From: Pseudomonas sp. SCA2728.1_7
Lineage (GTDB): Bacteria; Pseudomonadota; Gammaproteobacteria; Pseudomonadales; Pseudomonadaceae
NCBI RefSeq assembly: GCF_018138145.1
Contig: NZ_CP073104.1
Span: 5,857,001-5,921,000, forward strand
Reading direction: 5' to 3'
DNA: 64,000 bases
In this document: in pieces, positions 1-64,000 of the stretch
How the letters are laid out: each line of letters starts with the position of its first letter
Position numbering within the stretch: position 1 is the stretch's first letter
Notes under the pieces: model-generated
Told to the model about the DNA's origin: nothing
Seen by the model: only the letters and a program-made list of their open reading frames with translations
Database searches by the model: none
Position numbers and translations under genes: made by a program

Positions 1-1619
1 TTGTAGCCCAGTTCCCGTGAACGCATGTGCTCCTGATCGAGATCGCCCGGCCCCCGCGTCTTGACGAAGTAGCGCGCCGAAGACTGGCCGTAGGCGGAAG
101 GGTGCAGGTTGCTGACCTGATAGCTCCAGTTGACGTTGTTCTCGAACATGTCCGGCGAGCGGATTGCTTCCGAGTACACCGCACGCAGGCCATGGCGCGG
201 GTTGATCAGGTAATTGACGGCAAATCGCGGGGTCAGCGAACTGCCGATCAGTTGCGTGTTTTCAAACATCGCACCGCCCTGCAACAACCAGTGTTCCGTG
301 GCACGCCATTCCAGTTGGCCGAACGCGCGCCACGTGGTGTCGTCCAGCGTGCCATTGAAGTAGGTTTCGGAGTCGGCGCGGTCGTAACGATAGTTCATGC
401 CGCTGACCAGGCGCAGGCTGTCGGACAGGCTGAGGGTGTCTTGCAATTCGAGGTCGTAGCGCGATTCCCGGGCGCTCTGGTCGATGTCGCCGCACAGGGT
501 TCGGCTGGCGCCGTTACGCCATTGCTCGAGCACCTGATTGGCCAGGGCCATTTCCTGCGGTGTGCCGGGCGCCGCGCCGGGGCCGGTGAACCGGGTGATG
601 TTGCGCGCCAGACGTTCGGTGTAATTCGGGTTGAGCTGCCACAGTTGCGTCAGCTCGGGGCTGAATGACACCTCGGCATCGCAGGCGCGCCAGGTTTGCT
701 GGCGATCCCAGTGTTGCGCCGAGCCTTGTATATAAAGGCTGTGTTCCGGGTTGATGTCGAGGTTCCAGCGCACCGAACCGGCGTAATCCTTGGCCACCAC
801 GTCGGAATTATTCCCGGCGGCGGTAATCCCGGAGAACACCGGGCGGTAGGTGTACGGTCGCTGGTTGGTCCCATCCTTGGCGTTGACCTGCCAGTCGAGG
901 CTCTGGTTATCGCTGAGGGTGTGGGTGACCGCAAGACTGAAACGGTTCAAGCGGCGGCTGTCACGGTAATCGGCACCGCTGCGATCGCTGTCGAAGCCAT
1001 CGTCTTCCTGGCCAGACAACGACAGGCGCAAATCACCGCCATTCCAACCGGTGCCCTGGCTGGCATAAAAGTCATTGATGCCGCGCTGGCCACGGGTGTA
1101 CTTCAGGCGTGTGCCGTGGCTGTCCGCCGGGTGGCGGGTGATGATGTTGACCACTGCCATCAACGCGTTGGCACCGTAACTGACGGTGTTGGGGCCGCGA
1201 AACACTTCGATGCGCTCGATGTCTTCCATGGCCACCGGAATATCGCTCCAGTCCACCGTCGACAAACCGGCGCGGTACACCGAGCGGCCGTCGATCAGCA
1301 CTTGCATGCGCCGCGCTTCGCTGGCGTTGGTGCCGTGGTAATTGACCGCTGCCTGATTGCCATTGATGTTGCCGACCATCATCCCCGGCACCAGCCGCAG
1401 CAGTTCGCTGATGTCGCGGGCACCGCTGGCGTTGATCAGTTCGCTGTCGAGTACGGTCATGCTCCCCGGCACCTCCGCCGGCGTCTGTTTCAGGCGCGTG
1501 GCCGTCAGCACCTGCGGCAGCGCTTCGCTGTCGACAAACAGATCGTCCGCCTGCAAAACCGGGCTGAACAGCAGCGCCAGCAACAGAGACGAACGCGGAG
1601 GAAGAGAACCGACGGACAC
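1..1619 (-). CDS. TonB-dependent outer-membrane receptor (partial, 3' end outside window)
   Basis: Outer-membrane gated channel that would import a siderophore, cobalamin or similar ligand using TonB energy. The reverse strand reads open from a GTG at 1619 to the window edge (about 539 codons). The start follows an AAGG Shine-Dalgarno at 7 nt and gives a signal peptide of about 24 residues ending in LQA. A plug domain follows: VPGSMTVLDSELI, LLRLVPGMMVG, LIDGRSVYR, IERIEVFRGPNTVSYGANA, VVNIIT. The rest is barrel-like sequence rich in aromatic alternation (YSEAIRSPDMFENN, RELGY at the edge). The C-terminal barrel strands and final aromatic residue lie beyond base 1, so completeness cannot be judged. 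The ligand is not predictable by eye. No Fur box was recognised. Confidence 0.9.
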   Translation of the reverse strand, partial: MSVGSLPPRSSLLLALLFSPVLQADDLFVDSEALPQVLTATRLKQTPAEVPGSMTVLDSELINASGARDISELLRLVPGMMVGNINGNQAAVNYHGTNASEARRMQVLIDGRSVYRAGLSTVDWSDIPVAMEDIERIEVFRGPNTVSYGANALMAVVNIITRHPADSHGTRLKYTRGQRGINDFYASQGTGWNGGDLRLSLSGQEDDGFDSDRSGADYRDSRRLNRFSLAVTHTLSDNQSLDWQVNAKDGTNQRPYTYRPVFSGITAAGNNSDVVAKDYAGSVRWNLDINPEHSLYIQGSAQHWDRQQTWRACDAEVSFSPELTQLWQLNPNYTERLARNITRFTGPGAAPGTPQEMALANQVLEQWRNGASRTLCGDIDQSARESRYDLELQDTLSLSDSLRLVSGMNYRYDRADSETYFNGTLDDTTWRAFGQLEWRATEHWLLQGGAMFENTQLIGSSLTPRFAVNYLINPRHGLRAVYSEAIRSPDMFENNVNWSYQVSNLHPSAYGQSSARYFVKTRGPGDLDQEHMRSRELGY

Positions 1620-1750
1620 GACACAGCCTTGAAAGCAAAGAATTGGCGCGCATGTTAACCGAGGGCAGTGACTTTTCCAGTCACGTTGCAGGCATTTTCC
1701 TAGGTTTTATCGGTCTTCTTCCTACAAGTGTCGGTAATTGTTGCGGGGGC

Positions 1751-1778
1751 TGGCCGCGACCGGGTCGCCCCGTATAAT
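1751..1778 (+). promoter_or_regulatory. Possible sigma70 promoter of gpsA
   Basis: A perfect TATAAT lies at 1773-1778, about 38 nt before the chosen gpsA ATG. The best -35 at a proper distance (TGGCCG, 1751-1756, 16-nt spacer) is poor, so the -10 carries the call. Confidence 0.4.
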
Positions 1779-1815
1779 GCCGGCATCGCCACTGGTATGG
1801 ATTAACGGATTGCAT

Positions 1816-2841
1816 ATGACTGAACAGCGCCCGATTGCGGTCCTGGGAGGCGGAAGTTTTGGTACCGCCGTGGCCAATCTACTGGCCGAGAACGGCCATC
1901 AAGTCCGGCAGTGGATGCGTGACCCCGAGCAGGCCGAGGCCATCCGGGTCAACCGCGAAAACCCGCGTTACCTCAAAGGCATCAAGATTCTGCCCGGCGT
2001 GACTGCTGTCACCGACCTGCAGGAAACCCTCGACGCCTGTGATTTGTGCTTTGTCGCGCTGCCGTCCAGCGCGTTGCGCACAGTGCTCGCCGCCCACGCC
2101 GAGCGCCTGAGCGGCAAGATGCTGGTCAGCCTGACCAAAGGCATCGAAGCGCAGACCTTCAAACTGATGAGCCAGATTCTCGAAGAGATCGCCCCGAATG
2201 CGCGCATCGGCGTGTTGTCCGGGCCGAACCTGGCGCGGGAAATTGCCGAGCACGCGCTGACGGCCACCGTGGTCGCCAGCGAAGACGAAGAGCTGTGTAA
2301 AGCCGTGCAAGCCGCGCTGCACGGTCGTACGTTCCGCGTTTACGCCAGCGCCGACCGTTTCGGTGTCGAACTGGGCGGGGCGTTGAAGAACGTTTACGCA
2401 ATCATCGCCGGCATGGCGGTGGCACTGGAGATGGGCGAGAACACCAAGAGCATGCTGATCACTCGCGCCCTCGCCGAGATGACCCGCTTTGCGGTGAATC
2501 AGGGCGCTAATCCCATGACCTTCCTCGGTCTGGCCGGTGTCGGCGATCTGATCGTGACTTGTTCGTCGCCGAAGAGTCGCAACTATCAAGTCGGTTTTGC
2601 GCTGGGTCAGGGCTTGAGCCTCGACGAAGCGGTGTCGCGCCTCGGTGAAGTCGCCGAAGGGGTCAACACCTTGAAGGTGCTCAAGGCCAAGTCGCAGGAA
2701 GTCGGCGTCTATATGCCGCTGGTCGCCGGGCTGCACGCGATCCTGTTCGAAGGACGCACGCTGGAGCAGGTGATCGGTCTACTGATGCGGGCCGAGCCGA
2801 AAACCGACGTCGATTTTATTTCCACCAGCGGTTTCAACTGA
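1816..2841 (+). CDS. gpsA: Glycerol-3-phosphate dehydrogenase [NAD(P)+]
   Basis: Reduces dihydroxyacetone phosphate to sn-glycerol 3-phosphate, the backbone for phospholipids; cytosolic. The 341-residue product has the N-terminal Rossmann motif GGGSFGTA (11-18), [10 protein letters not shown], and the C-terminal catalytic-lysine region [12 protein letters not shown], then [20 protein letters not shown] and an EGVNT motif. All are standard for GpsA and the length is normal. The frame is open further upstream, but ATG 1816 matches the family start ([16 protein letters not shown]) and leaves room for the TATAAT at 1773. The DUF4389 gene follows after 32 nt and sixA after that, so the three probably form one transcript. 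plsX and fab genes later in the window act in the same lipid pathway. Confidence 0.97.
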
Positions 2842-2873
2842 ATCCAGCTTTATCTACGGACAGGAAGCAAGCC

Positions 2874-3221
2874 ATGAACGATCCGAAAACCGAAGCCAAG
2901 TACGAGTCCATCCTCCTGCGCGTGTTGTGGATGATCGTCTATGTGCTGGTCTGGCAAGTGGCGCAGTTCATCCTCGGCGCGGTGGTGCTGGTGCAATTGA
3001 TCTATCGTTTGATCTATGGCGCCCCGAGCGCCAGCCTGATGAATTTCGGCGACAGCCTGAGCCAGTTTCTGGCGCAGATCGGCCGTTTCGGCAGTTTCCA
3101 CAGCGACCAGAAACCCTGGCCGTTCGCCGACTGGCCAACGCCGCGTACTCCGGAAGGTGAAGCGCCGCACGCCGTTGCCCCGGCGCCACATCCGGTTCGA
3201 GATGAGGAACCCAAGCTATGA
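2874..3221 (+). CDS. DUF4389 family membrane protein
   Basis: A 115-residue protein of unknown function. Residues about 16-50 form one long or two short hydrophobic segments (LLRVLWMIVYVLVWQVAQFI, then a second VVLVQLIYRLIYG stretch), followed by a soluble tail rich in proline and acidic residues. This is the layout of DUF4389 proteins. It starts 32 nt after gpsA and its stop overlaps the sixA start by ATGA, so translation of the two is probably coupled. Nothing in the sequence gives a catalytic site. It may serve as a small inner-membrane partner, but that is a guess. Confidence 0.8.
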   Translation: MNDPKTEAKYESILLRVLWMIVYVLVWQVAQFILGAVVLVQLIYRLIYGAPSASLMNFGDSLSQFLAQIGRFGSFHSDQKPWPFADWPTPRTPEGEAPHAVAPAPHPVRDEEPKL

Positions 3222-3670
3222 AACTCTGGGTATTGCGTCACGGTGAAGCCGTGCCTTATGGCTCGTGCCCCGACTCCGAACGGGAACTGACCGAGCACGG
3301 TCGCAAAGAGGCCTTGAGCAGCGCCGCCCGGTTGATCGGCCAGCCGCTGACGGCAATCTACGCCAGCCCTTATCTGCGTGCGCAGCAGACCGCGCAGATT
3401 GTTCGCGAAGCGTTGGGTTTCGAGCCGGAGATTCGCACGGTCGAGTGGCTGACGCCGGAGGTTGATCCGGACAAGGTCACCGATCAACTGGTGTCGGTGA
3501 GCAATGTGCTGCTGGTCAGCCACAACCCGTTGGTGGGCAATCTGCTGAGCTATCTGCAGCATGGCGCCGGGTATCCGCCGGAGAAGGTCAGCACCGCCGG
3601 GTTGGCTGAGCTGGAAAGCCCGGAACTGCTGATCGGCTCGATGACCCTCAACAGCCTCAAACACCCCTGA
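3218..3670 (+). CDS. sixA: Phosphohistidine phosphatase SixA
   Basis: Histidine-phosphatase superfamily enzyme that removes phosphate from histidine phosphotransfer proteins; in enterobacteria it acts on ArcB and the PTSNtr protein NPr. The 150-residue protein starts MKLWVLRHGEA, with the catalytic RHG triplet at residues 7-9, an YASPYLRAQQTAQ segment and the second histidine motif LLVSHNPLVGNL. The size fits SixA rather than phosphoglycerate mutase. The start overlaps the previous stop (ATGA at 3218). A REPIN follows directly at 3689. The partner phosphotransfer protein is not in the window. Confidence 0.92.
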   Translation: MKLWVLRHGEAVPYGSCPDSERELTEHGRKEALSSAARLIGQPLTAIYASPYLRAQQTAQIVREALGFEPEIRTVEWLTPEVDPDKVTDQLVSVSNVLLVSHNPLVGNLLSYLQHGAGYPPEKVSTAGLAELESPELLIGSMTLNSLKHP

Positions 3671-3688
3671 GGTTGTAAACACCGACCC

Positions 3689-3780
3689 CTGTAGGAGTGA
3701 GCCTGCTCGCGATAGCGGTATATCAGTCGCTATTTATGTCGACTGACAACCCGCTATCGCGAGCAGGCTCACTCCTACAG
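3689..3780. repeat. REPIN, family A (inverted REP pair)
   Basis: Two near-perfect inverted arms, CTGTAGGAGTGAGCCTGCTC onward (through GCGATAGCGG) and its reverse complement at 3752-3780, flank a short AT-richer centre. It lies between sixA and the acyl-CoA synthetase gene, extragenic like the other copies at 13314, 16231, 35683 and 48007. Confidence 0.9.
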
Positions 3781-3818
3781 GTACCGCGTACACCATGAAA
3801 TTATTTGTTTGAAAATTC

Positions 3819-3840
3819 CAACCAAGCACTTGCTTGGTTG
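3819..3840. promoter_or_regulatory. Palindromic operator candidate (TetR-type) before the acyl-CoA synthetase gene
   Basis: A perfect palindrome with 9-base arms, CAACCAAGC and GCTTGGTTG, separated by ACTT, sits 40 nt before the start at 3881 in an otherwise AT-rich stretch. Such perfect dyads in front of acyl-CoA genes are usually TetR-family operators that respond to acyl-CoA; the regulator is not in the window. Similar CCAAGC dyads elsewhere in the genome would define the regulon. Confidence 0.5.
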
Positions 3841-3880
3841 ACTACGCTTGCTCCAGACCCGAAAAACAGGAGCGAGTCGC

Positions 3881-5536
3881 ATGTCTGCCGCCTTCCGTTT
3901 GCCGCTGGACGTGTTCTACGAACGTGAAGCCCGGCACCCGCGCCAGCGCTTCCTCGTGCAGCCCATTGGCGGCGGCCAGGTCGAAACCCTGAGCTGGGCC
4001 GACGTCGGCCATCAGGCTCGCTGCGCCGCGCACTGGTTGCGTGCTCGCGAGTTGCCGCAAGGCAGTCACATCGCCCTGATCTCGAAAAACTGCGCGCACT
4101 GGATCATCGCCGACCTGGCGATCTGGATGGCCGGGCACGTCTCCGTCCCGTTGTATCCCAACCTCACCGCCGACTCCGTCGCGCAAGTACTCAATCACTC
4201 GGAAAGCGTCCTGGCCTTCATTGGCAAACTCGACGATTGGCCGGGCATGGCCAAAGGCGTGCCGGCCGATCTGCCGACCATCAGCCTGCCATTGCACCCG
4301 CCCGGGGATTTCGATTTCAGCTGGGCGGACTTGCAGCGCAGCTCACCGATTCAGGACGATCCACGTCCGGCGGCCGAGCAACTGGCGACAATCATCTACA
4401 CCTCCGGCACCACTGGCCTGCCCAAAGGGGTGATGCACAGTTTTGCCAATCTCGGTTTCGCTACCACGCGCGGCACCCAACTGTTCGGGCTTAACCAGAG
4501 CGACCGGCTGCTGTCGTACTTGCCGCTGTGCCACGTCGCCGAGCGCATGTTCGTGGAACTGGCGTCGATCTACACCGGGCAAACCGTATTCTTTGCCGAG
4601 AGCCTCGAGACGTTCATTACCGATCTGCAGCGTGCACGGCCAACCGCAATGTTCGGCGTGCCGCGCATCTGGACCAAATTTCAGATGGGGGTGTATAGCA
4701 AGATCCCGGCGCAGCGTCTGGAGTTTCTTCTCGGTCTGCCGTTCATTGGCAAACGTGTCGGGCACAAAGTGCTGGCGGGGCTGGGGCTGGATGCCTTGCG
4801 TGTCGCGCTGTCCGGCGCCGCACCGGTGCCGCAGACATTGCTCGCCTGGTATCGGAAACTCGGCCTCGATGTGCTGGAGGTCTACGGCATGACCGAGGGC
4901 TGCGGTTATTCGCACATCTGCCTGCCGGGGCAATACAAGCAGGGCTGGATCGGCAAACCGTGCCCCGATGTCGAAGTGCGTATCGATGAGTCGGGCGAAG
5001 TGCAAGTGCGCAGTCAGGCAAACATGCTCGGCTATTTCAAGGAGCCGCAGAAGACCGCCGAGACCCTGACTGAGGACGGCTTTCTGCGCACCGGCGACAA
5101 GGGCGAACAGGATGCTGAAGGGCGCCTGCGCCTGACTGGCCGACTCAAGGAAATCTTCAAGACCAGCAAGGGCAAATACGTTGCCCCGGCGCCGATCGAG
5201 AACCGTTTAGCCGTGCATTCACGCATCGAGCAGGTGTGCGTGGTCGGTGATGGCTTGAGCGCGCCGTTGGGTTTGTGTGTGCTGTCGAGCGTCAATCAGG
5301 AAGAGGGCCGGGCGAGCCTGCATTCGAGTCTGGAAAAACTCCTGGAGGAGGTCAACGCCGTGCTCGACAAGCACGAACGCCTGCGCCGGTTGGTGGTGGT
5401 CAAGGACAGTTGGGCGGTGGAAAACGGCTTCCTCACGCCGACCTTGAAGATCAAGCGCAACGTCATCGAAGACACCTATGGCGCGCGTTTCGAAGAATGG
5501 AGCGAGCGCAGCGAGGCGGTGCTGTGGCAGGATTGA
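3881..5536 (+). CDS. AMP-binding long-chain acyl-CoA synthetase family protein
   Basis: Activates a carboxylic acid, probably a fatty acid, to acyl-AMP and then acyl-CoA. The 551-residue protein has the P-loop-like YTSGTTGLPKG (about 170-180), the A5 motif YGMTEGCGYSHI (near 334), LRTGDKGEQD (near 402) and a C-terminal GRLKEIFKTSKGKYVAP with the conserved lysine region. This is the arrangement of the FAA1/long-chain class with membrane association. ATG 3881 is preferred over the upstream in-frame start because AGGAG lies 8 nt before it and the palindrome at 3819 stays untranslated. The thioesterase gene follows after 31 nt. The synthetase/thioesterase pair suggests control of an acyl-CoA pool. 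The substrate is unknown. Confidence 0.9.
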   Translation: MSAAFRLPLDVFYEREARHPRQRFLVQPIGGGQVETLSWADVGHQARCAAHWLRARELPQGSHIALISKNCAHWIIADLAIWMAGHVSVPLYPNLTADSVAQVLNHSESVLAFIGKLDDWPGMAKGVPADLPTISLPLHPPGDFDFSWADLQRSSPIQDDPRPAAEQLATIIYTSGTTGLPKGVMHSFANLGFATTRGTQLFGLNQSDRLLSYLPLCHVAERMFVELASIYTGQTVFFAESLETFITDLQRARPTAMFGVPRIWTKFQMGVYSKIPAQRLEFLLGLPFIGKRVGHKVLAGLGLDALRVALSGAAPVPQTLLAWYRKLGLDVLEVYGMTEGCGYSHICLPGQYKQGWIGKPCPDVEVRIDESGEVQVRSQANMLGYFKEPQKTAETLTEDGFLRTGDKGEQDAEGRLRLTGRLKEIFKTSKGKYVAPAPIENRLAVHSRIEQVCVVGDGLSAPLGLCVLSSVNQEEGRASLHSSLEKLLEEVNAVLDKHERLRRLVVVKDSWAVENGFLTPTLKIKRNVIEDTYGARFEEWSERSEAVLWQD

Positions 5537-5567
5537 GCGACCCCTAAAACAACAAAGGAAGTCTGCG

Positions 5568-6011
5568 ATGAGCCTGTGGCGTACCACTCCGAACATCGAG
5601 CAGTTGAACGCGATCCAGAAGAACACCATCGGCGAAGTGCTGGACATCCGCTTCGAAGCGTTCGACGAAGAATCGCTGACCGCGAGCATGGTCATCGACC
5701 ATCGCACCCATCAGCCCTACGGTTTGCTGCACGGCGGTGCATCGGTGGTGCTGGCGGAGTCCGTCGGTTCGATGGCCAGTTACCTGTGCATCGATGCCAG
5801 CAAGTTTTATTGCGTGGGGCTTGAGATCAACGCCAACCACTTGCGCGGCTTGCGCAGTGGCCGGGTGACGGCGGTGGCCAAGCCGATTCATATCGGCCGT
5901 ACGACCCATGTTTGGGATATCCGTTTGACCAGTGATGAAGGCAAGGCCAGTTGTGTGTCGCGGTTGACCATGGCGGTTGTGCCGTTGGGTGAGCAGCCAC
6001 CCTCACCCTAA
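5568..6011 (+). CDS. Hotdog-fold thioesterase (PaaI/EntH-like)
   Basis: Hydrolyses an acyl-CoA thioester. The 147-residue product has the hotdog signature DHRTHQPYGLLHGGASVVLAESVGS region, with HGGA near residue 54 and the E of LAES as likely catalytic residues. The start follows AAAGGAAG at a good distance and lies 31 nt behind the acyl-CoA synthetase gene, so the two are probably cotranscribed. The last codons (Pro-Pro-Ser-Pro) and the TAA stop lie inside a REP sequence that begins near 6000, so the C-terminus appears to have been set by the repeat. The substrate is not predictable. Confidence 0.9.
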   Translation: MSLWRTTPNIEQLNAIQKNTIGEVLDIRFEAFDEESLTASMVIDHRTHQPYGLLHGGASVVLAESVGSMASYLCIDASKFYCVGLEINANHLRGLRSGRVTAVAKPIHIGRTTHVWDIRLTSDEGKASCVSRLTMAVVPLGEQPPSP

Positions 6012-6160
6012 CCCTCTCCCAGAGGGAGAGGGGACTTACCGGGCTGGATGTTCGAGTTGCGCCGACCTGAGTTATCGAGCCGAACTCAGGTTTTGAAACT
6101 CATGCAAATCTGCTCCCTTCCCCCTCGCCCCCCTGGGGGAGAGGGCTGGGGTGAGGGGGT
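6000..6160. repeat. REPIN, family C (CCCTCACCC type)
   Basis: Inverted pair: CCCTCACCCTAACCCTCTCC with its own GAGGGAGAGGG arm at 6000-6035, and CCCCCTCGCCCCCCTGGGGG with AGAGGGCTGGGGTGAGGG at 6116-6160. Each half is itself a hairpin. The left half overlaps the end of the thioesterase gene. Confidence 0.8.
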
Positions 6161-6285
6161 AGCGATCCGACTGACTCACCATAGCCCTGAGCGGACTGTC
6201 ATCATTCCTGGCAGTTACGGTCATTGCTGCCGGACGCGGTCTTGCGGACAATCAACGCACGTTTCCCGCTCATGGATTTGCCCGT

Positions 6286-7092
6286 ATGTCGCAACCAATC
6301 TTTTTCGCCCACGCCAACGGGTTCCCCTCGGGCACCTATGGCAAATTGTTCGCGGCGCTGGAGCCCGAGTATCGGGTTGCGCATCTGGAGCAGCATGCCC
6401 ATGACCCGCGTTTCCCGGCAGATGACAACTGGTACAACCTCGTCGACGAGCTGATCCACCATTTGCAGCAGCAGGATCAACCGGTGTGGGGCGTCGGTCA
6501 TTCTTTCGGCGGCGTGCTGCACCTGCATGCAGCTTTGCGTTGCCCGGAGCTGTATCGCGGCGTGGTGATGCTTGATTCGCCGGTGCTGACCCGCACCGAT
6601 CAGTGGGTGATCCGTGCCGCCAAGCGTTTTGGCTTCATCGACAGACTGACCCCGGCCGGCCGCACCCTCGGCCGGCGTGAAGAATTCGCCGATCTCGACA
6701 GTGCGCGCAGCTACTTTGCCGGTAAAACACTGTTTCGCGGTTTCGATCCGGAATGCTTCGATGCCTACCTGCAACACGGTTTGCACCAGGTCGGCGACAA
6801 ACTGCGCCTGCGTTTCGATCCGGCTACCGAGATCAGCATCTACCGCGGCGTCCCGCACACCAGCCCCGGTCGTACCGGTCAATTGCAAGTGCCGCTGGCG
6901 GTGGTGCGCGGGCACACGAGTCGTGTGGTCATGCGTCATCACACCCGTTTCGTTTCGCGTCTGGCCCAAGGCGAGGCACTGAGCATGCCCGGTGGCCACA
7001 TGTTTCCGCTTGAGCGACCGCAGGACACCGCACGGTTGTTGAAGAATCTGTTTACCCGTTGGCAAAACCGTCAGGACAAGGATTGCGCATGA
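6286..7092 (+). CDS. Alpha/beta hydrolase
   Basis: Serine hydrolase of the alpha/beta fold, 268 residues. The sequence shows the oxyanion-region FFAHANGFPSGTY near the N-terminus and the nucleophile elbow GHSFGG (near 70-75); the C-terminal GGHMFPLE gives the catalytic histidine. No signal peptide, so cytosolic. The stop overlaps the next hydrolase start by ATGA (7089-7092), so two paralogous hydrolases are made from one message. The substrate is unknown; esters or acyl derivatives are plausible beside acyl-CoA genes. Confidence 0.88.
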   Translation: MSQPIFFAHANGFPSGTYGKLFAALEPEYRVAHLEQHAHDPRFPADDNWYNLVDELIHHLQQQDQPVWGVGHSFGGVLHLHAALRCPELYRGVVMLDSPVLTRTDQWVIRAAKRFGFIDRLTPAGRTLGRREEFADLDSARSYFAGKTLFRGFDPECFDAYLQHGLHQVGDKLRLRFDPATEISIYRGVPHTSPGRTGQLQVPLAVVRGHTSRVVMRHHTRFVSRLAQGEALSMPGGHMFPLERPQDTARLLKNLFTRWQNRQDKDCA

Positions 7093-7943
7093 GCCCGACT
7101 TTCGAAGAAGTGCGCCTGAGCCTGCCGCATATCGAACTGGCCGCGCATTTGTTCGGGCCCGAGGACGGTGTGCCGGTGATCGCGCTGCATGGCTGGCTCG
7201 ACAACGCCAACAGCTTTGCCCGTTTGGCGCCGAAGCTCAAAGGCTTGCGCATCATCGCGTTGGACATGGCCGGGCACGGGCATTCCGGGCATCGGCCAAA
7301 CGGCGCCGGGTATGCCCTGTGGGACTACGCCCATGACGTGCTGCAAGTCGCCGAGCAACTGGGCTGGAAGCGGTTCGGTCTGCTCGGGCATTCCATGGGT
7401 GCCATCGTGTCCATGGTGCTGGCGGGTTCGTTACCGGAACGCATCAGTCATCTGGCACTGATAGACGGGGTGATTCCGCCTACAGACAAAGGCGAAAATG
7501 CGGCCGAGCGCATGGGCATGGCCCTGCAAGCGCAGCTGGATCTGCGGGAAAAACGCAAACCGGTCTACAACACCCTTGACCGCGCCATCGAAGCGCGCAT
7601 GAAAGGTCTGGTCGCCGTCAGCCGTGAGGCGGCTGAATTGTTGGCCCAGCGCGGCCTGATGCCGGTGCCTGGTGGCTACACCTGGCGCACCGACAATCGT
7701 CTGACCCTGCCATCGCCCCTGCGCCTGACCCAGGAACAGGCAATGGCTTTCGCACTTCGGGTCAGTTGCCCGGCGCATCTGGTGGTCGCGGCTGACGGCA
7801 TGCTGGCCAAACATCCCGAGTTGCTGGAACGTCTACCCTTTAGCCGGGAACAGTTGGCGGGCGGGCACCATTTGCACCTGAACGATGAGGCCGGGGCGGA
7901 TCTTGTCGCAGACTGTTTCAATCGCTTCTTCGCCATTCCTTGA
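7089..7943 (+). CDS. Alpha/beta hydrolase
   Basis: A second alpha/beta hydrolase, 284 residues. It shows LHGWLDNANSF (oxyanion strand), DMAGHGHSGHRP, the nucleophile elbow GHSMGA (about 100-105) and a C-terminal GGHHLHLN with the catalytic histidine. The start ATG at 7089 overlaps the previous stop. It is only distantly similar to its upstream partner, so this is not a recent duplication. Followed after 53 nt by a possible short ORF and the DUF4892 gene. The substrate is unknown. Confidence 0.9.
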   Translation: MSPTFEEVRLSLPHIELAAHLFGPEDGVPVIALHGWLDNANSFARLAPKLKGLRIIALDMAGHGHSGHRPNGAGYALWDYAHDVLQVAEQLGWKRFGLLGHSMGAIVSMVLAGSLPERISHLALIDGVIPPTDKGENAAERMGMALQAQLDLREKRKPVYNTLDRAIEARMKGLVAVSREAAELLAQRGLMPVPGGYTWRTDNRLTLPSPLRLTQEQAMAFALRVSCPAHLVVAADGMLAKHPELLERLPFSREQLAGGHHLHLNDEAGADLVADCFNRFFAIP

Positions 7944-7996
7944 CTTGCTGCGGGCAACTGTCGAGGCTGGGCGGGTTGAAATGGGAGACAACCACG

Positions 7997-8050
7997 ATGG
8001 ATTACTACACCGCTACGACCTCGAATTACCCAGTCACGCCGATCCGATGA
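7997..8050 (+). CDS. Possible 17-codon leader ORF coupled to the DUF4892 gene
   Basis: ATG 7997 opens a frame for MDYYTATTSNYPVTPIR that ends in TGA at 8048-8050, overlapping the downstream ATG at 8047 as ATGA. A GGGAGA Shine-Dalgarno lies 8 nt before the start, better than anything directly in front of the DUF4892 start. This layout suggests translational coupling, with the peptide itself perhaps unimportant. Protein-level evidence is absent and the ORF is short enough to occur by chance. Confidence 0.4.
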   Translation: MDYYTATTSNYPVTPIR

Positions 8051-8865
8051 GCCTGACTATGCGGTCACTCAGTCTGTTGGCACTGTGCTGTTTCAGTACC
8101 GTTTCGTTCGCCGCCGATGTGCCGGGCAGTCAGGATCTGCAGATCGTGCCGCGTCTGGCCGATGCACAGATCGTCGACTATCGACCTCCGGTTGAACTGG
8201 AGCGGATCTATCCGCTGGGTTCGATCCGCAAGATCAGCGGGCAACTGCGTTTCGACGGCCAGGTCACCGCCCGTGGCCAGACCACTTCAGTGACCTACGA
8301 GTTGCCACCCGAACACTCCGCCAACGAAGCCTTTACCGCCGCTCGCGAGGCCCTGCAAAAACAGGACGCCGAATTGCTGTTCTGGTGTCAGGCGCGTGAT
8401 TGCGGGGAAAGCAGCCTGTGGGCCAACGAGGTGTTCGGTAATTCCAAATTGTACGGTGCCGACGAGCAACAGGCCTATCTGCTGCTGAGGCTGGCGGCGC
8501 CGCGCGACAACACGCTGGTGGCGCTTTACAGCATCACCCGTGGCAACCGCAAAGCCTATCTGCATGTCGAGCAATTCGAGGCGGTTGCTCCGCTGGGTGA
8601 GCTGCTGCCGACCTCGGCGACCCTGTTGCGTCAACTGAAAAGCACCGGTGAGCTGGATTTTCCTGATCGCGTGAATGAGCCGGATGACACCTGGCTACGT
8701 CTGATTTCCCGTGGTCTTAACCTTGATACGACGTTGCGCGTGACAGTCTCCGGGCCCAAGGCCGAAGCCTGGCGCCAGGCGTTGATCAATCAGGGTGTGC
8801 GCGCGGCACGCATGGAAACCGGCAGTGTCGAAGGCTCTGGCCTGCGCATCGATCTGTTGCGATAA
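8047..8865 (+). CDS. DUF4892 domain exported protein
   Basis: A 272-residue secreted or periplasmic protein of unknown function. A signal peptide is clear: MSLTMRSLSLLALCCFSTVSFAADVPG, with cleavage probably after SFA-A. The mature part has LFWCQARDCGESSLWANEVF, a conserved-looking segment with two cysteines, then NSKLYGADEQQAYLLLRL. The frame is open upstream to 7885, but that would bury the signal peptide, so ATG 8047 (or 8059) is preferred. Translation may be coupled to the mini-ORF at 7997. The AI-2E permease gene follows after 68 nt. Confidence 0.82.
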   Translation: MSLTMRSLSLLALCCFSTVSFAADVPGSQDLQIVPRLADAQIVDYRPPVELERIYPLGSIRKISGQLRFDGQVTARGQTTSVTYELPPEHSANEAFTAAREALQKQDAELLFWCQARDCGESSLWANEVFGNSKLYGADEQQAYLLLRLAAPRDNTLVALYSITRGNRKAYLHVEQFEAVAPLGELLPTSATLLRQLKSTGELDFPDRVNEPDDTWLRLISRGLNLDTTLRVTVSGPKAEAWRQALINQGVRAARMETGSVEGSGLRIDLLR

Positions 8866-8933
8866 GCTGTTTCGGCGAGCACGCGCGGCGTGTTCGCCTA
8901 CTCTTTGCCTGACTGACTTTTTCGAGACCTCAC

Positions 8934-9986
8934 ATGCTCAATAATGATCGCCTGCTGGTGCAGATCCTGCTGCTGGTGTTGTTTGGTGCCAGCCTGTGGG
9001 TGATGGCGCCGTTCTGGTCGGCGCTGTTCTGGGGCGCGGTACTGGCGTTTGCCAGCTGGCCGCTGATGCGTCTGTTGACCCGCTGGCTCAATGGCCGTGA
9101 GTCGCTGGCTGCAGGGATTCTGACGCTGGGCTGGATGTTGCTCGTGGCCGCGCCGCTGGTGTGGCTGGGGTTCAACGTGGGGGATCATGTGCGTGATGCC
9201 ACGGCGTTTATCAAGGATGTGCAGGTCGATGGTCTGCCGGAAGCGCCGGTGTGGCTGGGGACTGTACCGTTTGCAGGCGAGCGCCTGGTCGGGCTGTGGA
9301 ACAGCATCGATCAGCAAGGCGCCGCATTGATGGTGTCGATCAAACCTTATCTGGGGCAGGTCGGTAACTGGCTGCTAGCGCGGAGTGCGCAGATCGGCGG
9401 CGGGATTCTCGAGCTGACCCTGAGCATTGTCTTTGTGTTCTTTTTCTATCGTGACGGGCCGCGACTGGCGGCATTTGTGCACAGTCTGCTGGAGCGTTTG
9501 ATCGGGGATCGTGCCGGGTATTACATCGAGTTGGTGGCCGGTACGGTGCAGCGGGTGGTCAACGGGGTGATCGGCACGGCGGCGGCGCAGGCGGTTCTGG
9601 CGTTGATCGGGTTTTTGATTGCCGGGGTGCCGGGGGCGTTGGTGCTGGGGATTGTCACCTTCCTGTTGAGTCTGATTCCGATGGGGCCGCCCTTGGTGTG
9701 GGTGCCGGCGACGGCCTGGCTGGCGTGGAAGGGTGAGTATGGGATGGCGGTGTTTCTCGGGATTTGGGGGACGTTCATCATCAGTGGCGTGGACAACGTG
9801 CTCAAGCCGTATCTGATCAGTCGCGGCGGGAATTTGCCGTTGGTGATTGTGTTGCTTGGGGTGTTTGGCGGGTTGATTGCGTTCGGGTTTATCGGGTTGT
9901 TTATCGGGCCTACGTTGTTGGCGGTGGCTTATAGTTTGTTGACGGACTGGAGCAAGAGTCAGGGGCGGGTTGAGGAGCGGCGCTAG
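8934..9986 (+). CDS. AI-2E family transporter (PerM-like permease)
   Basis: Multi-pass inner-membrane protein of 350 residues with about seven or eight hydrophobic segments, starting with LVQILLLVLFGASLWVMAPF. The family name comes from E. coli TqsA; other members export ions or are uncharacterised, so AI-2 transport should not be assumed. Family-typical segments include FFFYRDGPRLA, VQRVVNGVIGTAAAQ and a C-terminal FIGPTLLAVAYSLL. The last 400 bases are unusually rich in G and T at third positions. The gene ends 17 bases before the structured repeat that carries the first IS4 copy. Confidence 0.88.
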   Translation: MLNNDRLLVQILLLVLFGASLWVMAPFWSALFWGAVLAFASWPLMRLLTRWLNGRESLAAGILTLGWMLLVAAPLVWLGFNVGDHVRDATAFIKDVQVDGLPEAPVWLGTVPFAGERLVGLWNSIDQQGAALMVSIKPYLGQVGNWLLARSAQIGGGILELTLSIVFVFFFYRDGPRLAAFVHSLLERLIGDRAGYYIELVAGTVQRVVNGVIGTAAAQAVLALIGFLIAGVPGALVLGIVTFLLSLIPMGPPLVWVPATAWLAWKGEYGMAVFLGIWGTFIISGVDNVLKPYLISRGGNLPLVIVLLGVFGGLIAFGFIGLFIGPTLLAVAYSLLTDWSKSQGRVEERR

Positions 9987-10003
9987 CGGGTTTGGGTTTT
10001 GGG

Positions 10004-10059
10004 TTTTGGGTGAATATCCGTTGCTGCGGTAACGGCGGCTTAGGGTTCCGCCCTTACGG
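10004..10059. repeat. Structured dispersed repeat, copy 1, left part (split by IS)
   Basis: Left remnant of the dispersed repeat whose right part continues at 11482. It shares TTTGGGTG-ATATCCGTT and GGTTCCGC-CTTAC-G with copy 2 at 22049. The last nine bases, CCCTTACGG, are the target duplication of the IS4 insertion. Confidence 0.75.
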
Positions 10060-11481
10060 CCATCCCTTTCAAGGTCTTTTCGTTTTGGCAGCCTTGATAA
10101 CTCTGTCCGTTGAAACATGAGCATGGACCGCTGTGCCTTGAACCCATGTCTTGGGTTTAGGCACCTTGGGACCGCGGGGGCTTTTCGCAACTTGTTTGGG
10201 CTGGATGTTTCTGGCCAACTCCAACAGGCGTTGGGCCAGTTGCTCCAGAGGGACAACGGGAAGATATTCTGAGGGCAGTGCAATCTGCATTCCCTCATAA
10301 CCACTCCTGACCTGAACCGCCAAGTGATAGATGGAAGCTTCCCATCCTTCAGGTTGAGTCTCCCGGTGAGCTTGCTCGACACTTCGTTTGAGGACGGCCA
10401 GGACGTTGTAGGCCAATACCGCAGTAGCGAACCCGAGCAAGGCAGCCTTCGGGCTGCCAAGGGTTTCGATTTCACTTTCCAGAATCGCTTCCAGTCGCTG
10501 GAACATACCTTCAATGCTCCAGCGGCGGCGATAGAGCTCTGCGATCTGCTGTGCACTGACGCTCTGGGGTAGGTTGCTCCAGAACATCAAGCTGCTGTCT
10601 CCCGAGTCCGTTGGAGAATGAAGCGTCAGCTCGACCCGCCGACATTGGTAACCGCCTCTGACCTGGATGATCTGCTCGCGCACAGTGCCTGTTTCCACAG
10701 GTACCGGCTCTTGCCACTCACCTTCTTGAATCAAGCGTGGATGCTTGGCTTGCTGGCGAATGACAAAGGACGTCTGGGCCTGCTCACAAGCTTCCATGAC
10801 CGGGAGCGTGCAATAGAGTCGATCAGCCAGCCACACCTGGCCCGGCTCGGCACTGGCCAATAGAGGCAGCACACACACTCGCTCGCTTGCGTAGGCATCC
10901 TCACACGCCTGAAGGTCGATGACCTGATCCAGGTCCGGGTCGTAAGCCACCACCGAAAAGCCGGGACGAGCAGCACCGCGCTCGTGGCGTAAAGCCCCCA
11001 AGCGTTTCTCAGTAGATGCCAAGTGATTACCATCCACTATCCGAATCTGCCAACCCGGCAGCATCGTCGTGCAACCCAGCTCTTTTATGGTTGGAGTCAG
11101 GCGTTGAGCGCAGCCCGTAACCAGGGCGCGCAACAGCGCCGGCTCGGTACGACTGATCTTGTCGTAGAGAGCCGCCAAACTGACAGGAAGATCTTCCAGT
11201 TGCCGCGCGGCGGCGTGCAGGGATGGCTTCAGGCCCAATGAAACAAGGGACATCAGCTTGATGATGGTCGAGAACAGCAGCTCACGAGAATACTGCCGTT
11301 GCCGATGCTCTTCGAAAACCTGATCGACCCACTCAGGGGCAATAGCCTGCTCCAGAGCCAATTTAGCCATGACACTGGCAGGTGCTTTTTTCTCGAAACG
11401 CGCTAGAACATCGGCCCACATCGTTTGGGGATCCCTGAATGAAATTTCAGGGGATTTTACCGAAGACCTTGAAAGGGATGG
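10060..11481 (-). mobile_element. IS4-family insertion sequence, copy 1
   Basis: A complete 1422-bp element. The ends are 19-bp perfect inverted repeats starting CCATCCCTTTCAAGG, and the flanks carry a 9-bp direct duplication, CCCTTACGG (10051-10059 and 11482-11490). It holds one transposase gene. A hairpin CCCTGAA-TTTCAGGG lies just upstream of the transposase start (near 11433-11452) and could limit transposase translation. It is nearly identical to the copy at 22104, so both are recent. Confidence 0.95.
10069..11421 (-). CDS. IS4-family transposase
   Basis: DDE transposase of 450 residues, full length and without frameshift. First catalytic Asp in RIVDGNHLASTE, second in VWLADRLYC, and the IS4-type Y-(2)-R-(3)-E-(6)-R/K signature in YRRRWSIEGMFQRLE. 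The N-terminal part (MWADVLARFEKKAPASV) and the basic C-terminus fit the family. It differs from the copy at 22113 at only five residues that I can see (Ile/Val, Thr/Ala, Glu/Gln, Thr/Ala and one more at most). Probably active. Confidence 0.95.
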   Translation of the reverse strand: MWADVLARFEKKAPASVMAKLALEQAIAPEWVDQVFEEHRQRQYSRELLFSTIIKLMSLVSLGLKPSLHAAARQLEDLPVSLAALYDKISRTEPALLRALVTGCAQRLTPTIKELGCTTMLPGWQIRIVDGNHLASTEKRLGALRHERGAARPGFSVVAYDPDLDQVIDLQACEDAYASERVCVLPLLASAEPGQVWLADRLYCTLPVMEACEQAQTSFVIRQQAKHPRLIQEGEWQEPVPVETGTVREQIIQVRGGYQCRRVELTLHSPTDSGDSSLMFWSNLPQSVSAQQIAELYRRRWSIEGMFQRLEAILESEIETLGSPKAALLGFATAVLAYNVLAVLKRSVEQAHRETQPEGWEASIYHLAVQVRSGYEGMQIALPSEYLPVVPLEQLAQRLLELARNIQPKQVAKSPRGPKVPKPKTWVQGTAVHAHVSTDRVIKAAKTKRP

Positions 11482-11784
11482 CCCTTACGGCGGGTCACTT
11501 TTGGCAAACGCCCGGAATGCCGGCCCAGCCAAAAGTAACCAAAAGGGCTTGCTCCTGCGTGCGGCCCGCTCGCTGGGGCTCGGGGTTCCTTCGCTGCGGG
11601 ATCGATCCGGGCGCAGCGCCTACGGTTTGCTTCGCTGCACCTCCTCTCGCTGTGTTTGGCTGCGCCAAACGGTCGCTGCGCTCCCACGCCCGGATCAATC
11701 CCTCCACTCAGCCTTCCGACGTCGCCCGTGGATCAAGATCAAGAGCAGGCGAGCTGACACTCGGCCTATTGAGTGGTGAAGAGC
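11482..11784. repeat. Structured dispersed repeat, copy 1, right part
   Basis: About 300 bp shared with 23525-23810. It can fold into hairpin A (GGTCACTTTTGG 11493-11504 with CCAAAAGTAACC 11529-11540), outer stem B (GATCCGGGCG 11604-11613 with CGCCCGGATC 11687-11696) and inner hairpin C (GTTTGGC, loop TGC, GCCAAAC, 11654-11670). Stems B and C carry paired changes between the two copies, which supports a selected secondary structure. No real gene is seen; short ORFs here are by-products. Confidence 0.8.
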
Positions 11785-11814
11785 GGGTGTTCGACTTTGG
11801 TTTTGTGGTGGATT

Positions 11815-12307
11815 CGCCCCTCACCCCAACCCTCTCCCGAGGGAGAGGGAGCCGATGGTGGGCCTCTCAAAATTTGCGTTCAACTCGGTATTTCACGTCG
11901 CCGTATCTCTCGCAATCACCTCGGTCAGTCCCCTCTCCCTCTGGGAGAGGGTTAGGGTGAGGGGCTTTTGATCTGTTTCAGAATCTGAGTTCGACTCGGT
12001 ATTTCACGTCGCTGTAGCTCTCCCAAACACCTCAATCAGTCCCCTCTCCCTCCGGGAGAGGGTTAGGGTGAGGGGCTTTTGATCTGTTTCAGAATCTGAG
12101 CTCGACTCGGTATTTCATGTCGCTGTACCTCTCCCAAACACCTCAATCAGTCCCCTCTCCCTCCGGGAGAGGGTTAGGGTGAGGGGCTTTTGATCTGTTT
12201 CAGAATCTGAGTTCGACTCGGTATTTCACGTCGCTGTAGCTCTCCCAAACACCTCAATCAGTCCCCTCTCCCTCCGGGAGAGGGCTAGGGTGAGGGGCTT
12301 TTGATTG
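11815..12307. repeat. 111-bp tandem repeat array with REP hairpins
   Basis: Four units whose CAG before CCCCTCTCCC recurs at 11926, 12037, 12148 and 12259, exactly 111 bp apart. The array begins with a diverged, inverted REP half (CCCTCACCCCAACCCTCTCC at about 11818). Each unit has a family-C hairpin (CCCTCTCCCTCCGGGAGAGGG) and a conserved spacer that includes ACTCGGTATTTCA and GTCGCTGTA. The unit with its spacer is duplicated, so this is tandem amplification and not CRISPR. Confidence 0.9.
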
Positions 12308-12331
12308 TCCGCGGCAAATAATGGCGTCGAC

Positions 12332-13186
12332 TCAAGTCGCCACATTCAAATACTTGCCCACTGACGCCGTCTTCTCCAGCGAGTACTGCTTGCTCAAATT
12401 GGCAATCATGCGGTTCAGCGCTTCAGTGGTGCTCTGGGTCGAAGCGGTCTGTTCTTCGTCAGGTCGTTCACGCCCAGCCTGTAAAGCCGCTTTCAGTTCA
12501 TCACTGCTCACGCCGCCACTGCTGTCGCTATCGAGCACCTTGAGCAGCGCGGCGCTGGTGTCGGTGCTGGTCGTTTCGGTGCTGTTGTTGCTGGTTTGCA
12601 GTGCGCTGCTCAGTTCTGTCGCGGTCACGCTGCCGTCGCCATCGGCGTCGAGTTGGCTGAACAGCTCGTCGCTGTTGATTTGCGGGGGAGGTGGCGGTGG
12701 TGGGGTCAGGCTGGCGGTGAGTTCGTCCTGACTGACGGTGCCGTCCTTGTTCTTGTCGAGTGCGGAGAAGAGTTCGTTACTGTCGGCAGTGCTGCCGGCG
12801 CTGGTCAGGCCGCTGCTCAGTTCGTCGTTGCTGATGGCGCCGTCGCCATCGGAGTCGAGGGCGCTGATCAGGGCGTCCGCCAGGTCGGTGTCGGGGGCTT
12901 GATCACCGGGCGGCGGCGGGGGCGCCATGGCGGTCATTTCTTCGGTGCTGAGGCTGCCGCTGGCGTCGCTGTCCAGATCGCCGAATTGCTTGCTCAGGTT
13001 GACCAGCAGGCCGTCGTCGGATTTCTGCGACAGGGCACTTTTCAGTTCGTCCTGGTCCACCGCGCCGTCGCCGTTGCTGTCGAGTTTGGCGAACAGTTCT
13101 TTTTGCAGTTGCTGGCTGCGGGCGTTTTGCGTGGAGGTGCTGCTGGTGCTGGTATAGCTCGTGTAATTGCTGACGCTACCGATCAT
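12332..13186 (-). CDS. EF-hand calcium-binding protein (XopAW-like)
   Basis: A 284-residue acidic protein with six EF-hand loops starting near residues 36 (DSNGDGAVDQDE), 72, 111 (DSDGDGAISNDE), 144 (DKNKDGTVSQDE), 180 (DADGDGSVTATE) and 219. Proline runs (PPPPP near 89 and PPPPPPP near 162) separate the pairs. The N-terminus is Ser/Thr-rich and has no clear signal peptide. ATG 13186 is preferred because AGGGAG precedes it at 8 nt. Related Pseudomonas proteins are often annotated as XopAW-type effectors, but nothing here shows type III secretion. The role could be Ca2+ buffering or sensing. Loop 2 (DLDSDASGSLSTEE) and loop 6 (DSDSSGGVSSDE) depart a little from consensus. Confidence 0.88.
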   Translation of the reverse strand: MIGSVSNYTSYTSTSSTSTQNARSQQLQKELFAKLDSNGDGAVDQDELKSALSQKSDDGLLVNLSKQFGDLDSDASGSLSTEEMTAMAPPPPPGDQAPDTDLADALISALDSDGDGAISNDELSSGLTSAGSTADSNELFSALDKNKDGTVSQDELTASLTPPPPPPPQINSDELFSQLDADGDGSVTATELSSALQTSNNSTETTSTDTSAALLKVLDSDSSGGVSSDELKAALQAGRERPDEEQTASTQSTTEALNRMIANLSKQYSLEKTASVGKYLNVAT

Positions 13187-13313
13187 CGGACTCACTCCCT
13201 GGAATGGCAAACCGGTGGGTGTACCGGCTTATGCAGCGTCAGGGCGCTAGTTGTCGGGGGTATGTGGGGTTTGTACCGATGGGTACACAGACTGAAATTT
13301 CACCTCCACCCCC

Positions 13314-13402
13314 TGTAGGAGTGAGCCTGCTCGCGATAGCAGTGTGTCAGTCAAAGCAACTCTCACAGATAAACCGCTATCGCGAGCAGGCTCACTCCTA
13401 CA
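13314..13402. repeat. REPIN, family A
   Basis: Arms TGTAGGAGTGAGCCTGCTCG (13314 onward, continuing CGATAGC) and the reverse complement ending at 13402, between the EF-hand gene and the sensor kinase gene. Confidence 0.9.
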
Positions 13403-13418
13403 AGGGGATGTGTGTTTC

Positions 13419-14468
13419 TCAGGGGCGCGGCAGGCGGATGATGGCGGTAAGGCCTCCGCCCGGGGTTTCTTCAAGATTGAGCTGGCCACCCAAGCGTTGC
13501 GCGGCCTCGCGAGCAATGGTCATCCCTAGCCCCACACCGCCGGAGTTGCGATTGCGCGAGCCTTCCAAGCGATAAAAAGGCTCAAACACCGCTTCACGCT
13601 TGTCTTCGGCAATCCCCGGGCCGTGGTCGATCACGCGGATCAGCAGTTGTTCGCGCTGATCCTGCAGTTCAATCCGCGCCTGCCCGGCGTAACGCAGGGC
13701 GTTGTCCATCAGGTTATTGATGCACGAGCGCAGCGCCATCGGTTGTACCGGCAGCGGTGTGCAATGGCCGCTGACGTGCACGTCGGCACCTTGGTCCTGA
13801 GCGTTTTCGCACAGTGACTCGACCAGCGCCTGCACATCCATCAACTGCAAGGCTTCGCTGGTGCGTTGTTCGTGCAGGTAGGTGAGCGTGGCGTCGAGCA
13901 TGCCGATCATGTCATCCAGGTCTTGACGCATCTGGCCTTGCAGCTTTTCGTCGCTGATATTTTCCAGGCGCAGTTTCAGCCGAGACAGCGGCGTGCGCAG
14001 GTCGTGGGATACGGCACCGAGCATGCGTGCGCGCTGCTGCACCTGTTCGCGAATGCGCCGTTGCATCAGGTTGAAGGTGTGCGCCGCTTGCCGGGCTTCG
14101 CGCGGGCCGGACTCGTCGAGCGGCGGGCTGTCGAGGTCTTCGCTGAGGCGTTCGGCGGCGTCGCTCAGGCGCTGGATCGGGCGACTGAGCAGTTTGGCGC
14201 CGTACCACGCCGCGATCATCAGCGTGATGAACTGGAAGGTCAGCGGCACCACCGGCCCACCGAACCATGGGCGCGGGGGCCGTGGCGGGTAGCGCGTGTC
14301 CTGCGCCATCGGTTGGCCGTCGGCGCCTTGGGAGAACTCCGGAGGTGGCGGAGGCGGAGGCGGGCCATAGAGGCGGAACCAGGTGAAAGCCAGCAGGTGC
14401 GCGAGGACGATCGCCACGAACAGCACGCCAAACAGGCGGCCGAACAGCGTGTCGAAGCGCGCCCGCAT
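13419..14468 (-). CDS. Sensor histidine kinase
   Basis: Membrane sensor kinase of a two-component system, 349 residues. TM1 about 11-31 and TM2 about 72-90 enclose a short periplasmic part (about 35-70) that is almost only Pro-rich: eight prolines from 36 and PPRPPRPWFGG. A HAMP segment follows (LSRPIQRLSDAAERL), then the H-box GAVSHDLRTPLSRL with His155, N-box NNLMDNALRYAG, G1 DHGPGIA and G2 GVGLGMTIA. The start overlaps the stop of the response regulator gene by one base (TGATG), so the pair is coupled. The signal is unknown; so small a loop makes direct ligand binding unlikely. Confidence 0.93.
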   Translation of the reverse strand: MRARFDTLFGRLFGVLFVAIVLAHLLAFTWFRLYGPPPPPPPPEFSQGADGQPMAQDTRYPPRPPRPWFGGPVVPLTFQFITLMIAAWYGAKLLSRPIQRLSDAAERLSEDLDSPPLDESGPREARQAAHTFNLMQRRIREQVQQRARMLGAVSHDLRTPLSRLKLRLENISDEKLQGQMRQDLDDMIGMLDATLTYLHEQRTSEALQLMDVQALVESLCENAQDQGADVHVSGHCTPLPVQPMALRSCINNLMDNALRYAGQARIELQDQREQLLIRVIDHGPGIAEDKREAVFEPFYRLEGSRNRNSGGVGLGMTIAREAAQRLGGQLNLEETPGGGLTAIIRLPRP

Positions 14469-15229
14469 CAGCCGATGTCTCGTGCGTCGAACAGGTAACC
14501 TTCACCGCGCACGGTTTTGATCAGCTGTGGGGCTTTCGGGTCGTCACCGAGTTTCTGCCGCAGGCGCGATACCAGCAAGTCGATGCTGCGGTCGAACGCT
14601 TCAATCGAACGACCCCGGGCCGCGTCGAGCAATTGTTCGCGGCTGAGCACTCGGCGCGGACGTTCGATAAACACCCACAGCAGGCGGAATTCGGCGTTTG
14701 ACAGCGGCACTACCAAGCCATCGTCGGCGATCAACTGACGTAGAACGCTGTTCAAGCGCCAGTTGTCGAAACGGATGTTGGCCCGTTGTTCGGTTCGGTC
14801 ATCGCGCACCCGACGCAGAATCGTTTGAATGCGCGCGACCAGTTCGCGTGGCTCGAACGGTTTGGCCATGTAGTCATCAGCGCCCAGTTCCAGGCCGATG
14901 ATGCGGTCGGTCGGTTCGCAGCGAGCGGTGAGCATCAGGATCGGGATGTCCGATTCGGCGCGCAGCCAGCGGCACAGCGACAAGCCGTCTTCGCCGGGCA
15001 GCATCAGATCCAGCACGACGACGTCGAAATGCTCGGCGAGCAGCGCCTGACGCATCGCCGCACCGTCGGTGACGCCACTGGCGTGGATATTGAAACGGGC
15101 GAGGTAATCGATCATCAGCTCGCGGATCGGCACGTCATCGTCGACGATCAGCGCACGAATGCTCCAGCGCTTGTCGTCTTTAGGCTCATCCGTCGCGGTC
15201 ATTTGGGTGTTGTGCATGAGGCTGTTCAT
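14468..15229 (-). CDS. OmpR-family response regulator
   Basis: DNA-binding response regulator, 253 residues from ATG 15229. Receiver domain with acidic pocket LIVDDDVPIREL, phospho-acceptor in VVVLDLMLPGEDG (about Asp74) and YMAKPFEPRELVARI; winged-helix C-terminal domain with LSREQLLDAARG, FDRSIDLLVSRLRQKLGDD and KTVRGEGYLFD. Three in-frame ATGs (15229, 15217, 15202) are possible; none has a strong Shine-Dalgarno, so the start is uncertain by up to nine residues. It is the first gene of the pair with the downstream kinase. Target genes are not visible. Confidence 0.92.
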   Translation of the reverse strand: MNSLMHNTQMTATDEPKDDKRWSIRALIVDDDVPIRELMIDYLARFNIHASGVTDGAAMRQALLAEHFDVVVLDLMLPGEDGLSLCRWLRAESDIPILMLTARCEPTDRIIGLELGADDYMAKPFEPRELVARIQTILRRVRDDRTEQRANIRFDNWRLNSVLRQLIADDGLVVPLSNAEFRLLWVFIERPRRVLSREQLLDAARGRSIEAFDRSIDLLVSRLRQKLGDDPKAPQLIKTVRGEGYLFDARDIG

Positions 15230-15373
15230 CTGCCAGTAGGCCGCCAACCACAAAAGATGGGCTGCGAGGTGGTGGTTTCAGCATAGGCGTCCGGCCGTGA
15301 GGCGGGAAGTGCTGATGTAAGGACGTGTTGCGGCTGGCGAGGCTAGCGCGGGTGCTTGTTGCTGGCATGTCGG

Positions 15374-15395
15374 TTGTGTATCGGATTCGACACAA
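15374..15395. promoter_or_regulatory. Inverted repeat in the response regulator/pyrF intergenic region
   Basis: TTGTGT and ACACAA arms with a 10-base centre in the divergent space between the regulator gene and pyrF. It could be an operator for either side, but arms of six bases are weak evidence. A TACAAT at 15474-15479 may be the pyrF -10. Confidence 0.25.
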
Positions 15396-15513
15396 TAGCA
15401 GCGAGCGCTATGCTGATCACGGTCGGCGCGACGATTTACCGATCATCGGGTGCCGCGCCGCCGCCGGTTCCGCTACAATGCGCGCCGATTTCGACCTGCC
15501 TGAGAGCCCATTC

Positions 15514-16212
15514 ATGTCCGCCTGCCAGACTCCTATCATCGTCGCCCTGGATTTCCCCACCCGTGACGCCGCACTGAAGCTGGCCGACCAGTTGGACCCG
15601 AAACTGTGCCGGGTCAAAGTGGGCAAGGAACTGTTCACCAGTTGCGCCGCAGAAATTGTCGGCACCCTGCGTGACAAGGGTTTTGAAGTATTCCTCGACC
15701 TGAAATTCCACGACATTCCCAACACCACCGCGATGGCCGTGAAAGCCGCTGCCGAGATGGGCGTGTGGATGGTCAACGTGCATTGTTCCGGTGGCCTGCG
15801 CATGATGGCTGCTTGCCGTGAAGAGCTGGACAAGCGTAGCGGCCCGCAACCGCTGCTGATCGGCGTGACCGTGCTGACCAGCATGGAGCGCGAAGACCTC
15901 GCCGGTATCGGTCTGGATATCGAACCGCAAGAGCAGGTTTTGCGTCTGGCTGCGCTGGCCGAGAAGGCTGGCATGGATGGTCTGGTGTGCTCGGCGCTGG
16001 AAGCCACGGCACTGAAAACCGCACATCCGTCGCTGCAACTGGTGACCCCGGGGATTCGTCCGGCCGGCAGCGCGCAGGACGATCAGCGCCGCATTCTGAC
16101 CCCGCGTCAGGCGCTGGATGCCGGTTCCGATTATCTGGTGATTGGCCGTCCGATCAGCCAGGCGGCGGATCCGGCCAAGGCATTGGCGTCGGTTGTCGCC
16201 GAAATCGCCTGA
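15514..16212 (+). CDS. pyrF: Orotidine-5'-phosphate decarboxylase
   Basis: Converts OMP to UMP, the last step of de novo pyrimidine synthesis; cytosolic dimer. The 232-residue product has [11 protein letters not shown], the catalytic [10 protein letters not shown] (Asp62, Lys64, Asp67), [12 protein letters not shown] and the C-terminal phosphate-binding VTPGIRP and DYLVIGRPI. Length is normal. The frame is open to 15325, but ATG 15514 matches the family start ([15 protein letters not shown]). A TACAAT at 15474 sits at promoter distance. This essential gene lies between the two direct IS4 copies, so recombination between them would be lethal without uracil. Confidence 0.98.
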
Positions 16213-16230
16213 TCAGGCACCGCAAAACTC

Positions 16231-16320
16231 TGTAGGAGTGAGCCTGCTCGCGATAGCGGTGTGTCAAACAACGTTAATGTTGACTGACACACCGCTATCG
16301 CGAGCAGGCTCACTCCTACA
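16231..16320. repeat. REPIN, family A
   Basis: Perfect 29-base arms, TGTAGGAGTGAGCCTGCTCG onward and its reverse complement ending at 16320, between the convergent ends of pyrF and the oxidoreductase gene. Confidence 0.93.
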
Positions 16321-16337
16321 TTTGTTTTGTGGTGATT

Positions 16338-17342
16338 TTAGATTTTCAGTACCAACTTGCCAAAATTCTCACCGCTGAACAATTTCATCAGCGTCTCCGG
16401 GAAGGTCTCCAGGCCTTCGACGATATCTTCCTTGCTCTTGAGCTGCCCCTTGGCCATCCAGCCGGCCATTTCCTGCGCAGCGCTGGCGTATTGCGCGGCA
16501 TAGTCCATCACCACGAAGCCTTCCATGCGCGCGCGGTTGACCAGCAGCGACAGGTAGTTGGCCGGGCCTTTGACCGCTTCCTTGTTGTTGTACTGGCTGA
16601 TCGCGCCGCAGATCACCACGCGCGCCTTCATGTTCAAACGGCTGAGCACGGCATCAAGGATGTCACCGCCAACGTTGTCGAAATACACGTCGACGCCTTT
16701 CGGGCATTCGCGTTTAAGCCCGGCTACGACATCTTCGGACTTGTAGTCGATGGCACCGTCAAAGCCCAATTCGTCGATGAGGAATTTGCACTTGTCGGCG
16801 CCACCGGCAATGCCAACCACACGGCAACCTTTGATCTTGGCAATCTGCCCGGCAATGCTGCCCACTGCACCCGCAGCGCCGGACAACACTACGGTGTCAC
16901 CGGCCTTCGGTGCGCCGACATCGAGCAGGGCGAAGTAGGCGGTCATGCCGGTCATGCCCAACGCTGACAAATACACCGGCAACGGCGCCAGTTTCGGATC
17001 GACTTTGTAGAAACCTCTTGGTTCGCCGAGGAAGTAATCCTGCACGCCAATGGCACCGTTGACGTAATCCCCGACCGCAAAGCCCGGATTGTTCGAAGCG
17101 ATGACTTTACCTACGCCCAGCGCGCGCATGACTTCACCGATACCGACCGGCGGGATGTAGGACTTGCCTTCGTTCATCCAGCCGCGCATGGCCGGGTCGA
17201 GGGACAGGTATTCGTTTTTGACCAGAATCTGGCCCGCCGCTGGTTCGCCGACCGGTACTTCCTGATAGGTGAAGGTCTCGCGGGTAGCCGCACCCACTGG
17301 GCGTTTGGCGAGCAGGAACTGGCGATTGGTCTGGTTGGTCAT
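16338..17342 (-). CDS. NADP-dependent medium-chain oxidoreductase (CurA/leukotriene B4 dehydrogenase type)
   Basis: NADPH-dependent reductase of enones or other alkenals, zinc-independent medium-chain fold, 334 residues. The sequence shows the N-terminal GroES-like part with LSLDPAMRGWMN, then VLSGAAGAVGSIAGQIAKI (nucleotide binding), GCRVVGIAGGADKC and YFDNVGGDILDAVL. LSLDPAMRGWM and YFDNVGG are typical of the CurA-like branch. ATG 17342 is chosen; a GTG nine bases upstream is an alternative. It is divergent from an SDR gene across a 238-bp spacer, which may share regulation. The natural substrate is unknown. Confidence 0.92.
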   Translation of the reverse strand: MTNQTNRQFLLAKRPVGAATRETFTYQEVPVGEPAAGQILVKNEYLSLDPAMRGWMNEGKSYIPPVGIGEVMRALGVGKVIASNNPGFAVGDYVNGAIGVQDYFLGEPRGFYKVDPKLAPLPVYLSALGMTGMTAYFALLDVGAPKAGDTVVLSGAAGAVGSIAGQIAKIKGCRVVGIAGGADKCKFLIDELGFDGAIDYKSEDVVAGLKRECPKGVDVYFDNVGGDILDAVLSRLNMKARVVICGAISQYNNKEAVKGPANYLSLLVNRARMEGFVVMDYAAQYASAAQEMAGWMAKGQLKSKEDIVEGLETFPETLMKLFSGENFGKLVLKI

Positions 17343-17580
17343 GGCAGGCACTCGAACGGAATGAAGCCTTGTTGATAGACCCTCGACAGCATTGGCGCAA
17401 GGTCGGCTGATGCGGCGAATGCACGCCGATCCAGTGCAGTGATGATCACCTGGCAGGTTTTATCACTGCAACGCATGGGCACCTAAACAGCCATTGGATA
17501 GTGCTGACGCTCGGCAGACCTCAATGGCTATGCTGCCACTCTACAAATCCCCCTGCATCCATCCCTTCGAGGACATAACA

Positions 17581-18342
17581 ATGAGCATGACGTTTTCCGG
17601 TCAGGTTGCCGTAGTTACCGGCGCGGCCAACGGCATCGGCCGTGCGACCGCGCAGGCGTTCGCCGCCGAAGGCCTGAAAGTGGTGGTCGCCGACCTGGAC
17701 GCGGCAGGGGGCGAGGGCACGGTGGCGCTGATTCGTACCGCCGGAGGCGAAGCGACCTTCGTGCGCTGCAACGTTACCGTCGAAAGCGAAGTGAAAAATC
17801 TGATGGACGAGGTCATCAACACCTACGGCCGTCTCGACTATGCCTTCAACAATGCCGGCATCGAAATCGAAAAAGGCAAACTGGCCGACGGCTCGATGGA
17901 TGAGTTCGACGCGATCATGGGTGTCAACGTCAAAGGCGTCTGGCTGTGCATGAAGTATCAACTGCCACTGTTGCTGGCGCAGGGCGGCGGGGCGATCGTC
18001 AATACCGCCTCGGTAGCCGGGTTGGGCGCGGCGCCGAAGATGAGCATCTACGCGGCGTCGAAGCACGCGGTGATCGGTTTGACCAAATCGGCAGCCATCG
18101 AATACGCCAAGAAGAAAATCCGCGTCAACGCGGTGTGCCCGGCGGTGATCGATACCGACATGTTCCGCCGCGCTTATGAGGCCGACCCGAAGAAAGGCGA
18201 GTTCGCCAATGCCATGCACCCGGTCGGTCGCATTGGCAAAGTCGAGGAAATTGCCAGTGCCGTGTTGTACCTGTGCAGCGACGGTGCCGCATTTACCACC
18301 GGCCACTCGCTGGCAGTGGACGGCGGCGTCACCGCATTCTGA
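17581..18342 (+). CDS. Short-chain dehydrogenase/reductase (SDR family)
   Basis: NAD(P)(H)-dependent oxidoreductase of 253 residues. Classical SDR motifs are all present: TGAANGIG near the N-terminus, NNAGIE, NTASVAG with the catalytic serine region, YAASK catalytic Tyr/Lys, and a C-terminal TGHSLAVDGGVTAF. VVADLDA (Asp after the second strand) favours NAD(H). ATG 17581 begins MSMTFSGQVAVVTG; upstream open frame is not family-like. An intrinsic terminator at 18363 ends the unit. The substrate is not predictable from sequence. Confidence 0.92.
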   Translation: MSMTFSGQVAVVTGAANGIGRATAQAFAAEGLKVVVADLDAAGGEGTVALIRTAGGEATFVRCNVTVESEVKNLMDEVINTYGRLDYAFNNAGIEIEKGKLADGSMDEFDAIMGVNVKGVWLCMKYQLPLLLAQGGGAIVNTASVAGLGAAPKMSIYAASKHAVIGLTKSAAIEYAKKKIRVNAVCPAVIDTDMFRRAYEADPKKGEFANAMHPVGRIGKVEEIASAVLYLCSDGAAFTTGHSLAVDGGVTAF

Positions 18343-18362
18343 ATAAAGCGCCAGAAAAAACC

Positions 18363-18388
18363 GCCCGCATTCATTGCGGGCTTTTTTT
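18363..18388 (+). terminator. Intrinsic terminator after SDR gene
   Basis: GCCCGCA and TGCGGGC arms with a TTCAT loop, followed by seven T. Confidence 0.88.
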
Positions 18389-18534
18389 GTGGGGCACGGT
18401 CAGTTCCGTGAAGTCCCTTAAACAATGTGTATCAAACGGTTAGAACGGTCGCTTTTGGCGGCGTTGTCGCACAGCCTGTCCGGCGCGGCTGTGATTTACT
18501 GCCGCCAGCAAAACGGACAGGAGTTTGCTTGCTC

Positions 18535-19935
18535 ATGGAATTGAGAATTGATCGACAGGCAATGGTGCCGGTCGTGCAGCAGATTGTTGACGGACTGACC
18601 GAGTGGATCCTGCAAAGTGGCGTACCGCCGGCCACCCGTTTGCCCTCCGTGCGGCAAATTGCCCGGGGCAACCTGCTCAGCCAGTCGTGTGTGGTCGAGG
18701 CGTGTGAACGGCTGGTATCGCAGGGCATTCTGAGCTCATGCCAAGGCACCGGATTCAGTGTCGCCGCCTCGCCATCGACACTCGGCGCAGAGGATGAATT
18801 GGCGCCATTCGAAGGCCGGTTTGCCTGGTGCGATGCCGTCTGCGAGGCCGCAGGTGGCTTGAATCTTGGTGGCGGCGGACTGCCGCAAAGCTGGCGCGAG
18901 CCTGACGACCTCAGTTATGCCCTGCGCGAGGTGGCGCGCACCGACATGGCCAGCCTGTTCAACTACAGCACGCCCCTGGGTCTCCCAGCGTTGCGCGAGC
19001 AAATTGCCAAACGCCTGAAGCTGTTCAGTATCGAGGCCCGCAGTTCGCAGCTGCTGAGTACCGGCGGCGCCAGCCATGCGCTGGATCTGATCGTGCGCAC
19101 CTTGTTCAAGGCCGGAGACTGCGTGGTGGTCGAAACGCCGGGGTACGCGCCGCTGTTTGATCTGCTGCGCCTGCATGGCGTGCGTATGCTTGAGGTGAGC
19201 CGAACCCCGAACGGGCCGGATATCGAAGCGCTGGAGACTTTGCTGCAACAGTTTCGGCCCGGTGCGTTGTTCATCAACAGTCATCATCACAACCCTACAG
19301 GCAGTTGCCTGTCGCCGAGCGTGGCGCAACGCATCCTGCAACTGAGCAAAGCCTACGATCTGCGTGTGATCGAAGATGACGTCTACGCGGACTTGCATAC
19401 CGGTAACGGTACGCGACTGGCGGCGCTGGACGATGGTGGGCGAGTCATCTACGTGGGCAGTTTTTCCAAGACGCTGAGCAGTTCCTTGCGGGTCGGGTTC
19501 GTCTTCGCCGACAGCGACATTGTCAGGCGCCTGGCGCAGGTCAAAATGATCAGCGGGCTGGGGGTGTCGAGGTTTTCCGAGGCCGTGTTGGCCAGCCTGA
19601 TGGTCAGTGGCGCTTACCGCAAACTGGTGCAACGCCAGCGTCAACGGCTGAATGCCGATCGCGCGGCCGCGTTGCAGGCGCTGGAGGACGCCGATTGGGA
19701 GGTTTTCGGCAAGCCTGCGGGTGGCTTGTTCATCTGGGCGCGCTCGCGCATGAGCGATCAGATTCGGGTGCGCCGGCAGGCTCAACGCTACGGTGTGTTG
19801 CTGTCAGCGCCTGATACCTTCAGCCCCAGTGGCGAGTCGAGCGATTGGCTGCGCATCAACGTCGCCTACGCGTGTGATCCACGCGCCCGGCAGTTTTTTC
19901 GCCACACCGGTTCGGATCGACCTCAAGCGTTCTGA
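18535..19935 (+). CDS. MocR-type regulator (GntR DNA-binding domain fused to PLP aminotransferase fold)
   Basis: Transcription factor that uses a type I aminotransferase-like domain to sense a PLP-linked ligand. The 466-residue protein has a GntR winged helix at about 1-75 ([35 protein letters not shown]) and the large C-terminal fold with [18 protein letters not shown] and the PLP lysine in [21 protein letters not shown] 18535 is used; a TTG six bases earlier is closer to the AGGAG. MocR proteins usually control a neighbour; candidates are the SDR gene upstream or the chemoreceptor gene downstream. The effector is unknown. Confidence 0.92.
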
Positions 19936-20044
19936 AAACGACGCAGGCGTAGCTTTTTGCCATTATTCCGACGCCAGAGACTTGTGCCGGTGGATGGCCG
20001 TTGCGACTCTTCGCTCTACTGACAATGGCAGGGGACTACGCGCA

Positions 20045-22012
20045 ATGATTTCGGCCATGCAAGGACGTTTTGCCAACCTCGGTATGGCAAAAAAACTGGG
20101 TATCGGGTTTGTGCTGGTTTTGCTCCTCACGGCGCTGGTGGCAGCTATTGGCGTCTGGTCCCTGCAAACCATCAGTCAGCGTTTCGACGGGCTGAAACAG
20201 ATGTCTTCGCTCAACAGCAGCCTGCTCAAAGTGCGCCTGCTCGAGCAGGAGTATGCCTTGCGAGGCGATCCGAAAACGGCCGATGCCTTGCGTAAGGGCG
20301 TCGACGAACTAGTTGCTCTGGCTGATCAGCTCAAGGCGCAGTCGGTGGCCAATGTGCCGGTCATGAATGATGTGCAGCAGTCGCTCGGCGCTTATCGCAA
20401 AGCGTTCGACGAGTTTGTCTCGTTGACTCAGGCCAAGGATCTTGCGCTGGAAATGGCCAGTTGGTCGGTGTCCAGTGTCGCCAACAACCTCGACGTGTTG
20501 CAGGCCGGGCTTGCCGACGACGGTGCTTATACCTTGAAGGACACCGAGGGCAAGGACGGTGCGCAGTTCATTGAGCAGGCCGGTCAGGTCAGTCAGGTGT
20601 CGCGGTTGATGCTGCAAGCGATGAACGAAGCGCGGATTCGCCTCGATCAAAGCCGCAAGGGCGATGCCGACAGTGCTGGCAAGGGCAATATCGAACAGGC
20701 CGCACAGGCTCAGGCCCAGGCCGAAGAACTTAAAACTACGGTCAAGGATGAGGGTTACCTGACTGTACTCAATGAGGTGTCCGGGCATATCGCCGGTTTC
20801 AACGACAAACTGGCCGAGTACACCGGCTTGCTCGTCCAGGAAAAAACCGTCTACGAGCAATTGCACCAGCGCGCCAACGAGGTGGTCGAGCGGGTGAATC
20901 AGGCTTATGTTGCTGAAGATGGCGCGATGCAGGCGGAACTGAAGAAAAACTCGCTGTTGATCATTGGTTCATCGGCGTTGGCTTTGCTCGTCGGGTTGCT
21001 CGCTGCGTGGCTGATCACCCGACTGATCGTCGCGCCATTGCGCAGCGTGATTCAGGTTGCCCAGCAGATTGCCGCCGGCGACTTGAGTGCGACCGTTGAG
21101 GTGACCCGGCGCGACGAGATCGGTCAGTTGATGCTGGCGATGCAACAGATGGGCGCGGGTCTGAGCACCATCGTCAGCGGTTTGCAGGCGGGGATCGAGC
21201 GACTGGCCAGTTCAGCGCAATCGTTGTCGGCGGTCACCGAGCAGACCAACCTTGAGGTCAGCAGCCAGAAGGAAGAAACCGAGCAGGTCGCCACGGCAAT
21301 GAACCAGATGACCGCCACTGTGCATGACGTGGCGCGCAATGCCGAAGAAGCGGCGCTGGCCGCGCAGACGGCGGATGACAAGGTCGAGAGTGGTCAGCAG
21401 GTGGTGCGCCAGAGCATGGCGCGCATCGAGCAGTTGGCTGATTCGGCGACGTCGGCCAGTTCGAGCATCGAAAGCCTCAGTGCTGAAATCCAGAATATCG
21501 GCACGGTGCTGGGGGTGATCAAAAGCGTTGCTGAACAGACTAATTTACTGGCGTTGAATGCCGCGATCGAGGCGGCCCGGGCCGGGGAGCAGGGCAGGGG
21601 CTTTGCGGTGGTGGCCGATGAGGTACGTGCGCTGGCTCGGCGCACGCAGCAATCGACTGAGGAAATTGAACGGCTGGTCAGTGCCTTGCGCTTGGCGGCG
21701 CATTCGTCGGTGCAGCAGATTCAGAGCAGCGGGGAGTTGGTGAAGCTGGCGGTCAGTGATGCGTTGCAGACTGAGAGTGCGCTGGGGAGTATTGCGGCGG
21801 CGGTGTCGTTGATTCAGCAGATGAATCAGCAGATTGCGGCGGCGGCCGAGGAGCAGAGTTCGGTGGCGGAGGAGATCAACCGCAGTGTGACGAGTATTCG
21901 TGCGAGTGCGGATCAGTCGTCGATCGCGATGCGTGGGAATGCGGCTTCGAGTGTTGAGTTGGCGCAGTTGGGGAGTGAGTTGCGTGGGATGGTTGGGCAT
22001 TTTCGGCTTTGA
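20045..22012 (+). CDS. Methyl-accepting chemotaxis protein (probable HBM sensor domain)
   Basis: Chemoreceptor of 655 residues. TM1 about 15-37, a periplasmic ligand-binding part of about 255 residues, TM2 about 300-322, then HAMP ([22 protein letters not shown]) and a signalling domain with the conserved tip [21 protein letters not shown] in two parts. The sensor size, the all-helical pattern and [16 protein letters not shown] fit the helical bimodular (HBM) class, known for organic-acid receptors such as McpS; the ligand here is not predicted. No C-terminal CheR pentapeptide is seen. The last 300 bases are unusually G/T-rich at third positions, just before the repeat that holds IS4 copy 2. 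Confidence 0.93.
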
Positions 22013-22048
22013 CGCTTGGCGGCCTTTGGGCCGGCCATGCTCTTGGGG

Positions 22049-22103
22049 TTTGGGTGTATATCCGTTTTTTCGAGTGCTGCTGCCGGCGGTTCCGCTCTTA
22101 CAG
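22049..22103. repeat. Structured dispersed repeat, copy 2, left part (split by IS)
   Basis: Left remnant of the second repeat copy (TTTGGGTG-ATATCCGTT, GGTTCCGCTCTTACAG). Its last nine bases, CTCTTACAG, are duplicated after the IS. Confidence 0.75.
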
Positions 22104-23524
22104 CCATCCCTTTCAAGGTCTTTTCGTTTTGGCAGCCTTGATAACTCTGTCCGTTGAAACATGAGCATGGACCGCTGTGCCTTGAACCCATGTCTTGGGT
22201 TTAGGCACCTTGGGACCGCGGGGGCTTTTCGCAACTTGTTTGGGCTGGATGTTTCTGGCCAACTCCAACAGGCGTTGGGCCAGTTGCTCCAGAGGGACAA
22301 CGGGAAGATATTCTGAGGGCAGTGCAATCTGCATTCCCTCATAACCACTCCTGACCTGAACCGCCAAGTGATAGATGGAAGCTTCCCATCCTTCAGGTTG
22401 AGTCTCCCGGTGAGCTTGCTCGACACTTCGTTTGAGGACGGCCAGGACGTTGTAGGCCAATACCGCAGTAGCGAACCCGAGCAAGGCAGCCTTCGGGCTG
22501 CCAAGGGTTTCGATTTCACTTTCCAGAATCGCTTCCAGTCGCTGGAACATACCTTCAATGCTCCAGCGGCGGCGATAGAGCTCTGCGATCTGCTGTGCAC
22601 TGACGCTCTGGGGTAGGTTGCTCCAGAACATCAAGCTGCTGTCTCCCGAGTCCGTTGGAGAATGAAGCGTCAGCTCGACCCGCCGACATTGGTAACCGCC
22701 TCTGACCTGGATGATCTGCTCGCGCACAGTGCCTGTTTCCACAGGTACCGGCTCTTGCCACTCACCTTCTTGAATCAAGCGTGGATGCTTGGCTTGCTGG
22801 CGAATGACAAAGGACGTCTGGGCCTGCTCACAAGCTTCCATGACCGGGAGCGTGCAATAGAGTCGATCAGCCAGCCACACCTGGCCCGGCTCGGCACTGG
22901 CCAATAGAGGCAGCACACACACTCGCTCGCTTGCGTAGGCATCCTCACACGCCTGAAGGTCGATGACCTGATCCAGGTCCGGGTCGTAAGCCACCACCGA
23001 AAAGCCGGGACGAGCAGCACCGCGCTCGTGGCGTAAAGCCCCCAAGCGTTTCTCAGTAGATGCCAAGTGATTACCGTCCACTATCCGAATCTGCCAACCC
23101 GGCAGCATCGCCGTACAACCCAGCTGTTTGATGGTTGGAGCCAGGCGTTGTGCACAGCCTGTAACCAGAGCGCGCAACAGCGCGGGTTCGGTACGACTGA
23201 TCTTGTCGTAGAGAGCCGCCAAACTGACAGGAAGATCTTCCAGTTGCCGCGCGGCGGCGTGCAGGGATGGCTTCAAGCCCAATGAAACAAGGGACATCAG
23301 CTTGACGATGGTCGAGAACAGTAGCTCACGAGAATACTGCCGTTGCCGATGCTCTTCGAAAACCTGATCGACCCACTCAGGGGCAATAGCCTGCTCCAGC
23401 GCCAATTTAGCCATGACACTGGCGGGTGCTTTTTTCTCGAAACGCGCTAGAACATCGGCCCACATCGTTTGGGATCCCTGAATGAAATTTCAGGGGATTT
23501 TACCGAAGACCTTGAAAGGGATGG
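22104..23524 (-). mobile_element. IS4-family insertion sequence, copy 2
   Basis: A complete 1421-bp element, nearly identical to 10060-11481 (one base shorter in the leader before the transposase). The same 19-bp terminal inverted repeats starting CCATCCCTTTCAAGG, with a 9-bp target duplication CTCTTACAG (22095-22103 and 23525-23533). Orientation and insertion point within the host repeat are the same as in copy 1. Confidence 0.95.
22113..23465 (-). CDS. IS4-family transposase
   Basis: DDE transposase of 450 residues, intact; catalytic motifs as in the first copy (RIVDGNHL, VWLADRLYC, YRRRWSIEGMFQRLE). The visible residue differences from copy 1 cluster in FSTIVKLMS and in RLAPTIKQLGCTAMLPG, all conservative. 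The cluster of silent and replacement changes between about 23080 and 23280 suggests a small patch of separate ancestry or gene conversion, while the rest is identical. Confidence 0.95.
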   Translation of the reverse strand: MWADVLARFEKKAPASVMAKLALEQAIAPEWVDQVFEEHRQRQYSRELLFSTIVKLMSLVSLGLKPSLHAAARQLEDLPVSLAALYDKISRTEPALLRALVTGCAQRLAPTIKQLGCTAMLPGWQIRIVDGNHLASTEKRLGALRHERGAARPGFSVVAYDPDLDQVIDLQACEDAYASERVCVLPLLASAEPGQVWLADRLYCTLPVMEACEQAQTSFVIRQQAKHPRLIQEGEWQEPVPVETGTVREQIIQVRGGYQCRRVELTLHSPTDSGDSSLMFWSNLPQSVSAQQIAELYRRRWSIEGMFQRLEAILESEIETLGSPKAALLGFATAVLAYNVLAVLKRSVEQAHRETQPEGWEASIYHLAVQVRSGYEGMQIALPSEYLPVVPLEQLAQRLLELARNIQPKQVAKSPRGPKVPKPKTWVQGTAVHAHVSTDRVIKAAKTKRP

Positions 23525-23810
23525 CTCTTACAGCGGGTCACTTTTGGCAAACGCCCCAAAAGTAACCAAAAGGTCTGCGCCCTGACGTTCGGCCCGCTCG
23601 CTGGGGCTCGGGGTTCCTTCGCTCCGTGATTAATCCGGGGGCATCGCCTACGGTTTGCTTCGCTGCACCTCCTCTCGATGTGTTCGACTTCGTCGAACGG
23701 TCGCTGCGCTCCCACCCCCGGATCAATCCCTCCACTCAGCCTGCCGACGGGCCTTAAGATCAAGAGCTGCAGCCGAGCTAACGCTCATCCTGTTGAGTGG
23801 TGAGAAGCGG
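23525..23810. repeat. Structured dispersed repeat, copy 2, right part
   Basis: Homologous to 11482-11784. Hairpin A: GGTCACTTTTGG 23536-23547 with CCAAAAGTAACC 23556-23567 (shorter loop than copy 1). Stem B: ATCCGGGGG 23633-23641 with CCCCCGGAT 23715-23723. Hairpin C: GTTCGAC, loop TTC, GTCGAAC at 23682-23698. Compared with copy 1, stems B and C differ by compensating base-pair changes. Confidence 0.8.
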
Positions 23811-23844
23811 AAGCGGTTGTGAGGTGGGCGTTGTTTTTGCTTTT

Positions 23845-24020
23845 CTGTGGGAGCGAGCCTGCTCGCGAAGGCGGCCTGACAGCCGACCAATCCTCTATCG
23901 GATGTACTCAGTCCCAATGTAGGAGTGAGCCTGCTCGCGATCGCGGCCTGACAGCCGACCAATCCTCTATCGGATGTACTCAGTCCCAATGTGGGAGCGA
24001 GCCTGCTCGCGAAAGCGGCC
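23845..24020. repeat. Direct tandem array of three REP units (72-bp period)
   Basis: REP heads TGTGGGAGCGAGCCTGCTCG or TGTAGGAGTGAGCCTGCTCG begin at 23846, 23918 and 23990, each 72 bp apart and all in the same orientation. The spacers between them (GACAGCCGACCAATCCTCTA and so on) are identical, so the whole unit was duplicated. The opposite-facing arm seen in the REPINs of this window is missing here. Confidence 0.9.
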
Positions 24021-24064
24021 TCACATTCACCGGTTTTCTATCAGGTTCACTCCCGCGAGCCGAC

Positions 24065-24090
24065 AAAAAAGCCACCTCTCGGTGGCTTCT
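24065..24090 (-). terminator. Intrinsic terminator of the membrane-anchored protein gene
   Basis: Read on the minus strand: GCCACC, GAGA tetraloop, GGTGGC, then six T. It lies 17 bases after the stop of the gene at 24107. Confidence 0.85.
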
Positions 24091-24106
24091 TTTTCAACCT
24101 CTGCAA

Positions 24107-24877
24107 TCAGTCGTAAATCACTTTCTTCTTCCAGTCGGCATCGGCCTCGGCATCTTTGAGGCCGGCGGTCAGTTGGTTCTCTTCACCTTCAACCGGTGCA
24201 ATTTTGTCCATGACCTGGGCGTTGGCGCGGGCCAGTAGTTTTTCCAGGTATTGCAGTTGTTCTGCGTACATCTGCGGATCCTGCTGTTTGCGCAGGTATT
24301 GCACGCCGCGTTCGAAGGCGAGGCGGGCCTGGCCTGGCTGGTTTTGTTGCAGGGACTGTTGGCCGAGGTTGTTGAAGAACTCGATGTGCAGCAGCACCAG
24401 AATGTGGCGGACTTCGCGGATCCAGTGTTTGGCTTCGTTCGGCGGCAGGAATCCGTCGTGGGCGGCGCGGGTGATCTGGCCGTGGAGGGCTTCGAGCAGG
24501 AATCGCACGTCTTTGGCTTTGGCTTCGGTCAGGATCGGTGCCGGTGGGTTGTTGACCGGGATCGATTCACCTTGGGCGACGAGGGCGCTCAGTTCGGTGA
24601 TGCGCGCTTTGGTGGTGGCGCTGGTTTTTTCCAGGTTCAGCAGGCGCTGGCAGACGTTCAGTTCCAGACGGGTCAGCAGCAGCTTGAGGGCCGGGGTCAT
24701 GAACTGGCCCGGGAAGGTTTCGGTCAGTTCGCCGCAGCGGCGCAGGCGGTCGTTGAGTTCGACCTTGGTGCGGGCCTTCTCCAGTTTGTTGTTTTCCACC
24801 ACATGGTTCATGTAGCCAATGGCGATCAGAATTGCGATCCCGGCTATGACAAGCAGGGTGATCATGAGTGGTGTCAC
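24107..24877 (-). CDS. Uncharacterised membrane-anchored helical protein
   Basis: A 256-residue protein I do not recognise. One N-terminal TM segment (MITLLVIAGIAILIAIGYM) is followed by a long soluble, mainly helical region. Segments such as GQQSLQQNQPGQARLAFERG and VQYLRKQQDPQMYAEQLQYLEKLLA (in parts) resemble a tetratricopeptide-like helix pair; coiled coil is likely near 25-60. The C-terminus is acidic and ends WKKKVIYD. GTG 24877 is preferred since AAGAGG lies 8 nt upstream; ATG 24865 is the alternative. It stands alone with its own terminator. A role as an inner-membrane scaffold is possible but not shown. Confidence 0.8.
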   Translation of the reverse strand: MTPLMITLLVIAGIAILIAIGYMNHVVENNKLEKARTKVELNDRLRRCGELTETFPGQFMTPALKLLLTRLELNVCQRLLNLEKTSATTKARITELSALVAQGESIPVNNPPAPILTEAKAKDVRFLLEALHGQITRAAHDGFLPPNEAKHWIREVRHILVLLHIEFFNNLGQQSLQQNQPGQARLAFERGVQYLRKQQDPQMYAEQLQYLEKLLARANAQVMDKIAPVEGEENQLTAGLKDAEADADWKKKVIYD

Positions 24878-25159
24878 CGGTAAGACCTCTTTATAGGGTT
24901 CGCATGCGAGTGTAGTGGCTGGGCATTTAACCGCCTAGCGCCGCTCGACGAGTTGGATCGGCAGGTTCAATCTGTATCGGCCGCACGCTGCTTATATGAA
25001 TGCTGGCGCTGCGGGTGCAGATTGCCATCACTGTGCGGTGGACTATAACGTCTTGGCGAGTGGCAGAATATAGGCGTCAATCGTCGGGCGACGGAAAAGC
25101 CTGATTGCCGCCGTAAAGCAGGTCGAAGTCATTGATTTAAATAAATTTATATCAAGGGG
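24878..25159. other. Intergenic region before the tRNA cluster
   Basis: About 280 bases with no convincing gene. The left part must hold the promoter of the minus-strand gene at 24877. It turns AT-rich near 25130-25155 (TTTAAATAAATTTATATCAA), which is a good candidate UP element or Fis-type site for the tRNA promoter just downstream. Confidence 0.5.
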
Positions 25160-25188
25160 TTGACGACCTCTCAATCCATCCATAGAAT
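25160..25188 (+). promoter_or_regulatory. Sigma70 promoter of the tRNA-Glu/Gly cluster
   Basis: TTGACG (25160-25165), 17-bp spacer, TAGAAT (25183-25188), followed by the GC-only discriminator GCGCGCC. This is the pattern of stringently controlled stable-RNA promoters. An AT-rich UP-like tract lies directly upstream. The leader before the first tRNA is about 55 nt. Confidence 0.8.
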
Positions 25189-25249
25189 GCGCGCCACTTG
25201 CAGCGTAAAGCACACAGCGAAGCGCGGCAGGGAGTGAATGTTGTAGTGT

Positions 25250-25325
25250 GTCCCCTTCGTCTAGTGGCCTAGGACACCGCCCTTTCACGGCGGTAACAGG
25301 GGTTCGAGTCCCCTAGGGGACGCCA
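25250..25325 (+). tRNA. tRNA-Glu (TTC), copy 1
   Basis: 76 nt with encoded CCA. Acceptor GTCCCCT pairs with AGGGGAC; anticodon loop CTTTCAC carries TTC; T-arm AGGGGTTCGAGTCCCCT. Identical to copies at 25508 and 25720. Confidence 0.97.
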
Positions 25326-25327
25326 AT

Positions 25328-25403
<76 letters not shown>

Positions 25404-25507
25404 ATTTTAAACAGTAGCGCTTTCGGGCGGTGCTGAGTGAAACCAGAACCAAGTCTTCGGACAAGGATCTGGACACCGAAACACACACCATGTGTTCCGG
25501 GTAGCGT

Positions 25508-25583
25508 GTCCCCTTCGTCTAGTGGCCTAGGACACCGCCCTTTCACGGCGGTAACAGGGGTTCGAGTCCCCTAGGGGACGCCA
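25508..25583 (+). tRNA. tRNA-Glu (TTC), copy 2
   Basis: Sequence identical to the first tRNA-Glu, 104 bases after the first tRNA-Gly. The spacer between pairs has no clear terminator, so it is probably read through. Confidence 0.97.
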
Positions 25584-25586
25584 TTT

Positions 25587-25662
<76 letters not shown>

Positions 25663-25672
25663 AATTCTAAAG

Positions 25673-25697
25673 ACGCCGCTCAGTGAGCGGCGTTTTT
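25673..25697 (+). terminator. Terminator-like hairpin between tRNA pairs 2 and 3
   Basis: ACGCCGCTCA and TGAGCGGCGT arms, then five T. It resembles the hairpin after the third pair (25881), so it was probably copied with the unit; pair 3 may depend on read-through or on its own weak promoter. Confidence 0.7.
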
Positions 25698-25719
25698 ATT
25701 AGTGAAAGTTGTAGCCTGT

Positions 25720-25795
25720 GTCCCCTTCGTCTAGTGGCCTAGGACACCGCCCTTTCACGGCGGTAACAGGGGTTCGAGTCCCCTAGGGGACGCCA
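25720..25795 (+). tRNA. tRNA-Glu (TTC), copy 3
   Basis: Identical to the other two tRNA-Glu copies. It lies 22 bases after the hairpin at 25673. Confidence 0.97.
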
Positions 25796-25797
25796 TT

Positions 25798-25873
<76 letters not shown>

Positions 25874-25880
25874 TATTCAC

Positions 25881-25911
25881 AAAAACGCCGCTCAACAGAG
25901 CGGCGTTTTTG
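25881..25911 (+). terminator. Terminator of the tRNA cluster
   Basis: AAAAACGCCGCTC, AACA loop, GAGCGGCGTTTTT: a strong GC stem with a T-run, working in either direction. Confidence 0.88.
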
Positions 25912-25950
25912 TATGCGCGTGATTTGTGTTTGTGCCATCAGGTCATGAAG

Positions 25951-25986
25951 AAAAAGGCCCGTCGAAGCGATTCGATGGGCCTTTTT
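25951..25986. terminator. Bidirectional terminator downstream of the LysE gene
   Basis: AAAAAGGCCC-TCGAA and TTCGA-GGGCCTTTTT arms around GCGA. On the minus strand it ends the exporter gene at 26002; on the plus strand it backs up the tRNA terminator. Confidence 0.85.
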
Positions 25987-26001
25987 GCGTTTTCCGTCTG
26001 T

Positions 26002-26640
26002 TTACCAGGACAGCATCAAGCGCCCGGCAAACAGAATCAGCACCACGCCCATGGTGCGTTCGAACCAATGTCCCATGCGCATGAACAGCACTCGAACCCG
26101 ACTGCTCGAGAAAAACAGCGCGACCACGACAAACCACAGCGCATTCACAAAACACATCCACAGTCCGTAAAAGGCCTGGATTTGCAGTGGCGTGCTGGCG
26201 CTGATGATCGTTGTGAAAATAGCCAGGAAAAACAGCGTGGCCTTGGGGTTGGTCGCATTGGTCAGAAACCCGGTGCTGAAGGCTTTGAACAGGGTTTGTT
26301 CAACCACCGGCTCCTCGCTGGTTTTCTCACCTTCAATGGCCGATTTGGGTTTGCTGCGCAACAGGCTGACACCCAAATACAGGATGTAAGCACCGCCAAC
26401 CACTTTGGCCACGGTCAGCAACCACGGGGTGGTGTGCATCAATGCGCCCACACCGAGCAGCGTGTACAGCACGTGTACGGAAATCCCCGCGCCAATACCC
26501 AGCGCCGTGCAAATCCCCACCAGTCGGCCGAATCGAACGCTTTGGCGAATGGTGACCGCGAAGTCGGGGCCGGGAGCAACCACGGCCAGAAAGTGAATGG
26601 TAGCCAGCGCCAGAAACTCGCCCAGATAATTCGAATACAT
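26002..26640 (-). CDS. LysE/RhtB-family amino-acid exporter
   Basis: Inner-membrane exporter of 212 residues, about six TM segments. The family signature FLAVVAPGPDFAVTIRQS sits near the N-terminus and TNATNPKATLFFLAIF in the middle. LysE/RhtB proteins export amino acids or their derivatives. The start lies one base after the stop of the Fe(II)/2-oxoglutarate oxygenase gene, the tightest kind of operon link. The likely cargo is therefore the product of that oxygenase; this is inference. A strong terminator follows at 25951. Confidence 0.93.
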   Translation of the reverse strand: MYSNYLGEFLALATIHFLAVVAPGPDFAVTIRQSVRFGRLVGICTALGIGAGISVHVLYTLLGVGALMHTTPWLLTVAKVVGGAYILYLGVSLLRSKPKSAIEGEKTSEEPVVEQTLFKAFSTGFLTNATNPKATLFFLAIFTTIISASTPLQIQAFYGLWMCFVNALWFVVVALFFSSSRVRVLFMRMGHWFERTMGVVLILFAGRLMLSW

Positions 26641-26641
26641 C

Positions 26642-27427
26642 TCAGCTCCAGTAGGTCAGGGGTGAAGCATTGCCGCGATAGCCGACAAAAAAGGAAAGAC
26701 TCAAACGCGGATCGGCCACGCCCGGGGTCACCGAGTGCATGCGCCGCGAATTGAACATGATGAAATCGCCGGGTTGCGGTCGGACTTCGAGGGTGGGTGG
26801 GCCGAGCAGCGCCGGTTCAATGCCGTAGCTGTCGCCACGCATCTCGTCGAATTGATCCGGGCTGATGTCGTCGTCCCACATCTGCAGCGCGCCGCCCTCG
26901 GTCGGCATGTTCAGATAGACGTTGCAAGCGAACTGCGCCTCCAGGCTGCGGGCCTGGAAGCTGTCCGGGGCGTCTTTGGCGAAGATGTCGTGGTGGGCGA
27001 GGAAGCACACGCCGGGTTTCACCACTCGCGAAAGGCCGACATACATTTTCCGTCCATAGAGGTTTTCCAGGTGCGCACCGGCCGGCCAGGACTCGTCGAG
27101 CATGCAGCGCAAGGTGTCGATCGGTGAAGAGTAGGGCGCGCAGCGATTGCGCAGTTCGGCGATGTTGCTGGTGGCGCGTTCGAAGTAATCCTCGATCAGC
27201 AGCGGCTGGTTTTCCGCCTCGTAAAAGGCCATGCCGATGCGGCCGATACTCGGTGCGTTGATGTAACCCTCAAAGCCTGGAGCGAGAATCTTGTCGCCAA
27301 TCTGAATGGCCAGCGGCTCCGGCAAAAAGCCTTTGACGCGGATGGCGAGGACTTCTTCGTTGGCCAGTTTTTTTATGCACGTCTCATCGAGACGCTCGAC
27401 GTCTAGCATCATTTTTTTTAGGTCCAT
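26642..27427 (-). CDS. Fe(II)/2-oxoglutarate-dependent oxygenase
   Basis: A 261-residue double-stranded beta-helix oxygenase. Likely iron ligands are His145 and Asp147 (in FLAHHDIF) and His231 (RRMHSVTPG); Arg241 (PRLSLSFFVGYRG) would bind 2-oxoglutarate. The intact H-x-D favours hydroxylation; radical halogenases of the BesD type have Gly at the Asp place. NVYLNMPTEGGALQMWDD is the usual core strand pair. No signal peptide. The gene sits 74 nt after an alaX-type gene and one nt before a LysE exporter, so a free amino acid is the probable substrate. No good Shine-Dalgarno is visible, CTATCGATAG directly precedes the ATG, and codons 3-5 hold a run of eight A. Confidence 0.88.
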   Translation of the reverse strand: MDLKKMMLDVERLDETCIKKLANEEVLAIRVKGFLPEPLAIQIGDKILAPGFEGYINAPSIGRIGMAFYEAENQPLLIEDYFERATSNIAELRNRCAPYSSPIDTLRCMLDESWPAGAHLENLYGRKMYVGLSRVVKPGVCFLAHHDIFAKDAPDSFQARSLEAQFACNVYLNMPTEGGALQMWDDDISPDQFDEMRGDSYGIEPALLGPPTLEVRPQPGDFIMFNSRRMHSVTPGVADPRLSLSFFVGYRGNASPLTYWS

Positions 27428-27470
27428 CTATCGATAGTCTACGGAAGCTGCGAGTGCAGTTCCCCGGCGT

Positions 27471-27495
27471 CGGACGCTGCGTGAGGCAACGTCCG
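27471..27495 (-). other. Intra-operon hairpin between alaX-type and oxygenase genes
   Basis: On the minus-strand RNA a 10-bp stem (CGGACGUUGC, loop CUCAC, GCAGCGUCCG) pairs fully with one U-G wobble. No T-run follows, so it is not a standard terminator; it may stabilise or separate the two cistrons. Confidence 0.45.
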
Positions 27496-27501
27496 GAATG
27501 C

Positions 27502-28128
27502 TCAATCCACGCTGTAGTGGACGGACAGCGTGCCTTTCTTCTGCGAAAGGGACGCGATCGTGACTGTGCCCAGATCCTTCAGGCTACGTACATGGGTGCC
27601 GCCGCAGCCATAAGCCGGGAGTTCACCGAAACCGATCTCCCGCGCACCTTCGCGCAGCGAGGTCAGGCGGGGTAGATCGTGTTCGATCCACTGGCCGATG
27701 CCGCACTGAACGGTCTCGGCGTCGACTTCCTGCGCGGCATCACCGGGTTTGAATTGCACGCGACCTTCATCCGGCCAGTGGTGGGCCTTGATCGGCATCC
27801 AGCCCATGGCCTGAACGAAATGCCCGATCAGGTGGCCGGCTGAATGCATGCGCGTATTGAACCGGCGACGCTCTTCGTCAACACGAATACAGGTCATGCC
27901 GAGCTTTACCGGTCGGTCGACAAAATGAATGATCCGCTCCGGCTCCTGCACTACACGCAGTACCTGGCTTTCGCCGATCCAGCCGGTATCACATGGCTGA
28001 CCGCCGCCTTGCGGATGAAACAGTGTGGCGCGCAATACCACGGCGAATTCGTGCTCTTGGGGCGTGCAGTCGAGGACTTCCACATTGGCCTTGAGGTCAT
28101 CACTATGGAAAAAGAGGCGAAGCGTCAT
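27502..28128 (-). CDS. AlaX-type tRNA trans-editing protein
   Basis: Free-standing editing domain related to the AlaRS editing half, 208 residues. Zinc-site motifs are intact: HSAGH (in NTRMHSAGHLIGHF) and CGGTH (in AYGCGGTHVRSLKDLG). The N-terminal FHPQGGGQPCDTGWI is also typical. Such proteins hydrolyse mischarged Ser- or Gly-tRNA(Ala). ATG 28128 is chosen because AAGGG lies 8 nt upstream; the longer frame from 28197 runs through the promoter region. It is the first gene of a probable operon with the oxygenase and LysE genes, divergent from a LysR gene. Protection against a modified amino acid made next door is an attractive inference. Confidence 0.92.
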   Translation of the reverse strand: MTLRLFFHSDDLKANVEVLDCTPQEHEFAVVLRATLFHPQGGGQPCDTGWIGESQVLRVVQEPERIIHFVDRPVKLGMTCIRVDEERRRFNTRMHSAGHLIGHFVQAMGWMPIKAHHWPDEGRVQFKPGDAAQEVDAETVQCGIGQWIEHDLPRLTSLREGAREIGFGELPAYGCGGTHVRSLKDLGTVTIASLSQKKGTLSVHYSVD

Positions 28129-28218
28129 ATTCCATGCCCTTATTAAAGTTTCTGTTTTTATTATATGAATCGTGCAATAACGTGATAATCCGTTCAAACA
28201 TCAAAGGACTTGTGCGCT
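28129..28218. promoter_or_regulatory. Divergent alaX/LysR control region
   Basis: A 90-bp AT-rich spacer between the divergent starts. ATTAT and ATAAT arms around 28157-28186 form an interrupted dyad that could be the LysR-type operator. Exact -10 and -35 boxes were not assigned. Confidence 0.5.
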
Positions 28219-29217
28219 GTGAGCATCAATCTGCCGCTACCGCTGCTCGGTGAAATGGCGATTTTCGTCAAGGTTGTGGAGACCGGCAGCTTCTCTGAAG
28301 CCGCTCGGCAACTGGGCTCATCGCCGTCAGCGGTGAGCCGTAGTATTTCGCGGCTGGAAAAAGCCTTGGCCACGCGGTTGTTGCAGCGCACCACGCGCAA
28401 GCTGCGTTTGAGTGATGGTGGAGAAGAGGTTTTCAAGCGTTGTCAGGAAATGGTCAGCGCGGCGAAATCGGTGATGGAAATCAGCGGCCAGTTCACCCAT
28501 GAAGCGGAAGGGCTCGTGCGGGTCAGCGTACCGAAAGCGGTAGGTCGCTTCGTGATTCATCCGCACATGCCCGAGTTTCTGCGACGCTATCCCAAGGTCG
28601 ATGTCGAGTTGCTGCTGGAAGATCGCCAGGTCGATTTGATCGACGACCATGTCGATCTGGCGATTCGAATCACCGATCGACCACCGGCCGGGCTGGTCGG
28701 GCGGCAATTGCTGACCATCGATCATTTGCTCTGTGCCACGCCGCAATACCTGGCTGAGCACGGCACACCGACCCACCCCCATGATTTGCTCAATCACAGT
28801 TGTATCTATCTGGGTGAAACCCCCAGTGATGCACGCTGGAAATTCAAGAAAGGCAGCAAGGCAGTGACGGTGGGTGTGCGCGGTCGCTATGCCGCCAATC
28901 ACACGGGCGTGCGCTTGGGCGCGGTGTTGCAGCACATCGGCATTGGCAGCCTGCCGTATTTCACTGCCCGTTACGCACTTGAGCAGAAGTTGATTGTGCA
29001 GGTGCTGCCGGACTGGACCTTCCTCGCGTCCTACCATGGCGGACTGTGGTTGCTGCATTCGCCGACGCGCTATCTGCCTCCCAAGTTGCGGGTGTTTATC
29101 GACTATCTGGTGGAGTGTCTGCAGAAAGAGCCTACCTTGAGCAAGCCGGGCAAGTCAGGTGGTGCGAGTAACGCAGCCATGGCGTATGAATTACCGGAAA
29201 GCGAAGGGCTGCTCTAA
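28219..29217 (+). CDS. LysR-family transcriptional regulator
   Basis: A 332-residue regulator. The winged HTH lies at about 10-70 (MAIFVKVVETGSFSEAARQL, SPSAVSRSISRLEKAL), and the periplasmic-binding-like effector domain follows (VRVSVPKAVGRFVIHP, VDLAIRITDRPP). GTG 28219 fits AAAGGA at 10 nt; the upstream TTG at 28210 is too close to it. It is divergent from the alaX-oxygenase-lysE operon across 90 bp, so it very probably controls that operon and itself. The inducer may be the substrate or product amino acid. The C-terminal 25 residues are a low-complexity extension. Confidence 0.92.
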   Translation: MSINLPLPLLGEMAIFVKVVETGSFSEAARQLGSSPSAVSRSISRLEKALATRLLQRTTRKLRLSDGGEEVFKRCQEMVSAAKSVMEISGQFTHEAEGLVRVSVPKAVGRFVIHPHMPEFLRRYPKVDVELLLEDRQVDLIDDHVDLAIRITDRPPAGLVGRQLLTIDHLLCATPQYLAEHGTPTHPHDLLNHSCIYLGETPSDARWKFKKGSKAVTVGVRGRYAANHTGVRLGAVLQHIGIGSLPYFTARYALEQKLIVQVLPDWTFLASYHGGLWLLHSPTRYLPPKLRVFIDYLVECLQKEPTLSKPGKSGGASNAAMAYELPESEGLL

Positions 29218-29225
29218 CGCAGAAG

Positions 29226-29306
29226 CAAAAGATCGCAGCCTTCGGCAGCTCCTACAGGGGATTGCGTGAGTCCACTGTAGGAGCTGCCGAAGGCTGCGAT
29301 CTTTTG
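29226..29306. repeat. REPIN, family B
   Basis: Long inverted arms, CAAAAGATCGCAGCCTTCGG onward to CTCCTACAG, and the exact reverse complement. A second copy is at 54755. Confidence 0.93.
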
Positions 29307-29327
29307 ATTTTCAACCAAACAGTTAAA

Positions 29328-29735
29328 TCAGTGCTTGCTGTCCTGAGCGGACATCGCGAGCAGCTGTTTTTCCTGATTCCAGTCGAACGGTTCGTCGTTC
29401 TGTTCAGCTTCGTAACGGCGTTCTTCCAGCGCCTGATACAGGTCGATCTCTTCATCGGACAGGTAGTGCAGGCAGTCACCGGCGAAGAACCACAGCAGAT
29501 CGCGCGGGATCAGGTGGGCGATTTGCGGGTAACGGCTAATCACTTGAGTCAGGATGTCCTGGCCCAGGTACTGGCTTTCGATCGGGTCGATCGGCAGCGA
29601 TGCGAGCAGTTCGTCGAAGCGCTCCAGGAACAGGGCATGGCTTTCTTCGGGAACCTGTTCGGCCTCACCTACGGCGACCAGGATGCTGCGCAGGTGGTCG
29701 AGCAAAACAAGATGATCGGCAACGACGTTGGACAC
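29328..29735 (-). CDS. PA2817 family protein (unknown function)
   Basis: A small acidic protein of 135 residues without TM segments or known motifs; typical stretches are VADHLVLLDHLRSILVAVGE, LIPRDLLWFFAGDCLHYLSD and DEIDLYQALEERRYEAEQ in parts. GTG 29735 is chosen because TGAGGA lies 8 nt upstream; the longer frame would overlap the fadE terminator. Its place just downstream of fadE matches the gene order I recall for P. aeruginosa (PA2815-PA2817). Function is unknown. Confidence 0.82.
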   Translation of the reverse strand: MSNVVADHLVLLDHLRSILVAVGEAEQVPEESHALFLERFDELLASLPIDPIESQYLGQDILTQVISRYPQIAHLIPRDLLWFFAGDCLHYLSDEEIDLYQALEERRYEAEQNDEPFDWNQEKQLLAMSAQDSKH

Positions 29736-29753
29736 GAGATAAGTCCTCAAGAG

Positions 29754-29788
29754 CAAAACGGGCGCGGGAGTATAAAGCTCCTGCGCCC
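29754..29788 (-). terminator. Probable terminator of fadE
   Basis: Minus-strand stem GGGCGCAGGAG with CTCCCGCGCCC (one mismatch), followed by GTTTTG. It lies 22 bases past the fadE stop and before the PA2817-family start. Confidence 0.55.
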
Positions 29789-29809
29789 TCTTGGACATGG
29801 TTGTCAGGA

Positions 29810-32257
29810 TCAGCGGACTTTGCCCTCTGCCAGTTTCAACTCCTCTTTGTCGAAATCATCGACGTCGATCACCTTGCGTCGCGCCGCTTCGGCATCACGC
29901 AGGCTCTGCGCTTCCACCGGTTGCAGCACACCGGCCTCCAGCGCTGCATCGATGGCGTGTTCGCCTGCGGCCGGTTTGACCTGACCGTTTTTTAGCGACG
30001 TGTGCAGTTTTTTGTGCAACGGCTGCGCGGCGTTCAGCAAATCGCTGGCATGTTGCAATGCCCCGACCGCATCGTCTGCAGACTGCGGGCGATAGCAACC
30101 GGCAAGCAGCTCTTCCAGTGCCGGATCGCCTTTGGCACGACCGATTACGCCAGCCACTTCGGCACCGAGTTTGTCCGACGGGCCTTTGTGACGACGACCA
30201 AACGGGAAGACGATGGCGCGCAACAGACAGCCAAACACTTTGTTCGGGAAGTTGCGCAGCAATTCATCCAGCGCCCGTTCCGATTGGCCGAGGCTTTCTT
30301 CCATCGCCCAACGGAACAGCGGTTCCATGTACGCCGGCGAATCCAGATCGTGATAGCGCTTGAGCGCGGCTGAGGCCAGATACAGGTTGCTCAACACGTC
30401 ACCCAAACGTGCCGACAGACGTTCGCGACGCTTCAGTTCGCCACCCAGCAACATCATGCTGAAGTCGGCGAGCATGGCGAACGCTGCCGCCTGACGGTTG
30501 AGTGCGCGGAAGTAACCCTGACTGATCTTGTCGCCCGGCGCATGTTCGAAGTGGCCAAAACCCAGGTTCAGCACAAGCGTGCTGGCAGCGTTGCTCACAG
30601 CGAAACCGATGTGTTTGAGCAGCAGGCCATCGAACTCTTTCAGCGCCTGATCCTTGTCTTCGCGACCGGCCAGTGCCATTTCCTTCAGTACAAACGGATG
30701 GCAGCGAATCGCGCCCTGACCGAAGATCATCAAGTTGCGCGAGAGGATATTCGCGCCTTCCACGGTGATGAAGATCGGCGCACCGTTCCAGCTGCGCCCC
30801 AGGTAGTTGTTCGGCCCCATGATGATCGCCTTGCCGCCGTGCACGTCCATGGCGTGGCTGATGCACTCGCGGCCGCGTTCGGTGAGGTGGTACTTGAGGA
30901 TCGCCGACAGCACCGAAGGTTTTTCGCCCAGGTCCACCGCGTTGGCAGTGAGCATCCGCGCGGCATCCATCATCCATGCGTTGCCGCCGATGCGCGCCAT
31001 GGCTTCCTGAATACCTTCGAAGGCCGACAGCGGCACATTGAACTGCTCGCGAATCTGCGCGTATTGCCCGGTGACCAGACTGGTGAATTTGGCTGCGCCA
31101 GTGCCGACTGCCGGCAACGAAATCGAACGGCCGACCGACAGGCAGTTCATCAGCATCATCCAGCCCTTGCCGAGCATTTCCTGACCGCCGATAAGGAAGT
31201 CCAGCGGAATGAACACATCCTTGCCGGAGTTCGGACCGTTCATGAATGCCGCGCCCAGTGGCAGGTGACGACGACCGATTTCCACGCCGGCGGTATCGGT
31301 CGGGATCAGCGCCAGGCTGATGCCGAGGTCTTCCTTGTCGCCCAGCAGATGTTCCGGGTCATAGGCCTTGAAAGCCAGGCCGAGCAGGGTCGCAACGGGG
31401 CCGAGGGTGATGTAGCGTTTTTCCCAGTTCAGGCGCAGGCCGACGACTTCCTGGCCTTCCCACTGACCTTTGCAGATGATCCCGGTGTCGGGCATCGCAC
31501 CGGCATCGGAACCCGCGAGCGGTCCGGTGAGGGCGAAGCACGGGATGTCATCGCCACGGGCCAGACGTGGCAGGTAGTGATTGCGTTGTTCGTCGGTGCC
31601 GTAGTGCAGCAGCAGTTCGGCCGGGCCGAGGGAGTTCGGCACCATGACGGTGGAGGCGAGGTCACCGCTACGGGTAGCGAGTTTCATCGCCACTTGCGAG
31701 TGGGCGTAAGCCGAGAAGCCTTTGCCGCCAAATTCTTTCGGAATGATCAGGGCAAAAAAGCCATGTTCCTTGATGTGCGTCCAAGCTTCGGCCGGCAGGT
31801 CCATCGACTGGCCGATCTGCCAGTCAGTGACCATCGCGCAAAGTTCTTCGGTCGGGCCGTCGATGAACGCCTGTTCTTCTTCGCTCAATTGCGCCTTGGG
31901 ATAGGCCAGCAGTTTGTCCCAGTCCGGACGGCCGCTGAACAGCTCGCCATCCCACCAGACGGTACCGGCGTCGATCGCGTCGCGTTCGGTCTGCGACATC
32001 GGCGGCAGGGTTTTCTGGAACCAGTTGAACAGCGGCGCCGTGAAATGCTTGCGGCGCAGGTCAGGCAGCAGCAACGGTGCGGCGACCACCGCCAGCACTA
32101 CCCAGAACACCAGCAGCAGCCAGCCCGGTGCATGACTGAAAATACCCATCGCCAGCAGGTAGACGGCAACAATGCCCAAGGCCGGCAGAGGGGAAATACG
32201 TCGGTGGGCGAGATACGCCACACCAACGATCAAAACCAGTATCCACAACAACAGCAT
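29810..32257 (-). CDS. fadE: Acyl-CoA dehydrogenase FadE
   Basis: First enzyme of fatty-acid beta-oxidation, forming trans-2-enoyl-CoA with FAD as cofactor; the large proteobacterial type. The 815-residue protein has two N-terminal hydrophobic segments (LLLWILVLIVGVAYLAH, and about 30-70), then the dehydrogenase core with IIPKEFGGKGFSAYAHSQ, CFALTGPLAGSDAG, CLSVGRSISLP and GGKAIIMGPNNYLGRSW, and the C-terminal extension of this class. ATG 32257 follows GGAGGA at 7 nt, so the eight extra upstream codons are not used. A GGAAAC/GTTTTC dyad near 32352-32374 is a weak candidate for a fatty-acid regulator site. Confidence 0.96.
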   Translation of the reverse strand: MLLLWILVLIVGVAYLAHRRISPLPALGIVAVYLLAMGIFSHAPGWLLLVFWVVLAVVAAPLLLPDLRRKHFTAPLFNWFQKTLPPMSQTERDAIDAGTVWWDGELFSGRPDWDKLLAYPKAQLSEEEQAFIDGPTEELCAMVTDWQIGQSMDLPAEAWTHIKEHGFFALIIPKEFGGKGFSAYAHSQVAMKLATRSGDLASTVMVPNSLGPAELLLHYGTDEQRNHYLPRLARGDDIPCFALTGPLAGSDAGAMPDTGIICKGQWEGQEVVGLRLNWEKRYITLGPVATLLGLAFKAYDPEHLLGDKEDLGISLALIPTDTAGVEIGRRHLPLGAAFMNGPNSGKDVFIPLDFLIGGQEMLGKGWMMLMNCLSVGRSISLPAVGTGAAKFTSLVTGQYAQIREQFNVPLSAFEGIQEAMARIGGNAWMMDAARMLTANAVDLGEKPSVLSAILKYHLTERGRECISHAMDVHGGKAIIMGPNNYLGRSWNGAPIFITVEGANILSRNLMIFGQGAIRCHPFVLKEMALAGREDKDQALKEFDGLLLKHIGFAVSNAASTLVLNLGFGHFEHAPGDKISQGYFRALNRQAAAFAMLADFSMMLLGGELKRRERLSARLGDVLSNLYLASAALKRYHDLDSPAYMEPLFRWAMEESLGQSERALDELLRNFPNKVFGCLLRAIVFPFGRRHKGPSDKLGAEVAGVIGRAKGDPALEELLAGCYRPQSADDAVGALQHASDLLNAAQPLHKKLHTSLKNGQVKPAAGEHAIDAALEAGVLQPVEAQSLRDAEAARRKVIDVDDFDKEELKLAEGKVR

Positions 32258-32505
32258 ATTCAGTCCTCCGTGAACCAAGGCAAATCGACCCTCCAGAGCT
32301 TAGACGGCATCTGTAAAACCGGGTGGTCAGACCAAGGTGATTGAAATCGTGGGAAACCCCGGATGGTTTTCGTAGGTTCGGTGGGCAACGCGCGTGGGAA
32401 ATCGTTCGCTGATTCCGCGTCTTTGCGTCCAAGTTTGGCCGAAACGTCGTTATCTCTGTGCTGAAGCTGTCGCTAGACTCGGGGCTCACCCAGGAGATTG
32501 TCGTC

Positions 32506-33165
32506 ATGCACGAATATCTGAGCCCCGGCCGCTTCATCGATAGTGACCACCCGGCAGTGGTGGAGTTCGCCGAACAACACCGGGGTGCCAGCCGCGATCC
32601 GCTCGAGCAGGCGATCAGTCTTTATTACGCCGTGCGTGAGGCGGTGCGCTACAACCCGTACACCTTCAGTCGTGATCCGCAGACCCTGTGCGGCAGTTAT
32701 GCGCTGGCGACGGGGGAGAGTTATTGCGTGCCCAAAGCCACACTGCTAGCCGGTTGTGCACGGCATTGCGCGATCCCGGCGCGCATTGGTCTGGCCGATG
32801 TGCGCAATCACCTGTCGACCCCGCGCCTGCTTGAACTGCTGAAGAGCGACATGTTCGCCATGCACGGTTACACCGAGCTGTTCCTCAATGGACGCTGGGT
32901 CAAAGCCACGCCGGCGTTCAACCAGAAGCTCTGCGAGTTGTTCAACGTCGCGCCGCTGGAATTCGACGGCATCAACGACAGCGTTTTTCATCCGTTCAAC
33001 CGTGACGGGGCGCAGTTGATGGAGTATCTGGTCGATCACGGTCAATTCGCCGATGTCCCGGAAACATTCTTCTTCGAACATCTGCAAAAGTGCTATCCGC
33101 ACCTGTTCACTGATCTGCAGCCGCAACTGCTGGGTGATATGCAGAGTGATTTGAGCCGTACCTGA
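32506..33165 (+). CDS. Transglutaminase-like family protein
   Basis: A papain-like fold protein of 219 residues. The catalytic-type Cys74 is in GESYCVPKATLLAG and His120 in AMHGYTELFL, as in transglutaminase-like cysteine proteases or amidases. The place where the third catalytic Asp is expected reads WVKATPAFN, so Asp is replaced by Thr. Activity may therefore be altered or use another acid. ATG 32506 follows GGAG at 9 nt. No signal peptide. It is divergent from fadE and followed 43 nt later by a GST gene. The substrate is unknown. Confidence 0.85.
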   Translation: MHEYLSPGRFIDSDHPAVVEFAEQHRGASRDPLEQAISLYYAVREAVRYNPYTFSRDPQTLCGSYALATGESYCVPKATLLAGCARHCAIPARIGLADVRNHLSTPRLLELLKSDMFAMHGYTELFLNGRWVKATPAFNQKLCELFNVAPLEFDGINDSVFHPFNRDGAQLMEYLVDHGQFADVPETFFFEHLQKCYPHLFTDLQPQLLGDMQSDLSRT

Positions 33166-33208
33166 TCCGGCGTATGCTGCCTGCCCACGCATTTGAAAAG
33201 AGGCGGTC

Positions 33209-33832
33209 ATGCTGAAGATCTGGGGACGGAAAAACTCATCGAATGTCAGGAAGCCGTTGTGGGCTGCCGAGGAACTCGGTCTGGCTTACGAGGCGATTGA
33301 TGCCGGTGGCGCATTCGGCGTGGTCGACACGCCCGAGTACCGGGCGATGAACCCGAACGGCCGGGTGCCGGTGATCGAAGACGACGGTTTCGTGTTGTGG
33401 GAATCCAACGCCATCGTCCGCTATCTGCTGGCCAGACATGCGCCCGACAGCCACTGGTATTCGGCGAATCCGCAAACCCGCGCCGTCGCTGACAAGTGGA
33501 TGGACTGGACCACCTCGAGTTTTGCCGGTCCCTTCCGCACGGTGTTCTGGGGCGTGTTGCGCACGCCAGCGGACAAGCAGGACTGGACGGCAATCAATGC
33601 AGCGATCAAGGAATGCAATGAGCTGCTGAGCATGGCCGACAGTGCCTTGGCCAGTCAGCCTTACCTTTCCGGAAAAGACATCGGCATGGGTGATATCCCG
33701 CTCGGCAGTTTCATTTATGCCTGGTTCGAGATGCCCATCGAACGCGCGCCGCAAGCGCATCTGCAAGCCTGGTACGAGCGCCTGAAGCAGCGTCCGGCCT
33801 ACCAGAAAGCCGTCATGACCGCGTTGACTTAA
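33209..33832 (+). CDS. Glutathione S-transferase family protein
   Basis: A 207-residue thioredoxin-fold GST. The N-terminal domain has WGRKNSSNVRKPLWAAEELG (catalytic-type Ser in SSN) and NPNGRVPVIEDDGFVLWESNAIVRYL in parts, the glutathione-binding cis-Pro and ES motif. The C-terminal helical domain ends with YERLKQRPAYQKAV. The Ser and motif order fit theta-like bacterial GSTs. GAGG precedes the ATG. The substrate is unknown. No functional link to the neighbours is visible. Confidence 0.9.
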   Translation: MLKIWGRKNSSNVRKPLWAAEELGLAYEAIDAGGAFGVVDTPEYRAMNPNGRVPVIEDDGFVLWESNAIVRYLLARHAPDSHWYSANPQTRAVADKWMDWTTSSFAGPFRTVFWGVLRTPADKQDWTAINAAIKECNELLSMADSALASQPYLSGKDIGMGDIPLGSFIYAWFEMPIERAPQAHLQAWYERLKQRPAYQKAVMTALT

Positions 33833-33955
33833 TACCTACTATCGACACACTTGACTGTACTTGTACGGCGGCGGCAAGCACCATTGCGCACTTGCGCTGC
33901 GGTTCGATCCTTCGCCGCCGTCTCCTTTTTCCCTTCAATGGTGCGTAAATCAGAT

Positions 33956-34888
33956 ATGAGTTCCGCTCTGTCCATCCGGCAGCTAACCAAAACCTACGGC
34001 AACGGGTTCCAGGCCTTGAGTGGTATCGATCTGGACGTCGCCGAAGGTGACTTTTTCGCCTTGCTCGGCCCCAACGGTGCCGGCAAATCCACGACCATCG
34101 GCATTCTTTCGACCCTGGTCAACAAGACCAGCGGCACGGTGAATATCTTCGGTCATGACCTGGACAAGAATCCTGCGCAGCTCAAGCGCTCGATCGGCGT
34201 GGTGCCCCAGGAATTCAACTTCAACCAGTTTGAAAAGACCTTCGACATCGTCGTGACCCAGGCCGGTTACTACGGCATTCCGGCGAAAGTTGCCAAGGAG
34301 CGCGCCGAGCAATATCTGACCCAGTTGGGCCTGTGGGACAAGCGCGACGTGCCGTCACGTTCGTTGTCCGGCGGCATGAAGCGGCGCTTGATGATCGCTC
34401 GTGCGCTGGTACACGAACCACGTCTGCTGATCCTCGATGAACCGACCGCAGGTGTGGATATCGAGCTGCGCCGTTCGATGTGGACGTTCCTCACCGAACT
34501 GAACCAGAAAGGCATCACCATCATCCTCACCACGCACTATCTGGAAGAGGCTGAGCAGTTGTGCCGCAACATCGGCATCATCGACCACGGCACCATCGTC
34601 GAGAACACCAGCATGAAACAATTGCTGGGCCAGTTGCACGTGGAAACCTTCCTGCTCGACCTGAAAAACGATTTGAACGTCGCGCCGCAATTGCTCGGTT
34701 ACCCGGCCAGGTTGATCGACAGCCATACCCTGGAAGTCCAGGTCGACAAGTCCATGGGCATCACGGCGTTGTTCACCCAGTTGGCGCAGCAGAACATCGA
34801 AGTGCTGAGCCTGCGTAACAAAACCAATCGCCTCGAGGAGCTGTTCGTGTCCCTGGTGGAGAAAAATCTGTCGAAGGTGGCGGTATGA
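33956..34888 (+). CDS. ABC transporter ATP-binding protein (YadG-like)
   Basis: ATPase subunit of an ABC-2-type exporter, 310 residues. Walker A GPNGAGKST (38-46), Q-loop VVPQEFNF, signature LSGGMKRRL, Walker B LLILDEPTAG and the H-loop LTTHYLEEAE are intact, and the C-terminal 80 residues are the regulatory tail of this class. ATG 33956 is used; an in-frame ATG 18 bases earlier is possible, and neither has a strong Shine-Dalgarno. The stop overlaps the permease start by ATGA. The substrate is unknown; the E. coli YadGH homologue is also poorly defined. Confidence 0.93.
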   Translation: MSSALSIRQLTKTYGNGFQALSGIDLDVAEGDFFALLGPNGAGKSTTIGILSTLVNKTSGTVNIFGHDLDKNPAQLKRSIGVVPQEFNFNQFEKTFDIVVTQAGYYGIPAKVAKERAEQYLTQLGLWDKRDVPSRSLSGGMKRRLMIARALVHEPRLLILDEPTAGVDIELRRSMWTFLTELNQKGITIILTTHYLEEAEQLCRNIGIIDHGTIVENTSMKQLLGQLHVETFLLDLKNDLNVAPQLLGYPARLIDSHTLEVQVDKSMGITALFTQLAQQNIEVLSLRNKTNRLEELFVSLVEKNLSKVAV

Positions 34889-35664
34889 GTTCCGAATTCC
34901 GTCCCAACCTCGTCGCCCTTCAGACCATCGTTTACCGCGAGGTCAAACGCTTCACGCGGATCTGGCCGCAAACGCTGCTGCCGCCGGCGATCACCATGGT
35001 TCTGTACTTCGTGATCTTCGGCAATCTGATCGGTCGGCAGATCGGTGACATGGGTGGCTTCACCTACATGGAATACATCGTGCCGGGGCTGATCATGATG
35101 TCGGTGATCACCAACTCCTACGGCAACGTGGTCTCGAGTTTCTTCGGCAGCAAGTTCCAGCGCTCCATCGAAGAGCTGATGGTGTCGCCGGTGTCGCCGC
35201 ACACGATTCTGATCGGCTTCACCATTGGCGGCGTGTTGCGTGGACTGATGGTGGGCGTGATCGTGACGATTCTGTCGCTGTTCTTCACCCATTTGCAGGT
35301 GCATCACCTCGGTGTGACCATTCTGGTGGTGGTGCTGACGGCGACGATCTTCTCGCTGCTGGGCTTCATCAACGCGGTGTTTGCGCGCAACTTCGATGAT
35401 ATTTCGATTATCCCGACCTTTGTGCTGACGCCGCTGACTTACCTGGGTGGGGTGTTTTACTCGATCACCTTGCTGCCGCCGTTCTGGCAGACCGTGTCGC
35501 TGGCCAACCCGGTGCTGCACATGGTCAACGCCTTCCGTTACGGCATTCTCGGTGTGTCGGATATCAAGATCGGTATCGCGATCACCTTTATGCTGGTGGC
35601 GACGGTGGTGTTGTATCTCGGTTGTGCACGGTTGCTGGTGAGTGGGCGCGGGATGCGTACCTGA
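34885..35664 (+). CDS. ABC-2 type transporter permease (YadH-like)
   Basis: Membrane subunit of 259 residues with six TM segments and the ABC-2 family signature region (LTPLTYLGGVFYSITLLPPFWQ, NPVLHMVNAFRYG). It starts within the stop of the ATPase gene, so the two are coupled and form a minimal exporter. The gene ends just before a REPIN. Substrate unknown. Confidence 0.93.
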   Translation: MSSEFRPNLVALQTIVYREVKRFTRIWPQTLLPPAITMVLYFVIFGNLIGRQIGDMGGFTYMEYIVPGLIMMSVITNSYGNVVSSFFGSKFQRSIEELMVSPVSPHTILIGFTIGGVLRGLMVGVIVTILSLFFTHLQVHHLGVTILVVVLTATIFSLLGFINAVFARNFDDISIIPTFVLTPLTYLGGVFYSITLLPPFWQTVSLANPVLHMVNAFRYGILGVSDIKIGIAITFMLVATVVLYLGCARLLVSGRGMRT

Positions 35665-35682
35665 CTCCAGACCGAGTCGTGG

Positions 35683-35750
35683 CCATCGCGAGCAGGCTCA
35701 CTCCTACAGGGGAACGCATTCCAATGTAGGAGTGAGCCTGCTCGCGATGG
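35683..35750. repeat. REPIN, family A (short centre, reversed polarity)
   Basis: CATCGCGAGCAGGCTCACTC with CTACAG, then TGTAGGAGTGAGCCTGCTCG with CGATGG. Here the arms face the other way round (CGCGA ends outward) compared with the copies at 3689 or 16231. Confidence 0.85.
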
Positions 35751-35771
35751 GGCAATACAGATGCCACAAAT

Positions 35772-35798
35772 CAAAACGGCCTCCCACTGCGGAGGCCG
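35772..35798 (-). terminator. Terminator of the DUF2062 gene
   Basis: Minus strand: CGGCCTCC, GCAGTG loop, GGAGGCCG, then TTTT. Eight bases past the stop at 35807. Confidence 0.8.
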
Positions 35799-35806
35799 CT
35801 TTGCAT

Positions 35807-36325
35807 TCAGCGCATGCGACTTTTCTTGCGCCGCGCCCATTGCCGCGCGACCCACCAGCGCCAGTACATCATCACCAGGCAATAGGCGAGGGCGCCGAGC
35901 ACCAACCCCACCACCACCGAGCCGAGCAAGAACGGCTGCCACAACGTCGACAACTCGCCGCTGATCCACTCCCAGGTCAACTCGTCCGGAAGATGCCGGG
36001 CAGGCACGTCCATCAAAAACGCCCCGGCCTGATACGTGCAGAAGAATACCGCCGGCATGGTGATCGGATTGGTCAGCCACACCAGGCTGACGGCAATCGG
36101 CATGTTCCCCCGCACCATGACGGCGAGTGCGGCGGCCACCAGCATCTGCGCCGGAATCGGCAGGAACGCAGCAAACAGGCCGACCGCCATCGCCCGGGCG
36201 ACCGAGTGGCGATTGAGGTGCCAGAGGTTCGGGTCATGCAGCAACTTGCCGAGAAAGCGTAAGGATTTGTGTTCCCTGATGCTCGTCGGATCGGGCATGT
36301 AACGTTTGAATAAGCGCCGGGGCAT
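35807..36325 (-). CDS. DUF2062 domain inner-membrane protein
   Basis: A 172-residue integral membrane protein of unknown function. Typical DUF2062 features: NLWHLNRHSVARAMAVGLFAAFLPIP in parts, MLVAAALAVMVRGNMPIAV, the conserved WLTNPITMPAVFF, and a basic C-terminus (RWWVARQWARRKKSRMR). Three or four TM segments. ATG 36325 is used (MPRRLFKRYMPD); the longer frame extends through the divergent promoter region of comEC. It has a dedicated terminator at 35772. Confidence 0.87.
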   Translation of the reverse strand: MPRRLFKRYMPDPTSIREHKSLRFLGKLLHDPNLWHLNRHSVARAMAVGLFAAFLPIPAQMLVAAALAVMVRGNMPIAVSLVWLTNPITMPAVFFCTYQAGAFLMDVPARHLPDELTWEWISGELSTLWQPFLLGSVVVGLVLGALAYCLVMMYWRWWVARQWARRKKSRMR

Positions 36326-36461
36326 AAGGCTTCTCGGTCGGTTAAGGCGGCAAGTATGTCTGGATTCTACGAAGCGCCCATTCAGACTTTGTGACAATTG
36401 TTGACGACGCCTGTGCCCGACACCCGCTATGCCTAAGTGCGGGACTCTCAAGGACGGGCTT

Positions 36462-38696
36462 ATGCGCACAGGGATGATGGCGCTTGCAGTCGGTCTGCTC
36501 GCCGCGGTTTTTATGCCGGCATTACCGCCGGTCTGGTTGCTGCTGTTGCTGCCGGTGGCGGCTTTGATGCTGCTGCCGTTTCGCAGCTATCCGTTGGCGT
36601 TTTTGCTGTTTGGCTTCTCGTGGGCCAGCGTCGGTGCGCAATGGGCGTTGAATGATCGTTTGCCAACTGAACTGGATGGCGAAACCCGTTGGCTCGAAGG
36701 ACGGGTTATCGGCTTGCCGCAGAGCGCCGAGGGTGTGGTGCGTTTCGAGCTGGCGGATGCGCGCTCGCGTCATGAAAAGCTGCCATCGCTGATGCGCCTC
36801 GCCTGGTACGCCGGGCCGCCGGTCAACAGTGGCGAGCGCTGGCGCTTGGCGGTCAAGCTCAAGCGTCCCGGTGGTTTGCTCAACCCGGACGCCTTCGATT
36901 ACGAAGCATGGCTGCTCGCGCAACGCATCGGTGCGACCGGCACGATCAAGGACGGCCAACGCCTGAGCGAAGCAAGGTGGGCCTGGCGCGACAGTATTCG
37001 TCAGCGTTTGCTGAGCGTGGATGCGCAGGGGCGAAGCGGCGCACTGGCGGCGCTGGTGCTGGGCGACGGTTCGGGACTCAGTCGTGAGGATTGGCGGATT
37101 CTGCAGGACACCGGCACCGTGCACTTGCTGGTGATTTCCGGCCAGCACATCGGTTTGCTCGCGGCGGTGATGTATTGGCTGGTCGCAGGGTTGGCGCGAT
37201 TTGGTCTGTGGCCATTGCGTTGGCCGTGGCTGCCATGGGCCTGTGGGCTGGCGTTCGCGGCAGCGTTTGGTTATGGCCTGCTTGCCGGGTTCGATGTGCC
37301 GGTGCAGCGGGCCTGCGTGATGGTCGGGCTGGTGCTGTTGTGGCGGCTGCGCTTTCGCCATCTGGGGGCATGGTGGCCGTTGCTGCTGGCGTTCAATGGT
37401 GTGCTGTTGCTGGAACCGCTTGCCAGTTTGCGTCCAGGTTTTTGGCTCTCGTTTGCGGCGGTGGCCGTGCTGATCTTTACCTTTGGCGGTCGTTTGGGGG
37501 CGTGGCGCTGGTGGCAGACCTGGACGCGGGCGCAATGGTTGATCGCGATCGGCTTGTGCCCGGTGTTGCTGGCGCTGAACCTGCCGATCAGTCTTAGTGG
37601 GCCGCTGGCCAATTTGTTCGCGGTGCCCTGGGTCAGTCTTGTGGTGTTACCGCCGGCGCTACTGGGGACGGTGTTGTTGCCTGTTCCTTATGTCGGCGCC
37701 GGCCTGCTGTGGCTGGCCGGCGGTTTGATCGACGGACTGTTTCGCGCGCTGGCAATGATTGCCGGGCATTGGCCGGCGTGGATCGCACCCTCGCTACCCG
37801 CTTGGGTCTGGGCCATTGGCAGCCTCGGCGCCGTGTTGTTGCTGTTGCCGCGCGGCGTGCCGATGCGTGCACTGGGCTGGCCACTGTTGTTGCTGCTGGC
37901 CATGCCACCCCGCGAGCGATTGGCCGAAGGCCTGGCCGATATCTGGCAGCTCGATGTTGGCCAAGGCCTGGCCATTCTGATCCGCACCCGTCATTACGCG
38001 CTGCTGTATGACGCCGGGCCGCGTTTTGGCGATTTCGATCTCGGCGAGCGGGTGGTGCTGCCCGCGTTGCGCAAACTCAATGTGGAAAAACTCGATTTGA
38101 TGCTGCTCAGCCATGCGGACGCCGATCACGCTGGCGGCGCTTTGGCGATCACTCGTGGTTTGACCGTCGATCAAGTGATCAGCGGCGACCCGGCGGGACT
38201 GCCCGCTCAATTGGGCGCCGAAGCCTGCGCTAGTGGGCAGCAATGGCAGTGGGACGGCGTGCGTTTTCAACTTTGGCAGTGGACGGACGCTCACGACAGC
38301 AATCAGCGTTCGTGCGTCTTGCAGATCGAGGCCAATGGCGAGCGCCTGCTGCTGACTGGCGACATCGACACCCACGCCGAGCGCTCGCTGCTCGACAGTC
38401 CGCTGGCCGTGCCGACGCAATGGCTGCAAGCGCCTCACCATGGCAGTCGCAGTTCGTCGTCGATGGCGCTGCTCAACGTCTTGAAGCCTGAGTCCGTGCT
38501 GATTTCGCGAGGTCATGGCAATTCATTTGGTCATCCCCACCCGACCGTGCTGGCGCGTTATCGCAAACAAGGCCTGCACATTTACGACAGCGCCGAACAC
38601 GGCGCCATTCATCTGCAATTGGGCCGCTTCAAGCCGCCGTGGACGATGCGTCAACAGCGGCGTTTCTGGCGCGATACGCCTGCGCTCGCCCGTTGA
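36462..38696 (+). CDS. comEC: DNA internalization-related competence protein ComEC/Rec2
   Basis: Inner-membrane channel for uptake of single-stranded DNA in natural transformation, 744 residues. Order: hydrophobic N-terminal segments, OB-like DUF4131 part (DGETRWLEGRVIGLPQ), the multi-TM Competence domain with LVISGQHIGLLAAVMYWL in parts, and a C-terminal metallo-beta-lactamase domain with LSHADADHAGG, CVLQIEANGERLLLTGDID in parts and APHHGSRSSSS. ATG 36462 follows AAGGA at 7 nt. No frameshift, so the protein should work. Whether the strain is competent cannot be judged here. Confidence 0.94.
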   Translation: MRTGMMALAVGLLAAVFMPALPPVWLLLLLPVAALMLLPFRSYPLAFLLFGFSWASVGAQWALNDRLPTELDGETRWLEGRVIGLPQSAEGVVRFELADARSRHEKLPSLMRLAWYAGPPVNSGERWRLAVKLKRPGGLLNPDAFDYEAWLLAQRIGATGTIKDGQRLSEARWAWRDSIRQRLLSVDAQGRSGALAALVLGDGSGLSREDWRILQDTGTVHLLVISGQHIGLLAAVMYWLVAGLARFGLWPLRWPWLPWACGLAFAAAFGYGLLAGFDVPVQRACVMVGLVLLWRLRFRHLGAWWPLLLAFNGVLLLEPLASLRPGFWLSFAAVAVLIFTFGGRLGAWRWWQTWTRAQWLIAIGLCPVLLALNLPISLSGPLANLFAVPWVSLVVLPPALLGTVLLPVPYVGAGLLWLAGGLIDGLFRALAMIAGHWPAWIAPSLPAWVWAIGSLGAVLLLLPRGVPMRALGWPLLLLLAMPPRERLAEGLADIWQLDVGQGLAILIRTRHYALLYDAGPRFGDFDLGERVVLPALRKLNVEKLDLMLLSHADADHAGGALAITRGLTVDQVISGDPAGLPAQLGAEACASGQQWQWDGVRFQLWQWTDAHDSNQRSCVLQIEANGERLLLTGDIDTHAERSLLDSPLAVPTQWLQAPHHGSRSSSSMALLNVLKPESVLISRGHGNSFGHPHPTVLARYRKQGLHIYDSAEHGAIHLQLGRFKPPWTMRQQRRFWRDTPALAR

Positions 38697-38797
38697 TCGG
38701 TGCCAGCATGGATGCCACCTCACGGTCGTCGGGGCGGCGGGTCTTAATCGTGAATCGGTATGGTAAAGTGGCGCACTTTTTCGAGGGGACTGTCACT

Positions 38798-39433
38798 GTG
38801 TGGGAATTGGTCAAATCCGGCGGCTGGATGATGTTGCCGATCATTCTGAGCTCCATCGCGGCCATGGCGATCGTCGCCGAACGCCTGTGGACCCTGCGCG
38901 CCAGTCGCGTCACCCCCGAGCATCTGCTGGGCCAGGTCTGGGTGTGGATCAAGGACAAGCAGCTCAATAAAGAAAAGCTCAAGGAATTGCGCGCCAATTC
39001 GCCGCTGGGGGAAATCCTCGCCGCCGGTCTGGCCAACTCCAAGCATGGTCGCGAGATCATGAAAGAGTGCATCGAAGAGGCCGCCGCCCGGGTCATTCAC
39101 GAACTCGAGCGCTACGTTAACGCGCTGGGCACGATTGCCGCCATGTCGCCGTTGCTCGGTCTGCTGGGCACCGTGTTAGGCATGATCGACATTTTCAGTG
39201 CCTTCACTGGCTCAGGCATGACCACCAACGCCTCGGTATTGGCCGGTGGTATTTCCAAAGCGCTGATCACCACCGCTGCGGGCCTGATGGTCGGTATTCC
39301 GGCGGTGTTCTTCCACCGGTTCCTGCAACGCCGCATCGATGAGCTGGTGGTCGGCATGGAACAGGAAGCGATCAAACTGGTTGAAGTGGTGCAGGGCGAC
39401 CGTGACGTCGATCTGGCCGAGGGCCGGGTGTGA
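38798..39433 (+). CDS. exbB: Proton-channel protein of the TonB energising complex (ExbB/TolQ family)
   Basis: Inner-membrane protein that with ExbD converts proton flow to motion of a TonB- or Tol-type partner. The 211-residue product has three TM segments and the family core LGTIAAMSPLLGLLGTVLGM and ALITTAAGLMVGIPAVFFHR. GTG 38798 follows AGGGG at 9 nt; the longer frame is not family-like. The exbD start overlaps the stop as GTGA. The exbB-exbD-lpxK order is common in gamma-proteobacteria. The TonB-dependent receptor at 1-1619 is a possible client. Confidence 0.92.
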   Translation: MWELVKSGGWMMLPIILSSIAAMAIVAERLWTLRASRVTPEHLLGQVWVWIKDKQLNKEKLKELRANSPLGEILAAGLANSKHGREIMKECIEEAAARVIHELERYVNALGTIAAMSPLLGLLGTVLGMIDIFSAFTGSGMTTNASVLAGGISKALITTAAGLMVGIPAVFFHRFLQRRIDELVVGMEQEAIKLVEVVQGDRDVDLAEGRV

Positions 39434-39858
39434 AATTCCGTCGCAAGCCTCGGGAAACCATCGATATCAACCTCGCGTCGCTGATCGACGTGGTGTTCAT
39501 TCTGCTGCTGTTTTTCGTCGTGACCACCACGTTTACCCGTGAAACCCAGTTGCGCGTCGACCTGCCGGAAGCGGTCAGCGGTTCACCGGCCGAAGATCAG
39601 CAGCTCAAGCAGATCGACGTGGCGATCAGCGCTGAAGGCGTGTTCTCGGTGAACAACAAGATTCTGCCGAAGAACGATCTGGCGACATTGATGGAAGCCA
39701 TGCAGAAAGAATCCAACGGTGACACCAACATGCCGTTGTCGATCAGTGCCGACGGCAAGACTCAGCATCAATCCGTGATCACCGCCATGGATGCGGCCGG
39801 CAAGCTCGGTTTCAGCCATCTGCGCATGACCACGGTCGAGGCGGCGCCGAAATCCTGA
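39430..39858 (+). CDS. exbD: ExbD/TolR family protein
   Basis: Single-TM partner of ExbB, 142 residues. A basic N-terminus ([20 protein letters not shown]) precedes the TM segment [15 protein letters not shown] with the essential Asp in LIDVVF; the rest is the periplasmic domain. GTG 39430 overlaps the exbB stop. The lpxK start overlaps its stop (TGATG at 39858). Confidence 0.93.
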
Positions 39859-40868
39859 TGAGCCTGTCCGATCGTTTGCTCGCCGCTTGGTATCAGGGGC
39901 ATCCGGCCCTTACGCTGCTGCGGCCGCTGGAGTTGTTGTACCGCCGCGTGGTGATCAACAAACGCCAACGTTTTCTCGACGGTGAAGGCGAAATCTATCA
40001 GTCGCCCGTGCCGTTGATCGTGGTCGGCAATATCACCGTTGGCGGCACCGGCAAGACACCGATGATCCTCTGGCTGATCGAACATTGCCGGCGCAGCGGT
40101 TTGCGCGTCGGCGTGGTCAGCCGTGGTTACGGTGCCAAACCACCGCAGTTGCCGTGGCGCGTTGAGGCCGAGCAAAGCGCTCACATTGCTGGTGATGAAC
40201 CGTTGTTGATCGTCCAGCGCACAGGTGTGCCGCTGATGATCGACCCCGATCGCAGCGCCGCCGTCAAAGCCTTGCTCGCCAGCGAACCGCTGGATCTGAT
40301 CCTCTCCGACGACGGTATGCAGCATTATCGTCTGGCGCGGGATCTGGAACTGGTGCTGATCGATGCCGCCCGTGGGCTGGGCAATAAACGTTGCTTGCCT
40401 GCCGGGCCGTTGCGCGAACCGATTGAGCGCCTGCAAAGCGTCGACGGCGTCTTGTTCAACGGTGCCACGACTGATCGCGAAGACGGTTTTGCTTTCCATC
40501 TGCAACCCACCGCGCTGGTCAATCTGCGCAGTGGCGAACGCAAGTCGCTCGAGCATTTTTCTGCCGGTCAGGCCGTGCACGCCGTCGCCGGGATCGGCAA
40601 TCCGCAACGTTTCTTCAATACCCTCGAAGCGCTAGACTGGCGAGCGGTTCCGCACGCGTTTGCCGACCACGCCGAATACAGCGTGCAGGCCTTGAATTTT
40701 ACACCGTCATTGCCATTGGTGATGACCGAAAAGGACGCGGTGAAGTGCCGTGCCTTCGCTGCAGCCGACTGGTGGTATCTGGCGGTCGATGCCGTGCCGT
40801 CGCCGGCCTTCGTGGCCTGGTTCGACACACAGCTGATGCGCCTGTTGCCTGATCGGCTTTTGCCTTAA
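39858..40868 (+). CDS. lpxK: Tetraacyldisaccharide 4'-kinase
   Basis: Phosphorylates the lipid A precursor at the 4' position; inner-membrane-associated. The 336-residue product has an N-terminal amphipathic segment, the P-loop [12 protein letters not shown] (about 59-69), [28 protein letters not shown] in parts and AGPLREP. Start and stop overlap give coupling with exbD upstream; the Trm112-like gene follows after 21 nt. It forms one envelope unit with kdsB and murB downstream. Confidence 0.96.
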
Positions 40869-40889
40869 CTCTTTACTCAGGGAATGTTC

Positions 40890-41075
40890 ATGGACACCAA
40901 ATTGCTCGATATCCTCGCGTGCCCGATCTGCAAAGGCCCGCTCAAGCTCAGCGCCGACAAGACCGAACTGATCAGCAAGGGCGCCGGTCTGGCGTATCCG
41001 ATCCGCGACGGCATCCCGGTGATGCTCGAAAGCGAAGCCCGCACCCTGACCACCGAGGAGCGTCTGGATAAATGA
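40890..41075 (+). CDS. Trm112 family protein (YcaR)
   Basis: A 61-residue zinc-ribbon-like protein. CPICKGPL is present, while the second cysteine pair of true zinc ribbons is missing, as in other bacterial YcaR proteins. ATG 40890 is preferred over 40884 because AGGGA lies 6 nt before it. Its stop overlaps the kdsB ATG. A methyltransferase-activating or chaperone role is known for eukaryotic Trm112; in bacteria the role is unclear. Confidence 0.9.
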
Positions 41076-41836
41076 CTACCGCCTTCACCGTTGTCATCCC
41101 GTCGCGTTTCGCCTCGACCCGCCTGCCAGGCAAGCCGCTGCTGGATATCGCTGGCAAACCGATGATCCAGCACGTCTGGGAGCAGGCGAGCAAAAGCAGC
41201 GCGAACCGTGTGGTGGTCGCCACTGACGATGCGCGCATCATCGAGGCCTGCAAAGCGTTTGGCGCTGAAGTGGTGCTGACCCGTGAAGATCACAATTCCG
41301 GCACCGATCGTCTGGCTGAAGTCGCAGCGAAACTTGGCCTGGAACCCGATGCGATCGTGGTCAACGTGCAGGGCGACGAGCCGCTGATTCCGCCAAGCGT
41401 GATCGATCAGGTCGCCGCCAACCTGGCGGCTCACACTGACGCGCGTATGGCTACGTTGGCCGAGCCGATCGAAGACATTGAAACCCTGTTCAACCCGAAC
41501 GTGGTCAAGGTCGTCAGTGACATCAACGGTCTTGCGTTGACCTTCAGCCGCTCCACTTTGCCGTGGGCGCGCGATGCCTTTGCCAAAAGCCGCGAGCAAT
41601 TGCCCGAAGGCGTGCCATACCGTCGCCACATCGGCATTTACGCCTACCGCGCCGGTTTCCTTCATGACTTCGTCAGTTGGGGCCCGTGCTGGCTGGAAAA
41701 CACTGAATCCCTCGAGCAACTGCGTGCCCTGTGGCACGGCGTACGCATTCATGTCGCCGATGCACTGATCGCGCCGCCCACCGGTGTCGACACTGCCGAA
41801 GACCTCGAGCGCGTTCGCCGATTGCTGGGGGCCTGA
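41072..41836 (+). CDS. kdsB: 3-deoxy-manno-octulosonate cytidylyltransferase
   Basis: Makes CMP-Kdo for lipopolysaccharide core assembly; cytosolic. The 254-residue product shows [19 protein letters not shown] in parts, [25 protein letters not shown] in parts, [24 protein letters not shown] and ESLEQLRAL. Length is normal. ATGA overlap with the Trm112-like gene, and its stop overlaps the phosphatase start. Confidence 0.97.
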
Positions 41837-42300
41837 TGCGCGTTCTGTTTGTGTGCCTGGGCAACATTTGCCGTTCGCCCACGGCCGAAGGCGTGTTGCG
41901 GCACAAACTGCGCGAAGCGGGGCTGGCGGATCAGGTCGAAGTGGCTTCGGCTGGCACCGGTGACTGGCACGTCGGCAACCCGCCGGACAAACGCAGCCAG
42001 GCTGCCGCCAAAGTGCGCGGCTATGACCTGTCGGCGCAACGCGCGCAGCAGGTCAGCCGCGCGGACTTCGCCAGTTACGATCTGATTCTGGCGATGGACA
42101 ACAGCAACCTGCGCAACCTCAAGGCGTTGCAGCCGTCCACCGGCAAGGCTGAGCTGGACCTGTTTCTGCGTCGCTACGCCGGCGTGGTCGATGAAGTGCC
42201 GGATCCGTATTACGACGGCGATCAAGGGTTCGAGCAGGTGCTGGATCTGATCGAGGCAGCCTGTGACCAATTGTTGATCGAAGTGAAGGGCCGGTTATGA
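41836..42300 (+). CDS. Low-molecular-weight protein-tyrosine phosphatase
   Basis: A 154-residue phosphatase. P-loop VCLGNICRSPTAEG with catalytic Cys7 and Arg13, and the general-acid motif VPDPYYDG. It begins within the kdsB stop (TGATG) and its stop overlaps the murB start (ATGA). Such enzymes often act on tyrosine kinases of polysaccharide export; here the partners are envelope genes and no BY-kinase is in the window. Confidence 0.94.
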   Translation: MRVLFVCLGNICRSPTAEGVLRHKLREAGLADQVEVASAGTGDWHVGNPPDKRSQAAAKVRGYDLSAQRAQQVSRADFASYDLILAMDNSNLRNLKALQPSTGKAELDLFLRRYAGVVDEVPDPYYDGDQGFEQVLDLIEAACDQLLIEVKGRL

Positions 42301-43316
42301 GTTTGCAGGTGCAACCGCAGGTTTCCCTGAAACCGTTCAACAGTTTTGGCGTCGACGTGCGCGCGCAACTGTTCGCCGAAGCCCACAGCGATGCCGATGT
42401 CCGTGAGGCGCTGGCGTATGCCACTGCTCATGATGTGCCATTGCTGGTCATCGGCGGCGGCAGCAACTTGCTGCTCACCGCAGACATTGCGGCGCTGGTG
42501 CTGCGCATGGCCACCCGTGGCATTCGTGTGATCAGCGATGACGGCAGCCGGGTGGTGATCGAGGCTGAAGCCGGCGAGCCGTGGCATCCGTTTGTCCAGC
42601 ACACACTGGAGCTGGGCTTTTCCGGACTGGAAAACCTCAGTCTGATTCCCGGCACTGTCGGCGCTGCGCCGATGCAGAACATTGGCGCTTACGGTGTCGA
42701 GATCAAGGATGTGTTTGCCGGGCTCACCGCGTTGGATCGTCAGACCGGCGAGTTGCGCGACTTCACTCTCGAAGAATGCAACTTTGCCTACCGCGACAGT
42801 CTGTTCAAGCAGCAGCCGGGGCGTTGGTTGATTCTTCGCGTGCGATTCAAACTGGATCGCGTTGCGCATCTGCATCTCGAATACGGTCCGGTGCGCCAGC
42901 GCCTGACCGAGCAGGGTATCGAGCAGCCGACGCCGACCGATGTCAGCCGCGCCATCTGCAGCATTCGCAGTGAAAAACTGCCGGACCCGGCAGTGCTCGG
43001 CAATGCCGGCAGCTTCTTCAAGAATCCGCTGGTGTCGGCGGCCATCGTCGCGCAGATCAAAGCCCAGCATCCGGATGTGGTCGCCTACGCGCAACCGGAC
43101 GGGCAGATGAAACTGGCCGCGGGTTGGTTGATCGAGCGCGCTGGCTGGAAAGGTTTCCGTGAGGCCGATGCCGGCGTGCATAAATTGCAGGCGCTGGTGC
43201 TGGTCAACTACGGCGCGGCAACCGGGCTGCAACTGCTCGATCTGGCGCAACGCATCCAGAAAGACATTGCCGAACGTTTCAATGTCGAACTGGAAATGGA
43301 GCCCAATCGGTATTGA
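42297..43316 (+). CDS. murB: UDP-N-acetylenolpyruvoylglucosamine reductase
   Basis: FAD enzyme that makes UDP-MurNAc for peptidoglycan. The 339-residue product (type I length) has the FAD-binding LVIGGGSNLLL, SGLENLSLIPGTVGAAPMQN in parts, GAYGVEI, CNFAYRDSLFK with the catalytic-type Tyr/Ser region, GNAGSFFKNP and AAGWLIERAGWKG. It is the last gene of the lpxK-kdsB-murB unit; a terminator follows at 43419. Confidence 0.97.
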   Translation: MSLQVQPQVSLKPFNSFGVDVRAQLFAEAHSDADVREALAYATAHDVPLLVIGGGSNLLLTADIAALVLRMATRGIRVISDDGSRVVIEAEAGEPWHPFVQHTLELGFSGLENLSLIPGTVGAAPMQNIGAYGVEIKDVFAGLTALDRQTGELRDFTLEECNFAYRDSLFKQQPGRWLILRVRFKLDRVAHLHLEYGPVRQRLTEQGIEQPTPTDVSRAICSIRSEKLPDPAVLGNAGSFFKNPLVSAAIVAQIKAQHPDVVAYAQPDGQMKLAAGWLIERAGWKGFREADAGVHKLQALVLVNYGAATGLQLLDLAQRIQKDIAERFNVELEMEPNRY

Positions 43317-43326
43317 AGCAGCGGCG

Positions 43327-43412
43327 AGCTTCAAGCTTTGAGCGGCAAGCTACAATCTTGATGGTGAGCCAGCTACTGCCTTTACTTGCAGCTTGTAGCT
43401 AAAAGCTTGCAA
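43327..43412. repeat. Imperfect inverted repeat of the AGCTTCAAGC type
   Basis: GAGCTTCAAGCTT and GCAAGCTACAA face TTGCAGCTTGTAGCT and AAAGCTTGCAA. It is shorter and less perfect than the REPINs. The 312-bp space between murB and iorA-like holds this repeat, the terminator at 43419 and presumably the promoter of the Mo-hydroxylase operon, but no gene. Confidence 0.5.
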
Positions 43413-43418
43413 CTGAAA

Positions 43419-43443
43419 AGCCCTGTCTCAGCAGGGCTTTTTT
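43419..43443 (+). terminator. Terminator after murB
   Basis: AGCCCTG, TCTCAG loop, CAGGGCT, followed by six T. Confidence 0.87.
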
Positions 43444-43628
43444 GTTAATGCTGGGTTAACTTAGCGAGCTAACGATAACCGTCATTTGCTCCACCAAAGG
43501 CCCGGTGCAGACGTTCGCGTCGGCACAAGAGAGCCTGATTAGCCTGAGTCGATCTGCGTGAACCACCGCCGATTCAACGGCGGCAGATTGCTCGACCCGA
43601 TAACCACCAAAAATATGCGGGCGTGCCC

Positions 43629-44099
43629 ATGATTACCCTGAAACTCAATGGCCAAGACCATTCACTTGATGTCACGGAAGACATGCCGCTGCTCTGGGCT
43701 ATCCGCGATGTTGCTGGTTACAACGGCACCAAATTCGGCTGCGGCATGGGCCTGTGTGGCGCCTGCACCATTCATATCGATGGCTTGCCGGCGCGCAGTT
43801 GCATCACGCCGATCGGCTCGGTGGTTGGCCAGAACGTCACCACCATCGACAACCTGCACGCGGACCCGGTGGGTCAGGTGGTTCAGCAAGCCTGGCTGGA
43901 CACGGCTGTCGCCCAATGCGGTTTCTGTCAGGGCGGGCAAATCATGTCGGCCACCGCGTTGCTTAAAACCAACCCGAACCCGAGCGACGAACAGATCGAA
44001 GAAGCCATGGTCGGCAACATTTGCCGCTGCGGCACGTATAACCGAATCAAGACTGCGATTCGCCAAGCCTCCACCCATTTGAAGGAGGCCAAGGCATGA
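43629..44099 (+). CDS. 2Fe-2S subunit of a molybdenum hydroxylase (IorA type)
   Basis: Small electron-transfer subunit, 156 residues. The plant-ferredoxin-like cluster motif KFGCGMGLCGACTIH and the C-terminal cluster motif QCGFCQGGQIM with GNICRCGTYNRI are intact. Partner of the large subunit 3' (ATGA overlap). The pair matches isoquinoline 1-oxidoreductase-type or aldehyde-oxidising enzymes. ATG 43629 is preferred to the GTG six bases earlier. The natural substrate is unknown. Confidence 0.93.
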   Translation: MITLKLNGQDHSLDVTEDMPLLWAIRDVAGYNGTKFGCGMGLCGACTIHIDGLPARSCITPIGSVVGQNVTTIDNLHADPVGQVVQQAWLDTAVAQCGFCQGGQIMSATALLKTNPNPSDEQIEEAMVGNICRCGTYNRIKTAIRQASTHLKEAKA

Positions 44100-46417
44100 G
44101 CCGTCTTCCGAATGATTTCGCCCTGAGCAATCTGAGTCGTCGCGGTTTCCTCAAAGGCGTCGGCGCCACCGGTGCGCTGGTGCTGGCGGCGAGTTGGGGC
44201 TGGCAGGATGCGTTGGCCGAAGACAAACCGAAACAGTTCGGCGCCGATGGCATGCCCAACGGCTGGATCGATGATCCGAAGGTCTACGTCAGCATCGCCG
44301 CCGACGGCACGGTCACCGTGGTGTGCAACCGCTCGGAGATGGGCCAGGGCGTGCGCACCAGTCTGACCATGGTTGTCGCTGATGAGCTGGAGGCCGATTG
44401 GGCGCACGTCAAAGTGCAGCAGGCACCGGGTGATGAAGTGCGTTTCGGCAACCAGGACACTGACGGTTCGCGCAGCATGCGCCATTGGTATGAACCGATG
44501 CGGCGTTGCGGCGCGGCGGCACGGACGATGCTCGAGCAGGCCGCCGCCGCACAGTGGAAAGTGCCGGTCGGCGAATGCCACGCGCAGTTGCACAAAGTCA
44601 TTCACAAGCCGTCCGGCCGTGAGCTGGGTTATGGCGAGCTAGCCGCCGCAGCCAGTGCGTTGGCAGTACCGACACGGGACAGCTTGCGTCTCAAGCAGCC
44701 GTCGGAGTTTCGCTACATCGGCAAGGAAGGTACGAAAGCCATCGATGGTGACGACATCGTCAACGGTCGCGCGGTATACGGCGCGGACGTGCATTTCGAC
44801 GGTATGCTGTACGCCACCATTGCCCGTCCGGCGGTGTACGGCGGCAAGGTCAAATCGCTGGACGACAGCGCCGCGCTGAAAGTCCCCGGCGTGCTCAAAG
44901 TGCTCCAGATTGAAGGCCGTCCATTGCCTTCTGAATTCCAGCCATTGGGTGGCGTGGCGGTTGTTGCCACCAATACCTGGGCTGCAATCAAGGGCCGCGA
45001 AGCGCTGAAAATCGAGTGGGACGACGGCCCGAACGCCAGTTACGACTCGATCGCCTATCGCAAGGAGCTGGAAGCCGCCTCGCTGAAACCCGGCAAAGTG
45101 GTACGCAATACCGGCGATATCGACAAGGCATTGAGCGGCGCTGCCAGCACGCTGGAAGCTTCCTACTATTTACCGCATCTGGCCCAGGCGCCGATGGAAC
45201 CAATGGTCGCCATCGCCCGTTACAAGGATGGCGTCTGCGAAGCCTGGGCACCGAGTCAGGCCCCGCAAGTGACGCGCGAGCGCATCGGTGAGCGCCTTGG
45301 TTTGCCGTTCGACAACGTCACCTTTAATGTCACGCTGCTCGGCGGTGGTTTCGGTCGCAAGTCGAAACCGGACTTTGTCGTTGAAGCGGCGATCCTCGCC
45401 AAGGAGTTTCCGGGTAAAGCAGTGCGAGTACAGTGGACGCGTGAGGATGACATCCACAACTCGTATTTCCACACCGTGTCCGCCGAGTATTTGAAGGCTG
45501 GCGTGGCTAAGGACGGCATGCCGTCGGGCTGGTTGCATCGCACCGTGGCGCCGAGCATCACCGCGTTGTTTGCGCCGGGGATGAATCATGAGGCGGCGTT
45601 CGAGCTGGGCATGGGTTTCACCAACATGGCCTACGCCATTCCCAATGTGCGCCTGGAAAACCCCGAAGCCACCGTGCATACGCGAGTCGGCTGGTATCGC
45701 TCGGTGTCGAACATTCCCCATGGTTTCGCGATCCAGAGTTTCGTCGATGAGCTGGCACACAAGGCCGGTGAGGATCCGCTCAAATACCAGATCAAACTGC
45801 TCGGCGCGGATCGGCAGATCGATCCGCGTACCTTGAGCGAGGAGTGGAACTACGGCGAATCTCCCGAGCGTTACCCGATCGACACCGGACGCATGCGCAC
45901 CGTGCTGGAAACTGCGGCCAAGGCTGCCGGTTGGGGGCGCAAACTGCCCAAGGGGCGTGGTCTTGGCCTGGCGGTGCATTACAGCTTCGTCACCTATGTG
46001 GCGGCGGTGATCGAAGTCGAGGTCAAAGACGATGGCACGCTGATCGTGCACAAGGCTGATATTGCTGTGGATTGCGGGCCGCAGATCAACCCCGAGCGCA
46101 TTCGCTCGCAGTTCGAAGGCGCTTGTGTGATGGGCCTGGGCAATGCTGTGCTGGGTGAAATCAGCTTCAAGGACGGTAAGGTTCAGCAGGACAACTTCCA
46201 CATGTACGAAGTGGCGCGCATGTCGCTGGCGCCGAAGGAAGTTGCCGTGCATCTGGTGACACCGCCGGGCGACGTGCCGTTGGGCGGCGTCGGCGAACCG
46301 GGCGTACCGCCGATCGCCCCGGCGCTGTGCAACGCGATTTTCGCCGCCACCGGCAAGCGTATTCGCAACCTGCCGGTGCGCTATCAGTTGCAGGGCTGGC
46401 AGAAGGCAGAGGCCTGA
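44096..46417 (+). CDS. Molybdopterin-binding subunit of a molybdenum hydroxylase (IorB type)
   Basis: Large catalytic subunit of 773 residues. A Tat signal is clear ([22 protein letters not shown]), so the enzyme acts in the periplasm, and the 2Fe-2S subunit probably hitchhikes. Moco-contact stretches include [19 protein letters not shown] in parts, [14 protein letters not shown] and the C-terminal [19 protein letters not shown] in parts with the catalytic Glu. The periplasmic acceptor (for example a cytochrome c) is not in the window. Coupled to XdhC downstream by TGATG. Confidence 0.93.
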
Positions 46418-47397
46418 TGGACAGCGTCGACCTCAACGTCCTGCGCAGTGTCCTCGAGTGGCGCCGCGCCGGGCAGCGGGTGGTGCTGTTCAGCGTGGTG
46501 CAGACCTGGGGCACCGCGCCCCGCGCTCCCGGCGCCATGTTGGCGTTGCGCGAGGATGGCGTGGTGATTGGTTCGGTGTCGGGCGGGTGCGTCGAGGATG
46601 ACTTGATTGCCCGGCTGCACGACGGCCGCATCGCCACCGATGGGCCGCCGGTGCAGTTGATCACTTATGGCGTCACGCGAGAGGAGGCGGCGCGCTTCGG
46701 ATTGCCTTGTGGCGGTACGTTGCGCCTGACCGAAGAGCGCGTTGGCGATCCTGCTTGGGTCGCTGAATTGCTGGCCCGTTGCGAGGCCCACGAGATTGTC
46801 GCTCGCGAGTTGAATATCGACACCGGTGAAGTGCTTCTGGCGCCGGCAAGTAAATCCGATGCGCTGGAATTCGATGGCAAAACCCTGCGCGCCATTTACG
46901 GTCCGCGCTGGCGTCTGCTGTTGATCGGCGCCGGCCAGTTGTCGCGCTACGTCGCGGACATGGCGCGACTGCTGGATTTTGAAGTGCTGATCTGCGACCC
47001 GCGCAGCGAATTCGTTTACGGCTGGGAAGAGCATCACGGACGTTTCGTCCCGGGCATGCCGGATGACGCGGTGTTGAGCATCCAGACCGATGAGCGCACA
47101 GCGATTGTCGCGTTGACTCACGATCCGCGTCTGGATGACATGGCGTTGCTCACGGCGCTGGATTCGCCAGCCTTCTATGTGGGGGCGCTCGGTTCGCGGG
47201 TCAACAGCCAGAAGCGTCGGGAAAATCTCGCTCAGCTAGGCTTGTCGGTACAGGCGATCGATCGATTGCACGGGCCGATCGGTCTGCACATTGGCAGTCA
47301 TTCGCCGGCAGAAATTGCCTTGTCCTTGCTGGCGGAAATTGTCGCGATCAAGAACGGGGTCGAATTGAAGCAGAAGAAAACTTTGGAGGACGCATGA
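46417..47397 (+). CDS. XdhC/CoxI family maturation factor
   Basis: Helps to sulfurate and insert the molybdenum cofactor. The 326-residue product has the N-terminal XdhC domain (GTAPRAPGAMLALREDG, GSVSGGCVEDD) and a C-terminal Rossmann domain (LLLIGAGQLSRYVADMA, LTHDPRLDD, YVGALGSRVNSQKR). It overlaps the Mo-hydroxylase gene by one base and the next gene by ATGA, so it is dedicated to this enzyme. Confidence 0.94.
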   Translation: MDSVDLNVLRSVLEWRRAGQRVVLFSVVQTWGTAPRAPGAMLALREDGVVIGSVSGGCVEDDLIARLHDGRIATDGPPVQLITYGVTREEAARFGLPCGGTLRLTEERVGDPAWVAELLARCEAHEIVARELNIDTGEVLLAPASKSDALEFDGKTLRAIYGPRWRLLLIGAGQLSRYVADMARLLDFEVLICDPRSEFVYGWEEHHGRFVPGMPDDAVLSIQTDERTAIVALTHDPRLDDMALLTALDSPAFYVGALGSRVNSQKRRENLAQLGLSVQAIDRLHGPIGLHIGSHSPAEIALSLLAEIVAIKNGVELKQKKTLEDA

Positions 47398-47990
47398 GTC
47401 GATCCATTGCAGTGATTGTGCTGGCTGCAGGCGAGGGCAGCCGCTTTCGCCAGGTGGCAGGTGCCGATAAGGACAAGTTGCTGGCGGACTGCACCGGGCG
47501 TGATGGCGCGGTGCGTTCGGTGATCGAGCAGGTATTGGTTAATCTGCCGGCCGATCTTGATAAGCGTGTGTTGGTGACGACTGAGGCGCGGCCACAGGCG
47601 ATGCGCATGGCGCAGGCTTATGGCTGTGACGTGGTGTCGATTGAATCGACCGGGATGGGTGACAGCATTGCCGCTGGCGTCGCGGCTTGCCCGGATGCCG
47701 ATGGCTGGTTGATTGTGCTGGGGGATATGCCGTTTATCTTGCCGTCGAGTATTGAGCGGGTGGTCGCGGCGATTGCTGATGATGCGGTGAGCGTGCCGGT
47801 GCAGGAGGGCGAGTTTGGCCATCCGGTGGGATTTGGGCGCTCGTTTGGTTTGGGGTTGCAGGCGTTGAGCGGCGATCGCGGGGCTCGGCCGTTGTTCAAG
47901 CAGGGTAGGGTGGTGGAGATTGCTGTCGATGACCCAGGCGTTCTGTGGGATATCGATGTGCCTGAGACTTTGGTTTTTCCCCAATCCTGA
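47394..47990 (+). CDS. MocA-like molybdopterin nucleotidyltransferase
   Basis: A 198-residue MobA/MocA-type transferase that probably makes molybdopterin cytosine dinucleotide for the hydroxylase. AVIVLAAGEGSRFRQV is the N-terminal motif, DKDKLLADC the lysine region and WLIVLGDMPFILP the Asp motif. DMPF rather than the MobA GDQP form fits MCD type. Last gene of the four-gene operon; its 3' third is G/T-rich at synonymous sites just before a REPIN. Confidence 0.9.
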   Translation: MSRSIAVIVLAAGEGSRFRQVAGADKDKLLADCTGRDGAVRSVIEQVLVNLPADLDKRVLVTTEARPQAMRMAQAYGCDVVSIESTGMGDSIAAGVAACPDADGWLIVLGDMPFILPSSIERVVAAIADDAVSVPVQEGEFGHPVGFGRSFGLGLQALSGDRGARPLFKQGRVVEIAVDDPGVLWDIDVPETLVFPQS

Positions 47991-48006
47991 GCCTTGCTCA
48001 GATCCC

Positions 48007-48097
48007 CTGTAGGAGTGAGCCTGCTCGCGATAGCGGTGGTTCAGCAAAAGTTGTATCAACTGACACACCGCTATCGCGAGCAGGCTCACTCCTACAG
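48007..48097. repeat. REPIN, family A
   Basis: CTGTAGGAGTGAGCCTGCTC onward to CGATAGCGG, and the reverse complement ending at 48097. Confidence 0.92.
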
Positions 48098-48127
48098 GAG
48101 ATAGCGTTAAGGCTTAAATTGCAGGCA

Positions 48128-48168
48128 TAAAAAAGCCCCGCCAGGTTTTCACCGGGCGGGGCTTTTTA
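48128..48168. terminator. Bidirectional terminator between mocA-like gene and rne
   Basis: AAAAAAGCCCCGCC with GGCGGGGCTTTTTA around a 12-base loop. It ends both rne (minus) and the plus-strand operon. Confidence 0.9.
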
Positions 48169-48181
48169 TTGGCTTTGGAAA

Positions 48182-51100
48182 TTACACGAGTGGTTTAGGC
48201 TCGTGCTCTTTTTCCTCGGCCTCTTGGTGTTGCTCGACCGCGTCCTGAACGGAGCGTGGTGCTTCAGCGATCACCGCTTCGACAACCGCTTCTTCAGCGA
48301 CCGGGGCAGGCGCTGCCTCGACCACTTCAGCAACCGGAGCAGCAGCGGCAGCCAGTTCGGCTTCCTTCTGCAGACGCTCTTCTTCACGCTTGCGACGACG
48401 CACTTCACGTGGGTCGTTCGGCGCGCGGCCGCTTGGTGTCAGGGCGCTGACCGGAGCCGGTGCTTCAACCACTGGAGCTGGCGCTTCGGCAACGACAGGT
48501 GCTTCGACAACCGGTGCTGGTTCAGCAACGACCACTGGCTCGGCAACTTTGCTCTCTTCAACAGCAGGAGCTTCAACCGCAGGCGCTTCGAACACTGGCT
48601 TTTCAACAACCGGTGCTTCAACCACTGGCGCTGGCGTTTCAGCAACAGCCGGCTCGGCAACCCAGTTGAAAGCGGTCTGCTCTTCGCGAACTTCACGCAC
48701 GGTTTCGGTCGCGGTTTCAGCAACGCTTTCTACCACCGGCTCGGCCACTACAACTGGCGCAGGCTCTACCTGAGGCAGGGTTTCCTGAACCGGTGCCACT
48801 TCGACTTCCGGAGCAGCAACCACTTCCACTGGCGTGGTCGCTTCAACAGCTGGCGCTTCCACAGCAGCAGTTTCCTGAACAGCAGCGGTAGCGCGTTCGG
48901 CTTGCTCGTGGGCTTGGGCTTCGGCCGGAGCGCTGATCACGGTGCTGGCAACAGCGGCGGTGACAGCCAGACCAGCAGCCAGATCGGCGGTGCTTGGCTC
49001 TTCAGCGTTTTCGCCGGCTTCGGATTCTTCCGAACCTTCGATCACGTTGCCGTTGGCATCACGCTGACGCTCACGACGGTTGCTGCGACGACGCTGACCG
49101 CGCGAACGACGACGTGGACGATCGCCTTCGGCGTTCTCCGAACCGTCTTCCGGCAGTTGCTCTTCGTTGATGTTCACTTCTTCTTCAGCGACGGCAGCAG
49201 CGGCCTGCTCGGCACGCGGTTGACGCTCTTCACGCGGCGGACGCGGTGCGCGCTCTTCACGTGGCTGACGGGCCGGACGCTCTTCAGCGGCAACGGCTGC
49301 GGTGGCTGCTGCAACTGGAGCGGCGTCCAGAGGCTCGCGCAGTTCACGTACACGTTCTTCACGCTCGCCACGTGGCTTGCGGTCTTCGCGCGGTGCACGT
49401 GGAGCACGTTCTTCACGCGGAGCACGTGGCGCGCGTTCTTCGCGGGCAACTGGCGCTTCGGTACGGGTTTCGCGAGGCTCGCGGACTTCACGGGCTTCAC
49501 GTGGCGCGCGCTCTTCGCGTGGCTCGCGTGGCGCACGTTCTTCACGTGGGGCACGTTCTTCGCGTGGCTTGCGTTCTTCATCGCGGCGACCGTTACGGTT
49601 GCGGCTCTGCTGACGACCGTTGCGACGTTCTTCGTTGCGGGCCGGACGTTCGCTGGCTGGTTTTTCAACCACAACCGGAGCGGCTGGCTCTTCTTTGGTG
49701 GCGAAAAGGCTGACCAGCGATTTCACCAGGCCTTTGAACAGGCTTGGCTCTGGCGCGGCAACCGGGGCCGGTGCTGGAGCGGCAGGCGCGGCGACTTCGG
49801 TCGGAACCGGAGCGTTGGCACGGGCCGGAGCAGTCTTGACCGCGGCTTCCTGGCGAACCAGGGTGCGGGTCGCGGCGGCTGGCTGGACTTCTTCGACTTC
49901 GGCAGCGGCAGCAGCGATTTCGTAGCTGGACTGGTTGGTCGCGGCTTCCGGGCTGTCGTCACGCAGACGCTGAACTTCGAAATGCGGGGTTTCGAGGTGG
50001 TCGTTCGGCAGAATGATGATGCGGGCACGGGTGCGCAGTTCGATCTTGGTGATCGAGTTGCGTTTTTCGTTGAGCAGGAACGCGGCGACCGGGATTGGCA
50101 CCTGAGCGCGCACTTCGGCAGTGCGGTCTTTCAGGGCTTCTTCTTCAATCAGGCGCAGGATCGCCAGCGACAGCGATTCAACGTCACGGATGATGCCGGT
50201 GCCGTTGCAACGCGGGCAGACGATGCCGCTGCTTTCGCCCAGCGATGGACGCAGGCGCTGACGGGACATTTCCAGCAGGCCGAAGCGCGAGATGCGGCCG
50301 ATCTGCACGCGGGCGCGGTCGGCTTCCAGGCATTCGCGGACTTTCTCTTCCACGGCGCGCTGGTTCTTGGCTGGGGTCATGTCGATGAAGTCGATGACGA
50401 TCAGGCCGCCGATGTCGCGCAAGCGCAACTGACGGGCGATTTCTTCGGCGGCTTCAAGGTTGGTCTGCAGAGCGGTTTCTTCGATGTCGCTGCCTTTGGT
50501 GGCGCGCGCCGAGTTGATGTCGATGGACACCAGGGCTTCGGTCGGATCGATGACGATGGAGCCGCCGGAAGGCAGTTCAACGACGCGCTGGAAAGCGGTC
50601 TCGATCTGGCTTTCGATCTGGAAGCGGTTGAACAGCGGCACGCTGTCTTCGTACAGCTTGATCTTGCTGGCGTACTGCGGCATCACCTGACGGATGAAGG
50701 TCAGGGCTTCGTCCTGGGCTTCAACGCTGTCGATCAGCACTTCGCCGATGTCCTGGCGCAGGTAATCGCGGATGGCGCGGATGATCACGTTGCTTTCCTG
50801 GTAGATCAGGAAAGGCGCGGAGCGATCCAGCGAGGCTTCTTTGATGGCGGTCCACAGTTGCAGCAGGTAGTCGAGGTCCCACTGCATTTCTTCGCTGCTG
50901 CGGCCCAGGCCGGCAGTGCGCACGATCAGACCCATGTCGGCCGGTGCAACCAGGCCGTTCAGCGCTTCACGCAGTTCGTTGCGCTCTTCGCCTTCGATGC
51001 GACGGGAGATACCGCCGGCACGCGGGTTGTTCGGCATCAGCACGAGGTAACGACCGGCCAGGCTGATGAAGGTGGTCAGGGCTGCGCCCTTGTTGCCACG

Positions 51101-51418
51101 TTCTTCTTTTTCGACCTGAACGATGACTTCCTGGCCTTCGCTCAGGACGTCCTTGATGTTGACGCGGCCTTCAGGGGCTTTCTTGAAGTATTCGCGGGAG
51201 ATTTCTTTGAGGGGCAGGAAGCCGTGGCGCTCGGAGCCGAAATCGACAAAGGCAGCCTCAAGGCTTGGTTCGATGCGAGTGATGCGGCCTTTATAGATGT
51301 TGGCCTTCTTCTGCTCGCGTGCACCGGATTCGATGTCCAGGTCGTAGAGGCGTTGGCCATCTACCAGTGCAACACGCAACTCTTCGGGTTGAGTTGCGTT
51401 AATCAGCATTCTTTTCAT
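48182..51418 (-). CDS. rne: Ribonuclease E
   Basis: Main endoribonuclease for mRNA decay and rRNA/tRNA processing, and scaffold of the RNA degradosome. The 1078-residue protein starts [21 protein letters not shown]. The S1 region ([22 protein letters not shown]), the 5'-sensor/DNase-I-like core ([25 protein letters not shown] in part) and the zinc-link CPRCNGTG are all present. The C-terminal half is disordered: an Arg-rich stretch of [11 protein letters not shown] repeats, then Glu-Pro-Ala-Val-rich segments, [16 protein letters not shown] and an acidic end. ATG 51418 is the family start. The 5' leader is long and structured (see next entries), consistent with autoregulation. Confidence 0.97.
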
Positions 51419-51430
51419 GTAGTACCGTCG

Positions 51431-51450
51431 GTTTCCGGGCTGCCGGAAAC
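51431..51450 (-). promoter_or_regulatory. Leader hairpin directly before the rne start
   Basis: GTTTCCGG, CAGC loop, CCGGAAAC: a perfect 8-bp stem ending 12 nt before the rne ATG. No strong Shine-Dalgarno is seen between it and the start. In E. coli a leader hairpin mediates RNase E autoregulation; this one could act likewise. Confidence 0.5.
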
Positions 51451-52117
51451 GGCGTTCGGCACACACGACTTCTCACGGTCGGTGTCAGGTGCGTCGGGAG
51501 TGGTTGGCCATTCCCGTGTCCAGCGATATGCGGCCAATTGGGCCGATATAGCGACGTACGCGTCCTGCTTGCTGTGGCTACTTAAGCACTCAGTCAGGAG
51601 GAGGAATCAACCAGCGGCTGTGGACGAGATGAAGCGTCTTGATAAAGCCTATTGCTACACAGTCCAGCGGTTGTGCATCTCCACCCTACACGTATCCCTG
51701 ATAATTCGGGTGCTGCCGCGCGCAGAATCCGCAGCGGGTTGGCATTTACCGTGAGCTCCGAAAGGGGAGGTCACGCATCATGGCTAATTCAGGCGTTGTT
51801 TCCGAAGCATTCGCTCGGGGTCATCTGCAGCTGACTGCACTTTGTGAACTGGCCTTGAATGTGTGCCTGTCAGGCGAGTAAAAACTCTGCTCGACGGTGT
51901 AATTCAGGCCTCATGTCACCTGCGCTTGTTACAACTGCAAACTCCACCGTTACGTAGCGAAAGCCCCGTAGGACGGCCTCGCGTCCTGGTGAATTGCGTT
52001 GGTCAGGGCCGGTTTTTGACCGTGGTTCCTCTGTCCAGGCCGCTTTTGGCGGCGTTCGCGACTATAGCAGCAATGATTAAGTGCTTCAATTCCATAAAAA
52101 TTGTTATCATCCGCGGC
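51451..52117. other. Long intergenic region between rne and rluC
   Basis: About 670 bases between divergent starts. It should hold a long rne 5' leader (minus) and the promoter of rluC (plus). Several stretches look structured, including the GC-rich 51480-51545 part, and AGGAGGAGG at 51597-51605 on the plus strand. Short ORFs here (for example 51652-51834) have no family likeness and are not called. Confidence 0.5.
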
Positions 52118-53077
52118 ATGACAACTACTGCCCCTTCGACTCCAGGCGTTCAATTGCTTGAAGTCTCGCCGGAGTATGCCGGCCAACGAATCGACAATTT
52201 CCTCCTCGCCCGGCTCAAAGGCGTGCCCAAGACCTTGATTTACCGCATTTTGCGTAAAGGCGAAGTGCGCGTGAACAAAGGTCGGATCAAGCCCGAATAC
52301 AAGCTGCAGGCCGGTGATATCGTGCGCGTGCCGCCGGTTCGCGTGCCTGAGCGCGATGAGCCGGTGCCACTCGCTCAAGGCCTGCTGCAGCGCCTGGAAG
52401 CCTCGATTGTCTTCGAAGACAAAGCCCTGATCGTGATCAACAAGCCCGCCGGCATTGCGGTTCACGGTGGCAGCGGCCTGAACTTCGGCGTGATCGAAGC
52501 CTTTCGTCAGTTGCGTCCCGATGCCAAAGAACTGGAGTTGGTTCACCGTCTCGACCGTGACACCTCCGGCCTGCTGATGATCGCCAAAAAGCGCAGCATG
52601 TTGCGCCACTTGCACGAGCAGTTGCGCGGCGATGGCGTCGACAAGCGCTACATGGCGCTGGTGCGCGGCAACTGGGCGACCTCGATCAAGAAAGTCAGTG
52701 CGCCGTTGCTCAAGAGCAATCTGCGTTCCGGCGAGCGCATGGTTGAAGTCAACGAAGAAGGCAAAGAAGCCCTGACCATGTTCAAGGTGCTGCGCCGCTT
52801 CGGTGATTTCGCCACCATGGTCGAGGCTAAGCCGGTTACCGGACGCACCCACCAGATTCGCGTGCACACTTTGCATGCCGGCCATTGCATTGCTGGTGAC
52901 AGCAAGTATGGCGATGAGGATTTCACCAAGGAAATTCGCGATCTGGGCGGCAAGCGGCTGTTTCTGCACGCCTACATGCTGACCGTGCCGCTGCCCGATG
53001 GCGGCAAGCTGACCTTGCAGGCGCCGGTCGATGAAATGTGGGCCAAGACCGTGGAGCGATTGAGTGCGCCCATCTGA
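52118..53077 (+). CDS. rluC: 23S rRNA pseudouridine synthase RluC
   Basis: Modifies uridines 955, 2504 and 2580 (E. coli numbers) of 23S rRNA. The 319-residue product has an S4 domain ([20 protein letters not shown] in parts, [15 protein letters not shown]) and the synthase domain with the catalytic [11 protein letters not shown], then [10 protein letters not shown] and [16 protein letters not shown] 52118 is the family start; the in-frame upstream extension back to 51863 is rejected. AT-rich ATAAAAATTGTTATCAT just upstream is a probable promoter. Confidence 0.96.
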
Positions 53078-53726
53078 TTACAAACTGCTGATTTTCGATT
53101 GGGACGGCACACTGGCCGATTCCATCCATCGGATCGTCGAGGCGATGCACTCCGCATCCGGGCGCTCCGGTTTCGAGTTGCGTGATGACTTTGCCGTCAA
53201 AGGCATCATCGGCTTGGGTCTGCCCGAGGCGATCCGTACGCTGTACCCCGAAATCAGCGATGCCGAAATGACTTTGTTTCGCGAGTATTACGCCGATCAC
53301 TACATCGCTGCCGAAGCTGTGCCTTCGCCGTTGTTCGAAGGCGTAGTCGAATCGATGGCGTCGTTTCGTGAGCAGGGTTATCACCTGGCTGTCGCCACCG
53401 GCAAGAATCGTCGCGGGCTGGATCGGGTGCTCAAGGCCAATGGCTGGGAAGAATATTTCGATATCACCCGTGCTGCCGATGAAACTGCCAGCAAGCCGCA
53501 CCCTCTGATGCTGGAGCAGATCCTTGCTCATTGTGGTGTGCGCGCGGAGCAGGCGCTGATGGTTGGCGATTCGTCCTTCGATCTGCTGATGGCGCGTAAC
53601 GCGGGGATGGACTCGGTGGCGGTCAGCTATGGCGCGCAATCGATCGAATCGCTGCAGCAGTTCGAACCGCGCCTGTCGATCGACCGTTTTTCCGAATTGC
53701 ATGCCTGGCTGGAGAAGCAGGCTTAA
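53064..53726 (+). CDS. HAD-superfamily phosphatase (phosphoglycolate phosphatase-like)
   Basis: A 220-residue HAD-IA hydrolase. Motif [12 protein letters not shown], motif II-like VATGKNRRG, motif III KPHPLML and motif [14 protein letters not shown] are intact. GTG 53064 lies inside the end of rluC (14-nt overlap), so the two are cotranscribed. Substrate unknown; the motif set allows phosphoglycolate or other small phosphoesters. Confidence 0.92.
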
Positions 53727-53750
53727 TACGTTTTTGCTGGGGTGGATGGC

Positions 53751-54740
53751 ATGACCGACGAATGGAAAGCACCGGCCAAGGCAAGTGCCGACGACGGTGA
53801 TCAGAAAAGCTGGAAGCTATTGGAAAAAACCCTGCTGGCCGGTGTGCAAGAGCAGCGGCGTTCACGACGTTGGGGGATTTTCTTCAAGCTGCTGACGTTT
53901 GTTTACCTGTTTGTGGCGCTGATTTTGTTCACGCCGCTGATGGATATGGAAAAAAGCGCCACCCGTAGCGATAACTACACCGCGTTGATCGATGTCACCG
54001 GCGTGATCGCCGACAAGGAGCCTGCCAGCGCCGATAACATTGTCGGTAGTCTGCGCGCCGCGTTTGAAGACAAGAAGGTCAAAGGCGTCGTCCTGCGCAT
54101 CAACAGCCCGGGCGGCAGTCCGGTGCAGTCGGGTTATGTGTATGACGAGATCAAGCGCCTGCGTGGCCTGCACCCGGATATCAAGGTGTATGCGGTGATT
54201 TCTGACCTGGGTGCTTCCGGTGCTTATTACATCGCCAGTGCGGCGGATCAGATCTACGCCGACAAGGCGAGTCTGGTCGGTTCGATCGGTGTGACGGCGG
54301 CCGGTTACGGTTTTGTCGGCACCATGGAGAAGCTTGGCGTTGAGCGTCGCACGTACACTTCGGGTGAACACAAGTCGTTCCTCGATCCGTTCCAGCCACA
54401 GAAGCCTGAAGAAACGGCGTTCTGGCAGGGCGTGCTCGACACGACGCACAAGCAGTTCATCAATAGCGTCAAGCAGGGTCGTGGTGATCGTCTGAAGGAC
54501 AAGGATCATCCAGAGCTGTTCTCCGGATTGGTCTGGTCGGGCGAGCAGGCGCTGCCGCTGGGGTTGATCGATGGGCTGGGCAATGCCAGTTCGGTTGCGC
54601 GGGATGTGATTGGCGAGAAAGAGCTGGTGGATTTCACCGTTCAGGAATCGCCGTTTGATCGCTTCTCGAAAAAGCTCGGTGCCAGCGTGGCTGAGCAGTT
54701 GGCGATGTGGATGGGGTTCCACGGGCCTTCGTTGCGTTAA
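53751..54740 (+). CDS. Signal peptide peptidase-like protease (SppA, S49 family)
   Basis: Membrane-anchored serine protease of 329 residues. TM about 45-63 (FFKLLTFVYLFVALILFTPLM) with a periplasmic catalytic domain: INSPGGSPVQSG, SDLGASGAYYIASAA with the catalytic Ser, and DKASLVGSIGV with the general-base Lys region. This is the short, single-domain form. ATG 53751 is used. Degrades cleaved signal peptides or membrane fragments. It follows the HAD gene after 24 nt. Confidence 0.93.
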   Translation: MTDEWKAPAKASADDGDQKSWKLLEKTLLAGVQEQRRSRRWGIFFKLLTFVYLFVALILFTPLMDMEKSATRSDNYTALIDVTGVIADKEPASADNIVGSLRAAFEDKKVKGVVLRINSPGGSPVQSGYVYDEIKRLRGLHPDIKVYAVISDLGASGAYYIASAADQIYADKASLVGSIGVTAAGYGFVGTMEKLGVERRTYTSGEHKSFLDPFQPQKPEETAFWQGVLDTTHKQFINSVKQGRGDRLKDKDHPELFSGLVWSGEQALPLGLIDGLGNASSVARDVIGEKELVDFTVQESPFDRFSKKLGASVAEQLAMWMGFHGPSLR

Positions 54741-54754
54741 TTCGTTGTAAAGGT

Positions 54755-54832
54755 CAAAAGATCGCAGCCTGCGGTAGCTCCTCCAGGGTTTTACATTCCC
54801 CTGTAGGAGCTGCCGCAGGCTGCGATCTTTTG
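54755..54832. repeat. REPIN, family B
   Basis: CAAAAGATCGCAGCCTGCGG onward to CTCC-CAG, and CTGTAGGAGCTGCCGCAGGC with TGCGATCTTTTG. Same family as 29226. Confidence 0.92.
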
Positions 54833-54835
54833 CTT

Positions 54836-55414
54836 TTAAGGAATCTGCACGCCTTCCACCAACAGCATGTCAATCAGCCGAATCAATGGCAGGCCGATCA
54901 GGCTGGTGGCGTCAGGGCCTTCGGTGGACTGAAACAGGCTGACGCCCAGTCCTTCCGCCTTGAAGCTCCCTGCGCAGTCATACGGCTGCTCGATGCGCAG
55001 ATAGCGCTCAACGCGCGCCTGATCGAGCTGACGCATGTGCACGGTAAACGGCACGCAGTCGACCTGGCATTCGCCGGTCTGGCTGTTGAGCAGCGCCAGG
55101 CCGGTCAGGAAGGTCACGCTGGCGCCGCTGGCGGCCATCAGTTGCTCGCGGGCCTTCTCAAAGGTGTGCGGCTTGCCAATGATCTGCTCGCCGAGCACGG
55201 CAACCTGGTCGGAGCCGATGATCAAGTGCGCAGGGTAACTGTCAGCCAATGCCCGGGCTTTTTGTTCGGCGAGGCGTTTGACCAGCTCGATGGCTGACTC
55301 GCCCGGACGATGGCTTTCATCGATATCCGGAGAGGAGCAGACGAACGGCAGGTGCAGGCGGGCGAGCAATTCGCGACGATAGGTCGAGCTTGAAGCGAGT
55401 AATAAAGGCAGCAT
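54836..55414 (-). CDS. Maf-family nucleotide pyrophosphatase (7-methyl-GTP type)
   Basis: Hydrolyses modified nucleotides such as 7-methyl-GTP, probably keeping them out of RNA. The 192-residue product starts LLLASSSTYRRELLARL with the family SSSxxR pattern, then SPDIDES, LIIGSDQVAVLG and YDCAGSFKAEGLG. The Gly-Ser-Phe-Lys-Ala-Glu segment fits the YceF branch. Convergent with sppA-like across a REPIN; divergent from the yceD promoter. Confidence 0.92.
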   Translation of the reverse strand: MLPLLLASSSTYRRELLARLHLPFVCSSPDIDESHRPGESAIELVKRLAEQKARALADSYPAHLIIGSDQVAVLGEQIIGKPHTFEKAREQLMAASGASVTFLTGLALLNSQTGECQVDCVPFTVHMRQLDQARVERYLRIEQPYDCAGSFKAEGLGVSLFQSTEGPDATSLIGLPLIRLIDMLLVEGVQIP

Positions 55415-55482
55415 TCGCGTCTCCTGAGGCAGGTGCGAATTCTAGCGGAGGCACGCAAGTGACGGACAGGGCACAATTTCCT

Positions 55483-55510
55483 TTGACATGGGTGGGTGCA
55501 TCCCTATAAT
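55483..55510 (+). promoter_or_regulatory. Consensus sigma70 promoter of the yceD-rpmF-plsX-fab cluster
   Basis: Perfect TTGACA (55483-55488), 16-bp spacer, perfect TATAAT (55505-55510). The expected RNA start is near 55517, only about 3 nt before the yceD ATG at 55520. Confidence 0.85.
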
Positions 55511-55519
55511 GCTGCGCCT

Positions 55520-56047
55520 ATGTTGAATGACCCGATTCCACCTCACGTTGACCCGCGCAAATTGGCTGACCGTGGCACCACCCTTCAAGGTGAAATGCTG
55601 CTGGCCGATTTGGAGAGACTCTGCGACCCGCTTTCCGACAATGTCGGTACGGTGCAGGCGAAATTCGTTTTTGAACGAGATGAACGTAAATCTGTGGTAA
55701 TCCACAGCTTTATCGACACCGAAGTCAAAATGGTTTGCCAGCGTTGTCTTGAGCTGGTCACCCTGCCGATCCACAGCGAATGCAGTTATGCTGTGGTGAA
55801 AGAGGGTGCGAATACCCAGTCGTTGCCGAAAGGTTATGACGTGCTGGAACTGGGCGAAGATCCATTGGATCTGCAGTCACTGATCGAGGAGGAGCTTCTG
55901 CTCGCCTTGCCCATTGTGCCTGCTCATCATCCGGAAGAATGCCAGCAGCCGGCGGGTCTCGATGAGCCCGAACCGAGCGAGGACGAGTCAACGCGGTCCA
56001 ACCCGTTCAGTGTATTGGCGCAGTTAAAGCGTGACCCAAACGTTTAG
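55520..56047 (+). CDS. yceD: YceD family protein (DUF177)
   Basis: A 175-residue protein usually encoded beside rpmF; linked in the literature to 23S rRNA synthesis or ribosome assembly. Features: PPHVDPRKLADRG near the start, CQRCLELV (zinc-type pair) and a C-terminal acidic tail with NPFSVLAQLK. The ATG lies about 10 bases behind the -10 box of a perfect promoter, so the message is nearly leaderless and has no Shine-Dalgarno. rpmF follows after 13 nt. Confidence 0.94.
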   Translation: MLNDPIPPHVDPRKLADRGTTLQGEMLLADLERLCDPLSDNVGTVQAKFVFERDERKSVVIHSFIDTEVKMVCQRCLELVTLPIHSECSYAVVKEGANTQSLPKGYDVLELGEDPLDLQSLIEEELLLALPIVPAHHPEECQQPAGLDEPEPSEDESTRSNPFSVLAQLKRDPNV

Positions 56048-56060
56048 GAGTTAATCAATT

Positions 56061-56243
56061 ATGGCTGTTCAGCAGAACAAAAAATCCCGCTCTGCCCGTG
56101 ACATGCGCCGTTCGCACGACGCTCTCGAGGCTAGCACCCTGTCTGTAGAAAAAACCACTGGTGAAGTTCACCTGCGTCACCACGTATCGCCAGAAGGCGT
56201 ATACCGTGGCCGTAAAGTGATCGACAAGGGCGCTGACGAGTAA
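56061..56243 (+). CDS. rpmF: 50S ribosomal protein L32
   Basis: A 60-residue basic ribosomal protein. It begins [20 protein letters not shown] and includes [15 protein letters not shown]. The zinc-binding cysteines of some L32 forms are absent, as usual for Pseudomonas (C-minus form). AGGAG precedes it. Cotranscription with plsX and fab genes ties ribosome and lipid supply. Confidence 0.97.
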
Positions 56244-56247
56244 TCAC

Positions 56248-57258
56248 TTGTCCGCTCAAGTCATCGCGATTGACGCAATGGGCGGGGACTTCGGTCCCCG
56301 CAGCATTGTTCAGGCCAGCCTTGCTTGCCTTTCTGCTACGCCCTCGCTGCACCTGACCCTCGTCGGTCAACCCTCCCTTCTTGAAGAACTGATCAACGGC
56401 CAATCGGCTGCCGATCGCGCGCGCCTGACGATTGTTGCGGCCAGCGAAGTCATCACCATGGACGAAAAACCGACCCAGGCCTTGCGTGGCAAGCCGGACT
56501 CGTCGATGCGTGTCGCCTTGGAACTGGTGCGTGATGGCAAGGCTCAGGCCTGTGTCAGTGCTGGCAATACCGGGGCGTTGATGGCGCTCTCGCGATTCGT
56601 GCTGAAGACGTTGCCGGGTATTGATCGCCCGGCGATGGTTGCCGCGATTCCGACGCAGAAGGGTTTTTGCCAGTTGCTCGATCTGGGCGCCAACGTCGAT
56701 TGCAGTGCTGAGCATTTGCTGCAGTTTGCGGTGATGGGCTCGGTGGCGGCGCAGACGCTGGGTATCCATCGCCCGCGTGTTGCGCTGCTGAATATCGGCA
56801 CCGAAGACATCAAGGGTAATCAGCAGGTCAAGCTCGCGGCGACGCTGTTGCAGGCTGCTCGCGGTATCAACTACATCGGCTTCATCGAAGGCGACGGTTT
56901 GTATCGTGGCGAGGCCGATGTCGTGGTGTGTGACGGTTTCGTCGGCAACATCCTGCTCAAGTCCAGCGAAGGCCTGGCGACGATGATTGCTGCGCGCATC
57001 GAAGCGCTGTTCAAAAAGAATCTGCTCTCCCGTGCAGTGGGGGCTTTGGCATTGCCGTTGATGAAGCGTTTGCAGGCGGATCTGGCGCCGGCGCGACATA
57101 ATGGCGCAAGCTTTCTCGGCTTGCAGGGCATCGTCGTGAAAAGTCACGGTTCGGCCGGGGTTCAGGGCTTTCAGAGTGCTATTTCGCGTGCGCTGATCGA
57201 GATCCAGGAGAACCTCCCCGAGCGCCTTCACGGCCGTCTGGAGGATCTGTTGTCTTAG
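56248..57258 (+). CDS. plsX: Phosphate acyltransferase PlsX
   Basis: Converts acyl-ACP to acyl-phosphate for phospholipid synthesis. The 336-residue product has [10 protein letters not shown] at the start, [20 protein letters not shown] and [19 protein letters not shown] start at 56248 lies four bases after rpmF, consistent with coupling. Works with gpsA (1816) in making lysophosphatidate. Confidence 0.96.
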
Positions 57259-57381
57259 GCGTTTTCGTCGGACAATGCTTAAATGTGACCGCCCGGTTCA
57301 AAGGGCCATCCAACTGTCAGTTTCTTGCGTCCCCAAGCGGGGCGTCATTTTCCGACGACAAGATCATTAGGGGCTTGTTAC

Positions 57382-58320
57382 ATGTCTGCTTCCCTCGCAT
57401 TCGTCTTTCCAGGACAAGGTTCGCAGTCCCTCGGCATGCTGGCCGAGCTGGGCGCGGAATATCCGTTGATCCTCGAAACTTTCAAAGAAGCCTCTGAGGC
57501 TCTGGGTTATGACCTGTGGGCACTGACCCAGCAGGGCCCGGAAGAACTGCTCAATCAAACCCATAAAACCCAACCGGCCATTCTGACCGCTTCGATCGCT
57601 CTGTGGCGCCTGTGGCTGGCTGAAGGTGGTGCGCGCCCGGCATTCGTTGCCGGTCACAGCCTGGGTGAATACAGCGCGCTGGTTGCCGCTGGCAGCCTGA
57701 CGCTGGCGGACGCGGTGAAGCTCGTTGAGCGTCGCGGTCAGTTGATGCAGGAAGCGGTTCCGGCCGGGCAGGGCGGCATGGCTGCCATTCTCGGTCTGGA
57801 AGACGCTGATGTACTGGCTGCCTGCGCCGAAGCTGCGCAGGGTGAAGTGGTCAGCGCCGTCAACTTCAACTCGCCGGGCCAGGTGGTGATTGCCGGTGCC
57901 AAGGCTGCGGTCGAGCGCGCCATCGAAGGCTGCAAGGCGCGTGGTGCCAAGCGTGCCATGCCGTTGCCGGTGAGCGTGCCGTCGCACTGCGAGCTGATGG
58001 GTCCGGCCGCTGAGCGCTTCGCCGAATCCATTGCTGCCATCGACTGGCAGGCGCCGCAGATCCCGGTAGTACAGAACGTCAGCGCGCAAGTGCCGGCCGA
58101 TCTGGAAACCCTCAAGCGTGATCTGCTCGAACAACTCTACAAGCCAGTGCGCTGGGTCGAGTCGGTACAGACTCTCGCTGCCAAGGGCGCGACCAATCTG
58201 GTCGAATGCGGCCCGGGTAAAGTCCTGGCCGGTCTGAACAAGCGTTGCGCCGAAGGCGTGGCGACATCCAACCTCAATACCCCAGACGCTTTCGCTGCCG
58301 CTCGTGCAGCGCAAGCCTGA
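57382..58320 (+). CDS. fabD: Malonyl-CoA:ACP transacylase
   Basis: Loads malonate onto ACP. The 312-residue product has FVFPGQGSQSLGML, the active-site GHSLGEYSALVAAG and VSVPSHCELM with the catalytic His. ATG 57382 gives the normal length; the frame open upstream is not family-like. GGGGC lies before it. Followed by fabG after 16 nt. Confidence 0.97.
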   Translation: MSASLAFVFPGQGSQSLGMLAELGAEYPLILETFKEASEALGYDLWALTQQGPEELLNQTHKTQPAILTASIALWRLWLAEGGARPAFVAGHSLGEYSALVAAGSLTLADAVKLVERRGQLMQEAVPAGQGGMAAILGLEDADVLAACAEAAQGEVVSAVNFNSPGQVVIAGAKAAVERAIEGCKARGAKRAMPLPVSVPSHCELMGPAAERFAESIAAIDWQAPQIPVVQNVSAQVPADLETLKRDLLEQLYKPVRWVESVQTLAAKGATNLVECGPGKVLAGLNKRCAEGVATSNLNTPDAFAAARAAQA

Positions 58321-58336
58321 ATCAGGAGAAACTTGC

Positions 58337-59080
58337 ATGAGTCTGCAAGGTAAAGTTGCACTGGTCACCGGTGCAAGCCGCGGCATTGGTCAGGCTATCG
58401 CGCTGGAACTGGGTCGTCAGGGCGCCATTGTTGTTGGCACCGCGACCTCCGCTTCGGGTGCTGAGCGCATTGCTGCGACCCTGAAGGAAAACGGTATTCA
58501 GGGCACTGGCCTTGAGCTGAACGTCACCAGCGACGAATCGGTCAGCGCGGTGCTGGCAAGCATTCAGGAGCAGTTTGGTGCACCAGTGGCGATCCTGGTC
58601 AATAATGCCGGCATCACCCGCGATAACCTGATGATGCGCATGAAAGACGACGAGTGGTACGACGTGATCGATACCAACCTGAACAGTCTGTTCCGCCTGT
58701 CCAAGGGCGTTTTGCGCGGCATGACCAAGGCGCGTTGGGGCCGAATTATCAGTATTGGCTCGGTAGTGGGTGCCATGGGCAACGCTGGCCAAGTAAACTA
58801 TGCAGCCGCCAAGGCCGGTCTGGAAGGTTTCAGCCGTGCAATGGCGCGTGAAGTCGGTTCGCGTTCGATTACGGTCAACTCGGTAACCCCAGGGTTTATC
58901 GACACCGATATGACCCGCGAGCTGCCTGAAGCACAGCGTGAAGCCTTGCAGACGCAGATTCCGCTGGGTCGTCTGGGACAAGCTCAAGAGATCGCGTCTG
59001 TGGTCGCTTTTCTTGCATCCGACGGTGCGGCATACGTCACTGGGGCTACAATCCCGGTGAACGGTGGGATGTACATGTAA
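58337..59080 (+). CDS. fabG: 3-oxoacyl-ACP reductase
   Basis: NADPH-dependent reduction of beta-ketoacyl-ACP. The 247-residue SDR has TGASRGIGQAIA, NNAGITRDNL, the catalytic Ser/Tyr/Lys in GSVVGAMGNAGQVNYAAAK, and FIDTDMT. AGGAG is placed well before ATG 58337. Confidence 0.97.
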   Translation: MSLQGKVALVTGASRGIGQAIALELGRQGAIVVGTATSASGAERIAATLKENGIQGTGLELNVTSDESVSAVLASIQEQFGAPVAILVNNAGITRDNLMMRMKDDEWYDVIDTNLNSLFRLSKGVLRGMTKARWGRIISIGSVVGAMGNAGQVNYAAAKAGLEGFSRAMAREVGSRSITVNSVTPGFIDTDMTRELPEAQREALQTQIPLGRLGQAQEIASVVAFLASDGAAYVTGATIPVNGGMYM

Positions 59081-59196
59081 GTAAAATGTGACGGATTGCT
59101 TCAAAAAAATGTCATACGAGCTGTCTAAAATCCGTTATAAAGCTGCAATCTATTTATAGGCAGAGGGCTGCAGGGTTTGAGGAGTGAAGCTTTCAG

Positions 59197-59224
59197 TTGA
59201 AAAACTGAAAAGTCTTTCTATACA
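59197..59224 (+). promoter_or_regulatory. Probable acpP promoter
   Basis: TTGAAA (59197-59202), 16-bp spacer, TATACA (59219-59224), within the 196-bp fabG-acpP spacer. The -35 lies in a hairpin with CTTTCAGTT and AACTGAAA arms. acpP is normally expressed far above its neighbours, which fits an extra promoter. Confidence 0.6.
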
Positions 59225-59276
59225 CTTACCCACTGGCCAGCTGCCTGAATTTGTCCATTAGGAGTGAAAACAAGGT

Positions 59277-59513
59277 ATGAGCACCATCGAAGAGCGCGTC
59301 AAGAAAATCGTTGCCGAGCAACTGGGTGTTAAAGAAGAAGAAGTGGTCAACACCGCTTCCTTCGTAGAAGACCTGGGTGCCGACTCCCTTGACACCGTTG
59401 AGCTGGTGATGGCTCTGGAAGAGGAATTCGAGACCGAAATCCCTGACGAAGAAGCTGAGAAGATCACTACTGTACAAGCTGCAATCGACTACGTTACTAG
59501 CCACCAGGCGTAA
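59277..59513 (+). CDS. acpP: Acyl carrier protein
   Basis: A 78-residue acidic carrier. The phosphopantetheine serine is in [16 protein letters not shown] in part (Ser37). AGGAG precedes the ATG. It has its own probable promoter (59197) and a strong terminator (59543), so it can be expressed separately from fabG and fabF. Confidence 0.98.
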
Positions 59514-59542
59514 TAGTTTGTAATCGTTGTTTGCTGTCATGG

Positions 59543-59578
59543 AAAAACCGCACTGCCATCATGGCGTGCGGTTTTTTC
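59543..59578 (+). terminator. Terminator after acpP
   Basis: AAAAACCGCAC with GTGCGGTTTTTT arms, the loop itself holding a TGCCATCATGGC dyad. fabF must use read-through or its own start signal. Confidence 0.88.
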
Positions 59579-59624
59579 TTTAGGCCTGATGCAAAGTCGT
59601 CGTCATTTGAAAAAGGAGAGTGCT

Positions 59625-60869
59625 GTGTCGCGTAGACGCGTCGTAGTCACCGGTATGGGTATGTTGTCGCCACTGGGCACGGATGTGCCGAGCAGTTGGC
59701 AGGGCATTCTGGCTGGCCGCAGTGGCATTGGTCTGATCGAACACACCGACCTTTCTGCCTATTCCACCCGCTTTGGCGGCTCGGTAAAGGGCTTCAATGT
59801 CGAGGAATACCTGTCGGTCAAGGAAGCGCGCAAGCTCGACCTGTTCATTCAGTACGGCCTCGCCGCCGGCTTTCAAGCCGTGCGCAACGCCGGTCTGGAA
59901 GTCACTGACGCCAACCGTGAACGCATTGGCGTGGCCATGGGTTCGGGGATCGGCGGTCTGACCAATATCGAAGAAACCAGCCGTACTCTGCATGAGACGG
60001 GCCCGCGTCGAATCTCGCCATTCTTCGTGCCAGGCTCGATCATCAATATGATTTCCGGTTTTCTGTCCATCCACCTGGGTGCACAGGGACCTAACTACGC
60101 CATCGCCACCGCATGTACCACCGGTACGCACTGCATTGGCATGGCGGCGCGCAACATCATGTACGACGAAGCCGACGTGATGATTGCCGGCGGTGCCGAA
60201 ATGGCCGCGTGCGGTCTGGGCATGGGCGGCTTCGGTGCGTCCCGTGCGCTGTCGACGCGCAACGATGAGCCAACCCGCGCCAGCCGTCCGTGGGACAAGG
60301 GTCGTGACGGTTTCGTCCTGTCCGACGGTGCCGGCGCACTGGTTCTTGAAGAACTGGAGCACGCCAAGGCGCGCGGCGCGACTATCTACGCCGAGCTGAT
60401 CGGCTTCGGCACCAGCGGCGATGCGTTCCACATGACCTCGCCACCGGCCGACGGCGCCGGTGCCGCACGCTGCATCACCAATGCGTTGCGCGATGCCAAG
60501 ATCAACGCTGATCAAGTGCAATACATCAACGCTCACGGTACTTCGACTTCGGCCGGCGACCTCGCCGAAGCCAATGCGATCAAGAGCGTGTTCGGTGAGC
60601 ACGCCTACAAACTGGCGGTCAGCTCGACCAAGTCGATGACCGGTCACCTGTTGGGTGCAGCGGGCGCGGTGGAAGCGATCTTCAGCGTGCTGGCGATCAA
60701 CAGCCAGGTAGCCCCGCCGACCATCAACCTCGAAGAACCGGACGAAGGCTGCGATCTCGATTTTGTGCCGCACACTGCGCGCAACATGGACATCGATGTC
60801 GTGTTGTCCAACTCCTTCGGTTTTGGCGGCACCAACGGCACCTTGGCTTTCCGCCGGTTCGCAGGCTGA
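59625..60869 (+). CDS. fabF: 3-oxoacyl-ACP synthase II
   Basis: Elongating condensing enzyme, 414 residues. Catalytic Cys in [13 protein letters not shown], His residues in [11 protein letters not shown] and [12 protein letters not shown], and C-terminal [14 protein letters not shown] 59625 follows AGGAG; the upstream TTG/ATG extension is rejected. The stop overlaps the pabC start by one base. Confidence 0.96.
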
Positions 60870-61684
60870 TGGACAGCTGGGTCGACGGTCAACCGGCTGA
60901 CGCTCTGTCGCTGAAAGATCGCGGCCTGGCTTACGGCGATGGTCTGTTCGAGACCATCGCCGTGCGTAGCGGCCAGCCGATCCTGCTGGATCGACACCTG
61001 ACGCGCCTGGCCGACGGCTGCTCGCGTCTGGCCATTGCGGCGGATATCGAACTGATCCGTCACGAGCTGCTGAGCTATGCGGCAGCGATGGGCGCGGGCG
61101 TGCTCAAACTCATCCTCACCCGTGGCGATGGTTTGCGCGGTTATGCGCCCGACCCGACGGCGCCGGGCCGCCGCATTCTGCAAGGCAATCCTCCTGCGGC
61201 TTATCCTGCTGTTCATGCTGAACAAGGCGTCCGCCTGTTCCCGTGCAGCACCCGCTTGGCCAAGCAGCCATTACTCGCCGGACTCAAACACCTCAATCGC
61301 CTTGAACAGGTTCTCGCCCGTGCCGAATGGCAGGACAGTGAACATGCCGAAGGCTTGATGCTCGATCAGGTCGGTCGAGTGATCGAAGGTGTATTCAGTA
61401 ATCTGTTTTTGGTGCGTGACGGTGTGCTGATAACGCCGGACCTCAAGCGCTGTGGCGTCGCCGGTGTGATGCGCGCCGAAATATTGTTTCAGGCCGAGTC
61501 ATTGGCCATCCCCACACAAATCGCCGACATCAGCCTCGATCAGCTGCAATGGGCTGATGAAGTGTTTGTCTGCAACAGCGTGTATGGCGTCTGGCCGGTA
61601 CGCGCCTGTGCTGCACTGAGCTGGCCGGTTGGCCCGCTCACCCGTAAACTGCAAACCATTGCCCGCGCCCTACTGGATGCCTGA
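60869..61684 (+). CDS. pabC: Aminodeoxychorismate lyase
   Basis: PLP enzyme that makes 4-aminobenzoate for folate. The 271-residue product has RGLAYGDGLFETI at the start, the PLP lysine in LAGLKHLNRLEQVLAR, EGVFSNLFLV and GVAGVMRAEIL. Overlaps fabF by one base and precedes mltG by 3 nt. The fabF-pabC-mltG-tmk-holB order is widespread. Confidence 0.95.
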   Translation: MDSWVDGQPADALSLKDRGLAYGDGLFETIAVRSGQPILLDRHLTRLADGCSRLAIAADIELIRHELLSYAAAMGAGVLKLILTRGDGLRGYAPDPTAPGRRILQGNPPAAYPAVHAEQGVRLFPCSTRLAKQPLLAGLKHLNRLEQVLARAEWQDSEHAEGLMLDQVGRVIEGVFSNLFLVRDGVLITPDLKRCGVAGVMRAEILFQAESLAIPTQIADISLDQLQWADEVFVCNSVYGVWPVRACAALSWPVGPLTRKLQTIARALLDA

Positions 61685-61687
61685 TTT

Positions 61688-62863
61688 GTGAGACGTAAAC
61701 TTTTGCTGCTGCTGGAAACCGGACTGGTTCTGGCAGGGCTGTTGATGGGCGCCAGCGCCTGGAAGATTCACTCTGCACTGGAACAGCCTCTGAACATCAC
61801 GCAGGAAGAACTGCTGGATGTGCCGAAAGGCTCCACTCCGACCCGTACGTTCCTTTCCCTCGAAACCGATGGCGTCATCAAGGACGCGTTCTGGCTGCGG
61901 GTTTACTGGCGTTTCAATCTCGCCGGCACGCCGATTCACAGCGGTGAATACCGCATGCAGCCGGGCATGACCGTCAATGGTCTGATCGACTTGTGGAAGC
62001 GTGGCGAAGTGGTGCAGTACAGCCTGACGCTGGTGGAAGGCTGGAATTTCCACCAGGTACGCGCCGCGCTGGCCAAGGATGACAAGGTCGAGCAGACCCT
62101 GAACGGTTTGAGCGACAGCGACGTCATGGCCAAAATCGGCCATAAAGGTCTGTTCCCGGAAGGCCGTTTCTTCCCCGATACCTACCGCTTCGTGCGTGGC
62201 ATGTCTGATGCCGAGTTGCTGAAGAAAGCCTTTGACCGCCTCGATGAAGTTCTGGCGAAAGAGTGGGAGAGTCGTTCTGCCGATGTGCCGTACACCGAAC
62301 CTTATCAAGCGCTGATCATGGCGTCGCTGGTCGAGAAGGAAACCGGCGTGCCGCAGGAGCGTGGGCAAATTGCCGGTGTCTTCGTGCGTCGCATGGCTCT
62401 GGGCATGCAGCTGCAGACCGATCCGACCGTCATCTATGGTCTGGGCGATCGCTACACCGGCAAGTTGACCCGTGCACATCTGAAAGAGCCGACGGCGTAT
62501 AACACTTACGTGATCCCCGGCCTGCCGCCGACGCCGATCGCGATGGTTGGCCGCGAAGCGATTCACGCGGCATTGAACCCGGTGGACGGCACCAGCCTGT
62601 ACTTTGTTGCGCGTGGTGACGGCAGTCATGTGTTCTCTGACGATCTCGATGCGCACAACAATGCGGTGCGTGAGTATCAGCTCAAGCGCCGTGCGGATTA
62701 CCGCTCCAGCCCTGCGCCAGCGGTAACGCCTGAAGCGGCTCCCGCTGCCGAGGATGCGATTCCTGCGGCCTCTCCGGACACAGCGCCAGAGTCGATGCCA
62801 CAAGTTGCACCACAGGAGCCAGCGCCGACTCCAGAAGCCGCCGCCCCACAAAATACGCAATGA
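61688..62863 (+). CDS. mltG: Endolytic murein transglycosylase MltG
   Basis: Inner-membrane lytic transglycosylase that releases growing glycan strands. The 391-residue product has an N-terminal TM (LLLLLETGLVLAGLLMGA) and the YceG domain with the catalytic Glu in IMASLVEKETGVPQERGQIA in part, then LQTDPTVIYGLG and YNTYVIPGLPPTPI. The C-terminal 50 residues are a Pro/Ala/Glu tail (APAVTPEAAPAAED), longer than in E. coli. GTG start at 61688. Confidence 0.95.
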   Translation: MRRKLLLLLETGLVLAGLLMGASAWKIHSALEQPLNITQEELLDVPKGSTPTRTFLSLETDGVIKDAFWLRVYWRFNLAGTPIHSGEYRMQPGMTVNGLIDLWKRGEVVQYSLTLVEGWNFHQVRAALAKDDKVEQTLNGLSDSDVMAKIGHKGLFPEGRFFPDTYRFVRGMSDAELLKKAFDRLDEVLAKEWESRSADVPYTEPYQALIMASLVEKETGVPQERGQIAGVFVRRMALGMQLQTDPTVIYGLGDRYTGKLTRAHLKEPTAYNTYVIPGLPPTPIAMVGREAIHAALNPVDGTSLYFVARGDGSHVFSDDLDAHNNAVREYQLKRRADYRSSPAPAVTPEAAPAAEDAIPAASPDTAPESMPQVAPQEPAPTPEAAAPQNTQ

Positions 62864-62873
62864 CGTTGATTAA

Positions 62874-64000
<1,127 letters not shown>

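What the first reader, a model, noticed from the sequence alone, without database searches (positions are those of the whole stretch)
26002..29217. Four-gene module: AlaX editing protein, Fe(II)/2OG oxygenase, LysE exporter, divergent LysR regulator
Seen: alaX-type (27502-28128), oxygenase (26642-27427) and lysE (26002-26640) lie in one direction, with only one base between the oxygenase stop and the exporter start. A LysR gene diverges across a 90-bp AT-rich spacer. Known: 2OG oxygenases hydroxylate free amino acids, LysE/RhtB proteins export them, and AlaX clears mischarged tRNA. Inference: the module makes a modified amino acid, pumps it out and protects the proteome by hydrolysing tRNA charged with it. 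I know of no described system that joins these three roles in one operon.
Basis: partly seen in the sequence, partly recalled or inferred. Interest (0 to 1): 0.8.

Follow-up and report, generated by a model that had tools for sequence, protein, structure and literature searches.

The report
Self-protected amino-acid antimetabolite cassette
A Pseudomonas genome carries a compact set of genes, found linked in distant bacteria and on small plasmids, in which an iron oxygenase likely makes a toxic amino-acid analogue, a membrane protein likely exports it, and a tRNA-editing enzyme is predicted to keep it out of the cell's own proteins.

Summary
The four genes are real and at the stated places. The oxygenase is tied to AlaX and LysE: in 199 Pseudomonas genomes all 43 oxygenase orthologues sit beside both and a divergent LysR, as do 80 of 80 kept genome-contig loci. 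The oxygenase-AlaX link recurs in Acinetobacter, Photobacterium, Caballeronia, Undibacterium and Embleya, with changed gene order and sometimes another exporter. The reverse is not true: 46 of 89 AlaX loci lack the oxygenase, yet their AlaX genes stay under purifying selection. 'Enzyme almost never without antidote, antidote often without enzyme' fits a secreted amino-acid antimetabolite with self-immunity. One open oxygenase, probably of Xenorhabdus bovienii, lacks AlaX. The oxygenase has a WelO5-type fold but a hydroxylase HxD iron site; AlaX has an AlaX-M fold with intact zinc ligands. Substrate, product and tRNA are unknown. The logic has precedent: fluorothreonine producers pair synthesis, tRNA editing and export, with another editing family. 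New variant of a known kind; the main rival is a pure resistance operon against an outside amino acid.

The parts
28219..29217 (+). lysR-type regulator (332 aa, GTG start), divergent from alaX
   Evidence: PF03466 E 6.4e-38, PF00126 E 1.8e-20; divergent position kept in 85 of 89 AlaX loci of the genus
28129..28218 (.). lysR/alaX intergenic control region
   Evidence: 90 bp; 34 selected of 86 extracted spacers aligned
28182..28191 (-). conserved GGATTATCAC box overlapping the -35 hexamer TTATCA of the predicted alaX promoter; likely LysR operator/promoter
   Evidence: TTATCA in 34 of 34 aligned spacers, GGATTATCA in 33 of 34; -35/-10 pair
27502..28128 (-). AlaX-type trans-editing protein (208 aa); zinc ligands H95, H99, C175, H179; predicted immunity gene
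26642..27427 (-). Fe(II)/2OG oxygenase, WelO5-type fold with HxD hydroxylase triad (H145, D147, H231) and R241; likely start at 27412
26002..26640 (-). LysE/RhtB-type exporter (212 aa)
   Evidence: PF01810 E 2.6e-36; best NCBIfam match the homoserine/threonine efflux subfamily TIGR00949, 152.4 bits, below its cut-off 183.95

Best explanation
The operon likely makes and exports a toxic hydroxylated amino acid while protecting its host: the WelO5-fold, HxD-type Fe(II)/2OG oxygenase is predicted to hydroxylate a common free amino acid, the LysE/RhtB-type protein would export the product, the AlaX-type enzyme would hydrolyse tRNA mischarged with it, and the divergent LysR regulator probably senses it. 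Shown: the four genes, their conserved linkage, the nested presence pattern (oxygenase only with exporter and AlaX in 43 of 43 Pseudomonas loci, AlaX often alone), the HxD and zinc motifs, the folds of the predicted models, and the shared spacer box. Inferred: hydroxylation of a free amino acid, a product resembling serine, threonine or alanine (from AlaX chemistry and the threonine/homoserine-type exporter), toxicity through mistranslation, and AlaX-only strains being immune non-producers.
For: Linkage: 43 of 43 close orthologues in 199 genomes of the genus; 80 of 80 kept genome-contig loci, all Pseudomonas (the tool kept 80 of 136 relatives, the other 56 were not seen). Divergent oxygenases (28-36%) still pair with AlaX in Caballeronia, Undibacterium, Embleya and three further genomes, in the order oxygenase-AlaX, with an MFS gene in place of LysE in Embleya. 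Asymmetry: oxygenase 43, all with LysE and AlaX; AlaX 89, of which 37 LysR|AlaX only and 5 LysR|AlaX-LysE; on the AlaX tree the full state needs at least 7 changes, with oxygenase-less genomes nested inside full clades. Decay of the oxygenase with AlaX kept: G454 has one in-frame TAG; G1210 keeps only about the last 63 residues between open AlaX and LysE genes. AlaX in oxygenase-less loci has median dN/dS 0.131 against 0.105 in full loci. HxD triad invariant in 24 of 24. The same roles are assembled from other families in G412 and G852: PhyH dioxygenase - AlaX - EamA exporter - thioesterase, with a carrier protein in G852.
Against: No product, substrate, tRNA or toxicity is shown. In G415 AlaX is split over two frames beside an open oxygenase (assembly error not excluded). 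In G1197 a deletion cut both AlaX and oxygenase and LysE is kept. Of the 46 oxygenase-less AlaX genes in the genus, 3 are themselves broken (G411, G487, G432). AlaX without oxygenase is so common that AlaX must have a job apart from the oxygenase in the same cell. More distant oxygenase relatives lack AlaX: 8 of 15 plasmid records (25-37%), 13 of 13 paralogues in 199 genomes, 4 of 4 paralogues in the probable Xenorhabdus genus, G041. The AlaX-only data come mostly from one clade, so the counts are not all independent. The regulator is not part of the conserved set outside relatives: no LysR was found beside the full loci in Acinetobacter, Photobacterium or the probable Xenorhabdus genus.
Confidence: 0.5

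Rival explanations
1. A pure resistance operon: an outside toxic amino acid (from plants, fungi or rival bacteria) induces LysR; AlaX clears mischarged tRNA, LysE expels the compound and the oxygenase detoxifies it by hydroxylation. Nothing toxic is made by the host.
For: LysR|AlaX alone (37 of 89) and LysR|AlaX-LysE (5 of 89) are common, as expected of layered resistance; small plasmids carry AlaX-oxygenase-LysE or LysR|AlaX-LysE, like resistance cargo. CtdA of Pseudomonas canavaninivorans is such an editing protein, lying in front of a canavanine utilization operon (passages of PMC10018355).
Against: Independent layers should sometimes occur apart, yet the oxygenase is found with both partners in 43 of 43 genus loci and with AlaX in 9 of 10 close out-of-genus records. 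Hydroxylation as detoxification of an amino-acid analogue has no precedent that I can name (recall). A PhyH-AlaX-exporter set sits with thioesterase and carrier protein, i.e. in a biosynthetic setting.
Confidence: 0.3
2. tRNA as carrier: the oxygenase oxidises the aminoacyl group while it sits on tRNA, AlaX releases the finished amino acid by hydrolysis as a thioesterase would, and LysE exports it.
For: The cassette has no adenylation or carrier protein; its relatives pair either with AlaX or, as paralogues in Pseudomonas and in the probable Xenorhabdus genus, with a cyclodipeptide synthase or its relative, enzymes known (recall) to consume aminoacyl-tRNA. Near-absolute linkage to AlaX fits a pathway enzyme.
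Against: WelO5 and SadA, the nearest folds, act on small free molecules (titles and general knowledge); AlaX is kept without the oxygenase in 46 of 89 loci, and one oxygenase-LysE pair lacks AlaX.
Confidence: 0.07
3. The genes serve ordinary metabolism: the oxygenase makes a harmless signal, osmolyte or nutrient amino acid, LysE is an overflow valve, and AlaX only edits Ser/Gly-tRNA(Ala).
For: AlaX family members are known to edit Ser- and Gly-tRNA(Ala) (passages of PMC11295145); LysE proteins often relieve amino-acid excess (general knowledge).
Against: A general editing role does not explain why the oxygenase is tied to AlaX across orders; the host also has two large SAD-domain proteins, by eye AlaRS and ThrRS; patchy presence (43 of 199 genomes) and plasmid carriage do not fit housekeeping.
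Confidence: 0.1

Closest known systems
Fluorothreonine loci of Streptomyces cattleya and sp. MA37: FthB (fluorothreonyl-tRNA deacylase) and FthC (exporter)
   Same: Producer of a toxic amino-acid analogue protects itself with a stand-alone tRNA deacylase and an exporter encoded in the same gene cluster (passages of PMC7408626 and PMC7162832)
   Different: FthB is described as ProXp-ST1-related (PMC11295145 passage), not AlaX; the amino acid is made by a fluorinase and transaldolase route, not by a 2OG oxygenase; FthC is EamA-type by recall, not LysE
AMB cluster (ambABCDE) of Pseudomonas aeruginosa
   Same: LysE-type transporter plus two Fe(II)/2OG oxygenases for a toxic non-proteinogenic amino acid (passages of PMC4357302)
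   Different: Needs two NRPS proteins; the words AlaX and editing do not occur in that paper; here no NRPS gene lies in the cassette
CtdA, canavanyl-tRNA(Arg) deacylase of Pseudomonas canavaninivorans
   Same: Stand-alone editing protein in a Pseudomonas, protecting against a toxic amino acid (PMC10018355 passages)
   Different: B3/4-domain protein, for an outside plant compound, beside utilization genes
AlaX-M trans-editing proteins (Pyrococcus, PDB 2e1b, 9iuw)
   Same: Fold and zinc motif
   Different: 25% identity over the aligned structure; far below the NCBIfam AlaXM equivalog cut-off (68.1 of 300 bits)
WelO5 halogenase and SadA N-substituted L-amino acid dioxygenase
   Different: HxD instead of the halogenase iron site; 16-18% identity

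Membership tests
AlaX trans-editing superfamily | zinc ligands HxxxH and CxxxH plus GGGQ loop | tested here: met
   H95, H99, C175, H179 and G41-Q44 invariant in 17 of 17 rows
AlaX trans-editing superfamily | AlaX-M fold | tested here: met
AlaX-M equivalog (NCBIfam NF040865) | score above curated cut-off 300 bits | tested here: not met
   68.1 bits; so a distinct AlaX subfamily
AlaX trans-editing superfamily | deacylation of mischarged tRNA | not testable with these tools
   needs enzyme assay
Fe(II)/2OG hydroxylases | HxD...H iron triad with distal Arg for 2OG | tested here: met
   H145, D147, H231, R241 invariant in 24 of 24 rows
WelO5-type carrier-independent halogenases | fold | tested here: met
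WelO5-type carrier-independent halogenases | iron site without carboxylate ligand (HxG/A) | tested here: not met
   D147 invariant; halogenases have lost this carboxylate (PMC10187165 passage on BesD, and general knowledge)
LysE/RhtB exporters | PF01810 above gathering score | tested here: met
   125.4 of 25.6 bits
RhtB homoserine/threonine efflux subfamily (TIGR00949) | score above 183.95 bits | tested here: not met
   152.4 bits, best of five
FthB-type editing proteins | ProXp-ST1-related protein | tested here: not met
   AlaX fold and motifs instead; works like it, not a member
AMB-type clusters | NRPS genes beside LysE and 2OG oxygenases | tested here: not met
   no NRPS-sized or adenylation gene in the window's cassette

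The most novel reading that the evidence does not exclude
tRNA is the assembly carrier: the oxygenase tailors an amino acid while it is esterified to tRNA, AlaX acts as the releasing 'thioesterase', and LysE exports the product, making this a three-gene tRNA-templated pathway to a non-protein amino acid; its sister oxygenases hand the modified aminoacyl-tRNA to cyclodipeptide synthases.
Probability: 0.07. Interest if true: 0.92.

Novelty: new variant of a known kind. Interest (0 to 1): 0.66.

Why it matters
If right, this is a very small way to make an amino-acid antimetabolite: one enzyme, one exporter, one immunity gene and a regulator, able to travel on a 6-kb plasmid. It would give many bacterial genes annotated 'alanyl-tRNA editing protein' a new role, immunity against a rival's amino acid, and explain why they are patchy, sometimes plasmid-borne and often orphaned beside a LysR gene. 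It makes a concrete question testable with one enzyme and one deletion strain: which amino acid does the oxygenase change, and from which tRNA does AlaX remove it? A new free-amino-acid hydroxylase and a mistranslation-based antimicrobial would be the pay-off.

Tried and rejected
BesD idea: the Streptomyces cattleya plasmid hit (30%) looked like the lysine chlorinase BesD, but it reads HxD, so it is not shown to be BesD; BesD's substrate residues could not be tested (the residue names I searched for do not occur in the papers). FthB as an AlaX homologue: rejected. Phage or prophage carriage: no match in phage records, no relative in viral contigs. E. coli genomes: no DNA match to the oxygenase gene. 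Literature for AlaX with oxygenase, LysE, gene cluster or self-resistance: searches returned no paper; one review, seen only in the listing; one search listed 20 of 31 papers, none of them by title on this combination. These are open-licence PMC papers only, so absence from print is not shown. Two wanted papers (Novoa 2015, McMurry and Chang 2017) are not held, so the tRNA specificity of AlaX could not be judged from its arginine determinant. In one search the printed labels C174 and H178 are one residue off; the zinc cysteine and histidine are C175 and H179 and were checked. One search used a wrong query file and was repeated; one search failed and was rerun. In one search the support values had not settled, and very long branches (L163, L088, L090) make the deep order unsure. 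The genus tallies and the 80 loci probably overlap in species. Genus names for G-handle genomes are guesses from contig lengths that equal those listed.
Full report

LINKAGE IN PSEUDOMONAS. In 199 genomes of the host genus the oxygenase orthologue (88% identity or more) occurs in 43, and all 43 have AlaX within 2.5 kb; with neighbourhoods read for all 89 AlaX loci, all 43 also have LysE downstream and LysR divergent. One of these oxygenases carries an in-frame TAG (G454) and one of these AlaX genes is split over two frames (G415). A separate scan of genome contigs kept 80 of 136 relatives, all Pseudomonas, and 80 of 80 have the four genes; the two sets may overlap. In contrast, 13 of 13 distant paralogues (28-36%) in the same 199 genomes have no AlaX near; two that I scanned sit beside a cyclodipeptide synthase (PF16715).

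LINKAGE ELSEWHERE. The exception, G1200, has an open oxygenase-LysE pair and no AlaX beside it. LysE is adjacent in the nine of these ten that I read; for the Achromobacter copy LysE was not read. LysR is divergent in the other Pseudomonadaceae genus and the two Acidihalobacter-like genomes, and was not found beside the others. Six records at 28-36% also have AlaX adjacent, now in the order oxygenase-AlaX: three genomes (two with a distant LysE, one of them with a TGA in the oxygenase; one with no LysE seen before the contig end), Caballeronia and Undibacterium (no LysE match beside them) and Embleya, which has an MFS gene next. Of all 15 plasmid records with an oxygenase match, 7 have AlaX adjacent and 8 do not. 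A 27% relative, G041, lies beside an aromatic amino acid lyase and an AMP-binding enzyme, not AlaX, and 4 of 4 paralogues of about 30% in the probable Xenorhabdus genus have no AlaX.

ASYMMETRY. Among the 89 AlaX loci: 43 full, 5 LysR|AlaX-LysE, 37 LysR|AlaX, 2 AlaX-LysE without this LysR, 2 others. So the oxygenase is nested in the exporter state and the exporter in the AlaX state. Three of the 46 oxygenase-less AlaX genes are broken. On an AlaX tree of 93 rows the full state needs at least 7 changes, 5 forced by well-supported branches, and single oxygenase-less genomes lie inside full clades (L156 next to L225); all six out-of-genus rows are full, while three deep rows of the genus (L161-L163) are not. 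Repeated loss of the oxygenase with AlaX kept is the simplest reading; gains are not excluded. Direct decay is seen in G1210, where only about the last 63 oxygenase residues remain between open AlaX and LysE genes. AlaX in loci without the enzyme is still constrained: median dN/dS 0.131 (115 pairs, 36 sequences, mostly one clade) against 0.105 (600 pairs, 43 sequences) in full loci. Against this, G1197 lost parts of both AlaX and oxygenase in one deletion and kept LysE.

REGULATION. The lysR/alaX spacer was extracted from 86 loci and 34 were aligned: TTATCA is kept in 34 of 34 and GGATTATCA in 33 of 34, including orphan LysR|AlaX loci of the probable Xenorhabdus genus and the other Pseudomonadaceae genus. 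In the window it overlaps the -35 hexamer of a promoter-like pair. It probably marks a shared LysR-controlled promoter.

MECHANISM. The presence pattern is that of a poison and its antidote: the enzyme is almost never without exporter and editing protein, while the editing protein is often alone. I therefore read the operon as maker, exporter and immunity for a toxic amino acid; AlaX-only strains would be immune non-producers meeting the compound from neighbours. The product is perhaps Ser-, Thr- or Ala-like, because AlaX proteins remove Ser and Gly from tRNA(Ala) (PMC11295145) and the exporter is nearest to the homoserine/threonine efflux subfamily. A distant oxygenase relative in Streptomyces is followed by a threonine/serine dehydratase gene, a faint hint in the same direction. 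The chief rival, a resistance operon against an outside compound, explains the orphans and the plasmids but not why the oxygenase never stands alone in the genus.

KNOWN SYSTEMS. The same logic is known from fluorothreonine producers: FthB deacylates fluorothreonyl-tRNA and FthC exports fluorothreonine (passages of PMC11295145, PMC7408626 and PMC7162832), with an editing protein of another family. LysE with 2OG oxygenases is known from the AMB cluster, whose authors suggest that AmbA exports AMB and could aid resistance (passages of PMC4357302). CtdA is a stand-alone editing protein against an outside compound (passages of PMC10018355). A second AlaX-containing set, PhyH dioxygenase - AlaX - EamA exporter - thioesterase, in G412 and, with a carrier protein, in G852 shows the same roles assembled from other families. 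I found no paper joining AlaX, a 2OG oxygenase and LysE.

VERDICT. Real, conserved, mobile and functionally coupled; biochemical role inferred. New variant of a known kind.

Noticed in passing
L169:3282-4811, L170:3991-5525, L238, L239, L240, L242: Paralogues of the oxygenase (30-36%) lie directly beside a cyclodipeptide synthase (PF16715 in L169 and L170) or a relative of it (L238 partner, no Pfam match but 41% identical to the L170 one; similar frames in L239, L240, L242), with an MFS gene in L169: a sister pairing with an enzyme family that uses aminoacyl-tRNA.
   Followed up: partly
L163:2949-6255, L252:53-3390, L249:558-2244: PhyH dioxygenase - AlaX - EamA exporter - thioesterase, in L252 also a carrier protein: an independent set with the same roles in Pseudomonas and a probable Xenorhabdus genus; L249 shows AlaX beside an EamA-like gene.
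   Followed up: partly
L262:1986-4276: 15-kb Acinetobacter johnsonii plasmid carries LysR|AlaX-LysE without an oxygenase between them.
   Followed up: no
L261:1845-4168: On a conjugative Cupriavidus plasmid AlaX lies between an AraC regulator and a RidA-family gene, perhaps hinting at serine/threonine-type chemistry.
   Followed up: no
L267:2962-4838: A distant oxygenase relative in Streptomyces is followed after 23 bases by a threonine/serine dehydratase gene.
   Followed up: no
window 25250-25873: Three tandem tRNA-Glu/tRNA-Gly pairs lie just beyond lysE.
   Followed up: no
window 22113-23465: Transposase gene, PF01609 E 2.2e-14.
   Followed up: no
window 29223-29309: 39-base inverted repeat (95% complementary) with a 9-base loop after lysR; a REP-like element or terminator.
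   Followed up: no
L088, L090, L152, L173, L175: Across genera AlaX diverges faster (31-50% identity to the window's) than its neighbours oxygenase (56-69%) and LysE (56-72%).
   Followed up: partly
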